Shown: piece after piece, positions 1-64,000 of the stretch
Position numbering within the stretch: the stretch's first letter is position 1
Layout of the letters: each line of letters starts with the position of its first letter
Origin: Dyella sp. RRB7
GTDB lineage: Bacteria; Pseudomonadota; Gammaproteobacteria; Xanthomonadales; Rhodanobacteraceae
NCBI RefSeq assembly: GCF_022761115.1
Contig: NZ_JAKWJS010000001.1
Coordinates: forward strand, 186,001 to 250,000
Reading direction: 5' to 3'
Length of the DNA: 64,000 nucleotides
Position numbers and translations under genes: made by a program
The notes under the pieces: model-generated
What the model saw: only the letters and a program-made list of their open reading frames with translations
The model's database searches: none
What the model was told of the DNA's origin: nothing

Positions 1-14
1 GATCGCCTGAATCA

Positions 15-1013
15 TCAGCCCAACTGCATGCCGTGGGACAAGCCCGGCGGCGGCCAGTTTTCGAGCTTCATGCCAAGAGCGAGGCCACGACCGCCAAGGA
101 CGTCCTTGATTTCGGTCAGCGACTTCTTGCCCAGGTTCGGCGTCTTGAGCAGCTCGACTTCGGTCTTCTGAACCAGATCGCCGATGTAGTAGATGCTCTC
201 GGCCTTCAGGCAGTTGGCCGAACGCACGGTGAGCTCCAGATCGTCGATCGGACGCAGCAGCAGCGGGTCGAAACCGCCCTTCTCCGCCTTGTCCGTGGCG
301 CTCTCGCGACGCGAGAAATCACCGAACACCGACAGCTGGTCGTTGAGGATTTCGGCGGCCTTGCGAACCGCGTCTTCCGCACCGATGGTGCCGTTGGTCT
401 CGATATCCAGCACCAGCTTGTCGAGGTTGGTGCGCTGCTCGACACGAGCGGCGTCAACTTCGTAAGCCACGCGAAGCACCGGCGCGAACGACGCGTCGAG
501 CTGTAGGCGGCCGATCGGACGGGCTTCATCATCCGGATGCTGGCGCGCGCTGGCCGGCTGGTAGCCGACGCCGCGACGCACCTTCAGGCGCATGTTGAGA
601 GCGATGTCCTTGGTCAGATGGCAGATCACATGCTCGGGGTTGATGATTTCCACCGAGTGGTCGACGGCGATGTCGCCGGCGGTGACCACGCCCTTGCCCT
701 TCTTGGACAAGGTCAGGGTGACTTCATCACCCGAATGCTGACGGATGGCCACATCCTTGAGGTTCAGCAGGACTTCGATCACGTCCTCCTGCAGACCCTC
801 AAGCGTGGTGTACTCGTGCAGCACGCCATCAATTTCCACCTCGACGATGGCACTGCCAGGGATCGAGGAGAGCAGCACGCGGCGCAGCGCGTTGCCCAGG
901 GTGTGGCCGAAACCACGCTCGAGCGGCTCGACCACCACCTTGGCGCGGTTGGCTCCGAGTTGCTCGACGCTGAGGCCGCGAGGCCGCAGCACGCTAGTAG
1001 ACGAAACTGCCAT
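15..1013 (-). CDS. rpoA: DNA-directed RNA polymerase subunit alpha
   Basis: This is the 332-residue alpha subunit, which dimerises to nucleate RNA polymerase assembly and contacts UP elements and activators. The N-terminal domain (about residues 1-235) contains the conserved [13 protein letters not shown] segment at 37-48. The C-terminal domain (about 250-320) carries VRSANCLK with Arg264, the counterpart of the E. coli DNA-contacting Arg265. The start at 1013 gives [11 protein letters not shown] and has GGAG seven bases upstream. It is the last alpha-operon gene visible, 16 bp after rpsD; rplQ normally follows and would lie beyond the left edge. Length is typical for the family. Confidence 0.98.
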
Positions 1014-1029
1014 GCAGGGCTCCGGTTGA

Positions 1030-1656
1030 TTACTTCGAGTAAAGCTCGACGATCAGGCTCTCGTTGATGTCGGTCGGCAGATCGCCGCGGTCCGGCATCG
1101 CCTTGAACGTACCTTCGAACTTCTTGCTGTCGACTTCCACCCACTGCGGGCGAAGGTCCATGGTGTCGAACACGGTTGCCGCTTCCTGCACGCGCAGCTG
1201 GGCGCGGGCACGCTCGGTCAGGGCAATCGCGTCGCCCGGACGAACCTGGTACGACGGAATGTTCACCTTCTTGCCGTTGACCAGCACAGCCTTGTGGCTG
1301 ACCAGCTGACGGGCCTGGGCGCGGGTGACCGCGAAACCCATGCGATAGACGACGTTGTCCAGACGGCTTTCGAGCAGGCGCAGCAGGTTCTCGCCGGTGT
1401 TGCCCTTGAGGGTCGACGCCTTGGAGTAGTAGTTGCTGAACTGGCGCTCGAGCACGCCGTAGATGCGCTTGACCTTCTGCTTTTCACGCAGCTGGTTGGC
1501 GTAGTCCGACATGCGCATGCGCTTGTTGGCGCCGTGCTGGCCGGGCTTGTTTTCCAGTTTGCACTTGGAGTCGATGGCGCGAGCCGGACTCTTCAGGCTG
1601 AGATCTGCACCCTCACGACGGGCGAGTTTGCAGGTAGCTCCACGATAACGGGCCAT
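1030..1656 (-). CDS. rpsD: 30S ribosomal protein S4
   Basis: S4, 208 residues, is a primary 16S rRNA-binding protein that starts assembly of the 30S body. The N-terminal half ([16 protein letters not shown]) and the S4 RNA-binding domain at about 97-160 ([24 protein letters not shown]) are intact. An SD-like GGAG lies upstream of ATG 1656. It sits 12 bp after rpsK and 16 bp before rpoA. In E. coli S4 represses translation of the alpha operon at the rpsM leader; the equivalent leader here would lie at about 2425-2465, but the pseudoknot cannot be proven by eye. Confidence 0.98.
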
Positions 1657-1668
1657 GGGTATGCTCCT

Positions 1669-2055
1669 TTAGACTCGACGCTTCTTGGGGGGACGGCAGC
1701 CGTTATGCGGAATCGGCGTGACGTCGATGATGTTGAGGACCTTGTAGCCGAGCGCGTTCAGCGAACGCACGGCCGACTCGCGGCCCGGGCCCGGGCCCTT
1801 GATACGAACTTCCACGGTCTTCACGCCGTAGTCGCCTGCAGCGCGGCCAGCCTTTTCGGCGGCAACCTGCGCAGCAAACGGGGTCGACTTGCGCGAGCCG
1901 CGGAAACCCGCGCCGCCCGCCGTCGCCCACGACAGGGCGTTGCCCTGGCGATCGGTGATCGTGACGATGGTGTTGTTGAAGGAGGCTTGCACGTGGGCCA
2001 CGGCATCCGTGACAACGCGCTTAATCTTCTTCTTGGTCTTAACCGGCTTAGCCAT
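1669..2055 (-). CDS. rpsK: 30S ribosomal protein S11
   Basis: S11, 128 residues, lies on the 30S platform near the mRNA exit and contacts S7 and S18. It is recognised by [18 protein letters not shown], the [15 protein letters not shown] segment and the conserved basic tail [11 protein letters not shown]. It is co-transcribed with rpsM, whose stop is 12 bp upstream, and with rpsD downstream. Length matches the family and nothing is unusual. Confidence 0.98.
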
Positions 2056-2067
2056 ATTCGGAATCCG

Positions 2068-2424
2068 TTACTTCTTGATCGCGCGACGCGGACCCTTGCG
2101 GGTGCGTGCGTTGGTACGCGTGCGCTGGCCGCGCACCGGCAAACCGCGACGATGACGCAGGCCGCGGTAGCAGCCCAGGTCCATCAGACGCTTGATGGCG
2201 ATACCCACTTCGCGACGAAGATCGCCTTCGACGACATACTTGCCGATTTCGTGGCGAAGCTTTTCGACTTCACCTTCACTCAGGGACTTGATCTGCGTGG
2301 TGGGAACCACGCCTGCGTCCGCGCAGACCTTCTTGGCCCGGCTGCGGCCGATCCCGTAAATGCTCTGCAGGCCGACCCAGACGTGCTTCTGGACCGGCAA
2401 ATTGACACCCGCGATGCGCGCCAT
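2068..2424 (-). CDS. rpsM: 30S ribosomal protein S13
   Basis: S13, 118 residues, forms the B1 bridges to the 50S subunit and touches the P-site tRNA through its basic tail. I place the start at ATG 2424 ([12 protein letters not shown]), which matches the family N-terminus and has GGAG nine bases upstream; the frame is open 14 codons further but that extension is not conserved. The helix-two-turn-helix region ([16 protein letters not shown]) and the tail rich in Arg and Lys are present. It is the first gene of the alpha operon, preceded by a promoter-like pair and a palindrome in the 134 bp spacer after secY. Confidence 0.97.
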
Positions 2425-2465
2425 GATGTATTTCTCCGATGCGTTTCGTGCGCGGTAAACGCGCA

Positions 2466-2494
2466 ATTCTAACCTTAATTAACCCAACAGGAAA
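2466..2494 (-). promoter_or_regulatory. Candidate alpha-operon promoter upstream of rpsM
   Basis: On the minus strand a -10 of TAGAAT (2466-2471) lies 17 bp from TTTCCT (2489-2494). The -10 matches the sigma70 consensus at five of six bases; the -35 is weak. It is about 41 bp from the rpsM start codon and directly follows the palindrome at 2500-2517, which fits a spc terminator followed by an alpha-operon promoter. Confidence 0.45.
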
Positions 2495-2499
2495 GCCCT

Positions 2500-2517
2500 G
2501 CGGCACCGCGGTGCCGC
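2500..2517. terminator. 18-bp perfect palindrome between secY and rpsM
   Basis: GCGGCACCG is followed directly by its exact complement, giving a perfect GC-rich palindrome of 18 bp in the secY-rpsM spacer. As RNA it would form a short hairpin with a tight loop. No U-tract follows, so it may mark the spc operon end, slow polymerase, protect an RNA end or bind a protein. The role is inference. Confidence 0.45.
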
Positions 2518-2558
2518 CACCCTCCGACCTAGACCAACCCACACCACCCCAGCAGCCA

Positions 2559-3884
2559 TCAGTTGCGGCGGAGATTGGCCTTCTTGAGCAGGCTTTCGTA
2601 CTGGTGACTGACCAAGTGCGCCTGCACCTGAGCAGTGAAATCCATCACCACGACCACCACGATCAGCAGAGAGGTGCCGCCGAAGTAGAACGGGACGTGC
2701 CAAGCCTTTTGCATAAACGATGGAACCAGACAGACCAGCACCAGGTACAGCGCGCCGACACCGGTCAAACGGGTCATCACGTTGTCGATGTAGTCCGCCG
2801 TGGACCGGCCCGGGCGGATGCCCGGAATCAAGGCGCCGGAGCGCTTGAGGTTGTCCGCCGTCTCCTGGGAGTTGAACACGATCGCCGTGTAGAAGAAGGC
2901 GAAAGTGATCACCAGCACGGCGAAGACGATGTCGTACAGCGGTTCGCCCGGGGTCAGCGCCTGGGTCAGCTCCTGCAGCCAGCGCGACTGGTGACCGGCA
3001 CTGAACCAGGTCGCCGCGGTAGCCGGGAACATCAGCAGGCTCGACGCGAAGATCGGCGGAATGACGCCCGCCATGTTGATCTTCAGCGGCAGGTGCGAGG
3101 TCTGGTTCATGTAGGCCCGCTGCCCGCCGGAACGACGCGCGTAGTTCACGGTGATGCGCCGCTGGGCGCGCTCCATGAACACCACGAACGCCGTCACCGC
3201 AAGGATCAGGCCCACCACCATGATCATTTTGATCACGGACAGCTCGCCATTGCTGGCCATGGTCAGCGTGTGCGCCACCGCACCCGGGAGGCCGGCGACG
3301 ATACCGGCGAAGATCAGCAGCGAAATGCCGTTGCCGATGCCACGCTCGGTGATCTGCTCACCCAGCCACATCAGGAACATCGTGCCGGCGGTAAGGCCGA
3401 CGATCGACGCCATGATGAAACCCATGCCCGGGGTGTAGACCACCGGCGCCCCGCCCGCCGCGACCTGCTTCTGCAGGGCCACCGCGATGCCGAACGCCTG
3501 GAAGGCCGCCAAGCCCACCGTGCCGAAGCGGGTGTAGGTAGTCATCTTGCGACGACCGGCCTCACCCTCCTTGCGCAGCGCCTGCAGGCTCGGGATGACC
3601 GAACCCATCATCTGCACCACGATGGATGCGGAGATGTACGGCACCACGCCGAGCGCGAACACCGAGAAGCGTGCCAGCGAGCCACCCGAGAACATGTTGA
3701 ACATGTTCATCAGGCCGCCGCCCTGCTCGATCAGGTTCGTCATGGCTTCCGGGTTGACGCCGGGAACCGGGATGAAGGAACCGAGACGGAAAACGATCAG
3801 CGCACCAATCACGAAGAAGATGCGCTGACGCAGTTCCGTCAGCTTGCCGAGCGATCCGAGCGATGTGCCCTGGGCTGACGCCAC
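2559..3884 (-). CDS. secY: Protein translocase subunit SecY
   Basis: SecY, 441 residues, is the channel of the inner-membrane SecYEG translocon. About ten hydrophobic segments are visible, beginning near residues 22-40 ([19 protein letters not shown]), together with the plug region after TM1 and cytoplasmic loops ending at NLRRN. The start codon is GTG at 3884, four bases after the rplO stop and seven bases after a GGAG, so GTG is well supported. It closes the spc operon; its partner secE is at 30135-30530. The small rpmJ gene that often follows secY is absent from the 134 bp downstream. Confidence 0.98.
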
Positions 3885-3888
3885 GTGA

Positions 3889-4320
3889 TTACTCCACGCT
3901 GCCGCCGGCAGCTTCGATAGCTGCCTTCGCGCCGGCCGTTGCCAGCACGCCCGACAGCTTCACCGCGCGGCCGATCTCGCCCTTGGCGACGACCTTGACC
4001 TTCTTGGCGCGGCTATCGATCAGACCGGCCTGGTGCAGCACGATCGGGTCGATCACGTCAGCCTTGAGGGAGGCGAGCTGGTACAGGAACACTTCCTGGC
4101 TCTCGACCTTCTTCAGCGAACGGAAGCCGACCTTCGGCAGGCGGCGCTGCAGCGGCATCTGACCGCCTTCGAAACCGTACTTGTGGGTGCCGCCCGCGCG
4201 AGCGTGCTGACCCTTGTGACCGCGACCGGCGGTCTTGCCCAGGCCCGAACCGATACCGCGGCCCACGCGAAGGCGGGTCTTGCGGGAACCGGCGGCCGGC
4301 TTGATGTCGTTAAGACGCAT
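3889..4320 (-). CDS. rplO: 50S ribosomal protein L15
   Basis: L15, 143 residues, binds 23S rRNA late in 50S assembly. The N-terminal signature [21 protein letters not shown] and the [12 protein letters not shown] segment are diagnostic. It lies five bases after rpmD and four before secY in the spc operon, so translation is probably coupled to secY. Length is normal. Confidence 0.98.
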
Positions 4321-4325
4321 GGTGA

Positions 4326-4523
4326 TTACTCCTCGACCCGCACCAGGTAGTAGACCGTGTTGATCAGGCCACGCACCTGCGGGCTGTCCTTCAGTTCACG
4401 GACGTCGTTGAGCTTGTTCAGGCCCAGGGCCTTCACGCTCAGGCGATGACGGCTCTGCACACCGCGCAGGCCCTTGACCAGGCGCACGCGCACGGTGGCG
4501 GCGGTTTCGTTGTTCTTAGCCAT
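4326..4523 (-). CDS. rpmD: 50S ribosomal protein L30
   Basis: L30, 65 residues, is a small 23S rRNA-binding protein found in a subset of bacteria. The start at ATG 4523 ([13 protein letters not shown]) overlaps the end of rpsE by eight bases (ATGGCTAA), which argues for translational coupling; a longer in-frame extension upstream lies inside rpsE and is not conserved. The core motif [22 protein letters not shown] is typical of L30. Confidence 0.96.
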
Positions 4524-5025
4524 TACCCAGCACCTCTTCCAGCGTCTTGCCACGCTTGGCAGCGATCTGCTTCGGCGAGGCAACGGCCTGCAGGCCCTTG
4601 ATGGTGGCGCGCACCAGGTTGATCGGGTTGCGCGAACCGACGGCCTTGGCCAGCACGTTCTTCACGCCAACCACTTCCAGCACGGCGCGCATGGCGCCGC
4701 CGGCGATCACGCCGGTACCTTCGGAAGCCGGCTGCATGAAGACGCGGGCTGCACCGTGGTTGGCCTTGATGGCGTACCACAGGGTGCCGTTGTTGAGATC
4801 GATGCTCACCATGTTGCGGCGGGCGCGGTCCATGGCCTTGGAGATGGCAACCGGCACTTCACGCGCCTTGCCATAGCCGAAGCCCACGCGACCTTCGCCA
4901 TCGCCGACCACGGTCAGCGCGGTGAAGCTCATCTGGCGGCCACCCTTGACGGTCTTGGCCACGCGGTTGACGGCGATCAGCTTTTCGAGCAGGCCGTCTG
5001 AATTTTCGCGATCGGTAGAAGACAT
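4516..5025 (-). CDS. rpsE: 30S ribosomal protein S5
   Basis: S5, 169 residues, acts in decoding accuracy and mRNA unwinding at the 30S entry site. The N-terminal loop [13 protein letters not shown] keeps the Lys-Gly-Gly residues whose loss gives spectinomycin resistance in other bacteria, so no resistance change is seen there. The C-terminal half carries the [20 protein letters not shown] region and [17 protein letters not shown]. It overlaps rpmD by eight bases and is separated from rplR by an unusually long, structured 118 bp spacer. Confidence 0.98.
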
Positions 5026-5105
5026 GTTCTTTTCCGTATGCCCGGCGAACCGGGACTTTTGCTTGCGGCTGAGCCGCTTGGAGTTGTAGGTGCTACTGCT
5101 GGAAC

Positions 5106-5131
5106 CAGGTACCGGACGAGTCCGGCACCTG
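5106..5131. other. Stem-loop in the rplR-rpsE spacer
   Basis: An inverted repeat of 12 bp with one mismatch and a two-base loop lies just after the rplR stop, in an operon where most other spacers are under 30 bp. Two smaller hairpins follow toward rpsE: GCGGC/GCCGC near 5066-5078 and CCCGG/CCGGG near 5041-5054. I see no promoter-like pair. Roles such as RNA processing or translational control of rpsE are inference. Confidence 0.5.
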
Positions 5132-5143
5132 ACTCCGACCGGC

Positions 5144-5497
5144 TTAGAACTTCAGGCCGGCTTCGCGGGCCGCGTCGGCCAGCGCCTTGATGCGACCGTG
5201 GTAGCGGAAGCCCGAGCGATCAAACGCCACGGACTCGACGCCAGCGGCCAGGGCACGCTCGGCCACCGCCTTGCCGACAGCCTGGGCTGCCTCAAGGTTC
5301 TTGGTGCCCTTCAGGCCTTCGGCGATCGACTTCTGCACGGTGGAAGCCGCAGCCACCACATTCTTGCCGGAAGCGTCGAACACCTGCGCGTACAGGTGCT
5401 GACCGGTGCGATGCACCGACAGGCGAGCCACGGCCAGCTTGCGGATATGCGAGCGGGTGGACTTGGCGCGACGCAGGCGGGATTCGTTCTTGTTCAT
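5144..5497 (-). CDS. rplR: 50S ribosomal protein L18
   Basis: L18, 117 residues, binds 5S rRNA with L5 and L25 and docks it on the 50S central protuberance. It is recognised by [20 protein letters not shown], the [11 protein letters not shown] strand and the end [24 protein letters not shown]. It sits between rplF and rpsE in the spc operon. Its partners rplE (7007-7546) and rplY (40579-41223) are also in the window. Confidence 0.98.
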
Positions 5498-5526
5498 CGT
5501 GTTATCTCCAGGAAGCGGATAGGCGA

Positions 5527-6054
5527 TTAAGCCTTCTTGGCTTCCTTCAGCGTGATCTTCTCGCCAGCGTAGCGGACGCCCTTGCCCTTGTACGGCTCCG
5601 GCGGACGGAACGCGCGGATCTTGGCGGCCACCTCACCCACGCGCTGCTTGTCCGAACCCTTGATGAGGATTTCGGTCTGCGTCGGGGTTTCGATGCTGAT
5701 GCCTTCCGGCGCATCGAACACCACCGGATGGGAGAAGCCCAGGGCGATGTTCAGCGACTTGCCGGCCATGGAGGCACGGTAGCCCACGCCGACCAGCTCG
5801 AGCTTGCGCTCGTAACCATCGGACACACCCTTGACCATGTTGGCGAGCAGTGCACGCAGGGTGCCGCCGAACTTGTCTTCGGCGCCCTCGGCGACCTGGA
5901 TGGTGGCCACGCCGTTGTCGACGACCACGGAAGCGCCCGGGAGCGCATGGGTCGACAGGGTGCCCTTAGCGCCCTTCACGGTGATGCCGTTGGCATCGAC
6001 CTTGAGCTCCACGCCCTTGGGCAGGGTAATCGGTTTCTTGGCAACACGGGACAT
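5527..6054 (-). CDS. rplF: 50S ribosomal protein L6
   Basis: L6, 175 residues, consists of two similar alpha/beta domains near the sarcin-ricin loop. I use ATG 6054 ([16 protein letters not shown]), ten bases after rpsH and matching the family; the frame stays open 22 codons upstream into rpsH but that is not conserved. The C-terminal RNA-binding end [16 protein letters not shown] is intact. Confidence 0.97.
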
Positions 6055-6064
6055 CGTCGGCTCC

Positions 6065-6460
6065 TTATGCGACCAGGCCGATGACTTCGCCGCCCAGACC
6101 CTTGGCACGGGCCTGCGCATCGGTCAGCAGACCGGCAGAAGTCGAGATGATCGAAATACCCAGGCCACCGAGGACCTTCGGCAACTCGTCCTTGCCGCGG
6201 TAGACGCGGAGGCCGGAACGGCTGACACGGGAGATGGTTTCGATAGCCGGACGGCCTTCGAAATACTTGAGCTTGATCTCGAGCACCGGCTTGCCCTCCT
6301 CGGTGGAGGTCTTGGCGTCGAGGATATAGCCCTCATTCTTGAGAAGGTTGGCGATGGCCACCTTCAGCTTCGACGACGGCATGTTTACGGCCTGCTTGCC
6401 CGTGAGCTGGGCATTGCGGATGCGCGTAAACAGATCGGCGATGGGATCAGTCATGCTCAT
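6065..6460 (-). CDS. rpsH: 30S ribosomal protein S8
   Basis: S8, 131 residues, is a primary 16S rRNA binder at helix 21 and, in E. coli, the translational repressor of the spc operon. The N-terminus [18 protein letters not shown] and the C-terminal [21 protein letters not shown] are typical; an ATG two codons later is an alternative start. A 222 bp spacer with an apparent promoter separates it from rpsN, so the second half of the spc operon may have its own transcription start. Confidence 0.98.
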
Positions 6461-6555
6461 GAAAACATCCTTCAGAGTGCACCGATATCCGAAAAACCGG
6501 AAATCAATTCAATTGTGAGCCGGCACGGCGCCGACCTGCAGAACGCAGACCAACG

Positions 6556-6585
6556 ACTATAGCAGCTTTATTCCGACTTTGCGAA
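6556..6585 (-). promoter_or_regulatory. Candidate internal spc promoter upstream of rpsH
   Basis: On the minus strand TATAGT (6556-6561, five of six consensus bases) is preceded at 18 bp by TTCGCA (6580-6585, four of six). It lies about 95 bp upstream of rpsH in an unusually long spacer. The bases between it and rpsH are AT-rich compared with the rest of the operon. Confidence 0.5.
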
Positions 6586-6608
6586 CATCGGCGCGTCAAT
6601 CGCGCCAA

Positions 6609-6634
6609 CGGCGGCAGGCACGGGCCCGCCGCCG
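6609..6634. other. Stem-loop downstream of rpsN
   Basis: CGGCGGC (6609-6615) pairs with GCCGCCG (6628-6634) around a 12-base loop, just upstream of the candidate rpsH promoter. There is no U-tract. It may be a weak terminator, a processing site or an RNA-stabilising element. Confidence 0.4.
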
Positions 6635-6682
6635 CATCGAACGTCGACGGGCTCAACACCCGTCTGCGCCCTGTTTGGGGTC

Positions 6683-6988
6683 TTACCAGCTGGCCTTGCG
6701 CAGGCCAGGAACGTCGCCACGCATGGTGGCTTCGCGGAGCTTGTTGCGGCCGAGGCCGAACTTCTGATACACGGCGCGCGGACGGCCGGTCAGAGCGCAG
6801 CGGGTACGCTGGCGAGACGGGCTCGCGTCACGCGGCAGCTTCTGCAGCTTGGCCTGGGCTTCCATCTTCTCCTCGTAGGAGGCGGTGGGGCTCAGCACGA
6901 TCGCCTTCAGTTCGGCGCGCTTGGCGGCGTACTTCTTGACGAGCTTGGTCCGCTTGATATCGCGGTTGACCATCGAGGTCTTTGCCAT
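6683..6988 (-). CDS. rpsN: 30S ribosomal protein S14
   Basis: S14, 101 residues, helps assemble the 30S head. It is the long, zinc-independent form: the chain has a single cysteine ([11 protein letters not shown] region) and no CxxC pairs. The C-terminal [28 protein letters not shown] end is conserved. It lies 18 bp after rplE. Nothing is abnormal except the long spacer that follows. Confidence 0.98.
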
Positions 6989-7006
6989 AGGTATCTCTCG
7001 CGTCTA

Positions 7007-7546
7007 TCAGTTGCGGAACGGGAAGCTGAAGGCTTCCAGCAGCGCTTTGGCTTCTTCGTCGGTCTTGGCGGTGGTGGTGATGGAGATATCCATGCCACGC
7101 ATCGCGTCAACGGCGTCGAAGTCGATTTCCGGGAAGATGATCTGTTCCTTGATGCCGAAGTTGTAGTTACCACGGCCATCGAAGGCACGACCCGACACAC
7201 CACGGAAGTCGCGCGTACGCGGCAGCGAGATGTTGATCAGGCGATCCAGGAATTCCCACATCTGCGCGCGGCGCAGGGTGACCTTGCAGCCGATCGGCCA
7301 GCCGTCGCGGATCTTGAACGAGGCGACGGAAACGCGCGCCTTGGTCTGGATCGGCTTCTGGCCGGAGATCTTGGCCATGTCGGCCACGGCGTTCTCGAGC
7401 ACTTTCTTGTTGCCCGCCGCTTCGCCCACGCCCATGTTCAGCGTGATCTTGGTGATGCGGGGAACCTGCATCACGTTCTGGTAACCGAAGCGCTCGGTGA
7501 GCTTCTTCATTACCTGTTCTTTGTAAAACGTTTCAAGGCGCGTCAT
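7007..7546 (-). CDS. rplE: 50S ribosomal protein L5
   Basis: L5, 179 residues, binds 5S rRNA and contacts the P-site tRNA and S13 in bridge B1b. The TLNMGVGEA motif, the [13 protein letters not shown] segment and the [20 protein letters not shown] loop are conserved. It begins 11 bp after rplX. Length is normal. Confidence 0.98.
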
Positions 7547-7557
7547 GACTTATTTCC

Positions 7558-7872
7558 TCACGCGTCCACGACCTCGCCAGACGAACGGAACACGCGGACC
7601 TTGCGCCCATCAGAGAGCGTCTTGGCACCTACGCGTTCACCCTTGTTCGTGGCGGGGTTGAACAGCTGCACATTGGAGATATGGATCGAAGCCTCACGCT
7701 CGACGATGCCGCCAGCCTGGTTGGCCTGCGGATTCGGCTTGGTGTGACGCTTGACCAGGTTCACGTTGGAGACGAACACACGGTCGCCATCCACGCGCAG
7801 CACGTCGCCGCGCTGACCCTTGTTTTTGCCGGTGATCACGAGGACCTGATCACCCTTGCGGATACGGTTCAT
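7558..7872 (-). CDS. rplX: 50S ribosomal protein L24
   Basis: L24, 104 residues, is one of the two initiators of 50S assembly. The N-terminal KOW motif is evident ([20 protein letters not shown] at about 5-24), followed by [12 protein letters not shown] and the [15 protein letters not shown] end. It lies between rplN and rplE with short spacers. Confidence 0.98.
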
Positions 7873-7885
7873 GTCTGGCCTCCGC

Positions 7886-8254
7886 TCAGAGCACTTCGGG
7901 CGCGAGCGAGACGATCTTCATGAACTTCTCGCTGCGCAGCTCGCGGGTAACCGGCCCGAAAATACGGGTACCGATCGGCTCGAGCTTATTGTTGAGGAGG
8001 ACTGCTGCGTTACCGTCGAAACGGATCAGCGAGCCGTCGGGACGGCGCACACCCTTGGCGGTACGAACCACCACGGCGTTGTACACCTCGCCCTTCTTCA
8101 CCTTGCCGCGGGGAATGGCATCTTTCACGGTGACCTTGATGACGTCACCGATCGCGGCGTAACGGCGCTTGGAGCCGCCGAGCACCTTGATGCACATCAG
8201 TTCGCGGGCGCCGCTATTGTCAGCCGCGGAAAGCGTGCTTTGCATCTGGATCAT
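7886..8254 (-). CDS. rplN: 50S ribosomal protein L14
   Basis: L14, 122 residues, forms bridge B8 with the 30S and is the docking site for the silencing factor Rsf[23 protein letters not shown] and the end [17 protein letters not shown] are characteristic. It is in the standard spc-operon position between rpsQ and rplX and is probably the first gene of that unit. Confidence 0.98.
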
Positions 8255-8268
8255 GTCTGCACCCTCCC

Positions 8269-8529
8269 TTAGACGTTAGCGCGCGTGATGATTTCGACCA
8301 CGCGGTGATGCTTGGTCTTGGACAGAGGACGGCATTCTGCGATGCGCACGAGGTCACCCTCGTTCGCGCCCAGGTCGTCCTGCGCGTGAAGCTTGGTCGA
8401 ACGCCGAATGATCTTGCCGATCAGCGGATGCTGTTCCTGGCGCTCGATCAGGACGGTGACCGTCTTGTCCATCTTGTTGCTGATGACGCGGCCCTCGAGG
8501 GTGCGCGTCTGCTTTTGGTTGTCGCTCAT
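8269..8529 (-). CDS. rpsQ: 30S ribosomal protein S17
   Basis: S17, 86 residues, is an OB-fold protein binding 16S rRNA helices 7 and 11 early in assembly. The core [20 protein letters not shown] and the [13 protein letters not shown] end match the family. It closes the S10 operon after rpmC. Confidence 0.98.
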
Positions 8530-8541
8530 ATCGGCCGTCCC

Positions 8542-8727
8542 TTACTTCTTGCCGCCGAGCACGAACTTCGTGCGGGCGATGTCGCGCCGAACGCGGCGCA
8601 GCTGGTGCGGCTGGTTGAGCTGGCCGGTGCCTTTCTGCATGCGCAGGTTGAACTGCTCCTTGCGCAGCTCCAGCAGGTGCTTGTTCAGCTCTTCGGCCGA
8701 CTTGGTGGTCAAATCTTTGATGGCCAT
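8542..8727 (-). CDS. rpmC: 50S ribosomal protein L29
   Basis: L29, 61 residues, sits near the exit of the nascent peptide tunnel and helps recruit trigger factor and SRP. It is recognised by [22 protein letters not shown] and the [14 protein letters not shown] end. It starts only one base after the rplP stop codon, so translation is probably coupled. Confidence 0.97.
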
Positions 8728-8728
8728 A

Positions 8729-9142
8729 TCACATCACCGCCCGGGTCACGAATTGGGTCTGGACGGACAGCTTGGCAGCGGCCAGGCGGAAAGCCTCGCG
8801 TGCGGTCGTCTCGTCGATGCCCTCGATTTCATAAAGCATGCGGCCCGGCTGGATCGGGGCGACCCAGTATTCGACGCCACCCTTACCTGCACCCATTCGA
8901 ACTTCGATGGGCTTCTTGGTGATCGGCTTGTCGGGGTACACGCGGATCCAGAGCTTGCCACCACGCTTCACGAAGCGGGTGATGCAACGACGGGCGGCCT
9001 CGATCTGGCGTGCGGTGAGCATGCCGTGCGTGGTTGCCTTCAGGCCGTACTCGCCAAAGCTGACGAGGTTGGACGAGAAGGCCAGACCGTCGTTACGGCC
9101 CTTGAACTGCTTACGGTATTTGGTTCGCTTGGGTTGCAGCAT
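8729..9142 (-). CDS. rplP: 50S ribosomal protein L16
   Basis: L16, 137 residues, is near the A site and is required for peptidyl transfer and A-site tRNA positioning. [17 protein letters not shown], the [20 protein letters not shown] loop and the C-terminal [15 protein letters not shown] are conserved. It lies 11 bp after rpsC. Confidence 0.98.
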
Positions 9143-9153
9143 GGCAACTCTCC

Positions 9154-9903
9154 TTACTTCGCCGTCCGCTCGCGACGGCCTTCACCGCCCTCGCGACGCG
9201 ACTCACGACGACCCTCACCACCCTCACGGCGCGGCTGGGACTGCTCTTCCTTCGACTCTTGGTTGATCTGGGACAGATCGAAGATCTCGCCCTTGTAGAC
9301 CCACACCTTGATGCCGATGATGCCGTAGGTGGTCTTCGCCTCGGCGAAGCCATAGTCGATGTCGGCGCGCAGCGTATGCAGCGGCACGCGACCTTCGCGG
9401 CTCCATTCGGAACGGGCAATCTCAGCGCCGTTCAGACGGCCAGAGACATTGATCTTGATACCCAGGGCGCCCAGGCGCATCGCGTTGCCGACCGCACGCT
9501 TCATGGCGCGGCGGAACATGATGCGACGCTCCAGCTGCTGCGCGATCGACTCGGCAACCAGCTGCGCGTCCAGCTCGGGCTTGCGCACTTCGCTGACGTT
9601 GATGTGCGCCGGAACGCCCATCATGTCGCTGACTTCCTTGCGCAGCTTCTCGATATCCTCACCCTTCTTGCCGATCACCACGCCCGGACGGGCGGTGTGG
9701 ATCGTCACGCGCGCGGTCTTGGCCGGACGCTCGATGAGAATCTTGGAGATGCCGGCCTGGGCCAGCTTCTTGCGAAGCATCTCGCGGACCTTCAGGTCAG
9801 CCGCGAGGTACTTGGCGTAATCGCCCTTGTTGGCGTACCACTTCGAGTTCCAGTCCTTGGCAATGCCGAGGCGGATACCGGTGGGATGAACTTTATGACC
9901 CAT
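9154..9903 (-). CDS. rpsC: 30S ribosomal protein S3
   Basis: S3, 249 residues, forms part of the mRNA entry tunnel and helicase. The N-terminal region ([23 protein letters not shown]), the KH domain at about 60-90 ([17 protein letters not shown]) and the C-terminal domain are intact. The end after about residue 222 is low-complexity and repetitive, with the unit [10 protein letters not shown] occurring twice. This makes the protein about 16 residues longer than E. coli S3; the tail is probably disordered and basic. Confidence 0.98.
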
Positions 9904-9918
9904 CGTCTACGTCCTCAG

Positions 9919-10254
9919 TTAGTTGCCAACGACCACAGTGATGTGGCTCGTGCGCTTCAGGATGCGGGAACCGCGGCCTTTGGCGCGGGCGTACATACGC
10001 TTCATCGCCGGACCTTCGTCCACGAAGATGCGCGAGACCTTCAGCTCGTCCACGTCAGCACCGAGGTTGTTCTCGGCGTTGGCGACGGCCGACAGCAGCA
10101 CCTTGCGAACGAGGTGTGCGGCCTTCTTGTTGGTGAACTGGAGCACGTCGCTGGCTCGGCCCACGGGCATGCCGCGGACCAGGTCAGCTACCAGGCGTGC
10201 CTTCTGCGCCGAAATGCGGGCGCTGCGCAGGATCGCTTTGGCTTCAGTGCTCAT
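9919..10254 (-). CDS. rplV: 50S ribosomal protein L22
   Basis: L22, 111 residues, lines the constriction of the nascent peptide tunnel with its long beta-hairpin loop ([21 protein letters not shown]). I choose ATG 10254, which overlaps the rpsS stop by one base (TGATG); a GTG directly upstream at 10257 is the alternative and adds one residue. The loop region has no deletion of the kind linked to macrolide resistance. Confidence 0.96.
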
Positions 10255-10526
10255 CACTTGCCCTTCTTGTCGCCGCCATGGCCCTTGAAGGTACGGGTCA
10301 CCGCGAACTCGCCGAGCTTGTGCCCGACCATGTTCTCGTTGACCAGCACGGGGACATGCTGACGGCCATTGTGGATGGCGATGGTCAGGCCGACCATCTC
10401 CGGCAGGATCATCGAACGACGCGACCAGGTCTTGATCGGACGCTTGTTATTGGCGGAAACGGCGGCTTCCACCTTCTTTACGAGGTGCAGGTCGACAAAC
10501 GGACCTTTCTTTAGAGAGCGCGGCAT
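10254..10526 (-). CDS. rpsS: 30S ribosomal protein S19
   Basis: S19, 90 residues, lies in the 30S head with S13 and reaches toward the A-site t[23 protein letters not shown] and the [21 protein letters not shown] tail are diagnostic. It is 12 bp after rplB and overlaps rplV by one base. Confidence 0.98.
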
Positions 10527-10538
10527 AATCGTTTCCTA

Positions 10539-11360
10539 TTACTTGCGACGACGCACGATGAACTGCTGGGTGCGCTTGTTATTGCGCGTCTTGTAACCCT
10601 TGGTCGGCGTGCCCCACGGGCTGACCGGATGACGGCCGCCGGAGGTACGGCCTTCACCACCGCCGTGCGGATGGTCGACCGGGTTCATCACCACGCCGCG
10701 AACGGTCGGGCGGATACCCAGCCAACGCTTGGCGCCGGCCTTGCCCAGCTTCTTCAAGCTGTGCTCGCTGTTGCCCACTTCACCGATGGTGGCGCGGCAG
10801 TCGACCGGCACGCGGCGCATTTCGCCGGAGCGCAGGCGCAGCGTGGCGTAACCCGATTCGCGAGCGACCAGCTGCACCGAGGCACCGGCGGAGCGTGCGA
10901 TCTGCGCACCCTTGCCCGGCTTCATCTCGATGCAGTGAATGGTCGAACCGACCGGAATGGCGCGCAGCGGCAGGCTGTTGCCAGCCTTGATCGGCGCGTC
11001 GCTGCCCGACACCAGGCGGTCGCCCGCCTGCACGCCCTTCGGCGCGATGATGTAGCGGCGCTCGCCGTCGGCATAGCACAGCAACGCGATGTGCGCGGTG
11101 CGGTTGGGATCGTACTCGATGCGCTCGACGCGGGCGGCAATGCCTTCCTTGTCGCGCTTGAAGTCGATGATGCGGTAACGCTGCTTGTGACCGCCACCCT
11201 GGTGGCGAACGGTGATGCGACCGTAGTGGTTGCGACCGCCGTTCTTGGTCTTCGCCTCGGTCAACGCCGCGTACGGCGCGCCCTTGTGAAGGCCCTCGGT
11301 GCGGACGCTGACTGCGTCGCGACGGCCGGGGGAGGTCGGCTTATGAGTGATCAGTGCCAT
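10539..11360 (-). CDS. rplB: 50S ribosomal protein L2
   Basis: L2, 273 residues, supports peptidyl transferase activity and subunit association. The SH3-like core and the C-terminal signature [14 protein letters not shown], containing the conserved histidine equivalent to His229 of E. coli, are present, followed by [15 protein letters not shown]. It lies in the middle of the S10 operon, after rplW. Length is normal. Confidence 0.99.
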
Positions 11361-11378
11361 CTCAATTCAACTCCTGGC

Positions 11379-11672
11379 TCAGGCCTTGGCCGACACGTCG
11401 ATGGTCTGGCCATCAGCGAGGCGGACATAGGCCTTGCGCTTGCCCTGGCGGCTGCCAGTGCGGAAACGGAAGGACTTGACCTTGCCCTTGGCATTGACGA
11501 GGTTCACCTGCTCGACCTTGACGTCGAACATCTGTTCCACCGCAGCGCGGACATCGGCCTTGGTTGCCTCGGGGGCGACCACGAATACGTACTGGTTCTT
11601 CTCGGCCAGGCGCGCGGCCTTCTCCGAGATATGCGGCGCACGCAGCGTATTCAGAATGCGTTCGTTGCTCAT
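11379..11672 (-). CDS. rplW: 50S ribosomal protein L23
   Basis: L23, 97 residues, sits at the tunnel exit and is the main dock for trigger factor and SRP. I start at ATG 11672 ([19 protein letters not shown]), which overlaps the rplD stop as ATGA; a GTG nine bases upstream is less likely. The [21 protein letters not shown] region is the conserved RNA-binding loop. Confidence 0.97.
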
Positions 11673-12271
11673 GCCAGCCACTCCTCGATCTTCTTCACCG
11701 CATCGACGGTCATGACGATGTGGTCCGAACCGACCAGGCTGACCGGGTTCAGCGCCAGCACGTCCACCACGTGGATGTACGGGATGTTGCGCGCGGCCAG
11801 GAAGGTGGCCTCGTTGGCGTCTTCCGACACCAGCAGTACGCGCCCGGAAACCTGCAGCTCGGCCAGCTTGGCGACCATCGCCTTGGTCTTCGGGGTATCG
11901 ATGCCGAAGCTCTCGACGACCTTCAGGCGATCCTGGCGGATCAGCTCGGAAAGAATCGAACGAAGCGCGACACGGTAAGCCTTGCGGTTGACCTTCTGCT
12001 CGAAGCTGCGCGGCTTGGCTGCGAACGTGACACCACCGCCGACAAAGATCGGAGCGCGGTAATCGCCGTGACGGGCGCCGCCGCCCTTCTGCTTCTTGAA
12101 CTTCTTGGTGGTACCCGACATCTCACCACGCGACAGCTGGGCCTTGGTACCGGCGCGACCGCCGGCCTGGTAGGCCACCACCACCTGGTGGATCAGGGCT
12201 TGCTTGAACTCACCGCCGAACACTTCGTCCGACACGTTGAGCGGCTTGGCGCCAATGACATTCAGTTCCAT
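11669..12271 (-). CDS. rplD: 50S ribosomal protein L4
   Basis: L4, 200 residues, combines a globular rRNA-binding domain with an extended loop reaching the tunnel wall (about residues 45-100, [25 protein letters not shown]). In E. coli it also represses the S10 operon through the leader. I start at ATG 12271 ([17 protein letters not shown]); a TTG five codons upstream is not family-like. It lies 11 bp after rplC and overlaps rplW by four bases. Confidence 0.97.
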
Positions 12272-12282
12272 GGCGTTTCTCC

Positions 12283-12924
12283 TCAACCCTTGGTCGTCGG
12301 ACGGATGACGACGTCGCCGCCGGTAGCACCCGGCACCGCGCCCTTCACCGCGATCAGATGACGCTCGGCGTCCACCTTGACCACTTCCAGGCCCTGCTGC
12401 GTGCGGTTCACCGCACCCATGTGACCCGACATCTTCTTGCCCGGGAACACGCGGCCTGGGGTCTGACGCTGACCGATAGAACCCGGCGCGCGATGCGACA
12501 GCGAGTTACCGTGGGTAGCGTCACCCATGGTGAAGTTGTGGCGCTTGATGGTGCCCTGGAAACCCTTACCCTTCGACACGCCGGCCACGTCAACGATCTG
12601 ACCGACCTGGAACACGTCGTCGGCCTTGATCTCGGCGCCCACGCTGTACTTGCCGAGGTCATCGGCAGACACGCGGAACTCCCACAGACCACGACCCGGC
12701 TCGACCTTCGCCTTGGCGTAGTGACCCTTCAGCGGCTGGGTCAGCAGGCTGGCGCGCTTGACGCCCGCCGCGACCTGCACAGCGCTGTAACCATCGTTAT
12801 CTTCCGTCTTCAGCTGGGTGACGCGATTCGGGGTGGCTTCAATCAGCGTCACCGGAATCGAGCGTCCATCTTCAGTGAAGAGTCGGCTCATGCCGCACTT
12901 GCGGCCAACCAGTCCGATACTCAT
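12283..12924 (-). CDS. rplC: 50S ribosomal protein L3
   Basis: L3, 213 residues, helps start 50S assembly and reaches the peptidyl transferase centre. [20 protein letters not shown] and the loop [18 protein letters not shown] are intact; the second Gln in GQRQ corresponds to the residue that PrmB methylates in E. coli. It follows rpsJ by 20 bp. Confidence 0.98.
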
Positions 12925-12944
12925 CTTCGTATCCTATCTATCGC

Positions 12945-13256
12945 TCAACCGAGCTTGATCTGAACGTCAACGCCAGCGGCGAGATCAAGCTTCATGAGCG
13001 CGTCCACGGTCTTGTCGTTGGGGTCGACGATGTCCAGCACGCGCTTGTGCGTACGGGTCTCGTACTGGTCGCGGGCATCTTTGTCGACGTGCGGCGACAC
13101 CAGAATGGTGTAACGCTCGATCTTGGTCGGGAGCGGAATCGGGCCGAGAACCGTAGCGCCGGTGCGCTTGGCCGTCTCGACGATTTCGCTGGCCGAACGG
13201 TCGATCAGACGATGATCGAACGCCTTGAGCCGGATGCGAATCTTTTGGTTCGCCAT
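12945..13256 (-). CDS. rpsJ: 30S ribosomal protein S10
   Basis: S10, 103 residues, is both a 30S head protein and NusE, the partner of NusB and NusG in antitermination. [22 protein letters not shown] and the loop region near [31 protein letters not shown] are conserved. It is the first gene of the S10 operon and is preceded by a roughly 170-base leader with a hairpin and a good sigma70-like promoter. Confidence 0.98.
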
Positions 13257-13398
13257 AAACCGTGTCCTGTTATCGAAAGAACAAAAACTGTGAACCGGGC
13301 AGGCTTCTCACCTACCCGCACAACCCATTGTCGCTGCGGCACTACAAGCCAATCTCGGCGAGCGACTGCCATGCCGCTTGATTGACCCTAAAAGACTA

Positions 13399-13421
13399 GG
13401 CAGGCCCTAAACGGGCCCGCC
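13399..13421 (-). other. S10 leader stem-loop
   Basis: GGCGGGCCC and GGGCCTGCC can pair over nine positions, one of them G-U, around a five-base loop. It lies near the 5' end of the predicted S10 transcript, about 140 nt before rpsJ. In E. coli the S10 leader is the target of L4; whether this hairpin serves that role is not shown. Confidence 0.5.
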
Positions 13422-13431
13422 CAGACGGAAA

Positions 13432-13461
13432 AGTATAAAACGCGCGAAATGCCCAGGTCAA
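13432..13461 (-). promoter_or_regulatory. S10 operon promoter
   Basis: TATACT (13432-13437) and TTGACC (13456-13461) are each within one base of the sigma70 consensus and are 18 bp apart on the minus strand. The location, about 175 bp upstream of rpsJ, fits a main S10 operon promoter with a regulatory leader. A perfect 6+6 inverted repeat (13464-13476) lies just upstream of the -35. Confidence 0.7.
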
Positions 13462-13657
13462 CAAAGCGTCACGCTTCGCAACCCAAGCCGTTCTTGCGTG
13501 TTGGCCATCCCGGCCAGCGAACTCGAAGCACTTCCTGCGCCTCATTTCGCGGTAGTGTCGACCAGCTTCTGGGGCTGACGACTAGCAAGCTGCCAACTAT
13601 AGCGGTAAACCCGCGCCAAGGAAAGCCTAAAACCTTCTCCCGGCTGAACTTTCCGCA

Positions 13658-13710
13658 CAAGCCCGCCTGGGCGGGCTTGCGGGGCTGGCCTCCACCGTTC
13701 CAGTGGAGGC
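13658..13710 (-). terminator. Tandem hairpins after tuf
   Basis: Two stem-loops follow the tuf stop codon: GCCTCCAC/GTGGAGGC (13688-13695 and 13703-13710), then CAAGCCCGC/GCGGGCTTG (13658-13666 and 13671-13679). No clear U-tract follows either, so termination would be partial or would need Rho. The pair marks the end of the str operon. Confidence 0.55.
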
Positions 13711-13719
13711 CCGTCGTAC

Positions 13720-14910
13720 TTACTTGATGACCTTGGCCACCACGCCGGCGCCGACGGTGCGGCCGCCTTCGCGGATGGCGAAACGCAGGCCTTCGTCCAT
13801 CGCGATCGGGTGGATCAGGCTGACCACCATCTTCACGTTGTCGCCCGGCATCACCATTTCCACGCCTTCCGGCAGCGTCACCGCACCGGTCACGTCGGTG
13901 GTGCGGAAGTAGAACTGCGGGCGGTAGCCCTTGAAGAACGGGGTATGACGGCCACCCTCGTCCTTCGACAGCACGTACACTTCGGCTTCGAAGTCGGTGT
14001 GCGGGGTGATCGTGCCCGGCTTGGCCAGCACCTGGCCACGCTCCACGTCGTCGCGCTTGAGACCGCGCAGCAGCAGACCGGCGTTGTCGCCTGCCTGGCC
14101 CTGGTCCAGCAGCTTGCGGAACATTTCCACGCCCGTGACGGTGGTCTTCTGGGTCGGACGGATGCCGACCACTTCGATTTCGTCACCGACCTTGATCACG
14201 CCGCGCTCGATACGACCGGTCACCACGGTGCCGCGGCCGGAGATCGAGAACACGTCTTCCACCGGCATCAGGAACGGCTTGTCGATCGCACGCACCGGCT
14301 CGGGGATGTAGCTGTCCAGCGCGTCCACCAGGGCCACGATGGCCGGCACGCCGATCTCGCTCTGGTCGCCTTCCAGCGCCTTCAGCGCCGAACCCTTGAT
14401 GATCGGGGTGTCGTCGCCCGGGAAGTCGTACTTGGAGAGCAGTTCGCGCACTTCCATCTCGACCAGCTCGAGCAGTTCGGCGTCGTCCACCATGTCGGCC
14501 TTGTTCAGGAACACGACGATGTACGGCACGCCCACCTGGCGCGACAGCAGGATGTGCTCACGCGTCTGCGGCATCGGGCCGTCAGCGGCCGAGCACACCA
14601 GGATCGCGCCGTCCATCTGCGCGGCACCCGTGATCATGTTCTTCACGTAGTCGGCATGGCCCGGGCAGTCCACGTGGGCGTAGTGACGGGTCGGCGATTC
14701 GTATTCGACGTGGGCGGTCGAGATCGTGATGCCGCGCGCCTTTTCTTCCGGCGCCGCGTCGATCGCGTCATATGCCTTGAACTCGCCACCGAATCGCTCG
14801 GCGCCGACCTTCGTCAGCGCGGCCGTCAGCGTCGTCTTGCCGTGGTCCACGTGACCAATCGTGCCGACGTTGACGTGCGGCTTGGTGCGTTCGAATTTAC
14901 CCTTTGCCAT
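13720..14910 (-). CDS. tuf: Elongation factor Tu (first copy)
   Basis: EF-Tu, 396 residues, delivers aminoacyl-tRNA to the ribosome as a GTP complex. The G-domain shows GHVDHGKT at 19-26, DCPGHADY and NKADM; domains 2 and 3 follow and the chain ends [10 protein letters not shown]. It is the last str-operon gene, 106 bp after fusA. The protein is identical to that encoded at 30822-32012, and the two genes appear identical at nucleotide level too. Sequence outside the coding region differs, so the two are under different promoters. The copy beside fusA is usually called tufA. Confidence 0.99.
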
Positions 14911-14937
14911 GACTCTAAACCTCTAGAAAAGAACGGA

Positions 14938-15003
14938 TTAATTAGTGCGGCCATGGGTGGCCGCTTTTTGATCCACGCGATCACGGATGATCGCACTAAT
15001 TAA
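14938..15003. repeat. Inverted repeat in the fusA-tuf spacer
   Basis: TTAATTAGTGCG (14938-14949) and its exact complement (14992-15003) bracket 42 bases. Overlapping the left arm, GCGGCCA/TGGCCGC (14947-14953 and 14958-14964) followed by TTTTT looks like an intrinsic terminator for the plus strand, although the genes run on the minus strand. In the transcript the long arms could fold into a stem enclosing the rest. Function is unknown. Confidence 0.5.
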
Positions 15004-15016
15004 ATAGAAAGCCTTA

Positions 15017-17134
<2,118 letters not shown>

Positions 17135-17176
17135 GGTCTTAACCTCTAAAAGTGCTTGCTTTAAGCGAACTACTGC

Positions 17177-17644
17177 TTACCAGCGGTAATGCGAGAAGGC
17201 CTTGTTGGCTTCCGCCATGCGGTGCGTCTCTTCGCGCTTCTTGATCGCGCCACCGCGATTTTCCGAAGCTTCGAGCAGCTCGGCGGCCAGCTTGCGCGGC
17301 ATCGAGGTCTCGCCACGCTTGCGGGCGGAATCGATGGCCCAGCGCATGGCCAGCGCCATGCGGCGACCCGGACGCACTTCGACCGGCACCTGGTAGGTGG
17401 CGCCGCCGACACGACGGGACTTCACCTCGACCGCCGGGGCGATGTTGTTCAGGGCCTTCTCGACGAGCTGGACCGGCTCGGCGTTCTTTTCGCCCAGGTG
17501 GGCCAGCGCACCGTAGACGATGCTCTCGGCGACCGACTTCTTGCCGCTCTTCATCACCATGTTGATGAAGCGGGCGATCAGCTGGCTACCGTGCTTGGGA
17601 TCCGGCAGGATCAGACGGGCGGGATGTGAACCTTTACGCGACAT
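17177..17644 (-). CDS. rpsG: 30S ribosomal protein S7
   Basis: S7, 155 residues, nucleates the 30S head and lies at the E-site exit; in E. coli it represses the str operon from the rpsL-rpsG spacer. [20 protein letters not shown], the [17 protein letters not shown] loop and the [15 protein letters not shown] end are conserved. It starts 17 bp after rpsL, so the long E. coli-type regulatory spacer is absent. Confidence 0.98.
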
Positions 17645-17661
17645 GATTTATTTCCTAGAGA

Positions 17662-18036
<375 letters not shown>

Positions 18037-18062
18037 CTGAAGCTGTTCCTGAGAAACATAAA

Positions 18063-18088
18063 GGCAGACCGAACCGGCTCGGTCTGCC
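18063..18088 (-). other. rpsL leader hairpin, attenuator-like
   Basis: GGCAGACCGA and TCGGTCTGCC pair perfectly over ten bases around a six-base loop. On the transcribed strand the stem is followed by TTTATGTTT, which resembles an intrinsic terminator about 27 nt before the rpsL start codon. It could be an attenuator or a 5' stabilising stem. A second 9 bp stem (18112-18132) lies just upstream. Confidence 0.5.
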
Positions 18089-18099
18089 AAGAAGCGGGA

Positions 18100-18128
18100 A
18101 TTTAACATGGGCAGCTTGTCACAGACAA
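18100..18128 (-). promoter_or_regulatory. Candidate str operon promoter
   Basis: TTGTCT (18123-18128) and TTAAAT (18100-18105) are 17 bp apart on the minus strand and each match four of six sigma70 consensus bases. The predicted transcript would start near 18093, directly before the hairpin at 18063-18088. The -35 lies within the 9 bp inverted repeat at 18112-18132, which could be an operator or only a hairpin. Confidence 0.4.
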
Positions 18129-18159
18129 GCTGACGCCCTGCCGTCCATAGCCCGAACAC

Positions 18160-18180
18160 GAGGCGCCATCCTTGCGCCTC
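18160..18180. terminator. Hairpin after rpoC
   Basis: GAGGCGC (18160-18166) pairs with GCGCCTC (18174-18180) across a seven-base loop, 36 bp after the rpoC stop. A smaller 5 bp stem (18202-18216) overlaps the stop codon itself. No U-tract on the transcribed strand, so this is a possible partial terminator or RNA processing site between the rpoBC and str operons. Confidence 0.4.
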
Positions 18181-18215
18181 ATTTCGTATGTCAGCGAGTA
18201 GAGCCCGCGAGGGGC

Positions 18216-22430
<4,215 letters not shown>

Positions 22431-22455
22431 GCGTAATCTCCCGTGACCGCGACGA

Positions 22456-26613
<4,158 letters not shown>

Positions 26614-26934
26614 GGTGGGTACCGCCTCGGTTCGCAGTGACGCCGGTGGTGCACACACCGGCTGAATTGTGAAAGCTGTGTCTGCCGTCGACGGGCAAGG
26701 TGTGCTGTCCCACCCGTCGATGCGTCAAAAAGGCATAAATCAAAGGTCGGCGATGTTCCGCAGGCCTTTCAGTGCTGTCTTCCCGCCGCGTAAAACACGA
26801 ACCTTGAAAATGACACTTGGTCGTTACAGGCCGCGTGCTCCCACGCCAAGTTCCTGTAACAGGCAAAGCCCGGGGACTTACGTCCCCAGGCTTGCTTGAC
26901 GCTGGATCAAACTGACGGCGCGCAAGAGCGCCGA
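26614..26934 (-). other. rplL-rpoB intergenic region with four stem-loops
   Basis: There is no gene here. In the direction of transcription: a 12 bp stem with loop TTAC/GTAA (26866-26893); an outer inverted repeat GTTACAGG/CCTGTAAC (26823-26830 and 26853-26860) enclosing a 5 bp hairpin (26833-26846); an 8 bp stem with a 17-base loop (26688-26720); and a 7 bp stem close to rpoB (26642-26662). In E. coli this spacer contains an attenuator and an RNase III site; the first two structures are plausible counterparts. Confidence 0.65.
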
Positions 26935-27306
26935 TTACTTCAGTTCGACCGTGGCGCCTGCAGCTTCGAGGTCCTTCTTGAACTTCGCAGCGTCTTCCTT
27001 CGAAGCGGCTTCCTTCACGACGCCACCGGCTTCGGTCAGGTCCTTCGCTTCCTTCAGGCCCAGGCCCGTGATGGCGCGGACGGCCTTGATCACGTCGACC
27101 TTCTTGTCGCCGGCGCTCTTCAGGATCACGTCGAACTCGGTCTGCTCTTCAGCAGCCGGGCCGGCGGCGGCCGGGCCAGCGGCAACCATCACCGGGGCGG
27201 CGGCGGTCACGCCAAACTTCTCTTCGATGGCCTTCACCAGGTCCATCACTTCCATCAGCGACTTGGCGGCGACGGCTTCAACGATCTGTTCGTTGGTCAG
27301 GGACAT
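26935..27306 (-). CDS. rplL: 50S ribosomal protein L7/L12
   Basis: L7/L12, 123 residues, is the multi-copy stalk protein that recruits and stimulates translational GTPases. The N-terminal dimerisation part ([21 protein letters not shown]), the Ala-Pro-Gly-rich hinge at about 36-53 and the C-terminal domain ([20 protein letters not shown]) are typical. The start could be ATG 27306 or ATG 27312 two codons earlier; both lie after AGAGG, and MSLTN is the family N-terminus. It is 46 bp after rplJ. Confidence 0.97.
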
Positions 27307-27352
27307 TTTCATTTACCTCTGGAAATTGATTCGATGTAAGTAGACGGCGAAC

Positions 27353-27886
27353 TTAGGCGGGCTCGACTTCAGCCGGGGCTTCGGCGGCGACTTCGCCACC
27401 ACCCTGCTTGTCGGCCACGGCCTTGACGACGCGGGCGAACATGGCGGCCGGCTCGGCCAGCACACGGGCCAGCATGGACAGGGCCTGTTCGCGGGTCGGC
27501 AGCGATGCCAGCACTTCGACGTGCTCAGCCGGCAGCAACTTGCCTTCCACCGAGACGATGCGCGCCTTCAGCTTGTCGTTGCCCTTGGCGAATTCCTTGA
27601 TCAGGCGACCGGCAGCGCCGGGCTCCTCGGTCGAGAATGCGTACAGCAGCGGACCGGTCAGGGCGTCCTTGACGACCTCGAACTCGGTACCCACCACGGC
27701 GCGCGAAGCGAGCGTGTTCTTGACAACTTTCAGGAACACACCCGATTCACGGGCCTTCTTGCGCATCGCGGTCATCTGTTCGACCGTGGTGCCCGCATAC
27801 TCGGCTGCGACCAAGGAGTGTGCCTTCGCAGCGACTTCTGCCAGCTCGGCGACTACTTCTTGCTTCTGCGAGAGATTCAGAGCCAT
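27353..27886 (-). CDS. rplJ: 50S ribosomal protein L10
   Basis: L10, 177 residues, anchors L7/L12 dimers to the 50S stalk base, and in E. coli the L10-L12 complex represses its own m[22 protein letters not shown], the [18 protein letters not shown] segment and the C-terminal helix that binds L12 are visible. The good SD AGAGGAG precedes ATG 27886. Upstream lies a 343 bp leader, the expected regulatory target. Confidence 0.98.
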
Positions 27887-28229
27887 TTTTCACTCCTCTT
27901 ATGAACTCCGCTTACGGCTCCTGCCGCTTGCGGTCCTGAGCGACGCCATCCGTGACGTCGGGGACACGGGGTGTCCCGGGTGGTGGCCTTTCCAGAACAG
28001 GTAAAACAATTCCAGAAGGGGCAGCACCATCTACGCAGGCCAGGTCCGCGGGGAACCCGATTAAGCGACCCCGCTAACGGCGACGGCGATTCCATGCCAA
28101 CACGAGCTCCCTGCTCGTCGTCGTCGCGCGCTGATCGCGCCTGCGGTCTTTGACGGCGGCTCCGGCTTTTAGCCGGGGCTGCCCTCAAAAACGTGCCCGC
28201 ACGGCACGAGGCCGTGCGGGACTTGATTC
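27887..28229 (-). other. rplA-rplJ spacer and L10 leader
   Basis: This 343 bp region has no gene. It begins with the terminator-like hairpin at 28187-28220, followed by a 6 bp stem CCGGCT/AGCCGG (28162-28176). Further on there is a 7 bp stem GGGACAC/GTGTCCC (27961-27977) and several GC-rich imperfect repeats near rplJ. The position and length match the L10 leader of other gammaproteobacteria, where L10-L12 binding blocks translation. I cannot assign the exact protein-binding kink-turn by eye. Confidence 0.6.
28187..28220 (-). terminator. Intrinsic terminator or attenuator after rplA
   Basis: CCCGCACGGC and GCCGTGCGGG form a perfect 10 bp stem with a five-base loop (28196-28220), ten bases after the rplA stop. 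On the transcribed strand it is followed by CACG and then TTTTT (28187-28191). This is the clearest intrinsic-terminator shape in the ribosomal cluster. Since rplJ-rpoC lie downstream, it is probably a partial terminator that tunes their expression. Confidence 0.65.
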
Positions 28230-28937
28230 TTACTTGGCCGAGATCGTCAGCGACGAGGTATCGACCGGCACGCCCACGCCCATGGTGCTGGACAGGGCAA
28301 CCTTCTGCAGGTACTGACCCTTGGCCGTGGCCGGCTTGGCCTTCAGCAGGTCGGCAACCAGGGTGTTCAGGTTGTCGGCCAGCTGGGCAGCGTCGAAGCT
28401 GGCCTTGCCGATGGTGGCGTGGATGATGCCTGCCTTGTCGTTGCGGAACTTGACCTGGCCGGCCTTGGCGTTCTTGACGGCGGTGGCGACGTCGGCGGTG
28501 ACCGAGCCGTCCTTCGGGTTCGGCATCAGGCCGCGGGGGCCGAGCAGCTGGCCGAGCTTACCGACCACGCGCATCGCGTCCGGCGTGGCGATGACGCGAC
28601 CGAAGTCGAGCTCGCCGGCCTGCATGCGCTCGGCCAGGTCGTCCATGCCGACGGCGTCGGCACCGGCGGCCTTGGCAGCCTCGGCCTTCTCACCGGCCGG
28701 CACGAACACGGCGACCTTGACGGTCTTGCCGGTGCCGTGCGGCAGCAGCGAGGAGCCGCGCACGCCCTGGTCGGACTTCTTCGCGTCGATGCCGAGGCGG
28801 ACGGCGACGTCCACGGACTCGGCGAACTTCGCCTTGGCGTTGTTCTTGACGATGTTCAGGGCTTCTTCCAGGCCATAGAGCTTGCCCGGCTGCACTGCGG
28901 CCTGGGCCGCCTTCAAACGCTTCGTGAGCTTTGCCAT
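28230..28937 (-). CDS. rplA: 50S ribosomal protein L1
   Basis: L1, 235 residues, forms the mobile L1 stalk that guides E-site tRNA release and in E. coli represses the rplKA m[18 protein letters not shown], the [15 protein letters not shown] motif and [17 protein letters not shown] are conserved. It starts three bases after the rplK stop, so the two are almost certainly translationally coupled. Confidence 0.98.
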
Positions 28938-28940
28938 GTC

Positions 28941-29369
28941 TTAACCCTCCACCACCAAGCCCATGCTGCGCGCGCTACCAGCGATGGTGCGCACGGCAGC
29001 GTCCAGATCAGCAGCCGTGAGATCCGGCTCCTTCTGCTTCGCAATGTCTTCCAGCTGCTTGCGAGTGATCTTGCCGACCTTGTCGGTGTTCGGCTTGGAC
29101 GAGCCCTTGGCGACGCCGGTGGCCTTCTTGATCAGGATCGAGGCCGGCGGGGTCTTGGTGATAAAGGTGAAGCTACGGTCGGAATAGGCCGTGATGATGA
29201 CCGGAATCGGCAGACCCGGCTCCAGCTTCTGCGTGGCGGCATTGAACGCCTTGCAGAATTCCATGATGTTCAGGCCGCGCTGACCGAGGGCAGGACCCAC
29301 CGGCGGCGACGGGTTGGCCTGACCGGCCTTGACCTGCAGCTTGATGTAACCAGTTACTTTCTTTGCCAT
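28941..29369 (-). CDS. rplK: 50S ribosomal protein L11
   Basis: L11, 142 residues, binds the GTPase-associated centre of 23S rRNA and is needed for RelA activation. The N-terminal proline helix ([19 protein letters not shown]) and the C-terminal rRNA-binding domain ([22 protein letters not shown]) are present. It lies 195 bp after nusG, a gap with a terminator-like stem and a promoter-like pair, so rplKA probably forms its own unit. Confidence 0.98.
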
Positions 29370-29468
29370 TGGTTTTTCCTCGCGAGTTCAAGCGCCTTGC
29401 GGCTCCTCGCAGTACTTCGTCCCTGGATAGAGGAAGGCCCGCCGTCCTGCGGACCCCGGAAACACGGG

Positions 29469-29495
29469 CACGCCGAACCAAAAGGCTCCGGCGTG
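29469..29495 (-). other. rplK leader stem-loop
   Basis: CACGCCG (29469-29475) pairs with CGGCGTG (29489-29495), and the 13 bases between can extend the stem partly. It lies about 10 nt downstream of the predicted rplK transcription start. In E. coli L1 binds the rplK leader; this is a candidate site but not shown. Confidence 0.4.
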
Positions 29496-29503
29496 AACCG
29501 CGT

Positions 29504-29532
29504 AGTTTAGAGACTGATCAAGTTTTAAGCAA
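29504..29532 (-). promoter_or_regulatory. Candidate rplKA promoter
   Basis: TTGCTT (29527-29532) and TAAACT (29504-29509) are 17 bp apart on the minus strand. Both are partial sigma70 matches. The pair begins right at the nusG terminator-like hairpin, in the place where many gammaproteobacteria start rplKA transcription. Confidence 0.4.
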
Positions 29533-29549
29533 GCCCCATGCCTGGGGCT
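29532..29549 (-). terminator. Hairpin downstream of nusG
   Basis: AGCCCCA and TGGGGCT form a perfect 7 bp stem with a four-base loop, 15 bases after the nusG stop. The transcribed strand then reads TGCTTAAAACTT, only partly U-rich. It probably terminates part of the secE-nusG transcript. Confidence 0.5.
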
Positions 29550-29564
29550 GCCCAATCGGGTCGA

Positions 29565-30125
29565 TCAGGCTTTCTCGACCTGGCCGAACTCCAGCTCGAC
29601 CGGGGTCGAGCGACCGAAAATGAGCACCGCAACGCGCAGGCGGCTCTTTTCGTAGTTGACTTCCTCGACCACGCCGTTGAAGTCGTTGAACGGGCCGTCG
29701 GTGACGCGAACCATCTCGCCCGGCTCGAACAGCACCTTCGGGCGGGGCTTCTCGACGCCCTCGCGGACGCGACTGAGAATGGCGTCGGCCTCGCTGTCGC
29801 GAATCGGCAGCGGGCGATCCGCCGTGCCACCGATGAAACCCATGACCTTCGGGGTTTCCTTGACCAGATGCCAGCACTCGTCGTCGATGCGCGGCGCCTT
29901 GCCCTCGGTGTCCGTCTCGATCTGCACGAGAACGTAGCCCGGGAAGAACTTGCGCTCGCTGCGGCGCTTCTGGCCGCTGCGCATCTCGATGACCTCTTCG
30001 GTCGGCACCAACACCTCGCCGAACTTCTCTTCCATGCCGGCGCGGCGGATACGCTCATCGAGCGAACGCTTCACCTGGTTTTCGAAGCCCGAATAGGCGT
30101 GCACCACATACCAACGCTTGCTCAT
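29565..30125 (-). CDS. nusG: Transcription termination/antitermination protein NusG
   Basis: NusG, 186 residues, binds RNA polymerase through its N-terminal domain and links it to Rho or to ribosomal S10 through the C-terminal KOW domain. The N-terminus [21 protein letters not shown] and the KOW region at about 130-180 ([19 protein letters not shown]) are intact. It follows secE by nine bases in the usual secE-nusG pair. Confidence 0.98.
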
Positions 30126-30134
30126 GCCATCACC

Positions 30135-30530
30135 TCATGTACCCAGCTTGAGCAGCCAGTCGAGCACGACCGACTTCAGGATCAGGTCGATCAGGCCCAA
30201 CAGCAGCGAAAGCACAATCACCACAACAATAATGATGCCGGTGGTCTTTAGCGTCTCGTCGCGGGTGGGCCAGACCACCTTGCGCAACTCAAACTGCGAC
30301 TCGCCGAGGAAGGCGCGCACACGGCGGCCCGGGGCGGTAAAGGCACCGATGGCCAAAGCCACCACCAGCGCCGCCACCACGCCAAGCAGGAGGACGGACT
30401 GCGGGATGGAGCCGTCGCTGCCGAACCACGAGTAGGCAAAAATGCCAGCAGCCAGCACTAGCCCAGCCAGTACCAGCTTGCCGATATCGGCGACATTGAC
30501 GCCCTTGGTCTGTTCTGCCTTCGTATTCAT
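30135..30530 (-). CDS. secE: Preprotein translocase subunit SecE
   Basis: SecE, 131 residues, clamps SecY in the translocon. I use ATG 30530 (MNTKAEQTKGVNVADIG); the frame is open further upstream only because it runs through the tRNA-Trp gene. There are three hydrophobic segments, at about residues 14-37, 45-66 and 95-117, as in E. coli-type SecE, plus the conserved cytoplasmic helix FELRKVVWPTRDET. It is followed by nusG. Confidence 0.96.
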   Translation of the reverse strand: MNTKAEQTKGVNVADIGKLVLAGLVLAAGIFAYSWFGSDGSIPQSVLLLGVVAALVVALAIGAFTAPGRRVRAFLGESQFELRKVVWPTRDETLKTTGIIIVVVIVLSLLLGLIDLILKSVVLDWLLKLGT

Positions 30531-30612
30531 GCGCAGTGGTCGGATGAGAGAGGGCAACGACCGGATTACGGCCCGTATGCCACCCACCATCCGTCGTCGA
30601 TCCTCGGGAAGA

Positions 30613-30688
<76 letters not shown>

Positions 30689-30712
30689 ATTCGGAAATAG
30701 TGAAGCCGCTCG

Positions 30713-30744
30713 CCTTGCCGCCGCAAGGAGGCGCCCTTGGCGCC
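30713..30744. other. Two adjacent hairpins upstream of tRNA-Trp
   Basis: CCTTGC/GCAAGG (30713-30718 and 30723-30728) and GGCGCC/GGCGCC (30730-30735 and 30739-30744) form side-by-side short stems in the tuf to tRNA-Trp spacer. They could be processing structures that free the tRNA from the tuf transcript. There is no U-tract. Confidence 0.35.
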
Positions 30745-30788
30745 AACCCGGGTGGAGAGTCTTGACTACCCCGCCCCGGTTCCTTGCA

Positions 30789-30803
30789 GCCCGCAATGCG
30801 GGC
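30789..30803 (-). terminator. Short hairpin after the second tuf
   Basis: GCCCGC and GCGGGC form a 6 bp stem with a three-base loop, 19 bases after the tuf stop. No U-tract follows on the transcribed strand (GCTGCAAGG). It is weak as a terminator and may instead be an RNA end-protecting stem, since tRNA-Trp and secE lie downstream. Confidence 0.35.
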
Positions 30804-30821
30804 GACTTCCCAGTCTACAGC

Positions 30822-32012
30822 TTACTTGATGACCTTGGCCACCACGCCGGCGCCGACGGTGCGGCCGCCTTCGCGGATGGCGAAACGCAGGCCTTCGTCC
30901 ATCGCGATCGGGTGGATCAGGCTGACCACCATCTTCACGTTGTCGCCCGGCATCACCATTTCCACGCCTTCCGGCAGCGTCACCGCACCGGTCACGTCGG
31001 TGGTGCGGAAGTAGAACTGCGGGCGGTAGCCCTTGAAGAACGGGGTATGACGGCCACCCTCGTCCTTCGACAGCACGTACACTTCGGCTTCGAAGTCGGT
31101 GTGCGGGGTGATCGTGCCCGGCTTGGCCAGCACCTGGCCACGCTCCACGTCGTCGCGCTTGAGACCGCGCAGCAGCAGACCGGCGTTGTCGCCTGCCTGG
31201 CCCTGGTCCAGCAGCTTGCGGAACATTTCCACGCCCGTGACGGTGGTCTTCTGGGTCGGACGGATGCCGACCACTTCGATTTCGTCACCGACCTTGATCA
31301 CGCCGCGCTCGATACGACCGGTCACCACGGTGCCGCGGCCGGAGATCGAGAACACGTCTTCCACCGGCATCAGGAACGGCTTGTCGATCGCACGCACCGG
31401 CTCGGGGATGTAGCTGTCCAGCGCGTCCACCAGGGCCACGATGGCCGGCACGCCGATCTCGCTCTGGTCGCCTTCCAGCGCCTTCAGCGCCGAACCCTTG
31501 ATGATCGGGGTGTCGTCGCCCGGGAAGTCGTACTTGGAGAGCAGTTCGCGCACTTCCATCTCGACCAGCTCGAGCAGTTCGGCGTCGTCCACCATGTCGG
31601 CCTTGTTCAGGAACACGACGATGTACGGCACGCCCACCTGGCGCGACAGCAGGATGTGCTCACGCGTCTGCGGCATCGGGCCGTCAGCGGCCGAGCACAC
31701 CAGGATCGCGCCGTCCATCTGCGCGGCACCCGTGATCATGTTCTTCACGTAGTCGGCATGGCCCGGGCAGTCCACGTGGGCGTAGTGACGGGTCGGCGAT
31801 TCGTATTCGACGTGGGCGGTCGAGATCGTGATGCCGCGCGCCTTTTCTTCCGGCGCCGCGTCGATCGCGTCATATGCCTTGAACTCGCCACCGAATCGCT
31901 CGGCGCCGACCTTCGTCAGCGCGGCCGTCAGCGTCGTCTTGCCGTGGTCCACGTGACCAATCGTGCCGACGTTGACGTGCGGCTTGGTGCGTTCGAATTT
32001 ACCCTTTGCCAT
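30822..32012 (-). CDS. tuf: Elongation factor Tu (second copy)
   Basis: This 396-residue EF-Tu is identical in protein sequence to the copy at 13720-14910. The constant offset of 17,102 bp and matching translations in other frames indicate nucleotide identity over the whole coding region. Identity stops at the start codon on one side and one base past the stop on the other. It is co-transcribed with the upstream tRNA-Tyr, tRNA-Gly and tRNA-Thr genes from the promoter at 32383-32411, the arrangement usually called tufB. Having the same EF-Tu under two promoters secures supply of the most abundant cytosolic protein. Confidence 0.99.
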
Positions 32013-32078
32013 ACGCCTAAAACCCCGATGGAGTCAAATGATGAAAGTGGAAGCTGATACCCGCGGACCGCGGTGAGA

Positions 32079-32154
<76 letters not shown>

Positions 32155-32178
32155 ACGAAACACCTGAGACGACTTCAA

Positions 32179-32252
<74 letters not shown>

Positions 32253-32282
32253 CTGGTTGAATCAGCCTTTGCGGAAATCGTC

Positions 32283-32368
32283 TGGTGGAGGGAGGTGGAT
32301 TCGAACCACCGAAGGCGTAAGCCAGCAGATTTACAGTCTGCCCCCGTTGGCCGCTTGGGTATCCCTCC
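32283..32368 (-). tRNA. tRNA-Tyr (anticodon GTA)
   Basis: An 86-nt class II tRNA with acceptor GGAGGGA/TCCCTCC, anticodon loop CTGTAAA (anticodon GTA) and a long variable arm. CCA is encoded. It is the first gene after the strong promoter at 32383-32411. Confidence 0.97.
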
Positions 32369-32382
32369 AACAAAGAACGGCT

Positions 32383-32411
32383 ATTGTGTGGATCGAGCCC
32401 TTGGCTGTCAA
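32383..32411 (-). promoter_or_regulatory. Promoter of the tRNA-Tyr-Gly-Thr-tuf unit
   Basis: A perfect -35 TTGACA (32406-32411) and the -10 CACAAT (32383-32388) are 17 bp apart on the minus strand, 15 bp upstream of tRNA-Tyr. The bases after the -10 are AGCCG, a GC-containing discriminator of the kind found in growth-rate and stringently controlled stable-RNA promoters. An A/T-rich stretch upstream (about 32420-32455) could act as an UP element. Confidence 0.75.
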
Positions 32412-32462
32412 CACCCGACGCGGAAAATTTCGGGGTTTTCGCGATAATTTTTTCGCCGCCGG

Positions 32463-32951
32463 CTAGATGCTCTGCGCCGCGCGCACGTCGACCAGCTGCT
32501 CCATCTCCTTGGACAGCTCCATCAGCTTCATGGCCTGCAACTGCAGTTGTCGCTCATTGTCGTCGCGCGGCTCCCAGGCCGGCACCGGCGTGGGCTTGCC
32601 GTCAGGCGCATCCAGCGCCACGAACACCATCACGCAGCTGGTGGCCAGGTGATGCTCGTCCTTGCGCAGGTCGCGCGCCAGCACGTCCACCGCCAGGTGC
32701 ATGCTCGACCGCCCGGTGTGGATCACGCGGGCGCGCACGGTGACCAGGTCGCCGATCAGGATGGGCGCCACGAACTGGATGCCGCTGACCGCCGCCGTCA
32801 CGCAGTAGGCGCCGCTCCATGCCACCGCGCAGGCATAGCCCGCCTGGTCGATCCACTTCATCACCATGCCGCCATGGACCTTGCCACCGAAATTGACGTC
32901 GGTCGGCTGGGCCAGGAAACGGAAGTTCACTTCGTGCTGCTTGCCGGGCAT
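32463..32951 (-). CDS. Acyl-CoA thioesterase, hotdog fold
   Basis: This 162-residue protein is a single-domain hotdog acyl-CoA thioesterase of the YciA/ACOT type, expected to hydrolyse acyl-CoA in the cytosol. The hotdog signature NFGGKVHGGMVMKWIDQA lies at about 19-37, with the VRARVIHTGRSSMHLAVDV strand pair behind it. The C-terminus after about 130 is helical and charged and may mediate oligomerisation. It is upstream of the tRNA promoter and 33 bp after the GNAT gene on the same strand. The substrate chain length cannot be read from sequence. Confidence 0.88.
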   Translation of the reverse strand: MPGKQHEVNFRFLAQPTDVNFGGKVHGGMVMKWIDQAGYACAVAWSGAYCVTAAVSGIQFVAPILIGDLVTVRARVIHTGRSSMHLAVDVLARDLRKDEHHLATSCVMVFVALDAPDGKPTPVPAWEPRDDNERQLQLQAMKLMELSKEMEQLVDVRAAQSI

Positions 32952-32984
32952 GGATCGGAGACTCCGAGGTGCGGAAAACCGCCA

Positions 32985-33521
32985 TTATGCGCCGCGTCGC
33001 GCAGTCGCACATGGGTGACGCGAATCATGGGACACACGACTCCAGGGGCAGCCATCTACCCAATAGATCATGGGCGTGGCGACCACCTTGCCCGGCTTGC
33101 GCTGCGGATCGTCGTCCCGCACGAAGCCCAGGCGCTGATAGAACGGCATGGCGCCCCGGGACGCATTGAGCGTGAACACCTGCGTGCCGGCGCGACGCAT
33201 GCAGTCGCGGCGCACCCGGCTCCACAGCCTTCGTCCAATGCCCTGCCCTTGATAGCGGGTGCCTACCAGGAACTGGGACACATGGCTGTCGTCACGCACC
33301 GCCGCAAGGCCTGCCAGCACGCCGTCGACGAAGGCCAGATGGATGCGCTGGCCGGCCCGGAGCCGCTCTCGGATGGCCGGTGTACTCAGCGTCTCCTCGA
33401 GTGCCCGCACGCCCTCCGGCGGTTGCTCGGCGACGATCCAGCGACGCACGACACGCCGGGCCAGCAAGGCTATGGCCGCCGCATCATCGACGTGCGCCAG
33501 TCGAAAGTGCAATTGACCCAT
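32985..33521 (-). CDS. GNAT-family N-acetyltransferase
   Basis: A 178-residue GNAT acetyltransferase. The acetyl-CoA-binding motif A is QFLVGTRYQGQGIGRRLW at about 84-101, with the Q-G-Q-G-I-G core, followed by motif B (NASRGAMPFYQRLGF). The substrate is unknown. It lies between the thioesterase (33 bp away) and the exporter gene (41 bp away), all on the minus strand, so the three may be co-transcribed. A link to drug modification next to the exporter is possible but unproven. Confidence 0.85.
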   Translation of the reverse strand: MGQLHFRLAHVDDAAAIALLARRVVRRWIVAEQPPEGVRALEETLSTPAIRERLRAGQRIHLAFVDGVLAGLAAVRDDSHVSQFLVGTRYQGQGIGRRLWSRVRRDCMRRAGTQVFTLNASRGAMPFYQRLGFVRDDDPQRKPGKVVATPMIYWVDGCPWSRVSHDSRHPCATARRGA

Positions 33522-33562
33522 GACGACATCTCAACATGGGCCCGCAAACGCCACAAGGCGGC

Positions 33563-35089
33563 TCAATGTGCGCCGGCGCCAGCGTCGGACTTGGCGGAAA
33601 ACGGCGGCCGCGTGAGCCAGACGAACACGATCAAGCCCAGGAAGATCCAACCCAGCGCATGGAACAGCTCGTTGAAGGCAATCTGGTAGCTCTGCTGGGT
33701 GATCATGCCGTTGACGATGCCCTCCCCCATCAAGGCGTCGCCGCCGCCGAGCTGATTCACCGCGGCCATCGCGTCGTGGTTGTAGACGGTGACGTGCTCG
33801 GCCAGCTGCGCGTGATGCAGCACGGCGCGACGATCCCACAGGAAGGTGGTGAGCGAGGCGGAGAAGCTGCCACCCAGCGTGCGCAGGAAGGTGGCCAGTC
33901 CCGAGCCCGAGGCGATCTCGTTGCGATCCAGGTCCGACAACAGCACCACGGTGACCGGCATGAAGAACAGCGCCACGCCCACCCCCATCAGCGCCTGCAT
34001 CATCGCGACGTGGAAGAAGTCGATCTCGAGATAGAAGTTCGAGCGCAGAAAACACGTCGCCCCCATCACCACGAACGCAATGGAGGCCAGCACGCGCAGG
34101 TCGAAACGCATCGCGTAACGCCCGACCAGGAAGGTCAACAGCACCGGCGCGACACCGATGGGCGCCGCGGCGAAGCCAGCCCAGGTGGCGGTGTAGCCCA
34201 GGTTGCGCTGCAACCACTGCGGCAGCAGCAGGTTGATGGCGAAATACGCCGAGTACGACAGCACCAGCGCCAGCGTGCCGAATTTGAAATTGCGATGCCG
34301 CAGCAGGCGCAGGTCCACGATGGGCTGCGCATCGGTCAACTCCCAGATCAGGAAGACGGCCAGGCTGATGGCCGAAACGATAGTGGTGACGATGATGAAG
34401 CTGGAGTGGAACCAGTCCTCGTCATTGCCCTTGTCGAGCATGATCTGCAGCGCCCCCACCCCGATGATCAGGGTGATCAAACCCACGTAATCGAAGCGCG
34501 GCCGCTCGATCACGTCGATGCGCCCCTTCATCTGCTGGGCCACCACCATGCTGGCGAAGATGCCCACCGGCACATTGATGAAGAAAATCCACGGCCACGA
34601 ATAATTGTCGGTGATCCAGCCGCCCAGGATCGGCCCGGTGATCGGCGCCACCACCGCCACCATCGACAGGAGCGACAGCGCCATGCCGCGCTTTTGCGCC
34701 GGGTAGATACCGATCATCAGGCTCTGCGTGATCGGATACATCGGCCCCGCCACCGCACCCTGGATGGCGCGGAACGCGATCAGCATGCCCATGCTCTGCG
34801 AAACGCCACACAGGAACGAGGCCAGCACGAACAACAGCGTGCACCACACGAACAAGCGCACCTCGCCCACGCGCCGGCTGAGGAAGCCGGTCAATGGCAG
34901 GGAGATCGCCTGGCTGACCGCGAACGAGGTGATCACCCAGGTGCTCTGGTCGCTGCTGACGCCGAGATTGCCGGCGATGGTAGGCAGGGATACGTTGGCG
35001 ATCGTCGTGTCCAGCACCTGCATGAAGGTGGCCAGCGACAGGCCGATGGTCGCCAGGACCATATTGGGTGGGCGAAACGGGGTAGTCAT
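33563..35089 (-). CDS. MFS drug exporter, DHA2 (EmrB/QacA) family
   Basis: A 508-residue major facilitator protein with about 14 membrane segments, a proton-driven drug exporter of the EmrB type. Family motifs: LATFMQVLDTTIANVSLPTI in TM1, GFLSRRVGEVRLF in the 2-3 loop, RAIQGAVAGPMYP in TM4, and GPILGGWITDNYSW for motif C. The start at 35089 (MTTPFRPPNM) removes 16 non-conserved upstream codons. It is divergent from the MarR gene across an AT-rich spacer containing its promoter. No EmrA/HlyD-type adaptor or outer-membrane channel gene is nearby, so the partners must be elsewhere or it acts alone. Confidence 0.92.
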   Translation of the reverse strand: MTTPFRPPNMVLATIGLSLATFMQVLDTTIANVSLPTIAGNLGVSSDQSTWVITSFAVSQAISLPLTGFLSRRVGEVRLFVWCTLLFVLASFLCGVSQSMGMLIAFRAIQGAVAGPMYPITQSLMIGIYPAQKRGMALSLLSMVAVVAPITGPILGGWITDNYSWPWIFFINVPVGIFASMVVAQQMKGRIDVIERPRFDYVGLITLIIGVGALQIMLDKGNDEDWFHSSFIIVTTIVSAISLAVFLIWELTDAQPIVDLRLLRHRNFKFGTLALVLSYSAYFAINLLLPQWLQRNLGYTATWAGFAAAPIGVAPVLLTFLVGRYAMRFDLRVLASIAFVVMGATCFLRSNFYLEIDFFHVAMMQALMGVGVALFFMPVTVVLLSDLDRNEIASGSGLATFLRTLGGSFSASLTTFLWDRRAVLHHAQLAEHVTVYNHDAMAAVNQLGGGDALMGEGIVNGMITQQSYQIAFNELFHALGWIFLGLIVFVWLTRPPFSAKSDAGAGAH

Positions 35090-35135
35090 GGAAGCGCGGC
35101 GCCAGCAGGCCCACGAGCGGGCCTCATGGCCGCGC

Positions 35136-35164
35136 ATTATTTATGTCATGTATATTATTGTCAA
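35136..35164 (-). promoter_or_regulatory. Promoter of the MFS exporter
   Basis: A perfect -35 TTGACA (35159-35164) and the -10 AATAAT (35136-35141, five of six) are separated by exactly 17 bp on the minus strand, 46 bp from the exporter start. It lies in a short AT-rich island shared with the divergent MarR gene. CATTCCAATG (a small palindrome near 35176-35185) is a possible operator half-site pair, but MarR sites are usually longer and I do not see a clear one. Confidence 0.7.
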
Positions 35165-35235
35165 ATAAACTATATGCATTCCAATGATTGACGTGCGAAG
35201 GTTAACTGCTCGCACCCAGTCAGAGACGCCCGTCG

Positions 35236-35697
35236 ATGCCACACGATCTGCACTACGCCTTCACCGTCGCCCTGCAGCCCGCCCGCCAGGCCTGGCAACA
35301 GGCGGCCGGCATCGTCCTGGCCGATACCGGGCTGTCGGTCACACTGGCCACCCCGGTACTGCTCGTATCGCGGATGGGCGACGGCGTCTCCCAGCAGGTG
35401 CTGGCTGAGCGGATCGGCGTGCACCCGGCCGCCCTGGTGCGCACCCTGGACCAGGCCGAAAAAGCGCAATTGCTGGAACGACGCGTGGTGCCGGCCAACC
35501 GCCGGCAACGCGCGATCTACCTGCTGCCCGAAGGACAGCGACTCGCCGCCGCGATGGAGCTGGCGCTCAGGAAACTGCGTGCCGAAGTACTCAAGGACAT
35601 CCCCGCCCAAGACCTGGAAACGGCCACCCGGGTGCTGCAGGCCTTCGAGGAACAGGCGCGCCGCCACACCGAACGCGAGCGCACCGGCAATCGTTGA
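35236..35697 (+). CDS. MarR-family transcriptional regulator
   Basis: A 153-residue winged-helix repressor of the MarR/SlyA type. The helix-turn-helix lies at about 50-85 (VSQQVLAERIGVHPAALVRTLDQAEKAQLLERR) and the wing at about 86-100 (VPANRRQRAIYL). It is divergent from the EmrB-type exporter and probably represses it and itself until a ligand binds; this is inference from layout. No strong SD is seen before ATG 35236. No other gene lies in the 269 bp downstream. Confidence 0.9.
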   Translation: MPHDLHYAFTVALQPARQAWQQAAGIVLADTGLSVTLATPVLLVSRMGDGVSQQVLAERIGVHPAALVRTLDQAEKAQLLERRVVPANRRQRAIYLLPEGQRLAAAMELALRKLRAEVLKDIPAQDLETATRVLQAFEEQARRHTERERTGNR

Positions 35698-35966
35698 GTC
35701 ATGTGCGCGGGTGTCGACCACGCATCGCTACGATGGCCCGTATTCCGACACCGGTGCACCGCCACTTGAGGCCACCGCTGGAGACGAAATGGAGTCCCAG
35801 TTGGAGATCTGGGCGCTTCCTATTCGTTGTCCTGCTGAAGGGACATCGTGCAAGGTTGTAACCCGGACGATCATCACGCCATTGCGCCGCGTGCGGCTGT
35901 CACCGCACGGATGCTTGCAGGGCCATCGACCGCATGGCTAGATTGAGTCGTCCACAGGGGCTCGAC

Positions 35967-38297
35967 ATGATTCTGCGCAGCATCGCTTCGCGCCTATCCT
36001 TATGGGTCCTCGCAGGCTCGACGCTGGTGCTTGTCGTGGCCGGCCTGCTGCTTTTCCAGCGTGTGCGCGAGCAGATCCTTCGCCATGCCGAGGGTGAAGC
36101 CTCCGCCCTGGCCCAGGATGCCGGCAACCGCATCGGGCACCGCCTGGCGCGGGTGGCCGACACCACCAGAATCCTCGCCGCCGTGATCGGCCCGCGCCCG
36201 CGCGAGGCCCAGGACATGCTGAGCAGCGCGATATCCCGCAATGCCGACCTGGCCGGCCTGGCGGCCGTCTTCGTACCTGCCGCCGGCGGCGCCCAGGACG
36301 CACCCAATTCGCCGTTCGTGCGCCGGGAAGACAACGGCAGCCTGAGCGTTCGCGACATGCGCAAAGACCCCAGCCCGTACTGGGACAAACCCTGGTTCCA
36401 GGACGGCCTCGCCTGCGTCGACGGCTGCTGGCAGCAGCCGTTCTACTCGCAATCGCGCCATCGCCGGCTGGTCAACTACTCGGTGGCGATCATGCAGGGC
36501 GGACATGCCATCGGCCTGGTCAATGCCGATGTCACGCTCGACTGGCTCGGCAGCGTGCTGCAGTCCCTCAACAAACCGGTCGGCGCCTATGCGTTCCTGC
36601 TGGACGGGGACGGCCGCTACCTCGCCCACGACAATCCTTCGCTGGTCGACCAACCTGGCGTGCCGGCCCTGCTGCAGGCACTGGCCCGCCATCAGGCCGC
36701 GTCGCTGCGCCTGGAGGACGACCAGTATCCGCAACCCGTGCGGATCTACGCCGTACCCATCGACGGCACGCACTGGCAGTTCGGCCTGGCGATTCCGGAA
36801 GACATGATCTACGCCGACGTGCGCCACGCCTTTCTCGACGGGCTGGTGCTGGGGCTGCTGGCCCTGCTGGCCCTCACCGTACTCACCCTGGTGATCGTGC
36901 GGCGCACGATGAACCCGCTCGCCACGCTGACCGCGCGGGCGGAGGAAGTGGCCCGCGGCGCCCTGAGCTTCGAATTGCCTCCGGCCCGCCGCCCCGACGA
37001 GATCGGCCGGCTGACGCAGGCATTCGATCGCATGCGCACCGAACTGGCAGAGCACCTCGCCGAGCTCACCCGCACGACGCGCGAACAACAGCGCCTCAGC
37101 AGCGAGCTGGAAATCGCCCACCAGATCCAGACGGCCCTGCTGCCCGGCGAGCATTACCAGGACGCGCGCTGCGAGAATTTCGAACTGCACGCGCTGCTGC
37201 GCCCGGCGCGCGCCGTCGGCGGCGACCTGTACGGCTATTTCATGCTCGGCGACCGGCGCTTCTGCGTGATGGTGGGCGACGTGTCCGACAAGGGCATCCC
37301 GGCCGCCCTGTTCATGGCGCGCACGATCACCCTGGCCAAGGCGCTGGCGTCGCGCGCGCGTTCCCCGCAGCAATTGCTGGCCCTGCTCAACCGCGAACTG
37401 TGCCGCCACAACGACAGCTGCATGTTCGTCACCCTGCTGTGCGGCATGCTCGATACGCATACCGGCGAACTGCTGCTGGCCAGCGCCGGCCACGAACCGC
37501 CGGTGCTGTGCGCCCCCACGGCCGCGCCGCGCCTGCTCGAACTCGACACCGGCACGGCGCTGGGCCTGGATGAAGACGCCACATACCCGGCCCACGTCCT
37601 GCGCCTGCGGCCCGACGAAACCCTGCTGATGTACACCGACGGCATCACCGAAGCGGGCGACCTCGCCCAGCGGATGTACGGCCAGCAGCGCATGCTCGCG
37701 TGCCTGGCGCAGCCGGCGCCCCACGGCGCCGCCGAACTGGCCGGGCGGCTGCTTGCCGACGTGGACGATTTCGCCGCCGGCGCCGGCCAGACCGACGACA
37801 TCACCGTGCTCGCACTGCACTGGCATCATGCCAGCCACGACGTGGAGGGACCCATGCTGGACCTGACCGCCACCGCCACCATGAACGACGTCTTCGAGGC
37901 GCTCGACCGATGCGAAGCCTCATTGCTCGAGAACGGCGTGCTGCCCACCGTGCGCGAGGACGTTCGACTGGTGCTGGAGGAATTGCTGGTGAACATGGTG
38001 CAGCACGGCCGCACCGCCACGGCCGGCGGCACCATCGACCTGCGCATGCAGCTGACCGACGGGGCGATCCTCATCGAGCTGCACCACGACGGCCAGCCGT
38101 TCGATCCGCTGCAGGCCCCGCCTCCTGTATTGACCGGCGACCTGGCCGACCAGGAGGACATCGGCGGCTTCGGCATTCACCTGGTGCGCGCCATGGCCAA
38201 CGACCTCAGCTACAGCCACGACGAACACGGTAACCATCTGCAGCTACGCTTCATCCATCCCACGCGCACGGAGCCCGAGCATGACGTTCAGCCTTAG
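35967..38297 (+). CDS. Membrane sensor with PP2C (SpoIIE/RsbU) phosphatase and serine-kinase-like ATPase domains
   Basis: A 776-residue signalling protein. Order: TM1 (about 9-29); periplasmic Cache-like sensor (about 30-288, with YWDKPWFQDG and NYSVAIMQGGHAIG); TM2 (about 290-312); HAMP (to about 365); a coiled linker; SpoIIE/RsbU phosphatase (about 405-610, with GGDLYGY, VGDVSDKGIPAALFMA, YTDGITEA and the metal-binding GQTDDITVL); and an RsbW-type HATPase (about 625-770, N-box LEELLVNMVQHG, G-box GGFGIHLV). The phosphatase would dephosphorylate, and the kinase phosphorylate, a STAS partner. Its C-terminus overlaps the STAS gene by 17 bp. I start at ATG 35967, with AGGGGC upstream; an ATG 11 codons earlier is less likely. 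It resembles Pseudomonas HsbR-like switches. Confidence 0.9.
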   Translation: MILRSIASRLSLWVLAGSTLVLVVAGLLLFQRVREQILRHAEGEASALAQDAGNRIGHRLARVADTTRILAAVIGPRPREAQDMLSSAISRNADLAGLAAVFVPAAGGAQDAPNSPFVRREDNGSLSVRDMRKDPSPYWDKPWFQDGLACVDGCWQQPFYSQSRHRRLVNYSVAIMQGGHAIGLVNADVTLDWLGSVLQSLNKPVGAYAFLLDGDGRYLAHDNPSLVDQPGVPALLQALARHQAASLRLEDDQYPQPVRIYAVPIDGTHWQFGLAIPEDMIYADVRHAFLDGLVLGLLALLALTVLTLVIVRRTMNPLATLTARAEEVARGALSFELPPARRPDEIGRLTQAFDRMRTELAEHLAELTRTTREQQRLSSELEIAHQIQTALLPGEHYQDARCENFELHALLRPARAVGGDLYGYFMLGDRRFCVMVGDVSDKGIPAALFMARTITLAKALASRARSPQQLLALLNRELCRHNDSCMFVTLLCGMLDTHTGELLLASAGHEPPVLCAPTAAPRLLELDTGTALGLDEDATYPAHVLRLRPDETLLMYTDGITEAGDLAQRMYGQQRMLACLAQPAPHGAAELAGRLLADVDDFAAGAGQTDDITVLALHWHHASHDVEGPMLDLTATATMNDVFEALDRCEASLLENGVLPTVREDVRLVLEELLVNMVQHGRTATAGGTIDLRMQLTDGAILIELHHDGQPFDPLQAPPPVLTGDLADQEDIGGFGIHLVRAMANDLSYSHDEHGNHLQLRFIHPTRTEPEHDVQP

Positions 38298-38673
38298 CAT
38301 CGAAAGCGCACTGCCCGAACGCACCACCGTGCAACTCCATGGCCGGCTCGATGCGCTCACCTTCGGCGAATTCGACGACGCGATACAGCCGCTGCTGTCC
38401 CGGATGGCGGACGCGGGCACCATGGTGCTGGACCTTTCCGCGCTCGAGTACATCAGCAGCGCCGGCCTGCGCAGCATCGCCAAGATCCGCAAGCACATGC
38501 GCGGCCACGGCGGACGGACCCTGCTGGTGAATCCGCAGCCCCAGGTGCACAAGGTATTCGACATCGTCAAGGCGGTGCCGGTGAATGAAGTCTTCGCCAG
38601 CACCCGCGAGCTGGACGACTATCTCGACCGCATCCAGCGTCGCATCGTGGACGGCGCCGAAGGCGAGGACTGA
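38281..38673 (+). CDS. STAS-domain anti-sigma factor antagonist
   Basis: A 130-residue STAS protein, the phosphorylatable partner in a partner-switching module. The fold is MTFSLSIESALPERT through LDLSALEYISSAGLRSI, where the Ser pair at about residues 59-60 in YISSAGL is the usual phosphorylation site. It overlaps the upstream phosphatase/kinase gene by 17 bp, so the two are translated together. The downstream target (a sigma factor, a cyclase or another effector) is not encoded nearby. Confidence 0.92.
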   Translation: MTFSLSIESALPERTTVQLHGRLDALTFGEFDDAIQPLLSRMADAGTMVLDLSALEYISSAGLRSIAKIRKHMRGHGGRTLLVNPQPQVHKVFDIVKAVPVNEVFASTRELDDYLDRIQRRIVDGAEGED

Positions 38674-38674
38674 A

Positions 38675-38725
38675 TCCGGATCGGCAAGCGGAGCCGCGCA
38701 GGGCGTCCGCTTGCCACGATCCGGA
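38675..38725. terminator. Bidirectional terminator between the STAS gene and ychF
   Basis: A long imperfect stem: TCCGGATC and GGCAAGCGGA on one side pair with TCCGCTTGCC and GATCCGGA on the other, with a two-base bulge and a 13-base loop. It lies exactly between the convergent STAS gene and ychF, 2 bp past the STAS stop. There is no clear U-tract, but the 18 bp stem and position argue for shared termination. Confidence 0.65.
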
Positions 38726-38731
38726 GATCGA

Positions 38732-39823
38732 TCAGACGTTGAACAGGAAGTGCAGCACGTCGCCATCCTTGACGACGTAGTCCTTGCCTTCCTTGCGCAG
38801 GCGACCGGCCGCGGCGGCGCCGGACTCGCCCTTGTACTGGATGAAGTCGTCGTAGGAGACGGTTTCGGCGCGGATGAAGCCGCGCTCGAAGTCGGTGTGG
38901 ATCACGCCCGCCGCCTGCGGCGCGGTGAAGCCGCGCTTGATGGTCCAGGCGCGCACTTCCTTCACGCCGGCGGTGAAGTAGGTCTGCAGGTCGAGCAGCT
39001 TGTAGGCCGCGCGGATCACGCGATTGAGGCCCGGCTCTTCGAGACCGAGATCCTTGAGGAACTCGTCGCGGTCGGCATCCTCGAGCTGCGAAAGCTCCTC
39101 TTCGATGGCGGCGCACACCGGCACCACCTCGGCGCCCTCGGTCACCGCGCGGGCACGCACGGCATCCAGGTGCGGGTTGTTCTCGAAGCCGTCCTCGCGC
39201 ACATTGGCGATGTACATCAGCGGCTTGAGCGTGAGCAGGAACAGGTCGCGCACCAGCGCCTTTTCCTCGTCGTCCAGGCCCAGGCTGCGGGCGGACTTGC
39301 CCTCGTTGAGGCCGGCGGCAAGCTTCTGCAGCACCGGCTTCCGGGCCAGCGCGTCCTTGTCGTTGGCCTTGGCCGCGCGCTCGGCGCGGTTCAATGCCTT
39401 CTCGACGGAATCCAGGTCGGCCAGCGCCAGCTCGGTATCGATGGTCTCGATATCGGCGATCGGGTCGACCTTGCCGGCCACGTGAACGATGTCGCCATGC
39501 TCGAAGCAGCGCACCACGTGGGCGATCGCGTCCACCTCACGGATGTGCGCAAGGAACTTGTTGCCCAGGCCCTCGCCCTTCGACGCACCGGCCACCAGGC
39601 CGGCGATGTCGACGAATTCCACCGCCGTCGGCACCGTCTTTTGCGGCTTGACGATCTCCGACAGCGCCTGCATGCGCGGGTCCGGCACCGGCACCACGCC
39701 CACGTTCGGCTCGATGGTGCAGAACGGGAAGTTGGCCGCGGCGATGCCCGCCTTGGTCAGCGCGTTGAACAGGGTGGACTTGCCGACGTTAGGCAGGCCG
39801 ACGATGCCGCATTTGATGCCCAT
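38732..39823 (-). CDS. ychF: Redox-regulated ATPase YchF (Obg-like)
   Basis: YchF, 363 residues, is an Obg-type P-loop protein that prefers ATP, binds ribosomes and limits the stress response. P-loop GLPNVGKST (8-16), the switch [16 protein letters not shown], and an atypical NVRED in place of NKxD fit ATP preference. The C-terminal TGS domain (about 280-363) ends HFLFNV. It follows pth by 119 bp, in the usual pth-ychF order, and is convergent with the STAS gene. Confidence 0.97.
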
Positions 39824-39942
39824 GTTTAATCCGTGAAGTCGGCGCTTTCAGCGCCTGCAAAGAGTGAATGGTAAAGGGAAAGCGCAGCGCGTGGGCGCCG
39901 ATCCCCATGGACGCAACGCGACCTTGCAGCGCGCGGCCTGGC

Positions 39943-40524
39943 TCACGCGCTCGGCGTGTGGAGCTTCTGCATGGCCTTGTCGAACTGGCCGTCAACCGCC
40001 AACGGCAGCACATCGAGTGCGCGGGCGATGCCATCGAGGATCGCCTCCTCGTCCTTCGCGGACGGGCGGCCGAGCACCCATGGCGTCACCTTGTCCTTGT
40101 GGCCGGGATGACCGATGCCGACGCGCAGGCGATGGAATTTCGCGTGTCCCAGATGCGCCACGATGTCGCGCAGGCCGTTCTGTCCGCCATGGCCGCCGTC
40201 GAACTTCAGGCGCACGGTGCCGGCATCCAGATCCAGCTCGTCATGCGCCACCAGGCACTCTTCCGGCTCGATCTTGTAGTAGCGCAGCGCCGAAACCACG
40301 GCGATGCCGCTCTTGTTCATGAAGGTGGAGGGCTTGAGCAGCCACACCGACTGGCCGCCGATGCGAACCTTGCAGGTTTCGCCATGCAGCTTGCCGTCGA
40401 AACCGAAGCGCTCGCCCTGCCCTGACGCCAGGGCATCAACAAACCAGAACCCGGCGTTGTGCCGGGTTCGGAGGTATTCGGCACCGGGGTTGCCCAGGCC
40501 GACGATAAGGCGCAGTCCCGCCAT
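39943..40524 (-). CDS. pth: Peptidyl-tRNA hydrolase
   Basis: Pth, 193 residues, cleaves peptidyl-tRNA released from stalled ribosomes. LIVGLGNPGAEYLRTRHNAGFW contains the catalytic His near residue 22; FMNKSG and the VAHDELDLDAGTVRLK motif with the conserved Asp follow, then GGHGGQNGLRDI. It lies between rplY and ychF, the classic order. Confidence 0.97.
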   Translation of the reverse strand: MAGLRLIVGLGNPGAEYLRTRHNAGFWFVDALASGQGERFGFDGKLHGETCKVRIGGQSVWLLKPSTFMNKSGIAVVSALRYYKIEPEECLVAHDELDLDAGTVRLKFDGGHGGQNGLRDIVAHLGHAKFHRLRVGIGHPGHKDKVTPWVLGRPSAKDEEAILDGIARALDVLPLAVDGQFDKAMQKLHTPSA

Positions 40525-40578
40525 AAGCGCGCAAGCACACTGACGGACCGCCCCCGGGTGGGTGCGGTCCGCAGCGAC

Positions 40579-41223
40579 TTACTTCTTGGGCGCCTCGGGT
40601 GCCGGGGCTGCCTCGCCCTCGGCCGGAGCGGCGTCGACTTCTTCCTTCACCGTGTTGGCGGTGACGATGGCGGTGTCGTGGTCCGCACCCAGGTGCAGCG
40701 CAACGATCTCCACGCCGGCCGGCAGCTTGAGCTGCGACAGGTGGATGATGTCGCCCGGCTTCAGGTCGACCAGATCCAGTGCGATGAACTCCGGCAGGTC
40801 CTTCGGCAGGCAGGAGATTTCCACTTCGGTCAGGTTGTGCGAGATCACCACGCCAGCGGTCTTGGCGGCCGGCGACTTCTCCTGGTTGAGGAAGTGCAGC
40901 GGGACGTTGACGCGGACAGCCGCGTTCTCGTCGATGCGCAGGAAGTCCATGTGCAGCATCTGCAGCTTGAACGGATGCTTCTGCCAGTCACGCACCAGCA
41001 CCTTCTGCACCTTGCCGTCGACGTTCAGGTCGAGCACGGACGAGAAGAACCACTCGTGCTTGGCGGCGAGCAGGATGGTGTTGTGCTCGATCTGGATGCT
41101 CTCCGGAGCCTGGCCGGCGCCGTAGACAACAGCAGGCACGAAGCCGGCATGACGCAGGCGGCGGCTCGCACCTTTCCCCTCGTCCTTGCGGCTCTGAGCC
41201 TTGATTTCGTGAGTCGTAGCCAT
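40579..41223 (-). CDS. rplY: 50S ribosomal protein L25/general stress protein Ctc
   Basis: A 214-residue two-domain L25 (Ctc/TL5 type) that binds 5S rRNA. The N-terminal L25 domain begins MATTHEIKAQSRKDEGKGASRRLRHAG, and the C-terminal beta-rich domain ends in an Ala-Pro-rich acidic tail (APAEGEAAPAPEAPKK). It lies between prs and pth as in many gammaproteobacteria. Confidence 0.95.
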   Translation of the reverse strand: MATTHEIKAQSRKDEGKGASRRLRHAGFVPAVVYGAGQAPESIQIEHNTILLAAKHEWFFSSVLDLNVDGKVQKVLVRDWQKHPFKLQMLHMDFLRIDENAAVRVNVPLHFLNQEKSPAAKTAGVVISHNLTEVEISCLPKDLPEFIALDLVDLKPGDIIHLSQLKLPAGVEIVALHLGADHDTAIVTANTVKEEVDAAPAEGEAAPAPEAPKK

Positions 41224-41330
41224 GTTGGTATTGCCTTTGAGTAGTGAGCTGCCTCGCGGCAGTCAGGTGACTCCCCCGCGACCAGAGGAGTCATACAACA
41301 GCGACGGACACCATGCCCGCCGCGATGAAA

Positions 41331-42293
41331 TCAGTCGATGTACAACGAGCTCACCGACTCGCCAAAGGCGATGCGGCGGATCGTTTCCGCCAGCAGCTCG
41401 GCGACCGAGAGCTGGCGGATCTTGGCGCAGGCAGCCACTTCCGGGCGCAGCGGCAAGGTGTTGGTGACCACCAGCTGGTCGAGCTGGGAGCCTTCGATAT
41501 TGCGGATGGCCGCGCCCGACAGCACCGGGTGCACGCAGTAGGCCACTACCTTGCGGGCGCCGCGCTCCTTCAGGGCCGCCGCCGCCGCGCAAAGCGTGCC
41601 GGCGGTGTCGACGATGTCGTCCACCAGCACGCAGGTCTTGCCGTCCACGTCGCCGATGATGTTCATCACCGTGGCGACGTTGGCCTTCGGGCGGCGCTTG
41701 TCGATGATGGCCAGATCGGCGTCATCGAGGCGCTTGGCCATGGCACGGGCGCGCACCACGCCACCGACGTCCGGGCTGACCACGATCAGGTCGTCCATGC
41801 TGTGGTTGCGCCAGATGTCCGCCAGCAGCACCGGCGAGGCATACACGTTGTCCACCGGGATATCGAAGAAGCCCTGGATCTGGTCGGCGTGCAGGTCGAC
41901 CGTGAGCACGCGGTCGACACCGGCGGTGCCGATCAGCTTGGCCGCCAGCTTGGCCGTGATCGGCACGCGCGCCGAACGCGGGCGGCGGTCCTGGCGGGCG
42001 TAGCCGAAGTACGGCATCACCGCGGTGACGCTGGCGGCCGAGGCGCGCTTGAGCGCATCGACCAGGGTCAGCAGCTCGAACAGGTTTTCCGCGCTCGGCG
42101 CACCGGTGGGCTGCAACACGAACACTTCCTGGCGACGGACGTTTTCCTCGATCTCGATCTGGGTTTCGCCGTCGCTGAAACGGCCGACCAGGGCCTTGCC
42201 CAGCGGCACGCCCAGGCGCTGGGCGACATCCTCGGCGAGCGCGCGGTGCGCGTTGCCGGTGAAGAGCATCGGACCGGAGGTGTCGACAGTCAT
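41331..42293 (-). CDS. prs: Ribose-phosphate pyrophosphokinase
   Basis: PRPP synthetase, 320 residues, makes phosphoribosyl pyrophosphate for nucleotides, histidine, tryptophan and NAD. I start at ATG 42293 ([19 protein letters not shown]); a longer frame runs upstream through tRNA-Gln and is not coding. The flexible-loop region ([14 protein letters not shown]) and the PRPP motif [12 protein letters not shown] are conserved. It sits between tRNA-Gln and rplY. Confidence 0.97.
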
Positions 42294-42322
42294 CTTTATT
42301 GAACCTGAGCCATTGTGTGGAA

Positions 42323-42399
42323 TGGCTGGGGCGGCAGGATTCGAACCTGCGCATGCGGGAATCAAAATCCCGTGCCTTAACCAGCTTGGCGACGCCCCA
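42323..42399 (-). tRNA. tRNA-Gln (anticodon TTG)
   Basis: A 77-nt cloverleaf with acceptor TGGGGCG/CGCCCCA and anticodon stem CGGGA/TCCCG around the loop TTTTGAT, giving anticodon TTG. The T loop is TTCGAAT and CCA is encoded. It lies between ispE and prs, a common position, and is probably cut from their shared transcript. Confidence 0.97.
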
Positions 42400-42420
42400 G
42401 TATCACTGGAATTGATGTTG

Positions 42421-43815
42421 CTACCGGCCTGCCCCAGCGGCACCGCGATGGCGCGCCAGGGCAAGCTGCAGCGGAGAAGTATCCACACCCATGGCCACAT
42501 GAGCCGTGAACCGGGCAGGACACCGTTCCGCTATGGCCTCGGCGCGTTCTGGCGACTCCGTCTCCAGGAACACACACGCACCGCTGCCAGAAAGCTTCGC
42601 CCGGCCGAAGCCGCCGAGCCAGTCCAGCGCCGCGGCAACGCGCGGATGTCGCGCGCGAACCACCGCCACGAACGCGTTCTCGACCGTTTCGCCCGAAGCA
42701 AAGGATGAAATTGTGGCGGGCGGGGCATTTCGTGTCAATTCAGACGCTTGAAAAAGTGCCGCGGTGGGCACGTGTTCGTGGGGGTCGAGCACCACATACC
42801 AGCGCCGGGGAAGGCTCAATGGGGTGAGTTTTTCGCCCACGCCCTCGGCCCAGGCCGAGCGGCCACGCACGAACACCGGCACATCGGCACCCAGCTGGCG
42901 ACCCAGCTCGGCCAGCGCGTCCTCGTCCAGCCCCGCGCCCCACAACCGGTTCAGCGCCACCAGCACCGTGGCGGCGTCCGAACTGCCGCCGCCCAGGCCG
43001 CCGCCCATGGGGATGCGCTTGTCCACCTCGATATCGGCCCCCAGGCCGCCGGGAGCGTGGGGTTGCAGCAGGCGGGCGGCGCGCACCACCAGGTCGGTGT
43101 CGGCCGGCACGCCGGGAACGTCGGTGAGGCGATGGATCTCGCCATCGCGGCGCACGCGCAGACGGATCTCATCGCCCCAGTCGAGCAGCCGGAACACCGT
43201 CTGCAGCTCGTGGTAGCCATCGGCTCGCCGGCCGGTGATACGCAGAAACAGGTTCAGCTTGGCCGGTGCCGGCCAGGCGGTCCAGTCGGTCGCGTCGGGT
43301 GACGCCAGCGGACGGCTCATGAACACGCGCAGATCCTCGGGAAAGCCGTTCTCGCGATCCCGCTCGCGGGCAAAGGCCAGCTCGGGGCTGTTCTTGTCGA
43401 CGATGACAAATCCGTGTTTGGCGTAGAACGGCGCGTTCCAGGGCACATCCGCCAGCGTGCCCAGGTCCACCCGGTGGTAACCGGCCATGCGGGCCCAGGC
43501 GCAGGCGTGTTCCAGCAGGGCCGCTCCGATGCCGCGCTGCCCATGCGAGGGCAGCACATCCATCTCGGCCACGCCGATGGCCGCGCCGCCCTCTTCCGTA
43601 TCCAGCCACACAAAGCCAACCGGCTCGCCCGAACCGATAACCGCAACCCAGACCAGCCCGCGGGCGATCGCTTCGCGCAGCACCTCCGGAGGCACCGACA
43701 CGCGCCGGTAGGAGGACCAGGCGCGATGGCCACGGAACAGCTCCACCGCGGCGCGCTCGATGGCGCACAGGGCGTCGACCTGATCGGGGCGGGCGCGTTC
43801 GATGTGGTAGGTCAT
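42421..43815 (-). CDS. ispE: GNAT acetyltransferase-IspE (4-diphosphocytidyl-2-C-methyl-D-erythritol kinase) fusion
   Basis: One uninterrupted 464-residue frame joins two enzymes. Residues 1 to about 165 are a complete GNAT domain ([20 protein letters not shown] holds the acetyl-CoA motif; PFYAKHGF is motif B). From about 178 it is IspE, the GHMP kinase that phosphorylates CDP-methylerythritol in the MEP isoprenoid pathway: [23 protein letters not shown], then the ATP-binding [17 protein letters not shown], and [15 protein letters not shown] near the end. An internal ATG at 43320 (Met166, GAGGA about 13 bases upstream) could give a free 299-residue IspE, the usual size. No stop lies between the parts. 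It follows the lolB repeat element and precedes tRNA-Gln. Confidence 0.93.
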
Positions 43816-43835
43816 GGAGCTCCCGGTCTTTTACT

Positions 43836-43967
43836 TCCTCTCCCCGCTGGGGAGAGGATTAGAGGTGAGGGGCGGGTGCTCGCGGCAGGGCGGCTACGGA
43901 GCACGCTCCAATAAAGCGCCATCGCAAGATTGGCCCCGCACCCTACCCTCTCCCCAAGGGGAAAGGG
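43836..43967. repeat. Inverted pair of CCTCTCCCC hairpins between lolB and ispE
   Basis: Two stem-loops share the core CCTCTCCCC. The first is 10 bp with a GCT loop (43836-43858); the second is 10 bp with one mismatch (43946-43967). Each is flanked on its inner side by a GA/GC-rich tail (GAGGTGAGGGGCGGG after the first; its rough complement GCCCCGCACCC before the second), so the two copies form an inverted pair like a REP/BIME element. They could also end the lolB transcript. Confidence 0.6.
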
Positions 43968-43979
43968 AATGTCACGGCG

Positions 43980-44615
43980 TTACTGCTGGATGTTCCAGGA
44001 CTCCACCGACAGGCGCACCTTGTACGGCGGATTTTCGGCGAACACCTTGGACGGCACGGCCGGCTCGCGCGTGGTGTCCCAGGCCGGGTACGAAACGGTC
44101 CAGCCGCCCTGCACCATCTGCAACGGCAGGCCATCGTCACCGAACTTGAAGTCGGCCGGGCCAGCCTCGGAGCGCAAGCCCAGCACCCAGGCACGCAGGT
44201 CGCGGAACGGCAAATGCCAGCCCAGTGCGTTCTCCACCAGCGTCTCCGGGTCCTGGCCGCGCTGCGGACCGCCATCGAGCCCTTCCAGCAGAGCGCCATC
44301 CGGGGTGACGCTGAGGCGGAAGCTCTTGCTGCCCACCGGGCCGCGCACCACGAAATCGTAGCTGTTGCCGTTCTGGGTCCAGATCAACGTGCCGCTGCCG
44401 CCCTCCGACTTGCCGTTGACGGGACCGGACACGCCGATCTTGCCCTGCAGCACCCAATGGTCGGTCTTGGCAAGCAGGTGTTCGCGGGCGCGCTGCTGGT
44501 CGAGCAAGGCGGCGAAATCAGCCTTGGGGGCCGGCGGACGCACCGTTTCCTTGTGCACACAGGCGGCTAGCAGCAGCGGCAAGGCTACCGCGATCAATCG
44601 AATGGGAAGCTTCAT
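43980..44615 (-). CDS. lolB: Outer membrane lipoprotein LolB
   Basis: LolB, 211 residues, receives lipoproteins from LolA and inserts them in the outer membrane. A signal peptide ends in the lipobox LLLAAC, with the lipidated Cys at residue 19. The mature beta-rich part includes GKIGVSGPVNGKSEGGSGTLIWTQ and WVLGLRSEAG. Its start overlaps the stop of the upstream TPR lipoprotein gene (ATGA). It is in the conserved lolB-ispE-prs order. Confidence 0.93.
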   Translation of the reverse strand: MKLPIRLIAVALPLLLAACVHKETVRPPAPKADFAALLDQQRAREHLLAKTDHWVLQGKIGVSGPVNGKSEGGSGTLIWTQNGNSYDFVVRGPVGSKSFRLSVTPDGALLEGLDGGPQRGQDPETLVENALGWHLPFRDLRAWVLGLRSEAGPADFKFGDDGLPLQMVQGGWTVSYPAWDTTREPAVPSKVFAENPPYKVRLSVESWNIQQ

Positions 44616-46351
44616 GGATTAAGGCGCTTGAGGGTGTTGTGGAGGCTGGTGCTCTGCGGGTCGATCTTACGCACTTCGTCAAACACGCGCCGCGCGTCCT
44701 GCTGCCGGCCCTGTTTCCACAGCACTTCGCCCAGGTGCACGCCGACATCGGCGTCCTTGTGCGCCATCCAGGCACCGCGCAAGGTCTGCTCGGCCTGGTC
44801 GAGGTGGCCCAGGCGGTATTGCAGCCAGCCCCAGGAATCCTGGATGGCCGGATCGTCCGGCCGCGCCGCGCGGGCGGCCTCGATCAGCCGCTGCGCCTCG
44901 GGCAGGTCGCGGTTGGCGTCGGCCAGCGTGTAGCCGAGCGCATTGCTGGCGTCGGTGTCATCCGGCTTGAGCGCCAGCAGGCGGCGGAAGTCATTCACCG
45001 CCTGATCGGTCTTGCCTTCTTCGGCATAGGCCAGGCCGCGACCGTACAGCAGGCCCGGATCGTCGGGCGTTATCTGCAGGGCGCGGCTGAAGGCGCGCTC
45101 GGCCTGCGCGTACTGCTGGTCGTTCATGTAGAGCTCGGCGTCCACCTCGTAGGCACGGCGCAGCATGGTCGGCTGGTCGAGATAGTCGGTCTGCATCTGC
45201 GCCAGCTGTTCGTGCGCCTCGGCGCTGCGGCCAAGATCCTGCATCAGCACCGCGCTGCGCAGGTCGGCGTCGAACGCATGGTCGTCGTCATCGGGAACCT
45301 GGTCGTACCACTTCAGCGCTTCTTCCTTGCGATCGAGCATCTCGGCCAGTTGGCCCAGCAGGTAGGCACTGTTCTGGCGAACGTCCTCGGGCGAGCGCTG
45401 CAACTGGGTGTACAGGCGATTGATGGTCTTGGTGTCGTTGCTGCGGGCGGCCAGGGCGGCGCGCATCGCATAGGTGTCGGTGTCCTGCGGACCGCTGTCC
45501 AGCAGGCGCGCGGCGCCTGCGTAATCGCCGTTCTGGCCCAGCAAGGTGGCATAGGCCAGGCGCAGGTGGGTGTTCTTGGGATCCTTGGCCAGCGCCTTGT
45601 CGAACAACGCCTTGGCGCCTGCCTTGTCGCCGTCGCGGTACTTCATCTGCGCCAGCCAGGCATAGGTTTCCCCACTGCCGAAGCGCTTCGCGGCGGCATC
45701 GGCGATCTGCAGGGCATAGGCGTGGCGACCCAGCTTGTCGCCCAGCTCACTCATCGCCAGCCAGGCCTGCGGGTCGGCGGGCAGCCGTTGCGGGGTGGCC
45801 ACGGCCTCCAGCAGCTGGGCTGCCTGGGCGGCGTCGCGGCTGCCCACGAGGACGCGGCCAAACTGGCGCCAGGCATCCGGGTCACCCGTGGCCACCAGCA
45901 GCTCAAGCTGCCGGCGCGCTTCGTCGGTATTGCCCTGGCTCAGTGCCAGCTGGGCCCGCGCCTGGGCCAGCGGCCCGGGCTTGGCGCCCAGCGCCGCCCA
46001 GCGCGCAATGGCCGCTTGCGCGCCTGGCGTATCGCGCACGGCAATGGCCAGGGCGGCAGCCTGTTCGGCCACATCGGGATCATTGGACAGCACCATGGCC
46101 CGGCCGAAGGCCGCCGAGGCGCCATTGAGATCGGTACGGGTGAGCGCCATCTCGCCAGCCAGCAGCTGGGCGATCAGGTCGTGATCCTCGTCCGGCGTGG
46201 CCACCACCATATGCGCCAACGGCTGGGTGGACGCGGACGACTCGCGGCCCGGCCGGCCGGGTGCCATGGCGCAGCCCGCCAGGACCAGCACCGCCATGCC
46301 GCTCGCCGCAAAATGCCGCAGTTGCTTGAACTTGGACCACCTGCTCAGCAC
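44612..46351 (-). CDS. TPR-repeat lipoprotein upstream of lolB
   Basis: A 579-residue protein with a lipoprotein signal (VLVLAGCAM, Cys at residue 27) and at least ten TPR-like helical repeats to the end (for example FGRAMVLSNDPDVAEQAAAL, FSRALQITPDDPGLLYGRGLAYAEEGK). It is probably a periplasmic or outer-membrane-anchored scaffold. Orthologues precede lolB in many Xanthomonadales and Pseudomonas, but the function is unknown. It overlaps lolB by four bases and is divergent from hemA over 107 bp. A palindrome GCTATAGC (46407-46414) lies between and could be a shared -10 for both directions. Confidence 0.9.
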   Translation of the reverse strand: MLSRWSKFKQLRHFAASGMAVLVLAGCAMAPGRPGRESSASTQPLAHMVVATPDEDHDLIAQLLAGEMALTRTDLNGASAAFGRAMVLSNDPDVAEQAAALAIAVRDTPGAQAAIARWAALGAKPGPLAQARAQLALSQGNTDEARRQLELLVATGDPDAWRQFGRVLVGSRDAAQAAQLLEAVATPQRLPADPQAWLAMSELGDKLGRHAYALQIADAAAKRFGSGETYAWLAQMKYRDGDKAGAKALFDKALAKDPKNTHLRLAYATLLGQNGDYAGAARLLDSGPQDTDTYAMRAALAARSNDTKTINRLYTQLQRSPEDVRQNSAYLLGQLAEMLDRKEEALKWYDQVPDDDDHAFDADLRSAVLMQDLGRSAEAHEQLAQMQTDYLDQPTMLRRAYEVDAELYMNDQQYAQAERAFSRALQITPDDPGLLYGRGLAYAEEGKTDQAVNDFRRLLALKPDDTDASNALGYTLADANRDLPEAQRLIEAARAARPDDPAIQDSWGWLQYRLGHLDQAEQTLRGAWMAHKDADVGVHLGEVLWKQGRQQDARRVFDEVRKIDPQSTSLHNTLKRLNP

Positions 46352-46458
46352 ACTATTCTCCGCTCATCCGTCTGTGTCGGCCGCCGCCACTTTTAGAACG
46401 GCCGGTGCTATAGCCTAGTTTACGCCGCCGGATGCCTCCCGCCCCGACACCCCACACC

Positions 46459-47736
46459 ATGACGCTGATCGCCCTAGGGCTCAATCACCTCACCGCGCCG
46501 GTCAACCTGCGCGAGCAAGTGGCATTCGATGCGGAGTCGACCGCCGCCGCCCTGCAGGCGCTTGCCCGCGAACCGGGTGTGGAGGAGGCAATGATCCTCT
46601 CCACCTGCAACCGTACCGAACTTTATGTGAGCGTCACGGCAGGGGCCGAGGGCGTGCCACAGGCGTGGCTCAGCCGCCACCATCGACTGACGGCGGGCAA
46701 GCTCGACGAGTTCCTGTATCGGCACGATGAAGACGCGGCCGTTCGCCACATGTTCCGCGTCGCCACCGGGCTGGACTCGATGGTGCTGGGCGAGCCGCAG
46801 ATCCTCGGCCAGGTCAAGGACGCCTACCAGCAGGCGCGCGACGCGCAGGCGCTGCGCGCGCCCATGGAGCGCCTGCTGCAGCACACCTTTGCCGTGGCCA
46901 AGCGCGTGCGCACCGATACCCGCATCGGCGCCCACACCGTCTCGGTGGCCTTCACCGCGGTGCGGCTGGCCGAACAGGTGTTTGCCGACCTGCGCCAGGC
47001 CTGCGTGCTGCTGATCGGCGCGGGCGACACCATCGAGCTGGCCGCGCGCCACCTGGTCGACAAGCAGGTACGCCGGCTCATCGTGGCCAACCGCACGCTG
47101 GAAAACGCGCAGGAACTGGCCAGCCGCCACGGCGGCTACGCCATCTCGCTGGCCGACCTTCCCCAGCACCTGGCCGATGCCGATATCGTCATCAGCTCCA
47201 CCGCGGCGCGCCAGCCGGTGGTGACCCATGCGATGGTCGAGAGGGCCATCGCCGCGCGGCGGCGCAAGCCGATGTTCATGGTGGACATCGCGGTGCCGCG
47301 CGACATCGAGCCGTCGGTGGGCGCGCTGGGCGACGTGTTCCTCTACGGCATCGACGACCTGCGCCAGGTCATCGACGACAACCGCCGCTCGCGCGAAGCC
47401 GCTGCTCGCGAGGCCGATGCCATCATCGACCTTCAGGTCGAACGCTACATGGCCTGGCGTCGCGCGCTCACCCTGCGCAACCCGGCGCTGGACATGCGCC
47501 AGCACGCCGAGATCTATCGCGACGAGGTGCTGGAGAAGGCCCGCGCCATGATCGCGCGCGGCAAGTCGCCGGACGAGGCACTGGCCTACCTGGCCAATAC
47601 GCTCACCAACAAGCTGTTGCACCACCCCAGCGCCCGGCTGCGCGAGGCGGCCTTGAGCGGCGACATGGACCTGCTGCACGCGGCGGGCCGGCTCTATGGC
47701 CTGGGCGAGACGGCGCCGGAAACGCGGGACGATTAG
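46459..47736 (+). CDS. hemA: Glutamyl-tRNA reductase
   Basis: GluTR, 425 residues, makes glutamate-1-semialdehyde from Glu-tRNA, the first step of tetrapyrrole synthesis by the C5 route. The catalytic Cys lies in [10 protein letters not shown], followed by [22 protein letters not shown], the NADPH fold ([16 protein letters not shown]) and the C-terminal dimer helix. I start at ATG 46459 ([14 protein letters not shown]); an ATG 9 codons upstream is not conserved. It is followed by prfA, a frequent gammaproteobacterial pair. Confidence 0.97.
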
Positions 47737-47846
47737 CCGGGCGTCACTGCCCGTATTCCCGCAGCTGCGGTACCCTCTGCCGTTTGCGCCGCACGCTAGA
47801 GCGTGAGCGCACGGGCTTTCGCCCCCACCCCGACTCTCGCCATCCC

Positions 47847-48926
47847 ATGACTCCCTCGATCCGCCGCAAGCTCGAATCCCTCGCCGAACGTCATGAGGAA
47901 ATCGGCCTGCTGCTGGCGCAGCCCGACGTGCTCGCCGACAACCACCGCTTTCGCGAGCTGTCGCGCGAATATGCGCAGCTGGAACCCGTGGCCGCCTCGC
48001 TGCACGAGCACGACCAGGCCGAACGCGAGCTGGCCGAAACCCGCGCCATGCTGGACGACCCCGAGCTGCGCGAGATGGCGCGCGACGATATCGGCCGGCT
48101 CGAAGCACGGCTCACCGCGCTCGACGACGAGCTGCAGATCCTGCTGCTGCCCAAGGACCCGCGCGACGAAGCCAACCTGTACCTGGAAGTGCGCGCCGGC
48201 ACCGGCGGCGACGAAGCCGCCATCTTCGCCGGCGACCTGTTCCGCATGTACGCACGCTACGCCGAGCGCCGCCGCTGGCACGTCGAGGTGCTCAGCGAAA
48301 ACCCCGGCGAACATGGCGGCTACAAGGAAATCGTGGCGCGCATCGAAGGCAAGGGCGCGTATTCGCGCCTGAAGTTCGAGTCGGGCACGCATCGCGTGCA
48401 GCGCGTGCCGGAAACCGAATCGCAGGGGCGCATCCACACTTCGGCGGCGACCGTGGCGATCCTGCCCGAGATGGACGAGATCGACGACATCGAGATCAAC
48501 CCCGCCGACCTCAAGACCGACACGTTCCGCGCCTCGGGCGCGGGCGGCCAGCACGTCAACAAGACCGACTCGGCCATCCGCATCACCCACCTGCCCACCG
48601 GCATCGTGGTCGAGTGCCAGGACGAGCGCAGCCAGCACAAGAACCGCGCCCGCGCGCTGAGCCTGCTCAAGGCGCGCCTGCTGGACGACGAACGCAGCAG
48701 GCAGGCCGCGGCACAGGCCGAGTCGCGGCGCCTGCAGGTGGGCTCGGGCGACCGCAGCCAGCGCATCCGCACCTACAACTTCCCGCAGGGACGCATCACC
48801 GACCATCGCGTCAACCTCACGCTGTACCGGCTGCCGGAAGTGCTGCAGGGCGACCTGGACGAGCTGGTCGATACGCTCACGCGCGAGCACCAGGCCGACG
48901 AACTGAAGGCGCTCACGTCCAGCTAG
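47847..48926 (+). CDS. prfA: Peptide chain release factor 1
   Basis: RF1, 359 residues, ends translation at UAA and UAG. The catalytic GGQ is in [15 protein letters not shown], where the Gln is the PrmC methylation site, and the codon-recognition tripeptide is PET in [10 protein letters not shown] (PxT type, PAT in E. coli). I start at ATG 47847 ([14 protein letters not shown]); upstream codons are not conserved. It follows hemA by 110 bp; the hemK/prmC gene that often comes next is not here. Confidence 0.97.
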
Positions 48927-48998
48927 TTCCTGGGCGCAAGTTCGTGCCCATCCGCCCTACGGATTGGCAGCAACGGCTCCCTGCGTTAGTTTGCGCGG

Positions 48999-51101
48999 AT
49001 GACCGACCTCTTTTCCCCCTCCGCGCAGGTACTGGCGCAACAGATCGTGGACCAGTTCGAGCGCGGTGCGTACAGCGACGCCGAACAGGCCGCCGCCCAG
49101 GCACGCCTTGAATATCCCGAAGACGCCGAGCTGGCACGCCTGCAAGGCATCGCGCTGATCCAGCTGCAACGACATGACGACGCGTATCGCGTGCTCGAGC
49201 AGGCCGAACAGCTGGCGCCGCAGAGCATCGAGGTGCAATGCAACCTGGGCAGCGCGCAGCTCAATCGTGGCGACGCCGACGGTGCCATCGAACGCCTGCG
49301 CGCCGCCCTGCGCATGGCGCCCGGGCACCCCGCCGTGCTGCTGGCCCTGGGCAATGCGCTGATGGCGGCCGCGCGCTACCAGCACGCCCGCGAGTCGTAT
49401 GCCATGGCCACGCATGGCGCCCCCGAGCATCCGGGCCTGCGCCTCAACCTGGCCGCGGCCGAGATGGAATTGGGCAACGTCGACCGCGCCCAACTGCATA
49501 CCGACGAAGCGCTGCAGCTGCATCCGCGCTTCGATGCCGCCTACGCCTTGCGCGGACGCATCCTGCAGTCCCTGGGCAAGCCCGGCGAGGCCAGCGAGGC
49601 ATGGCTGCTGGCCGAACGACTGGTGCCGCAAAACCCTCGCTACCCCTTTGCGGCGGGACAGGCGCTGGAAGACGCCGGCAAGATCACCGCTGCCGCCGAC
49701 GCCTATGCGCGCGCGCTCCGCCTCGATCCGGCCTATGGCCAGGCCCTCTCCCAGCTTTTGTTCGTGCGCCGCCGCCTGTGCGACTGGCGCGAGCTGGACG
49801 CGCTCAGCGCGCAGCTGCAGCAGGCCATCGCCGACGGCCATAGCGTGGTCAGCCCGTTCGTGACACTGGCCGAGGATGTCGACGCGGCCATGCAGCTGCG
49901 CTGCGCCACCACCTACGCGACGTCGATCGAGTCGCAGGTGGCGCCATTGCGCAAGCAGCTGGCATTCACCCATGGCAAGCCCGCCGCGGACGCGCCGATC
50001 CGCGCCGGTTTCGTGGCCGACGGCTTCAACGAACACGCCACCGGCCTGTTGGTGGTGGCGATGTTCGAGGCACTCGCCGGCAAGGGCCTGGAGCTGCACC
50101 TGTTTGCCACCACGCCGGACGATGGCGGCCCGATCCGTCGCCGCCTGGCCGCGGCCACCACGCTGCACGATGTCTCCGCGCTCAACCACGCACAGATCGC
50201 GCAGCGCATCCACGAAGCCGGCATCGAGATCCTGTTCGACCTCAATGGCTACTCGGGCAGGGACAACGGCGAGCTGTTCGCGCTGCGCCCGGCCCCGGTA
50301 CAGGTGAACTGGCTGGCCTACCCGGGCTCGACCGGCGCGCCGTGGATGGACTACCTGCTGGCCGATGCCGTGGTGCTGCCCGACAGCCTGCGCGGCGAAG
50401 TCAGCGAAAAGCTGCTGCGCCTGCCGCGCTGCTATCAGCCCAACGACCCGACCCGCGTGGTGTCCGAGCCGCCGTCGCGCGCCGATTGCGGCCTGCCCGC
50501 CGAAGGCACCGTGTTCGCCTGCTTCAACAACAGCTACAAGATCAACCCCGCCGCGTTCGCGCGCTTGATGTTGATCCTGCAGCAGGTGCCCGACAGCGTG
50601 CTGTGGTTGCTGAGCGGACCGGAAGGCGCCGATGATCGCCTGCGCCATGCCGCCAGCGCGGCGGGCATGGCGCCGGAGCGACTGGTGTTCCTGCCGCGCC
50701 TGCCGCATGCGGACTACCTGGCGCGCTACAAGCACGCCGACCTGTTCCTGGACACGCTGCCCTACAACGCGCACACCACCGCCTCCGACGCCCTGTGGGC
50801 CGGTTGCCCGGTGCTCACCTGCACCGGTCGCACGTTTGCCGGACGCGTCGCCACCAGCCTGCTGCAGCAGTTGGGCCTGCCGGAACTGGCCTGCGAGGAC
50901 GAGGAAGCCTTCATCGCCATGGCCACGCAGCTGGGCAACGACCGCGATGCGCTCCACACGTTGCGCAATCACCTTGCCCAGCAAGGTGCGCAGAGCACGC
51001 TGTTCGACATGCAAGGCTATGCCGCCGACTTCCAGCGCGCGGTGCAGGCGATGAGCGCGCGCTACCGCATCGGCCGCAAGCCCAAAGACCTGGATATCTA
51101 G
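48999..51101 (+). CDS. TPR and GT41 (SPINDLY/OGT-type) glycosyltransferase
   Basis: A 700-residue protein with TPR repeats at about 5-245 (EQAEQLAPQSIEVQCNLGSAQ and similar) and a C-terminal GT41 O-linked GlcNAc-transferase-like domain at about 330-690. The domain shows VQVNWLAYPGSTGAPWMDYLLAD, FACFNNSYKINPAAF, RLVFLPRLPHADYLARYKHADLFLDTLPYN and GCPVLTCTGRTFAGRVATSLL, the donor-site signatures. In bacteria such enzymes glycosylate proteins or make polymers; the target here is not known. It stands 72 bp after prfA and 15 bp before a PPK2 gene on the same strand. Confidence 0.9.
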   Translation: MTDLFSPSAQVLAQQIVDQFERGAYSDAEQAAAQARLEYPEDAELARLQGIALIQLQRHDDAYRVLEQAEQLAPQSIEVQCNLGSAQLNRGDADGAIERLRAALRMAPGHPAVLLALGNALMAAARYQHARESYAMATHGAPEHPGLRLNLAAAEMELGNVDRAQLHTDEALQLHPRFDAAYALRGRILQSLGKPGEASEAWLLAERLVPQNPRYPFAAGQALEDAGKITAAADAYARALRLDPAYGQALSQLLFVRRRLCDWRELDALSAQLQQAIADGHSVVSPFVTLAEDVDAAMQLRCATTYATSIESQVAPLRKQLAFTHGKPAADAPIRAGFVADGFNEHATGLLVVAMFEALAGKGLELHLFATTPDDGGPIRRRLAAATTLHDVSALNHAQIAQRIHEAGIEILFDLNGYSGRDNGELFALRPAPVQVNWLAYPGSTGAPWMDYLLADAVVLPDSLRGEVSEKLLRLPRCYQPNDPTRVVSEPPSRADCGLPAEGTVFACFNNSYKINPAAFARLMLILQQVPDSVLWLLSGPEGADDRLRHAASAAGMAPERLVFLPRLPHADYLARYKHADLFLDTLPYNAHTTASDALWAGCPVLTCTGRTFAGRVATSLLQQLGLPELACEDEEAFIAMATQLGNDRDALHTLRNHLAQQGAQSTLFDMQGYAADFQRAVQAMSARYRIGRKPKDLDI

Positions 51102-51116
51102 TCCAAAGGACCCCCC

Positions 51117-51896
51117 ATGGCCAAGAAAAGCAAGCTTTACCGCCGCGAGATGGAAGGGCTGCAGCTGGAACTGGCCGAGTTGAACCAATGGCTGCAGCGC
51201 AGCCACCATCGACTGGTGGTGATCTTCGAGGGCCGCGATGCCGCCGGCAAGGGCGGCACCATCAAGGCCATCACCGCGTCGATGGATACGCAAGGCTACC
51301 GTATCGCCGCGCTGCCCAAACCCAACGAGCAGGAAGCCTCGCAGTGGTATTTCCAGCGCTACGTATCGCATCTGCCCAGCGCGGGTGAGATCGTGTTGTT
51401 CGACCGCAGCTGGTACAACCGCGCGGTGGTCGAGCCGGCGATGGGCTTCTGCACCAAGGCGCAGTACAAGGCGTTCATGGCCGCGGTGCCGGCCTTCGAA
51501 AAACTGCTGACCGACGACGGCATCATCCTGCTCAAGTACTGGCTGGCGGTGGACCAGGAGCAGCAGGAGGAACGCTTCGCCGAACGCGCCAAGGATCCGT
51601 TGAAGCGCTGGAAGCTTTCGCCCAACGACCTCGCCTCGCGCGAGAAGTACGCGGAGATGGGCAAGTTGCGCGACGTGATGATCGAGCGCACCCATCGCCC
51701 CCATGCGCCGTGGTTCGTGGTCGACTTCAACGACCAGAAGCGTGGGCGGGTCAACCTGATCCGGCACCTGCTGCAGCAAGTACCGCGACACGATGAAACC
51801 ATTCCCGAGCCCAAGCTGCCCAAGCTCAAGAGCAAGCCGCGGACCGAGCATGTCACCAGCAAGGCATTGTGGGTGCCCGACACCTGCGGCAACTGA
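51117..51896 (+). CDS. Polyphosphate kinase 2 (short form)
   Basis: A 259-residue PPK2 enzyme that uses polyphosphate to phosphorylate nucleotides. Walker A is GRDAAGKGG (39-47), the lid region holds KPNEQEASQWYFQRY, and the motif FDRSWYNRAVVEPAMGFC starts near 95. It looks like a class I (NDP to NTP) member, but the class is best set by phylogeny. It starts 15 bp after the GT41 gene, so the two may be one operon. A longer paralogue is at 58981-60105. Confidence 0.9.
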   Translation: MAKKSKLYRREMEGLQLELAELNQWLQRSHHRLVVIFEGRDAAGKGGTIKAITASMDTQGYRIAALPKPNEQEASQWYFQRYVSHLPSAGEIVLFDRSWYNRAVVEPAMGFCTKAQYKAFMAAVPAFEKLLTDDGIILLKYWLAVDQEQQEERFAERAKDPLKRWKLSPNDLASREKYAEMGKLRDVMIERTHRPHAPWFVVDFNDQKRGRVNLIRHLLQQVPRHDETIPEPKLPKLKSKPRTEHVTSKALWVPDTCGN

Positions 51897-51930
51897 TGCG
51901 CTTCGCCCGCAGCCTGTCTGGCCGGCCGAT

Positions 51931-52197
51931 TCAGCCGGTCAGGAATCCTTTCACATCCGGCGCTGCGCAAGCCTCGCGCGCCACGGCATCCACGCGGGCA
52001 GCGGCCGGCCCCTGCCACAACCAGCGTTCCAGCGCCTCAAGCGCCTCAGTGGAACCGCTGGCGACCACTTCCACGCGGCCGTCCGGCAAATTCCTCGCAT
52101 AACCGGAAAGCCCCAGCGCCAGCGCGCGTTCCCGGGCGCTGCCACGATAGAACACGCCCTGTACCCTGCCGCTGACCAGGAAACGCGCCGCCGCCAT
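51931..52197 (-). CDS. acyP: Acylphosphatase
   Basis: An 88-residue acylphosphatase that hydrolyses carboxyl phosphates such as acetyl phosphate. The signature [10 protein letters not shown] holds the phosphate-binding Arg, and [17 protein letters not shown] holds the catalytic Asn. I start at ATG 52197 ([10 protein letters not shown]). It lies two bases after the TlpA gene on the same strand and is convergent with the PPK2 gene. Confidence 0.93.
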
Positions 52198-52199
52198 CG

Positions 52200-52679
52200 C
52201 TACTTGCCCAAGCCGATGGCCTGGCCGAGGGACGTTTCGTTCACGGTGCCCACGAAGCGCTTGGCCACCTTGCCGTCGGGGCCGATCAACCACGTAGTGG
52301 GCAGGCCGCGAGGTTCGTCGAAATCCTTCAGCGGCTTGTCCAAGGTGACCTGCGCCACCGGATAGCTCACCGGGTGCTTGGCCAGGAAAGCCTGGATATC
52401 GGCCTTGTCGCTATCATCGTAGGCCAGGCCGATGGCGGCGACCTTGTCCCGGTGCGCGCTGACGAACCGGGAGATGTCGGGCATTTCCTTGATGCACGGC
52501 ACGCACCACGTCGCCCAATAGTTGACGATCACCCACTTGCCGCGTTGCGCCGCCAGATCGAAAGGCTTGCCGTCGAGCGTGGTGACCTTGATGGAAGGCT
52601 GTTGCGGCATCGCAGCCTGCACCGTGCCGGCCAAGCCAAGGGCCAGGCCCAACGCGGCAAGCGACTTCAACCATGTCAT
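52200..52679 (-). CDS. TlpA-family thiol:disulfide protein
   Basis: A 159-residue exported thioredoxin-fold protein. A signal peptide covers about 1-23 (cut near VQA-AMP), and the redox motif is CVPC at residues 59-62 (WATWCVPC). The [14 protein letters not shown] segment with the cis-Pro is typical of TlpA/ResA. It overlaps the end of the YihY gene as ATGA and precedes the acylphosphatase by two bases. It is probably a periplasmic reductase; the partner is unknown. Confidence 0.9.
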
Positions 52680-53956
52680 AGACGAATATCCTCGGAGGTC
52701 TGGGTGGCCGGCGTGGCCGGCGGCGGGTAAGCCCGGTCGAGCCGGGTGGCCAAGCTGGCATCGAGCGACTGCGCGGCGATATCGAGCAAGGCGATCAGCT
52801 CGGGCGGAAGCTCGATATCGTTGGCACGGGCTGCCTGCGACGGCCGCAGCGGCAAGCGGTAGTGGCTGTGCGCATACACGCGCATGAGGTCGGTGCTGTC
52901 GAGGCTGCGGCTGAGCAGCCAGCCACCGCTCTCCTCGCGCCGAATCACCTCGGCGCGCTGCAGGTCGGCGAAATAACGCGCAATCGATGCGCTGTGCAGG
53001 CGCGGCTCGCTGGCGCGCACGCTTTCCGGATCGACCTGGCGTCCCTGCCGCTGCGCATCGATGAAATGGCGCAACACCACCAGCAGGCCCAGGAACGCGG
53101 CGTCCTCGGACAGGCACATCACCGGCGGCTGATAGTCGAATGCCGACACCGACGCGGCCACCGATGCGCACAAAATCACGATCACCCACGAAAGATAGAT
53201 CCACAGCAGGAAGATCGGTATCGCCGCCAGCGCCGCGCCATAGACCTGCTGGTAGGTGTGCGCATGATGGACGAATCGCGCAAAGCCCCAGCGCGCCAGC
53301 TCGAACAGCACGGCGCCCAGCAGCGCCCCCATGGCCGCCTCCTGCCAGCGCACCCGGCGATTGGGCACCAGCATGTACAACAGGCCCAGCGTGACGAAGG
53401 TGACGATGAACGGCAGCGTGGAAAGCAGGCGCTGGCGCAACCCCAGCTGGTCGGCCGCATCGTGCAGCAAGGGCACCGCGGTGACATACGACGACACCGC
53501 CAGCCCGCCCACCACCAGCACCGGCCCAAGCGTGAGCGCCGCCCAGTACAGCAGCACGCGCGACATCCAGCTGCGCTGGCGCTGCACCCGCCAGATACGG
53601 TTGAGCCGGTCCTCGATGCTGATCATCATCGACACCGCGCTGAAGAACATCACCAGGATGCTGATGCCAGTGAGCCTGCTGGCGTTGTCCGCAAAGCCAT
53701 TCAGGTACTCCTGCACTTTTTCGCCCGCCGCCGGCACGAAATTGCTGAAGACGAATTCGATCAGCGTGGTGCGCGCGTCGGCAAAGGCGGGAAACGCGGC
53801 GAAAATCGCCAGCGAGGCCACGATCAGCGGCACCAGCGACACCAGCGTGGTGTAGGACAGCGCACCGGCTGTCTCGAAACACTTGTCGTCGATAAACCGC
53901 TGCCACACGAAATGGCTGAAGCTGCTGAGACGGTCGCGATCGAAACGCAGGGCCAT
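52676..53956 (-). CDS. YihY/virulence factor BrkB family membrane protein
   Basis: A 426-residue protein of the YihY/BrkB family (formerly called RNase BN, a naming error for this family). About six membrane segments lie in residues 30-290, such as ALSYTTLVSLVPLIVASLAIFAAF and VILCASVAASVSAF; the C-terminal 130 residues are soluble and winged-helix-like. I start at ATG 53956 (MALRFDRDRLSSFSHF), since upstream codons are not conserved. It is the first gene of a three-gene minus-strand group with tlpA and acyP. Confidence 0.9.
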   Translation of the reverse strand: MALRFDRDRLSSFSHFVWQRFIDDKCFETAGALSYTTLVSLVPLIVASLAIFAAFPAFADARTTLIEFVFSNFVPAAGEKVQEYLNGFADNASRLTGISILVMFFSAVSMMISIEDRLNRIWRVQRQRSWMSRVLLYWAALTLGPVLVVGGLAVSSYVTAVPLLHDAADQLGLRQRLLSTLPFIVTFVTLGLLYMLVPNRRVRWQEAAMGALLGAVLFELARWGFARFVHHAHTYQQVYGAALAAIPIFLLWIYLSWVIVILCASVAASVSAFDYQPPVMCLSEDAAFLGLLVVLRHFIDAQRQGRQVDPESVRASEPRLHSASIARYFADLQRAEVIRREESGGWLLSRSLDSTDLMRVYAHSHYRLPLRPSQAARANDIELPPELIALLDIAAQSLDASLATRLDRAYPPPATPATQTSEDIRL

Positions 53957-53958
53957 GA

Positions 53959-55058
<1,100 letters not shown>

Positions 55059-55370
55059 GCCGGCGCACGCATCTGCGCCGCACGTCGCGACAGGTGGCGC
55101 GGCGACGGCGCCCGGTCAGGTTGCCGGGGCTGCCGCGGCTTGCTTGCCTTGGCGTGGGCGATGAGGTCGGAAGGACCCGCACGCTGGGCTTCGCACCCGC
55201 CATCGAATACAGCTGGACACCCCATATCGGCCTGCTGCTGGGCGTGCAAGTGATTCCGGCCACGCATCGCGTACCCTCCTCCATCACGCCGGCGATAGCG
55301 CTCAACTGCGTGCACTGATACAACTCTCCGGACATTTGGCAACGCGAACGCACACCGACGAGGTCACGCC
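55059..55370 (+). other. Spacer between the DUF2069 gene and the methyltransferase gene
   Basis: This 312 bp stretch has no complete gene. It holds the degraded C-terminal fragment at 55175-55318 and, before it, GC-rich sequence without a recognisable product. No clear promoter or terminator pair is seen. Confidence 0.6.
55175..55318 (+). pseudogene. Remnant of an outer-membrane/transporter gene
   Basis: A 47-codon segment reads TRTLGFAPAIEYSWTPHI and ends SITPAIALNCVH before a stop. The alternating hydrophobic pattern and the ending resemble the last two strands of a phenol-degradation-type (MetA) outer-membrane transporter. There is no start codon or upstream domain in this frame within the spacer, so it is probably the tail of a gene lost by deletion. 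The assignment is by pattern only. Confidence 0.5.
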
Positions 55371-56126
55371 ATGACATTGCGCTTGCTGCTCATGCTGACG
55401 ATTTTGCTCACGGTCGCCGCGCCGTTCAGAACGGCGACCGCCCTGCCCAGCTTCGTGGCCCTCGCCGTGGCCGACAAGCACCGGCCCGCCGACGACCGCA
55501 GCCAGGACATCCATCGCAAGCCCGTCGAGGTGATGGCCTTCACCGGCGTCAAGCCCGGCGACACCGTGGTGGACCTGATGCCCGGCTCGGGCTACTACAC
55601 GCGCATCCTCAGCAAGATCGTGGGACCGCGTGGCAAGGTCTACGCGCTGCAACCGGTGGAAATGGACAAGGCCGCGCCCAAGGGCCTGCAGAGCCTGCGC
55701 AGCTTTGCCGGCACGCCGCCGTATGCCAACGTGGTGGTGCTGGTGCAACCCGTCTCCACCATCGCGATTCCAGAACCCGTCGACATGATCTTTACCTCGC
55801 AGAACTACCACGACCTCCACGATCCCTTCATGGGCTCGCCGGATATGACGCACCTCGACCGCACCCTGTTCGATGCCTTGAAGCCCGGCGGCGTGCTGGT
55901 GGTGCTCGACCACGCGGCGGCAGCGGGCAGTGGCGTGACGCACACCGATGACCTGCACCGGATCGATCCTGCGACGGTGAAGGCGGAAGTCACCGCGGCA
56001 GGCTTCCGCTTCGACGGCGAGAGCGACGCACTGCGCAACCCCGCCGACAACCACACCCTGGGCATCCGCGATCCATCCATCCGCGGCGACACCGACCGCT
56101 TCATCTTCAAGTTCCTCAAGCCCTGA
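55371..56126 (+). CDS. Exported class I SAM-dependent methyltransferase-like protein
   Basis: A 251-residue protein with a signal peptide at about 1-25 followed by a Rossmann methyltransferase fold. Motif I is VVDLMPGSGYYTRILS (about 67-82), then GKVYALQP for motif II, and a later ALKPGGVLVVLDH strand. It matches the COG4798-type predicted methyltransferases, some of which are exported. Since SAM is not expected in the periplasm, the real activity is open. It stands alone between the remnant and the cupin gene. Confidence 0.82.
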   Translation: MTLRLLLMLTILLTVAAPFRTATALPSFVALAVADKHRPADDRSQDIHRKPVEVMAFTGVKPGDTVVDLMPGSGYYTRILSKIVGPRGKVYALQPVEMDKAAPKGLQSLRSFAGTPPYANVVVLVQPVSTIAIPEPVDMIFTSQNYHDLHDPFMGSPDMTHLDRTLFDALKPGGVLVVLDHAAAAGSGVTHTDDLHRIDPATVKAEVTAAGFRFDGESDALRNPADNHTLGIRDPSIRGDTDRFIFKFLKP

Positions 56127-56185
56127 TGCCGTCGCGCTACGATGGCAAGGCTTCCTTTTCGCCATTGCCTTGCCCGGGTTAGCCC

Positions 56186-56656
56186 ATGACCAAGCCACCA
56201 CGTGAGTTGTTGAAAGCGGCTGATATCGAAGCGACGGAGGCCACCGTCAAGGTCCATGCGCTCAACCCCAATGCGGTGCGTCATCGCAAGTCACTGGGCG
56301 ATGCCACGGGACTCACGCAGTTCGGCTTTCATCGCATCGAGCTGATGCCCGGCCATGACTCCAGCGAATATCACCGGCACCTCTACGAGGAAGAATGCGT
56401 CTATGTGCTGTCCGGTGCGGGCAGTGCACTGATCGACGATTGCGCCTATCCCATCGACGCAGGCGATTTCCTCGGCTTCGCGCGCAACGGCCCCGCTCAC
56501 GTGGTGACCAATACCGGCAACGAGCCGCTGGTGTTGCTGGTCGCCGGGCAACGCCTGGAGCACGACGTGTGCGATTACCCGCATCGCGGGCTGCGCCTGT
56601 ACATCAACGGCGAGCAGGAAGATTTCGTCGATTTCGGCGCAATCCAGTCCGGCTGA
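56186..56656 (+). CDS. Cupin-domain protein
   Basis: A 156-residue cupin. The first metal-binding motif is SEYHRHLYEEECVYVLSG, with two His and the Glu, and the second region is PAHVVTNTGNEPLVLLV. It would be a small metal-binding enzyme or sensor in the cytosol; the substrate is unknown. It lies 59 bp after the methyltransferase and 50 bp before the acyl-CoA dehydrogenase, and may be co-transcribed with either. Confidence 0.85.
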   Translation: MTKPPRELLKAADIEATEATVKVHALNPNAVRHRKSLGDATGLTQFGFHRIELMPGHDSSEYHRHLYEEECVYVLSGAGSALIDDCAYPIDAGDFLGFARNGPAHVVTNTGNEPLVLLVAGQRLEHDVCDYPHRGLRLYINGEQEDFVDFGAIQSG

Positions 56657-56706
56657 AAACGCGGGGCGCGCCTATACTCGGGCGACCGATCCACCGAGAG
56701 CCGACC

Positions 56707-58353
<1,647 letters not shown>

Positions 58354-58410
58354 GCACGGGCCGGCGCCAGCAGCTAAAATGCGCGCCTTCCCTCCTTGCG
58401 ATCCCCGACC

Positions 58411-58902
58411 ATGCAGCATCTGACCATCGTCACCACCGGCGGCACCATCGACAAGATCTATTTCGATGACAAGTCGGACTACAAGATCGGCTCGCCGCAG
58501 ATCGGCGACATCCTCAGCCAGCTCGGCGTGGCGTTCCAGTTCGATGTGATCCCGATCCTGCGCAAGGACAGCCTGCACATGACCGACGAGGATCGCGCGC
58601 TGGTGCGCTCCACCATCGAGGCCCAGCCGCACCGCCACGTACTGGTCACGCACGGCACCGACACCATGGTCGAAACCGCCCGCGAGCTGGCCCAGATCAA
58701 GGGCAAGGTGATCGTGCTCACCGGCGCGCTCAACCCGGCGCGTTTCCAGGGCTCGGACGCGGTGTTCAACATCGGCTGCGCCGTCGCCGCCGTGCAGACG
58801 CTGCCCGATGGCGTGTACATCACCATGAACGGCCGCGTGTGGGACCCGGCCAAGGTGCGCAAGAACCGCGATGCCAACCGCTTCGAGGAAGCGAACGGCT
58901 GA
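58411..58902 (+). CDS. Short asparaginase-domain protein
   Basis: A 163-residue protein equal to the N-terminal domain of L-asparaginase. Both catalytic elements are present: TTGGTID with the nucleophilic Thr (residues 8-14) and THGTDTMVETA with the Thr-Asp pair near residue 83. The C-terminal domain, about half of a usual asparaginase, is absent, and the chain ends after NRFEEANG with no sign of a frameshift remnant. Similar short proteins occur in relatives, so it is probably a real family. The substrate is unknown. I start at ATG 58411 (MQHLTIVTTGG). Confidence 0.85.
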   Translation: MQHLTIVTTGGTIDKIYFDDKSDYKIGSPQIGDILSQLGVAFQFDVIPILRKDSLHMTDEDRALVRSTIEAQPHRHVLVTHGTDTMVETARELAQIKGKVIVLTGALNPARFQGSDAVFNIGCAVAAVQTLPDGVYITMNGRVWDPAKVRKNRDANRFEEANG

Positions 58903-58925
58903 CGCCAGCTTGCCATTCACCCAAG

Positions 58926-58957
58926 CACAGGCCCCGGCATCGCTGCCGGGGCCTGTG
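58926..58957. terminator. Bidirectional terminator
   Basis: A perfect 14 bp stem CACAGGCCCCGGCA/TGCCGGGGCCTGTG with loop TCGC lies between two convergent genes (the asparaginase-domain gene and PPK2). On the plus strand it is followed by TCGTTT. This is the strongest hairpin in the window and a clear shared terminator. Confidence 0.85.
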
Positions 58958-58980
58958 TCGTTTCAGCATGCTGTTTGCGA

Positions 58981-60105
58981 TCAGCCGAACAATGCGCGCC
59001 CCACGATCAACGGATCGGCCAGGCCCACCACCTGGGTATCGCGATTGGCATAGGGAAGCCGGTTCAACACGTGACGCATGGCGTTGAGTCGCGCCCGCTT
59101 CTTGCAATCGGAGCGGATCACGATCCACGGCGAGTCGGCCGTATCCGTATGCGCGAACATGGCTTCCTTGGCGCGCGTATAAGCGTCCCATTTGTCGAGC
59201 GAGGCGAGGTCCACCGGGCTCAGCTTCCACTGCTTGAGCGGATGCAGCTTGCGTTCCCCGAAACGCCGCCGCTGCTCGGCCTGGCTCACCGAGAACCAGA
59301 ACTTGAACAGATGGATGCCGCTGGCCACCAGGTGCCGCTCGAACTCGGGCACCTGCCGCATGAACTCGTCGTACTCCTGCGGCGTGCAGAAACCCATCAC
59401 GTGCTCCACGCCGGCGCGGTTGTACCAGCTGCGGTCGAACAGCACGATTTCGCCCTTGGTCGGCAGGTGCTGGATATAGCGCTGGAAGTACCACTGTCCC
59501 CGCTCCGACTCAGATGGCTTTTCCAGCGCCACCACGCGCGCGCCACGCGGGTTGAGGTGCTCCATGAAGCGCTTGATCGCACCGCCCTTGCCGGCCGCGT
59601 CACGCCCCTCGAACAGGATGATCACGCGCTGCCCGCTCTCGCGCACCCACGCCTGCAGCTTGAGCAGCTCCACCTGCAAGCGGTACTTCTGTCGCTCGTA
59701 ATTGCGGCGCGACATCTTGTTGCGATAGGGGTACTCGCCCTTGCGCCAGCCCGGTGAAAGCTCTTCGTCCGGATGCCGAACCGCCGCGCCGTTGCGGAGA
59801 TTCGGGTCGCCTTCCAGCACCAGGCTGCGGAAACGCGCGGCATCGTCGGGCGAAAGGCCATCGAGGATGGTCTTCACGGTGCTCTGCAAGGTATCCACAT
59901 CCTGTCCGGTGGCTTGGTCGAGGATGTCCTGCATGCCATCGGCCAGCAGCGCCTGGGCGGACTCGATGGCGCCTCCCACCGCTTCGCGCTCCTTGGCGCG
60001 CGCCGTGGCGACAGGCGAATCGACGCCATTGACGGGCGCGGTCGAGGTGGAGGTCTTGCGGCTGCGTGCAGCTGCTGAAATACGACGCGTAGTGGTCGAC
60101 GACAC
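58981..60105 (-). CDS. ppk2: Polyphosphate kinase 2 (long form)
   Basis: A 374-residue PPK2 with an N-terminal extension of about 115 residues, rich in Ser/Thr/Ala/Arg at the very start. The kinase core has Walker A GRDAAGKGG (167-175), KPSESERGQWYFQRY, and FDRSWYNRAGVEHVMGFC near 223-240. It resembles long class I PPK2 proteins such as P. aeruginosa PA0141. It is a paralogue of 51117-51896; the two differ in the extension and in lid residues, so they probably differ in substrate. It stands alone. Confidence 0.92.
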   Translation of the reverse strand: MSSTTTRRISAAARSRKTSTSTAPVNGVDSPVATARAKEREAVGGAIESAQALLADGMQDILDQATGQDVDTLQSTVKTILDGLSPDDAARFRSLVLEGDPNLRNGAAVRHPDEELSPGWRKGEYPYRNKMSRRNYERQKYRLQVELLKLQAWVRESGQRVIILFEGRDAAGKGGAIKRFMEHLNPRGARVVALEKPSESERGQWYFQRYIQHLPTKGEIVLFDRSWYNRAGVEHVMGFCTPQEYDEFMRQVPEFERHLVASGIHLFKFWFSVSQAEQRRRFGERKLHPLKQWKLSPVDLASLDKWDAYTRAKEAMFAHTDTADSPWIVIRSDCKKRARLNAMRHVLNRLPYANRDTQVVGLADPLIVGRALFG

Positions 60106-60180
60106 GATGTCGCCCCCCTGATAGGTTTCTATGGGAAAGCCGCGCCGCCAGGGCCCGGCACATGAGGGAGCGCCGGGCGC

Positions 60181-60399
60181 TCAGGCCATCGATGCCTTGC
60201 GCAGGATGCCGTAGAGCTGGTCCTTGAGATGCAGCTTTTCTTTCTTCAGCTGCTCGATGGCCTGGTCGCCGGCGGGCACCAGGCCCATCTCCATGTTCTT
60301 GATTTCCTGGTCCAGCTCGTTGTGGCGGTGGAACAGGCGGGAAAAATGCGGATCCTGGCCTTTCAGCTCAGTGATCAGGTCGCGAAACTCGGGAAACAT
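60181..60399 (-). CDS. YdcH/DUF465 family protein
   Basis: A 72-residue cytosolic protein of the YdcH/DUF465 type, one helical hairpin rich in charged residues (LFHRHNELDQEIKNME, then LKKEKLHLKDQLYGIL), with heptads suggesting a coiled coil. The start at 60399 (MFPEFRDLITELKGQ) excludes upstream codons that are not conserved. The function of the family is unknown. Confidence 0.85.
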   Translation of the reverse strand: MFPEFRDLITELKGQDPHFSRLFHRHNELDQEIKNMEMGLVPAGDQAIEQLKKEKLHLKDQLYGILRKASMA

Positions 60400-60417
60400 G
60401 CGTGCTCCAGATCGTGA

Positions 60418-60442
60418 GTCAGACTGCGCCACGCAGTCTGGC
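60418..60442. terminator. Hairpin between sufT and ydcH
   Basis: CAGACTGCG (60420-60428) pairs with CGCAGTCTG (60432-60440) around a three-base loop, extended by one wobble and one GC pair. It lies between two minus-strand genes and may end the sufT transcript. No U-tract. Confidence 0.5.
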
Positions 60443-60503
60443 GTCACCCGGCCACAGGCGTGTTGATATGGATCATGCGCTCCCACCGAGGCGGTGAAGC
60501 AGG

Positions 60504-61061
60504 TCAGAGCATGCCGGTTTCGAGCTTGGCGGCATCCGACATCATCGAGTGGTTCCACGGCGGATCGAACACCAGGTCCACATCGGCCTCGGCCACGGTG
60601 GGAATGAGTTCGAGCTTGGTGCGCACGTCATCCACCAGGATGTCGCCCATGCCGCAACCCGGCGCGGTCAGCGTCATCTTCACGTAGACCTTGCGCTGCT
60701 CCGGCCCCAGGTGCTCCAGGCTCACGTCATAGACCAGGCCCAGCTCCACCACGTTGATCGGAATTTCCGGATCGAACACCGTGCGCAGCTGCTGCCACAC
60801 CAGGTTCTCGACATCCGCATCGGTGGCATCCACGCCCAGCTCGATCGGCGGCGGCGGCTCCTTGCCCAGGGCATCGGCGTCATTGCCGGCGATGCGGAAC
60901 AGATTGCCTTCCACGTAGACGGTGAAGCTGCCACCCAGCGCCTGGGTGATATAGCCGATCTGGCCGGCCGGCAGGCTCACGGTTTCGCCCTGCGGCACCA
61001 TGACTGCCTGGCAGTCGCGCTCCAGGGTGAAAGGTTCGCTGCTTAGACTGAAACCGCTCAT
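60504..61061 (-). CDS. sufT: Fe-S assembly protein SufT
   Basis: A 185-residue SufT-type protein. Its C-terminal part is a DUF59/MIP18 domain (DPEIPINVVELGLVYDV at about 96-112, then TLTAPGCGMGDILVDDV with the conserved Cys), preceded by an about 80-residue N-terminal part with VMVPQGETVSLPAGQIG. DUF59 proteins help mature Fe-S proteins. I start at ATG 61061 (MSGFSLSSEPFTLE); 12 upstream codons are not conserved. No other suf genes are adjacent. Confidence 0.88.
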   Translation of the reverse strand: MSGFSLSSEPFTLERDCQAVMVPQGETVSLPAGQIGYITQALGGSFTVYVEGNLFRIAGNDADALGKEPPPPIELGVDATDADVENLVWQQLRTVFDPEIPINVVELGLVYDVSLEHLGPEQRKVYVKMTLTAPGCGMGDILVDDVRTKLELIPTVAEADVDLVFDPPWNHSMMSDAAKLETGML

Positions 61062-61267
61062 GCCGATCCTGCCAAATCTCATCGTTGGGCGCGGCAAGAA
61101 GTCGCGCCAAGCTGCCTATTATGCCGGTTGCCGGCCGGACACGCTTGCACACATCAGGCCCGGACGGGACGATCTCAAGGGGTGGCGGCCTGACTTGCCG
61201 CGCTATCATGGTGGTTTTACGCCCGAGTGGAACCCGTGCCTGCAGCCCAGCTTTTGCCCGCTTGTTC

Positions 61268-61708
61268 ATGAACGTACGGGTCGCCTTCTCTTCGCTGTTT
61301 GCCCTGATCAGCGCGCTCATGCTGGGCCTGGCCGCCGGTGCGGTGTGGATGGTTCCCACCCTCTATCTGCAACAGCCGCTGCCCTGGGCCGTGCTGCCGA
61401 TCGGCTGGCTGCTGGGCAAGACCGTGCGCGGCTGGGTACGGCCGGCGGGTCGCCATGCGGCCGTATTGGCCGCGCTGGCCACCTTCGTCGCGGCGCTCTA
61501 CGTGAACCTGCTGACGGCAGCCGCCCGCATCGCCGGCCTGATGGGCATGGGCCTGATCGATACGATGCGTACGGCAGGTTTCCACCTGCTGCTCCAACTG
61601 GCCGAGATCGGCCAGTCGCCCTGGGACGATGTCTGGTACGCCCTGGGCATGGGCGTGGCCGCCCTGGCGGCCCTGCGCAGCGGGCGCCAGGACCCGCCCG
61701 GCGCCTGA
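61268..61708 (+). CDS. Uncharacterised membrane protein
   Basis: A 146-residue hydrophobic protein with about four membrane segments (about 5-28, 33-50, 62-82 and 112-132). I recognise no family. The start is set at ATG 61268 (MNVRVAFSSLFALISALML); the frame is open further upstream but with no hydrophobic or conserved sequence. It is convergent with pntB, with only ten bases between the stops. Confidence 0.6.
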   Translation: MNVRVAFSSLFALISALMLGLAAGAVWMVPTLYLQQPLPWAVLPIGWLLGKTVRGWVRPAGRHAAVLAALATFVAALYVNLLTAAARIAGLMGMGLIDTMRTAGFHLLLQLAEIGQSPWDDVWYALGMGVAALAALRSGRQDPPGA

Positions 61709-61718
61709 GCCGCCGCCC

Positions 61719-63152
61719 TTACGTCTCCAGCGATTTGAGCTCCGCCACCAGCTGCCCCGCGGCGGCCTGGCCGTCGCCATAGAGCATGCGGGCGTTGTCG
61801 GCATAGAACAGCGCGTTCTCGATGCCGGCAAAGCCGGTGCCTTTGCCGCGCTTGACCACGATCACCTGCTTGGCGGCGGCTACATCGAGAATCGGCATGC
61901 CGTAGATGGGCGAGCTCGGGTCGGTCTTGGCCAACGGGTTGACCACGTCGTTGGCGCCGATGACCAGGGCCACGTCGGTGTTGGGGAATTCGGGGTTGAT
62001 GTCGTCCATGTCGGCGATGAGGTCGTAGGGCACGCCCGCCTCCGCCAGCAGCACGTTCATATGGCCGGGCATGCGCCCCGCCACTGGATGGATGGCGAAT
62101 TTCACCTTCACGCCGCGCTCGATCAGCAGCTTGGCGAACTCCCACACCTTGTGTTGCGCCTGCGCCACGGCCATGCCGTAGCCGGGCACGATCACCACGC
62201 GCTCGGCGTAGGCCATCATCACCGCCGCGTCGCTGGCCTCGATCGGCTTCTGGCTGCCGCCGATGGCCTGCGCCTCGGCACCGGCGGCGGCACCAAAACT
62301 GCCGAACAGCACGTTGCCGATGGAGCGGTTCATCGCCTTGGCCATCAGCTGGGTCAGCAAGGTACCGGCGGCGCCGACCACCATGCCGGCGATGATCATG
62401 GCCTCGTTCTGCAGCACGAAGCCCTCGAAGGCCACCGCCAGCCCGGTGAACGCGTTGTACAGCGAGATCACCACCGGCATGTCGGCGCCGCCGATGGGCA
62501 GCGTCATCAGCAGGCCGAACAGCAGCGCCAGCACGAAGAACGCGATGATTAGCGGCATCGTCAGCTGGCCGCTGGCGATCATGCCGCCCAGCACTACCGC
62601 GCCGGCCAGCACCAGCAGATTCACCACCCGCTGGCCGGGAAACACGAAACGCTTGTCCAGCCAGCCCTGCAGCTTGGCGAAGGCGATCAGCGAGCCCGAG
62701 AAGCTCACCGAGCCGATCAGCGCCCCCAGCACGGCCAGCACCAGCTGCGCCGTGCCCGGCGTGTCCGCCCCGCTGGCGGTGAACTGGCCGCCATCGAGCA
62801 GGGTCACCGCGCTGCCGGCGTAGCCGAACAGTTCCGAGGCGCCGATGGCCGCCGCCGCGCCGCCGCCCATGCCGTTATAGAGCGCCACCATCTGCGGCAT
62901 GGCGGTCATCGCCACGCGCCGCCCGGACCACCAGGCTGCGGCCACGCCGATCAGCACCGCCGCTAGGATCAGCCCCCGGTTGTGCATGTCCGGCAGCGCG
63001 AAGGTGGCGATCACCGCCACCAGCATGCCCACCCCGGCCCACAGGATGCCGCCCCGCGCCGTACGCGGGGAGCTCATGCGCTTGAGGCCGAGGATGAACA
63101 GCAGGGCGGCGAGGAAATAACAGGCCTTGATCACCACCGGCAGCCAGGCCAT
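61719..63152 (-). CDS. pntB: NAD(P) transhydrogenase subunit beta
   Basis: PntB, 477 residues, carries the NADP(H)-binding domain and most of the membrane part of proton-translocating transhydrogenase. About nine membrane segments lie in residues 5-260, then the NADP domain at about 290-475 with VVIVPGYGMAVAQAQH and the PVAGRMPGHMNVLLAEA loop. The start ATG 63152 overlaps the pntAB stop by one base (TGATG); a GTG at 63155 is the alternative. The enzyme links NADH/NADPH exchange to the proton gradient. Confidence 0.95.
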   Translation of the reverse strand: MAWLPVVIKACYFLAALLFILGLKRMSSPRTARGGILWAGVGMLVAVIATFALPDMHNRGLILAAVLIGVAAAWWSGRRVAMTAMPQMVALYNGMGGGAAAAIGASELFGYAGSAVTLLDGGQFTASGADTPGTAQLVLAVLGALIGSVSFSGSLIAFAKLQGWLDKRFVFPGQRVVNLLVLAGAVVLGGMIASGQLTMPLIIAFFVLALLFGLLMTLPIGGADMPVVISLYNAFTGLAVAFEGFVLQNEAMIIAGMVVGAAGTLLTQLMAKAMNRSIGNVLFGSFGAAAGAEAQAIGGSQKPIEASDAAVMMAYAERVVIVPGYGMAVAQAQHKVWEFAKLLIERGVKVKFAIHPVAGRMPGHMNVLLAEAGVPYDLIADMDDINPEFPNTDVALVIGANDVVNPLAKTDPSSPIYGMPILDVAAAKQVIVVKRGKGTGFAGIENALFYADNARMLYGDGQAAAGQLVAELKSLET

Positions 63153-63457
63153 CACTTGGCCTCCTTGCCGGCAGCGGGCTTGCTGGACTTGAACATCTCC
63201 AGCATGCGTTCGGTCACCACATAACCGCCGGCGGCATTGCCCGCCCCCAGCAACACCCCCAGAAAGCCGATGGCGATCTCGAAAGCTGTCTGCGCATGGC
63301 CTAGCGCTATCATGGCGCCCACCAGCACAATGCCGTGAATGAAGTTCGAACCAGACATCAACGGTGTGTGGAGAATCACCGGCACGCGGGCGATGATCTC
63401 GTAACCCGTGAATGCGGCCAGCATGAAGATATAAAGTGCCAGGAACCCGTCGATCAT
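63152..63457 (-). CDS. pntAB: NAD(P) transhydrogenase membrane subunit alpha-2
   Basis: A 101-residue subunit equal to the C-terminal membrane part of E. coli PntA, with three membrane segments (about 4-22, 36-53 and 57-80). HTPLMSGSNFIHGIV is the conserved motif. It is coupled to pntB by a one-base overlap. In three-gene systems pntAA (the NAD-binding subunit) comes just before, but here only 93 bp separate this start from a divergent sigma-factor gene, so pntAA must be elsewhere. Confidence 0.93.
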   Translation of the reverse strand: MIDGFLALYIFMLAAFTGYEIIARVPVILHTPLMSGSNFIHGIVLVGAMIALGHAQTAFEIAIGFLGVLLGAGNAAGGYVVTERMLEMFKSSKPAAGKEAK

Positions 63458-63550
63458 GACCTCTCCCCGCCAGGACACCGTTGTCCCCGCATCATACGGG
63501 CGTGGGTCAACCCGTGCGAGCCTTGAGCGTTGATGCACAAGGACGTACCG

Positions 63551-64000
63551 ATGGAATCCCAGGATGCCCGATCCGGCGAAGCGGACGATGACGCCATGAA
63601 TAGCGCCGTTTCCACACTGGAAGCCGAGCTGTTGACCGAAGACATCCGCGCGGTGCCCGCCTCGATGGATGCTTTCCTGGCGCAGGTGGAACGGCGCGCA
63701 TTCCGCATGGCCGAACTGAACCTGGGTCATCGGGAGGACGCGCTGGACGCCGTGCAGGACGCCATGCTCCGGCTGGTCAAGCACTACAGCGACAAGCCCG
63801 CCCAGGAATGGACGCCGCTGTTCTGGGGCATCCTGCGCCGGCGCATCGTGGATCTGCAGCGTCGCCGCAAGGTGCGCTCGATCATGGTGGGCTGGCTGGG
63901 TGGGCGCGACGAGGATGGCGACGAGCTGCCGATGTGGGAGCCCGCCGACAACTCGCCGGGTCCTTTGGAGCGGCTGCATGATGCGCAGTCGTATGCTGAT
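63551..64000 (+). CDS. ECF-type RNA polymerase sigma factor (partial)
   Basis: The 5' part of a sigma70-family ECF gene, open to the right edge (150 codons seen). Region 2 is clear: FRMAELNLGHREDALDAVQDAMLRLV (about 52-77) and PLFWGILRRRIVDLQRR (about 88-104); the linker after it is acidic, with region 4 beyond the window. The start could be ATG 63551, 63596 or 63665 (MDAFLAQVERRAFRM), all in frame; the last fits relatives best but the first gives the longest frame. It is divergent from pntAB. The anti-sigma gene, if any, would be past the edge. Confidence 0.85.
   Translation, partial: MESQDARSGEADDDAMNSAVSTLEAELLTEDIRAVPASMDAFLAQVERRAFRMAELNLGHREDALDAVQDAMLRLVKHYSDKPAQEWTPLFWGILRRRIVDLQRRRKVRSIMVGWLGGRDEDGDELPMWEPADNSPGPLERLHDAQSYAD

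Follow-up and report, generated by a model that had tools for sequence, protein, structure and literature searches.

The 64,000-nucleotide stretch of Dyella sp. RRB7 DNA analysed here (the window) encodes a GNAT acetyltransferase fused in frame to the isoprenoid kinase IspE, and the ispE part contains a sigma-70-like promoter element located 5' of a tRNA-Gln gene. The joint explanation that we consider probable from comparison of related genomes is that the fusion is a frozen gene-order accident, outlived by the GNAT and by a tRNA-Gln promoter embedded in ispE. In the open-licence papers searched, no report was found of a GNAT-IspE fusion or of a tRNA-Gln promoter inside ispE.

Domain structure of the fusion

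The fusion and its upstream neighbour have the following coordinates in the window:

43980..44615, minus strand: lolB, upstream neighbour of the fusion (name from E. coli gene order)
42421..43815, minus strand: GNAT-IspE fusion ORF, 464 aa, ATG at 43815, stop at 42421
43312..43815, minus strand: GNAT acetyltransferase domain, residues 1–168, C-terminal LRVFMSR (Pfam, 9cr5 alignment, sister-family homologues)
43318..43320, minus strand: internal ATG, Met166, an invariant GNAT residue and proposed second start
43276..43311, minus strand: linker of about 12 residues, variable in sequence, stop-free in frame in every fetched relative
42424..43275, minus strand: IspE kinase domain, residues 181–464, beginning at W181 (NCBIfam, 1oj4 alignment)

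A reading made from the sequence alone (the sequence-only reading) had described a single 464-codon frame with a complete GNAT and a complete IspE. Profile searches bore this out for the minus-strand frame. Acetyltransf_7 (PF13508; 50.5 bits, residues 53–137), Acetyltransf_1 (PF00583; 47.2 bits), GHMP_kinases_N (70.6 bits, residues 242–318) and GHMP_kinases_C (38.7 bits, residues 385–436) all exceeded their Pfam cut-offs. The NCBIfam ispE model TIGR00154 scored 268.3 bits against a cut-off of 138.7, and GHMP motifs can also be read in the kinase half. GNAT motif A has the form R/Q-x-x-G-x-G/A. The motif HGQRGIG is present in the GNAT half; the window reads HGQRGIGA, with Gly at the first motif-A position, and G95 and G97 were invariant across 67 sequences.

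The nearest solved GNAT by sequence was PA2271 (PDB 9cr5), a separate protein (E 6.7e-21, 78 bits, residues 1–166); a literature search on PA2271 found no paper. The homology spans the entire domain together with its C-terminal extension and terminal Met. The window's GNAT differs in being fused to IspE, and 78 bits are too little to establish the same function. In the alignment with chain 1oj4, W181 of the fusion stands opposite residue 5, so that a normal IspE loses merely its first few residues to the linker. With IspE in its standard form (CDP-ME kinase of the GHMP superfamily; TIGR00154, 1oj4) the window shares the full kinase domain, the Gly-rich loop and the motif at 311, but it adds an N-terminal GNAT domain, and some of its relatives have an eroded kinase.

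Fused MEP enzymes such as IspDF are already known, as are promoters that lie within coding sequences. IspDF, a bifunctional MEP enzyme, is named in PMC13001223 and PMC10663253. IspDF and the window's protein are both fusions with an MEP-pathway enzyme; IspDF unites two enzymes of one pathway, whereas the kinase here is joined to an unrelated acetyltransferase, which outlives it. Between lolB and the GNAT start (43830–43970), facing CTCTCCCC/GGGGAGAG-like repeats were spotted by eye.

Distribution of the fusion in Rhodanobacteraceae

The sequence-only reading had suggested looking for the fused architecture across Rhodanobacteraceae, and 233 genomes of 26 genera were searched. The fusion, either full or cut by a contig end, was found in 137 of the 145 genomes belonging to 17 genera. 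Genera are numbered g1 (Dyella, the window's genus), g11 (Frateuria), g16 (Luteibacter), g22 (Rhodanobacter), g23 (which includes Fulvimonas) and so on; some Dyella-named strains belong to g8 and g9. The kinase was lost in six of the remaining eight genomes, and two (G166 and G199) had no usable match. G199 is a 1.5-Mb assembly. In G166, dxr and ispG were found while neither HMG-CoA reductase nor prs was matched, which makes an assembly gap likely.

A sequencing error or frameshift near the junction had been named as the finding that would undo the fusion. It was ruled out by the relatives, since the junction was open in all 137 fetched fusions (the window's own genome counted). In-frame stops at the relatives' junction were likewise ruled out; the stops inspected were confined to query residues 459–463. 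The linker measured 11–12 residues in 124 of the 137 fusions by a single pattern, which matched elsewhere in the other 13.

In the other nine genera the IspE half was matched alone, or nothing was matched. For eight of these nine (all but g2), the sampled members shown yielded no GNAT homologue at E 1e-15. At outgroup loci, lolB directly adjoins ispE and the GNAT is absent between them. Sister family f2 has a GNAT homologue of 38–47% identity that is unfused, and distant from ispE where one contig held both. At two f2 loci available in full (L286 and L293), the unfused GNAT directly followed, on the same strand, a gene that we take from its sequence to be glmU-like. The fusion was probably a single ancestral event in the common ancestor of the 17 genera: the GNAT gene appears to have been inserted between lolB and ispE and joined to the kinase before these genera diverged. 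Separately, a Rhodanobacter-group fusion (G188; L220 / L238) has an in-frame insertion in the kinase N-lobe, made of repeated TGADIE / TGVDIE-like units.

Translation of the kinase half

The sequence-only reading had further raised the possibility that ribosomes also initiate at the internal ATG at 43320 and yield a free IspE. The ATG and a GAGGA about 12 nt upstream of 43320–43318 do exist in the window, and the ATG was kept in 137/137 fusions. Nevertheless, a Shine-Dalgarno (SD)-like word of at least 4 nt preceded it in just 4 of 129 intact fusions, as compared to 51 of 419 at other internal ATGs. SD-like words are a weak criterion for this gene, since merely 16 of 124 N-terminal starts have one. 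In 12-codon windows indexed by start codon, no dip in synonymous diversity was found at codons 153–169 in any of five groups, though the same scan clearly detects the promoter element described below. Finally, Met166 also terminates the GNAT part of PA2271, and GNAT-only relatives end in LRVFMSR plus a few residues. The residue thus belongs to the GNAT, and a start-codon role is unnecessary to explain its conservation. We regard initiation at 43320 as very unlikely, and ispE is probably now translated solely within the fusion polypeptide.

Erosion and loss of the kinase

The kinase was eroded in eight and deleted in six of the 145 genomes; the GNAT was intact in all 14. Sixteen g7 genomes comprised three intact fusions, seven full-length proteins with an eroded kinase and six with the GNAT only. 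The eighth eroded case, G198, belongs to a different genus (g23). In a tree of the GNAT the six deletions fell at two places, G079 apart from G068/G070/G072/G076/G077, with several supports of 44–71.

HMG-CoA reductase served as the marker of the mevalonate pathway and was the sole gene of that pathway tested. It was found in 14/14 genomes with an eroded or deleted kinase versus 13/129 with an intact kinase. Overall, 44 of the 233 genomes had it: all 16 of g7, G198, G036 and G040 (both g5), G134 (g17), ten of g22 and 14 of 16 in g2, where the remaining two were the ones having a full IspE. Among 38 genomes examined, ispG was above cut-off in 17 and absent in all 16 of g7, in G198, G036 and G199, and in both ispE-less g2 genomes tested. 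For dxr, one of the 16 g7 genomes (G074) was above cut-off. The HMG-CoA reductase matches (e.g. L264–L273) lay in open frames of 755–960 aa, a split one in G175 excepted; these may be fusions to a second enzyme or chance frames. The window's genome, alone among the 38, had two dxr genes above cut-off (G000:C12:71909-73048, 494.7 bits; G000:C1:142925-144082, 457.4 bits).

Erosion was scored on columns invariant in 67 intact fusions (34 in the GNAT, 55 in the N-lobe plus middle, 17 in the C-lobe). In the eight eroded proteins, 0/34 GNAT columns, 5–25/55 N-lobe plus middle columns and 0–1/17 C-lobe columns were changed, L198 being the mildest case (5/55). The changes included N188, H202, G271, G276, G277, D280 and D311 in varied combinations, and ATP-loop and substrate residues were among the changed N-lobe columns. 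GHMP_N and GHMP_C remained above the Pfam cut-offs in 8/8, with GHMP_N at 36–63 bits versus 70 in an intact g7 protein. G198 fell below the TIGR00154 cut-off; the seven g7 proteins with an eroded kinase passed it, a count deduced by subtraction. The passing scores weigh against calling these kinases dead, and the changed invariant columns weigh the other way; the eroded kinases are probably inactive.

In the seven eroded g7 sequences, pN/pS was 0.21 (GNAT), 0.48 (N-lobe) and 0.23 (C-lobe); the Dyella values were 0.11, 0.15 and 0.19, respectively. From the changes particular to each sequence, about 8.6 stops were expected in the N-lobe plus middle of the seven genes and none was found, a comparison that is biased in that an open frame defines the group. 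Decay in an open frame is not peculiar to the fusion, as dxr decays with a full-length open frame in five of the eroded-kinase genomes.

Conservation of the C-lobe in the eroded kinases is not accounted for by a gene-order accident. It would suit a decayed kinase that was captured as a pseudokinase and works as partner of the GNAT, within a gene that also houses the tRNA promoter: the C-lobe of the seven g7 genes evolves at a rate as low as that of intact genes, and their frame has remained open. We hold this to be doubtful.

Could the GNAT instead be a regulatory or scaffolding partner that senses acetyl-CoA or acetylates the kinase, tuning isoprenoid flux? The junction was open in 129/129 fetched genomes with an intact kinase, as such a role would lead one to expect. 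Yet the GNAT was retained in the six genomes whose kinase is deleted, its invariant columns were unaltered in the eight eroded-kinase proteins, and its sister-family homologues stand alone, at a distance from ispE in the cases where one contig carries both. A regulatory GNAT is accordingly quite unlikely. That the GNAT is a servant of the kinase was rejected in view of its retention in genomes with HMG-CoA reductase and an eroded or deleted kinase. Rather, the GNAT would act on a substrate of its own and not exist for the kinase, as its intactness in these genomes suggests. Of the bifunctional enzyme envisaged in the sequence-only reading, the two activities in one chain stay plausible in genomes with intact MEP genes; dependence of the GNAT on the kinase became unlikely with the eight eroded and six deleted cases.

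A promoter-like element inside ispE

A feature that the sequence-only reading does not mention lies in the C-terminal part of the kinase frame, upstream of two further genes:

42751..42755, minus strand: T-tract 5' of the -35, possibly UP-element-like (the class-wide consensus is T-rich there)
42733..42738, minus strand: -35 hexamer TTGACA, codons 360–361 (Leu-Thr)
42710..42715, minus strand: -10 hexamer CACAAT after a 17-nt spacer, comprising the end of codon 367, codon 368 and the start of codon 369
42323..42399, minus strand: tRNA-Gln (UUG), single copy in the genome, presumed target of the promoter
41331..42293, minus strand: prs, ribose-phosphate diphosphokinase, 3' of tRNA-Gln (named after its E. 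coli counterpart)

TTGACA-17-CACAAT (42738–42710, minus strand) was the sole sigma-70-like site on both strands of 42200–44700, with 0.2 expected in 2.5 kb. It lies within ispE, 310 nt 5' of tRNA-Gln, and its -10 matches the consensus at 4/6 positions.

For comparison between loci, a strict pattern (TTGAC.-17-.A.AAT at the aligned codon) was used, and expectations were obtained by synonymous resampling according to codon usage. With shared ancestry ignored in these expectations, the pattern was found at identical codon positions in 129/129 intact fusions (2.8 expected), in 74 of 75 other proteobacterial ispE genes (5.4 expected) and in 77 of 91 loci sampled across the Gammaproteobacteria (class-wide loci; 6.7 expected). 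The class-wide set consisted of 30 loci chosen automatically, 60 picked by hand from a score-ordered list, and E. coli. All eight eroded fusions had the pattern as well, and it was found nowhere else on the 318 kb of aligned coding strand.

Codon choice was skewed accordingly. Leu360 was TTG in 204/204 sequences (fusions and other proteobacterial loci) against backgrounds of 13% and 18%. In the fusions, the five most codon-biased of 240 conserved columns were codons 360–362, 368 and 369. In five of five groups, the 12-codon windows with the least synonymous diversity in the gene began at codons 352–374. On this sequence evidence, ispE codons 360–369 are constrained at the DNA level beyond the protein.

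The element was also retained before tRNA-Gln in all 14 informative ispE-less genomes. Seventeen such genomes were examined, namely six of g7, nine of g2 (the prs search covered nine of the 14 g2 genomes lacking ispE), G036 and G166; uninformative were G005, in which the contig ends at the tRNA, and G012 and G166, in which prs was not matched. In the six GNAT-only genomes, the element sits in the gap between GNAT and tRNA-Gln. It is the sole clear remnant of ispE in five of them, and in G079 it is accompanied by a C-lobe relic in a different frame. The element was found 5' of tRNA-Gln in all seven informative g2 genomes of the nine examined, and G036 has a diverged form at this place.

It might be argued that TTGACA...ACAAT is kept merely since the enzyme needs the amino acids LTR...TI; L360, T361 and R362 are indeed invariant in 67 aligned fusions. 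However, codon choice is fixed far above usage. Residue 368 in the 75 other loci changes between Thr (ACA, 37 loci) and Lys (AAA, 36 loci) while the DNA stays constant as A-N-A-A-T. E. coli IspE has LPR, chain 1uek (from Thermus) is without LTR at the aligned place, and the element survives the loss of ispE altogether. A purely amino-acid-level cause is thus hardly credible. The IspE motif [EDQ]LTR...[TKR][IM] appears instead to be largely a by-product of the promoter.

tRNA-Gln as the probable target

The element is most likely a sigma-70 promoter of tRNA-Gln lying within the ispE reading frame. tRNA-Gln is single-copy; its sole other DNA match in the genome was tRNA-His. When 41 of the 55 loci L059–L113 were checked, tRNA-Gln(UUG) was located 3' of ispE in 40. 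The exception, L105 (Billgrantia), was the lone strict-pattern failure of the 75 loci and is broken in the -10. Class-wide, loci with tRNA-Gln had the loose motif in 77/85 and the strict one in 74/85 cases, and loci without tRNA-Gln in 0/3. Fisher's test on the loose counts gave p = 0.0015, with only three complete loci lacking tRNA-Gln and phylogeny not corrected for; the motif-positive contig-end loci L328, L359 and L375 were removed beforehand.

Motif-less loci with tRNA-Gln numbered 8/85 by the loose (L340, L367, L383, L321, L324, L325, L372 and L389) and 11/85 by the strict pattern. L340, L367 and L383 retain part of the element; sites resembling promoters occur in the gap of L325. Searches with simple patterns found no replacement promoter for most of the eight. 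The consensus of 80 class-wide sites was T-rich upstream and had ACGCGACTT after the -10. A GC-rich discriminator after the -10 is the form of stringently controlled tRNA and rRNA promoters; the Dyella clade is without the GC-rich part of this consensus.

In E. coli, older literature places a prs promoter within ispE. The element might by analogy be the promoter of prs and not of tRNA-Gln; prs comes after tRNA-Gln in the window. Several observations speak against this. The lone locus of 41 without tRNA-Gln is the one with a broken -10. In E. coli K-12, ispE adjoins prs with no intervening tRNA-Gln, LPR stands for LTR and the element is absent: the ispE-prs adjacency is kept, yet tRNA-Gln and element are both missing. 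The GC-rich discriminator of the class consensus is of the tRNA/rRNA type, though absent in the Dyella clade. We therefore consider prs an unlikely sole target; the element could serve it in addition to tRNA-Gln. The E. coli prs promoter and the present element have in common that both lie in the ispE reading frame. The element differs in occupying the same codons in most of the class, in accompanying tRNA-Gln and in persisting after loss of the host gene. Comparing the ispE genes themselves, the window carries the embedded element, whereas these codons in E. coli are without it.

Proposed course of events and implications

A tRNA-Gln promoter within ispE would mean that transcription dictates part of the IspE protein sequence. 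IspE, of the MEP pathway, is described as a drug target in PMC2655357. If the assignment is true, deletion or recoding of ispE would silently affect tRNA-Gln, which is single-copy here, and pathway replacement would leave a predictable promoter relic. The ispE losses in three genus-level lineages constitute a natural deletion map and make the overlapping-code hypothesis directly testable. A GNAT partner that outlives the enzyme it is fused to also calls for caution in inferring function from domain fusion alone.

The course of events may be pictured as follows. A GNAT gene would have come between lolB and ispE in the common ancestor of the 17 genera, and a short linker would have joined it in frame to IspE, replacing the first few kinase residues. 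The resulting fusion would be a frozen accident of gene order through which ispE goes on being translated, neither a channel nor a regulator. In lineages using mevalonate, the kinase would erode or be deleted while the GNAT remains. Throughout, sigma-70 transcription would start from ispE codons 360–369 toward tRNA-Gln, giving a transcript with a leader of about 300 nt from the ispE 3' end that is afterwards processed to the tRNA.

In Dyella, low synonymous diversity persisted 3' of the -10 (42421–42711), where windows from codons 369–401 had values of 0.05–0.27 against a mean of 0.43. Further overlapping signals are possible there, e.g. in the tRNA leader.
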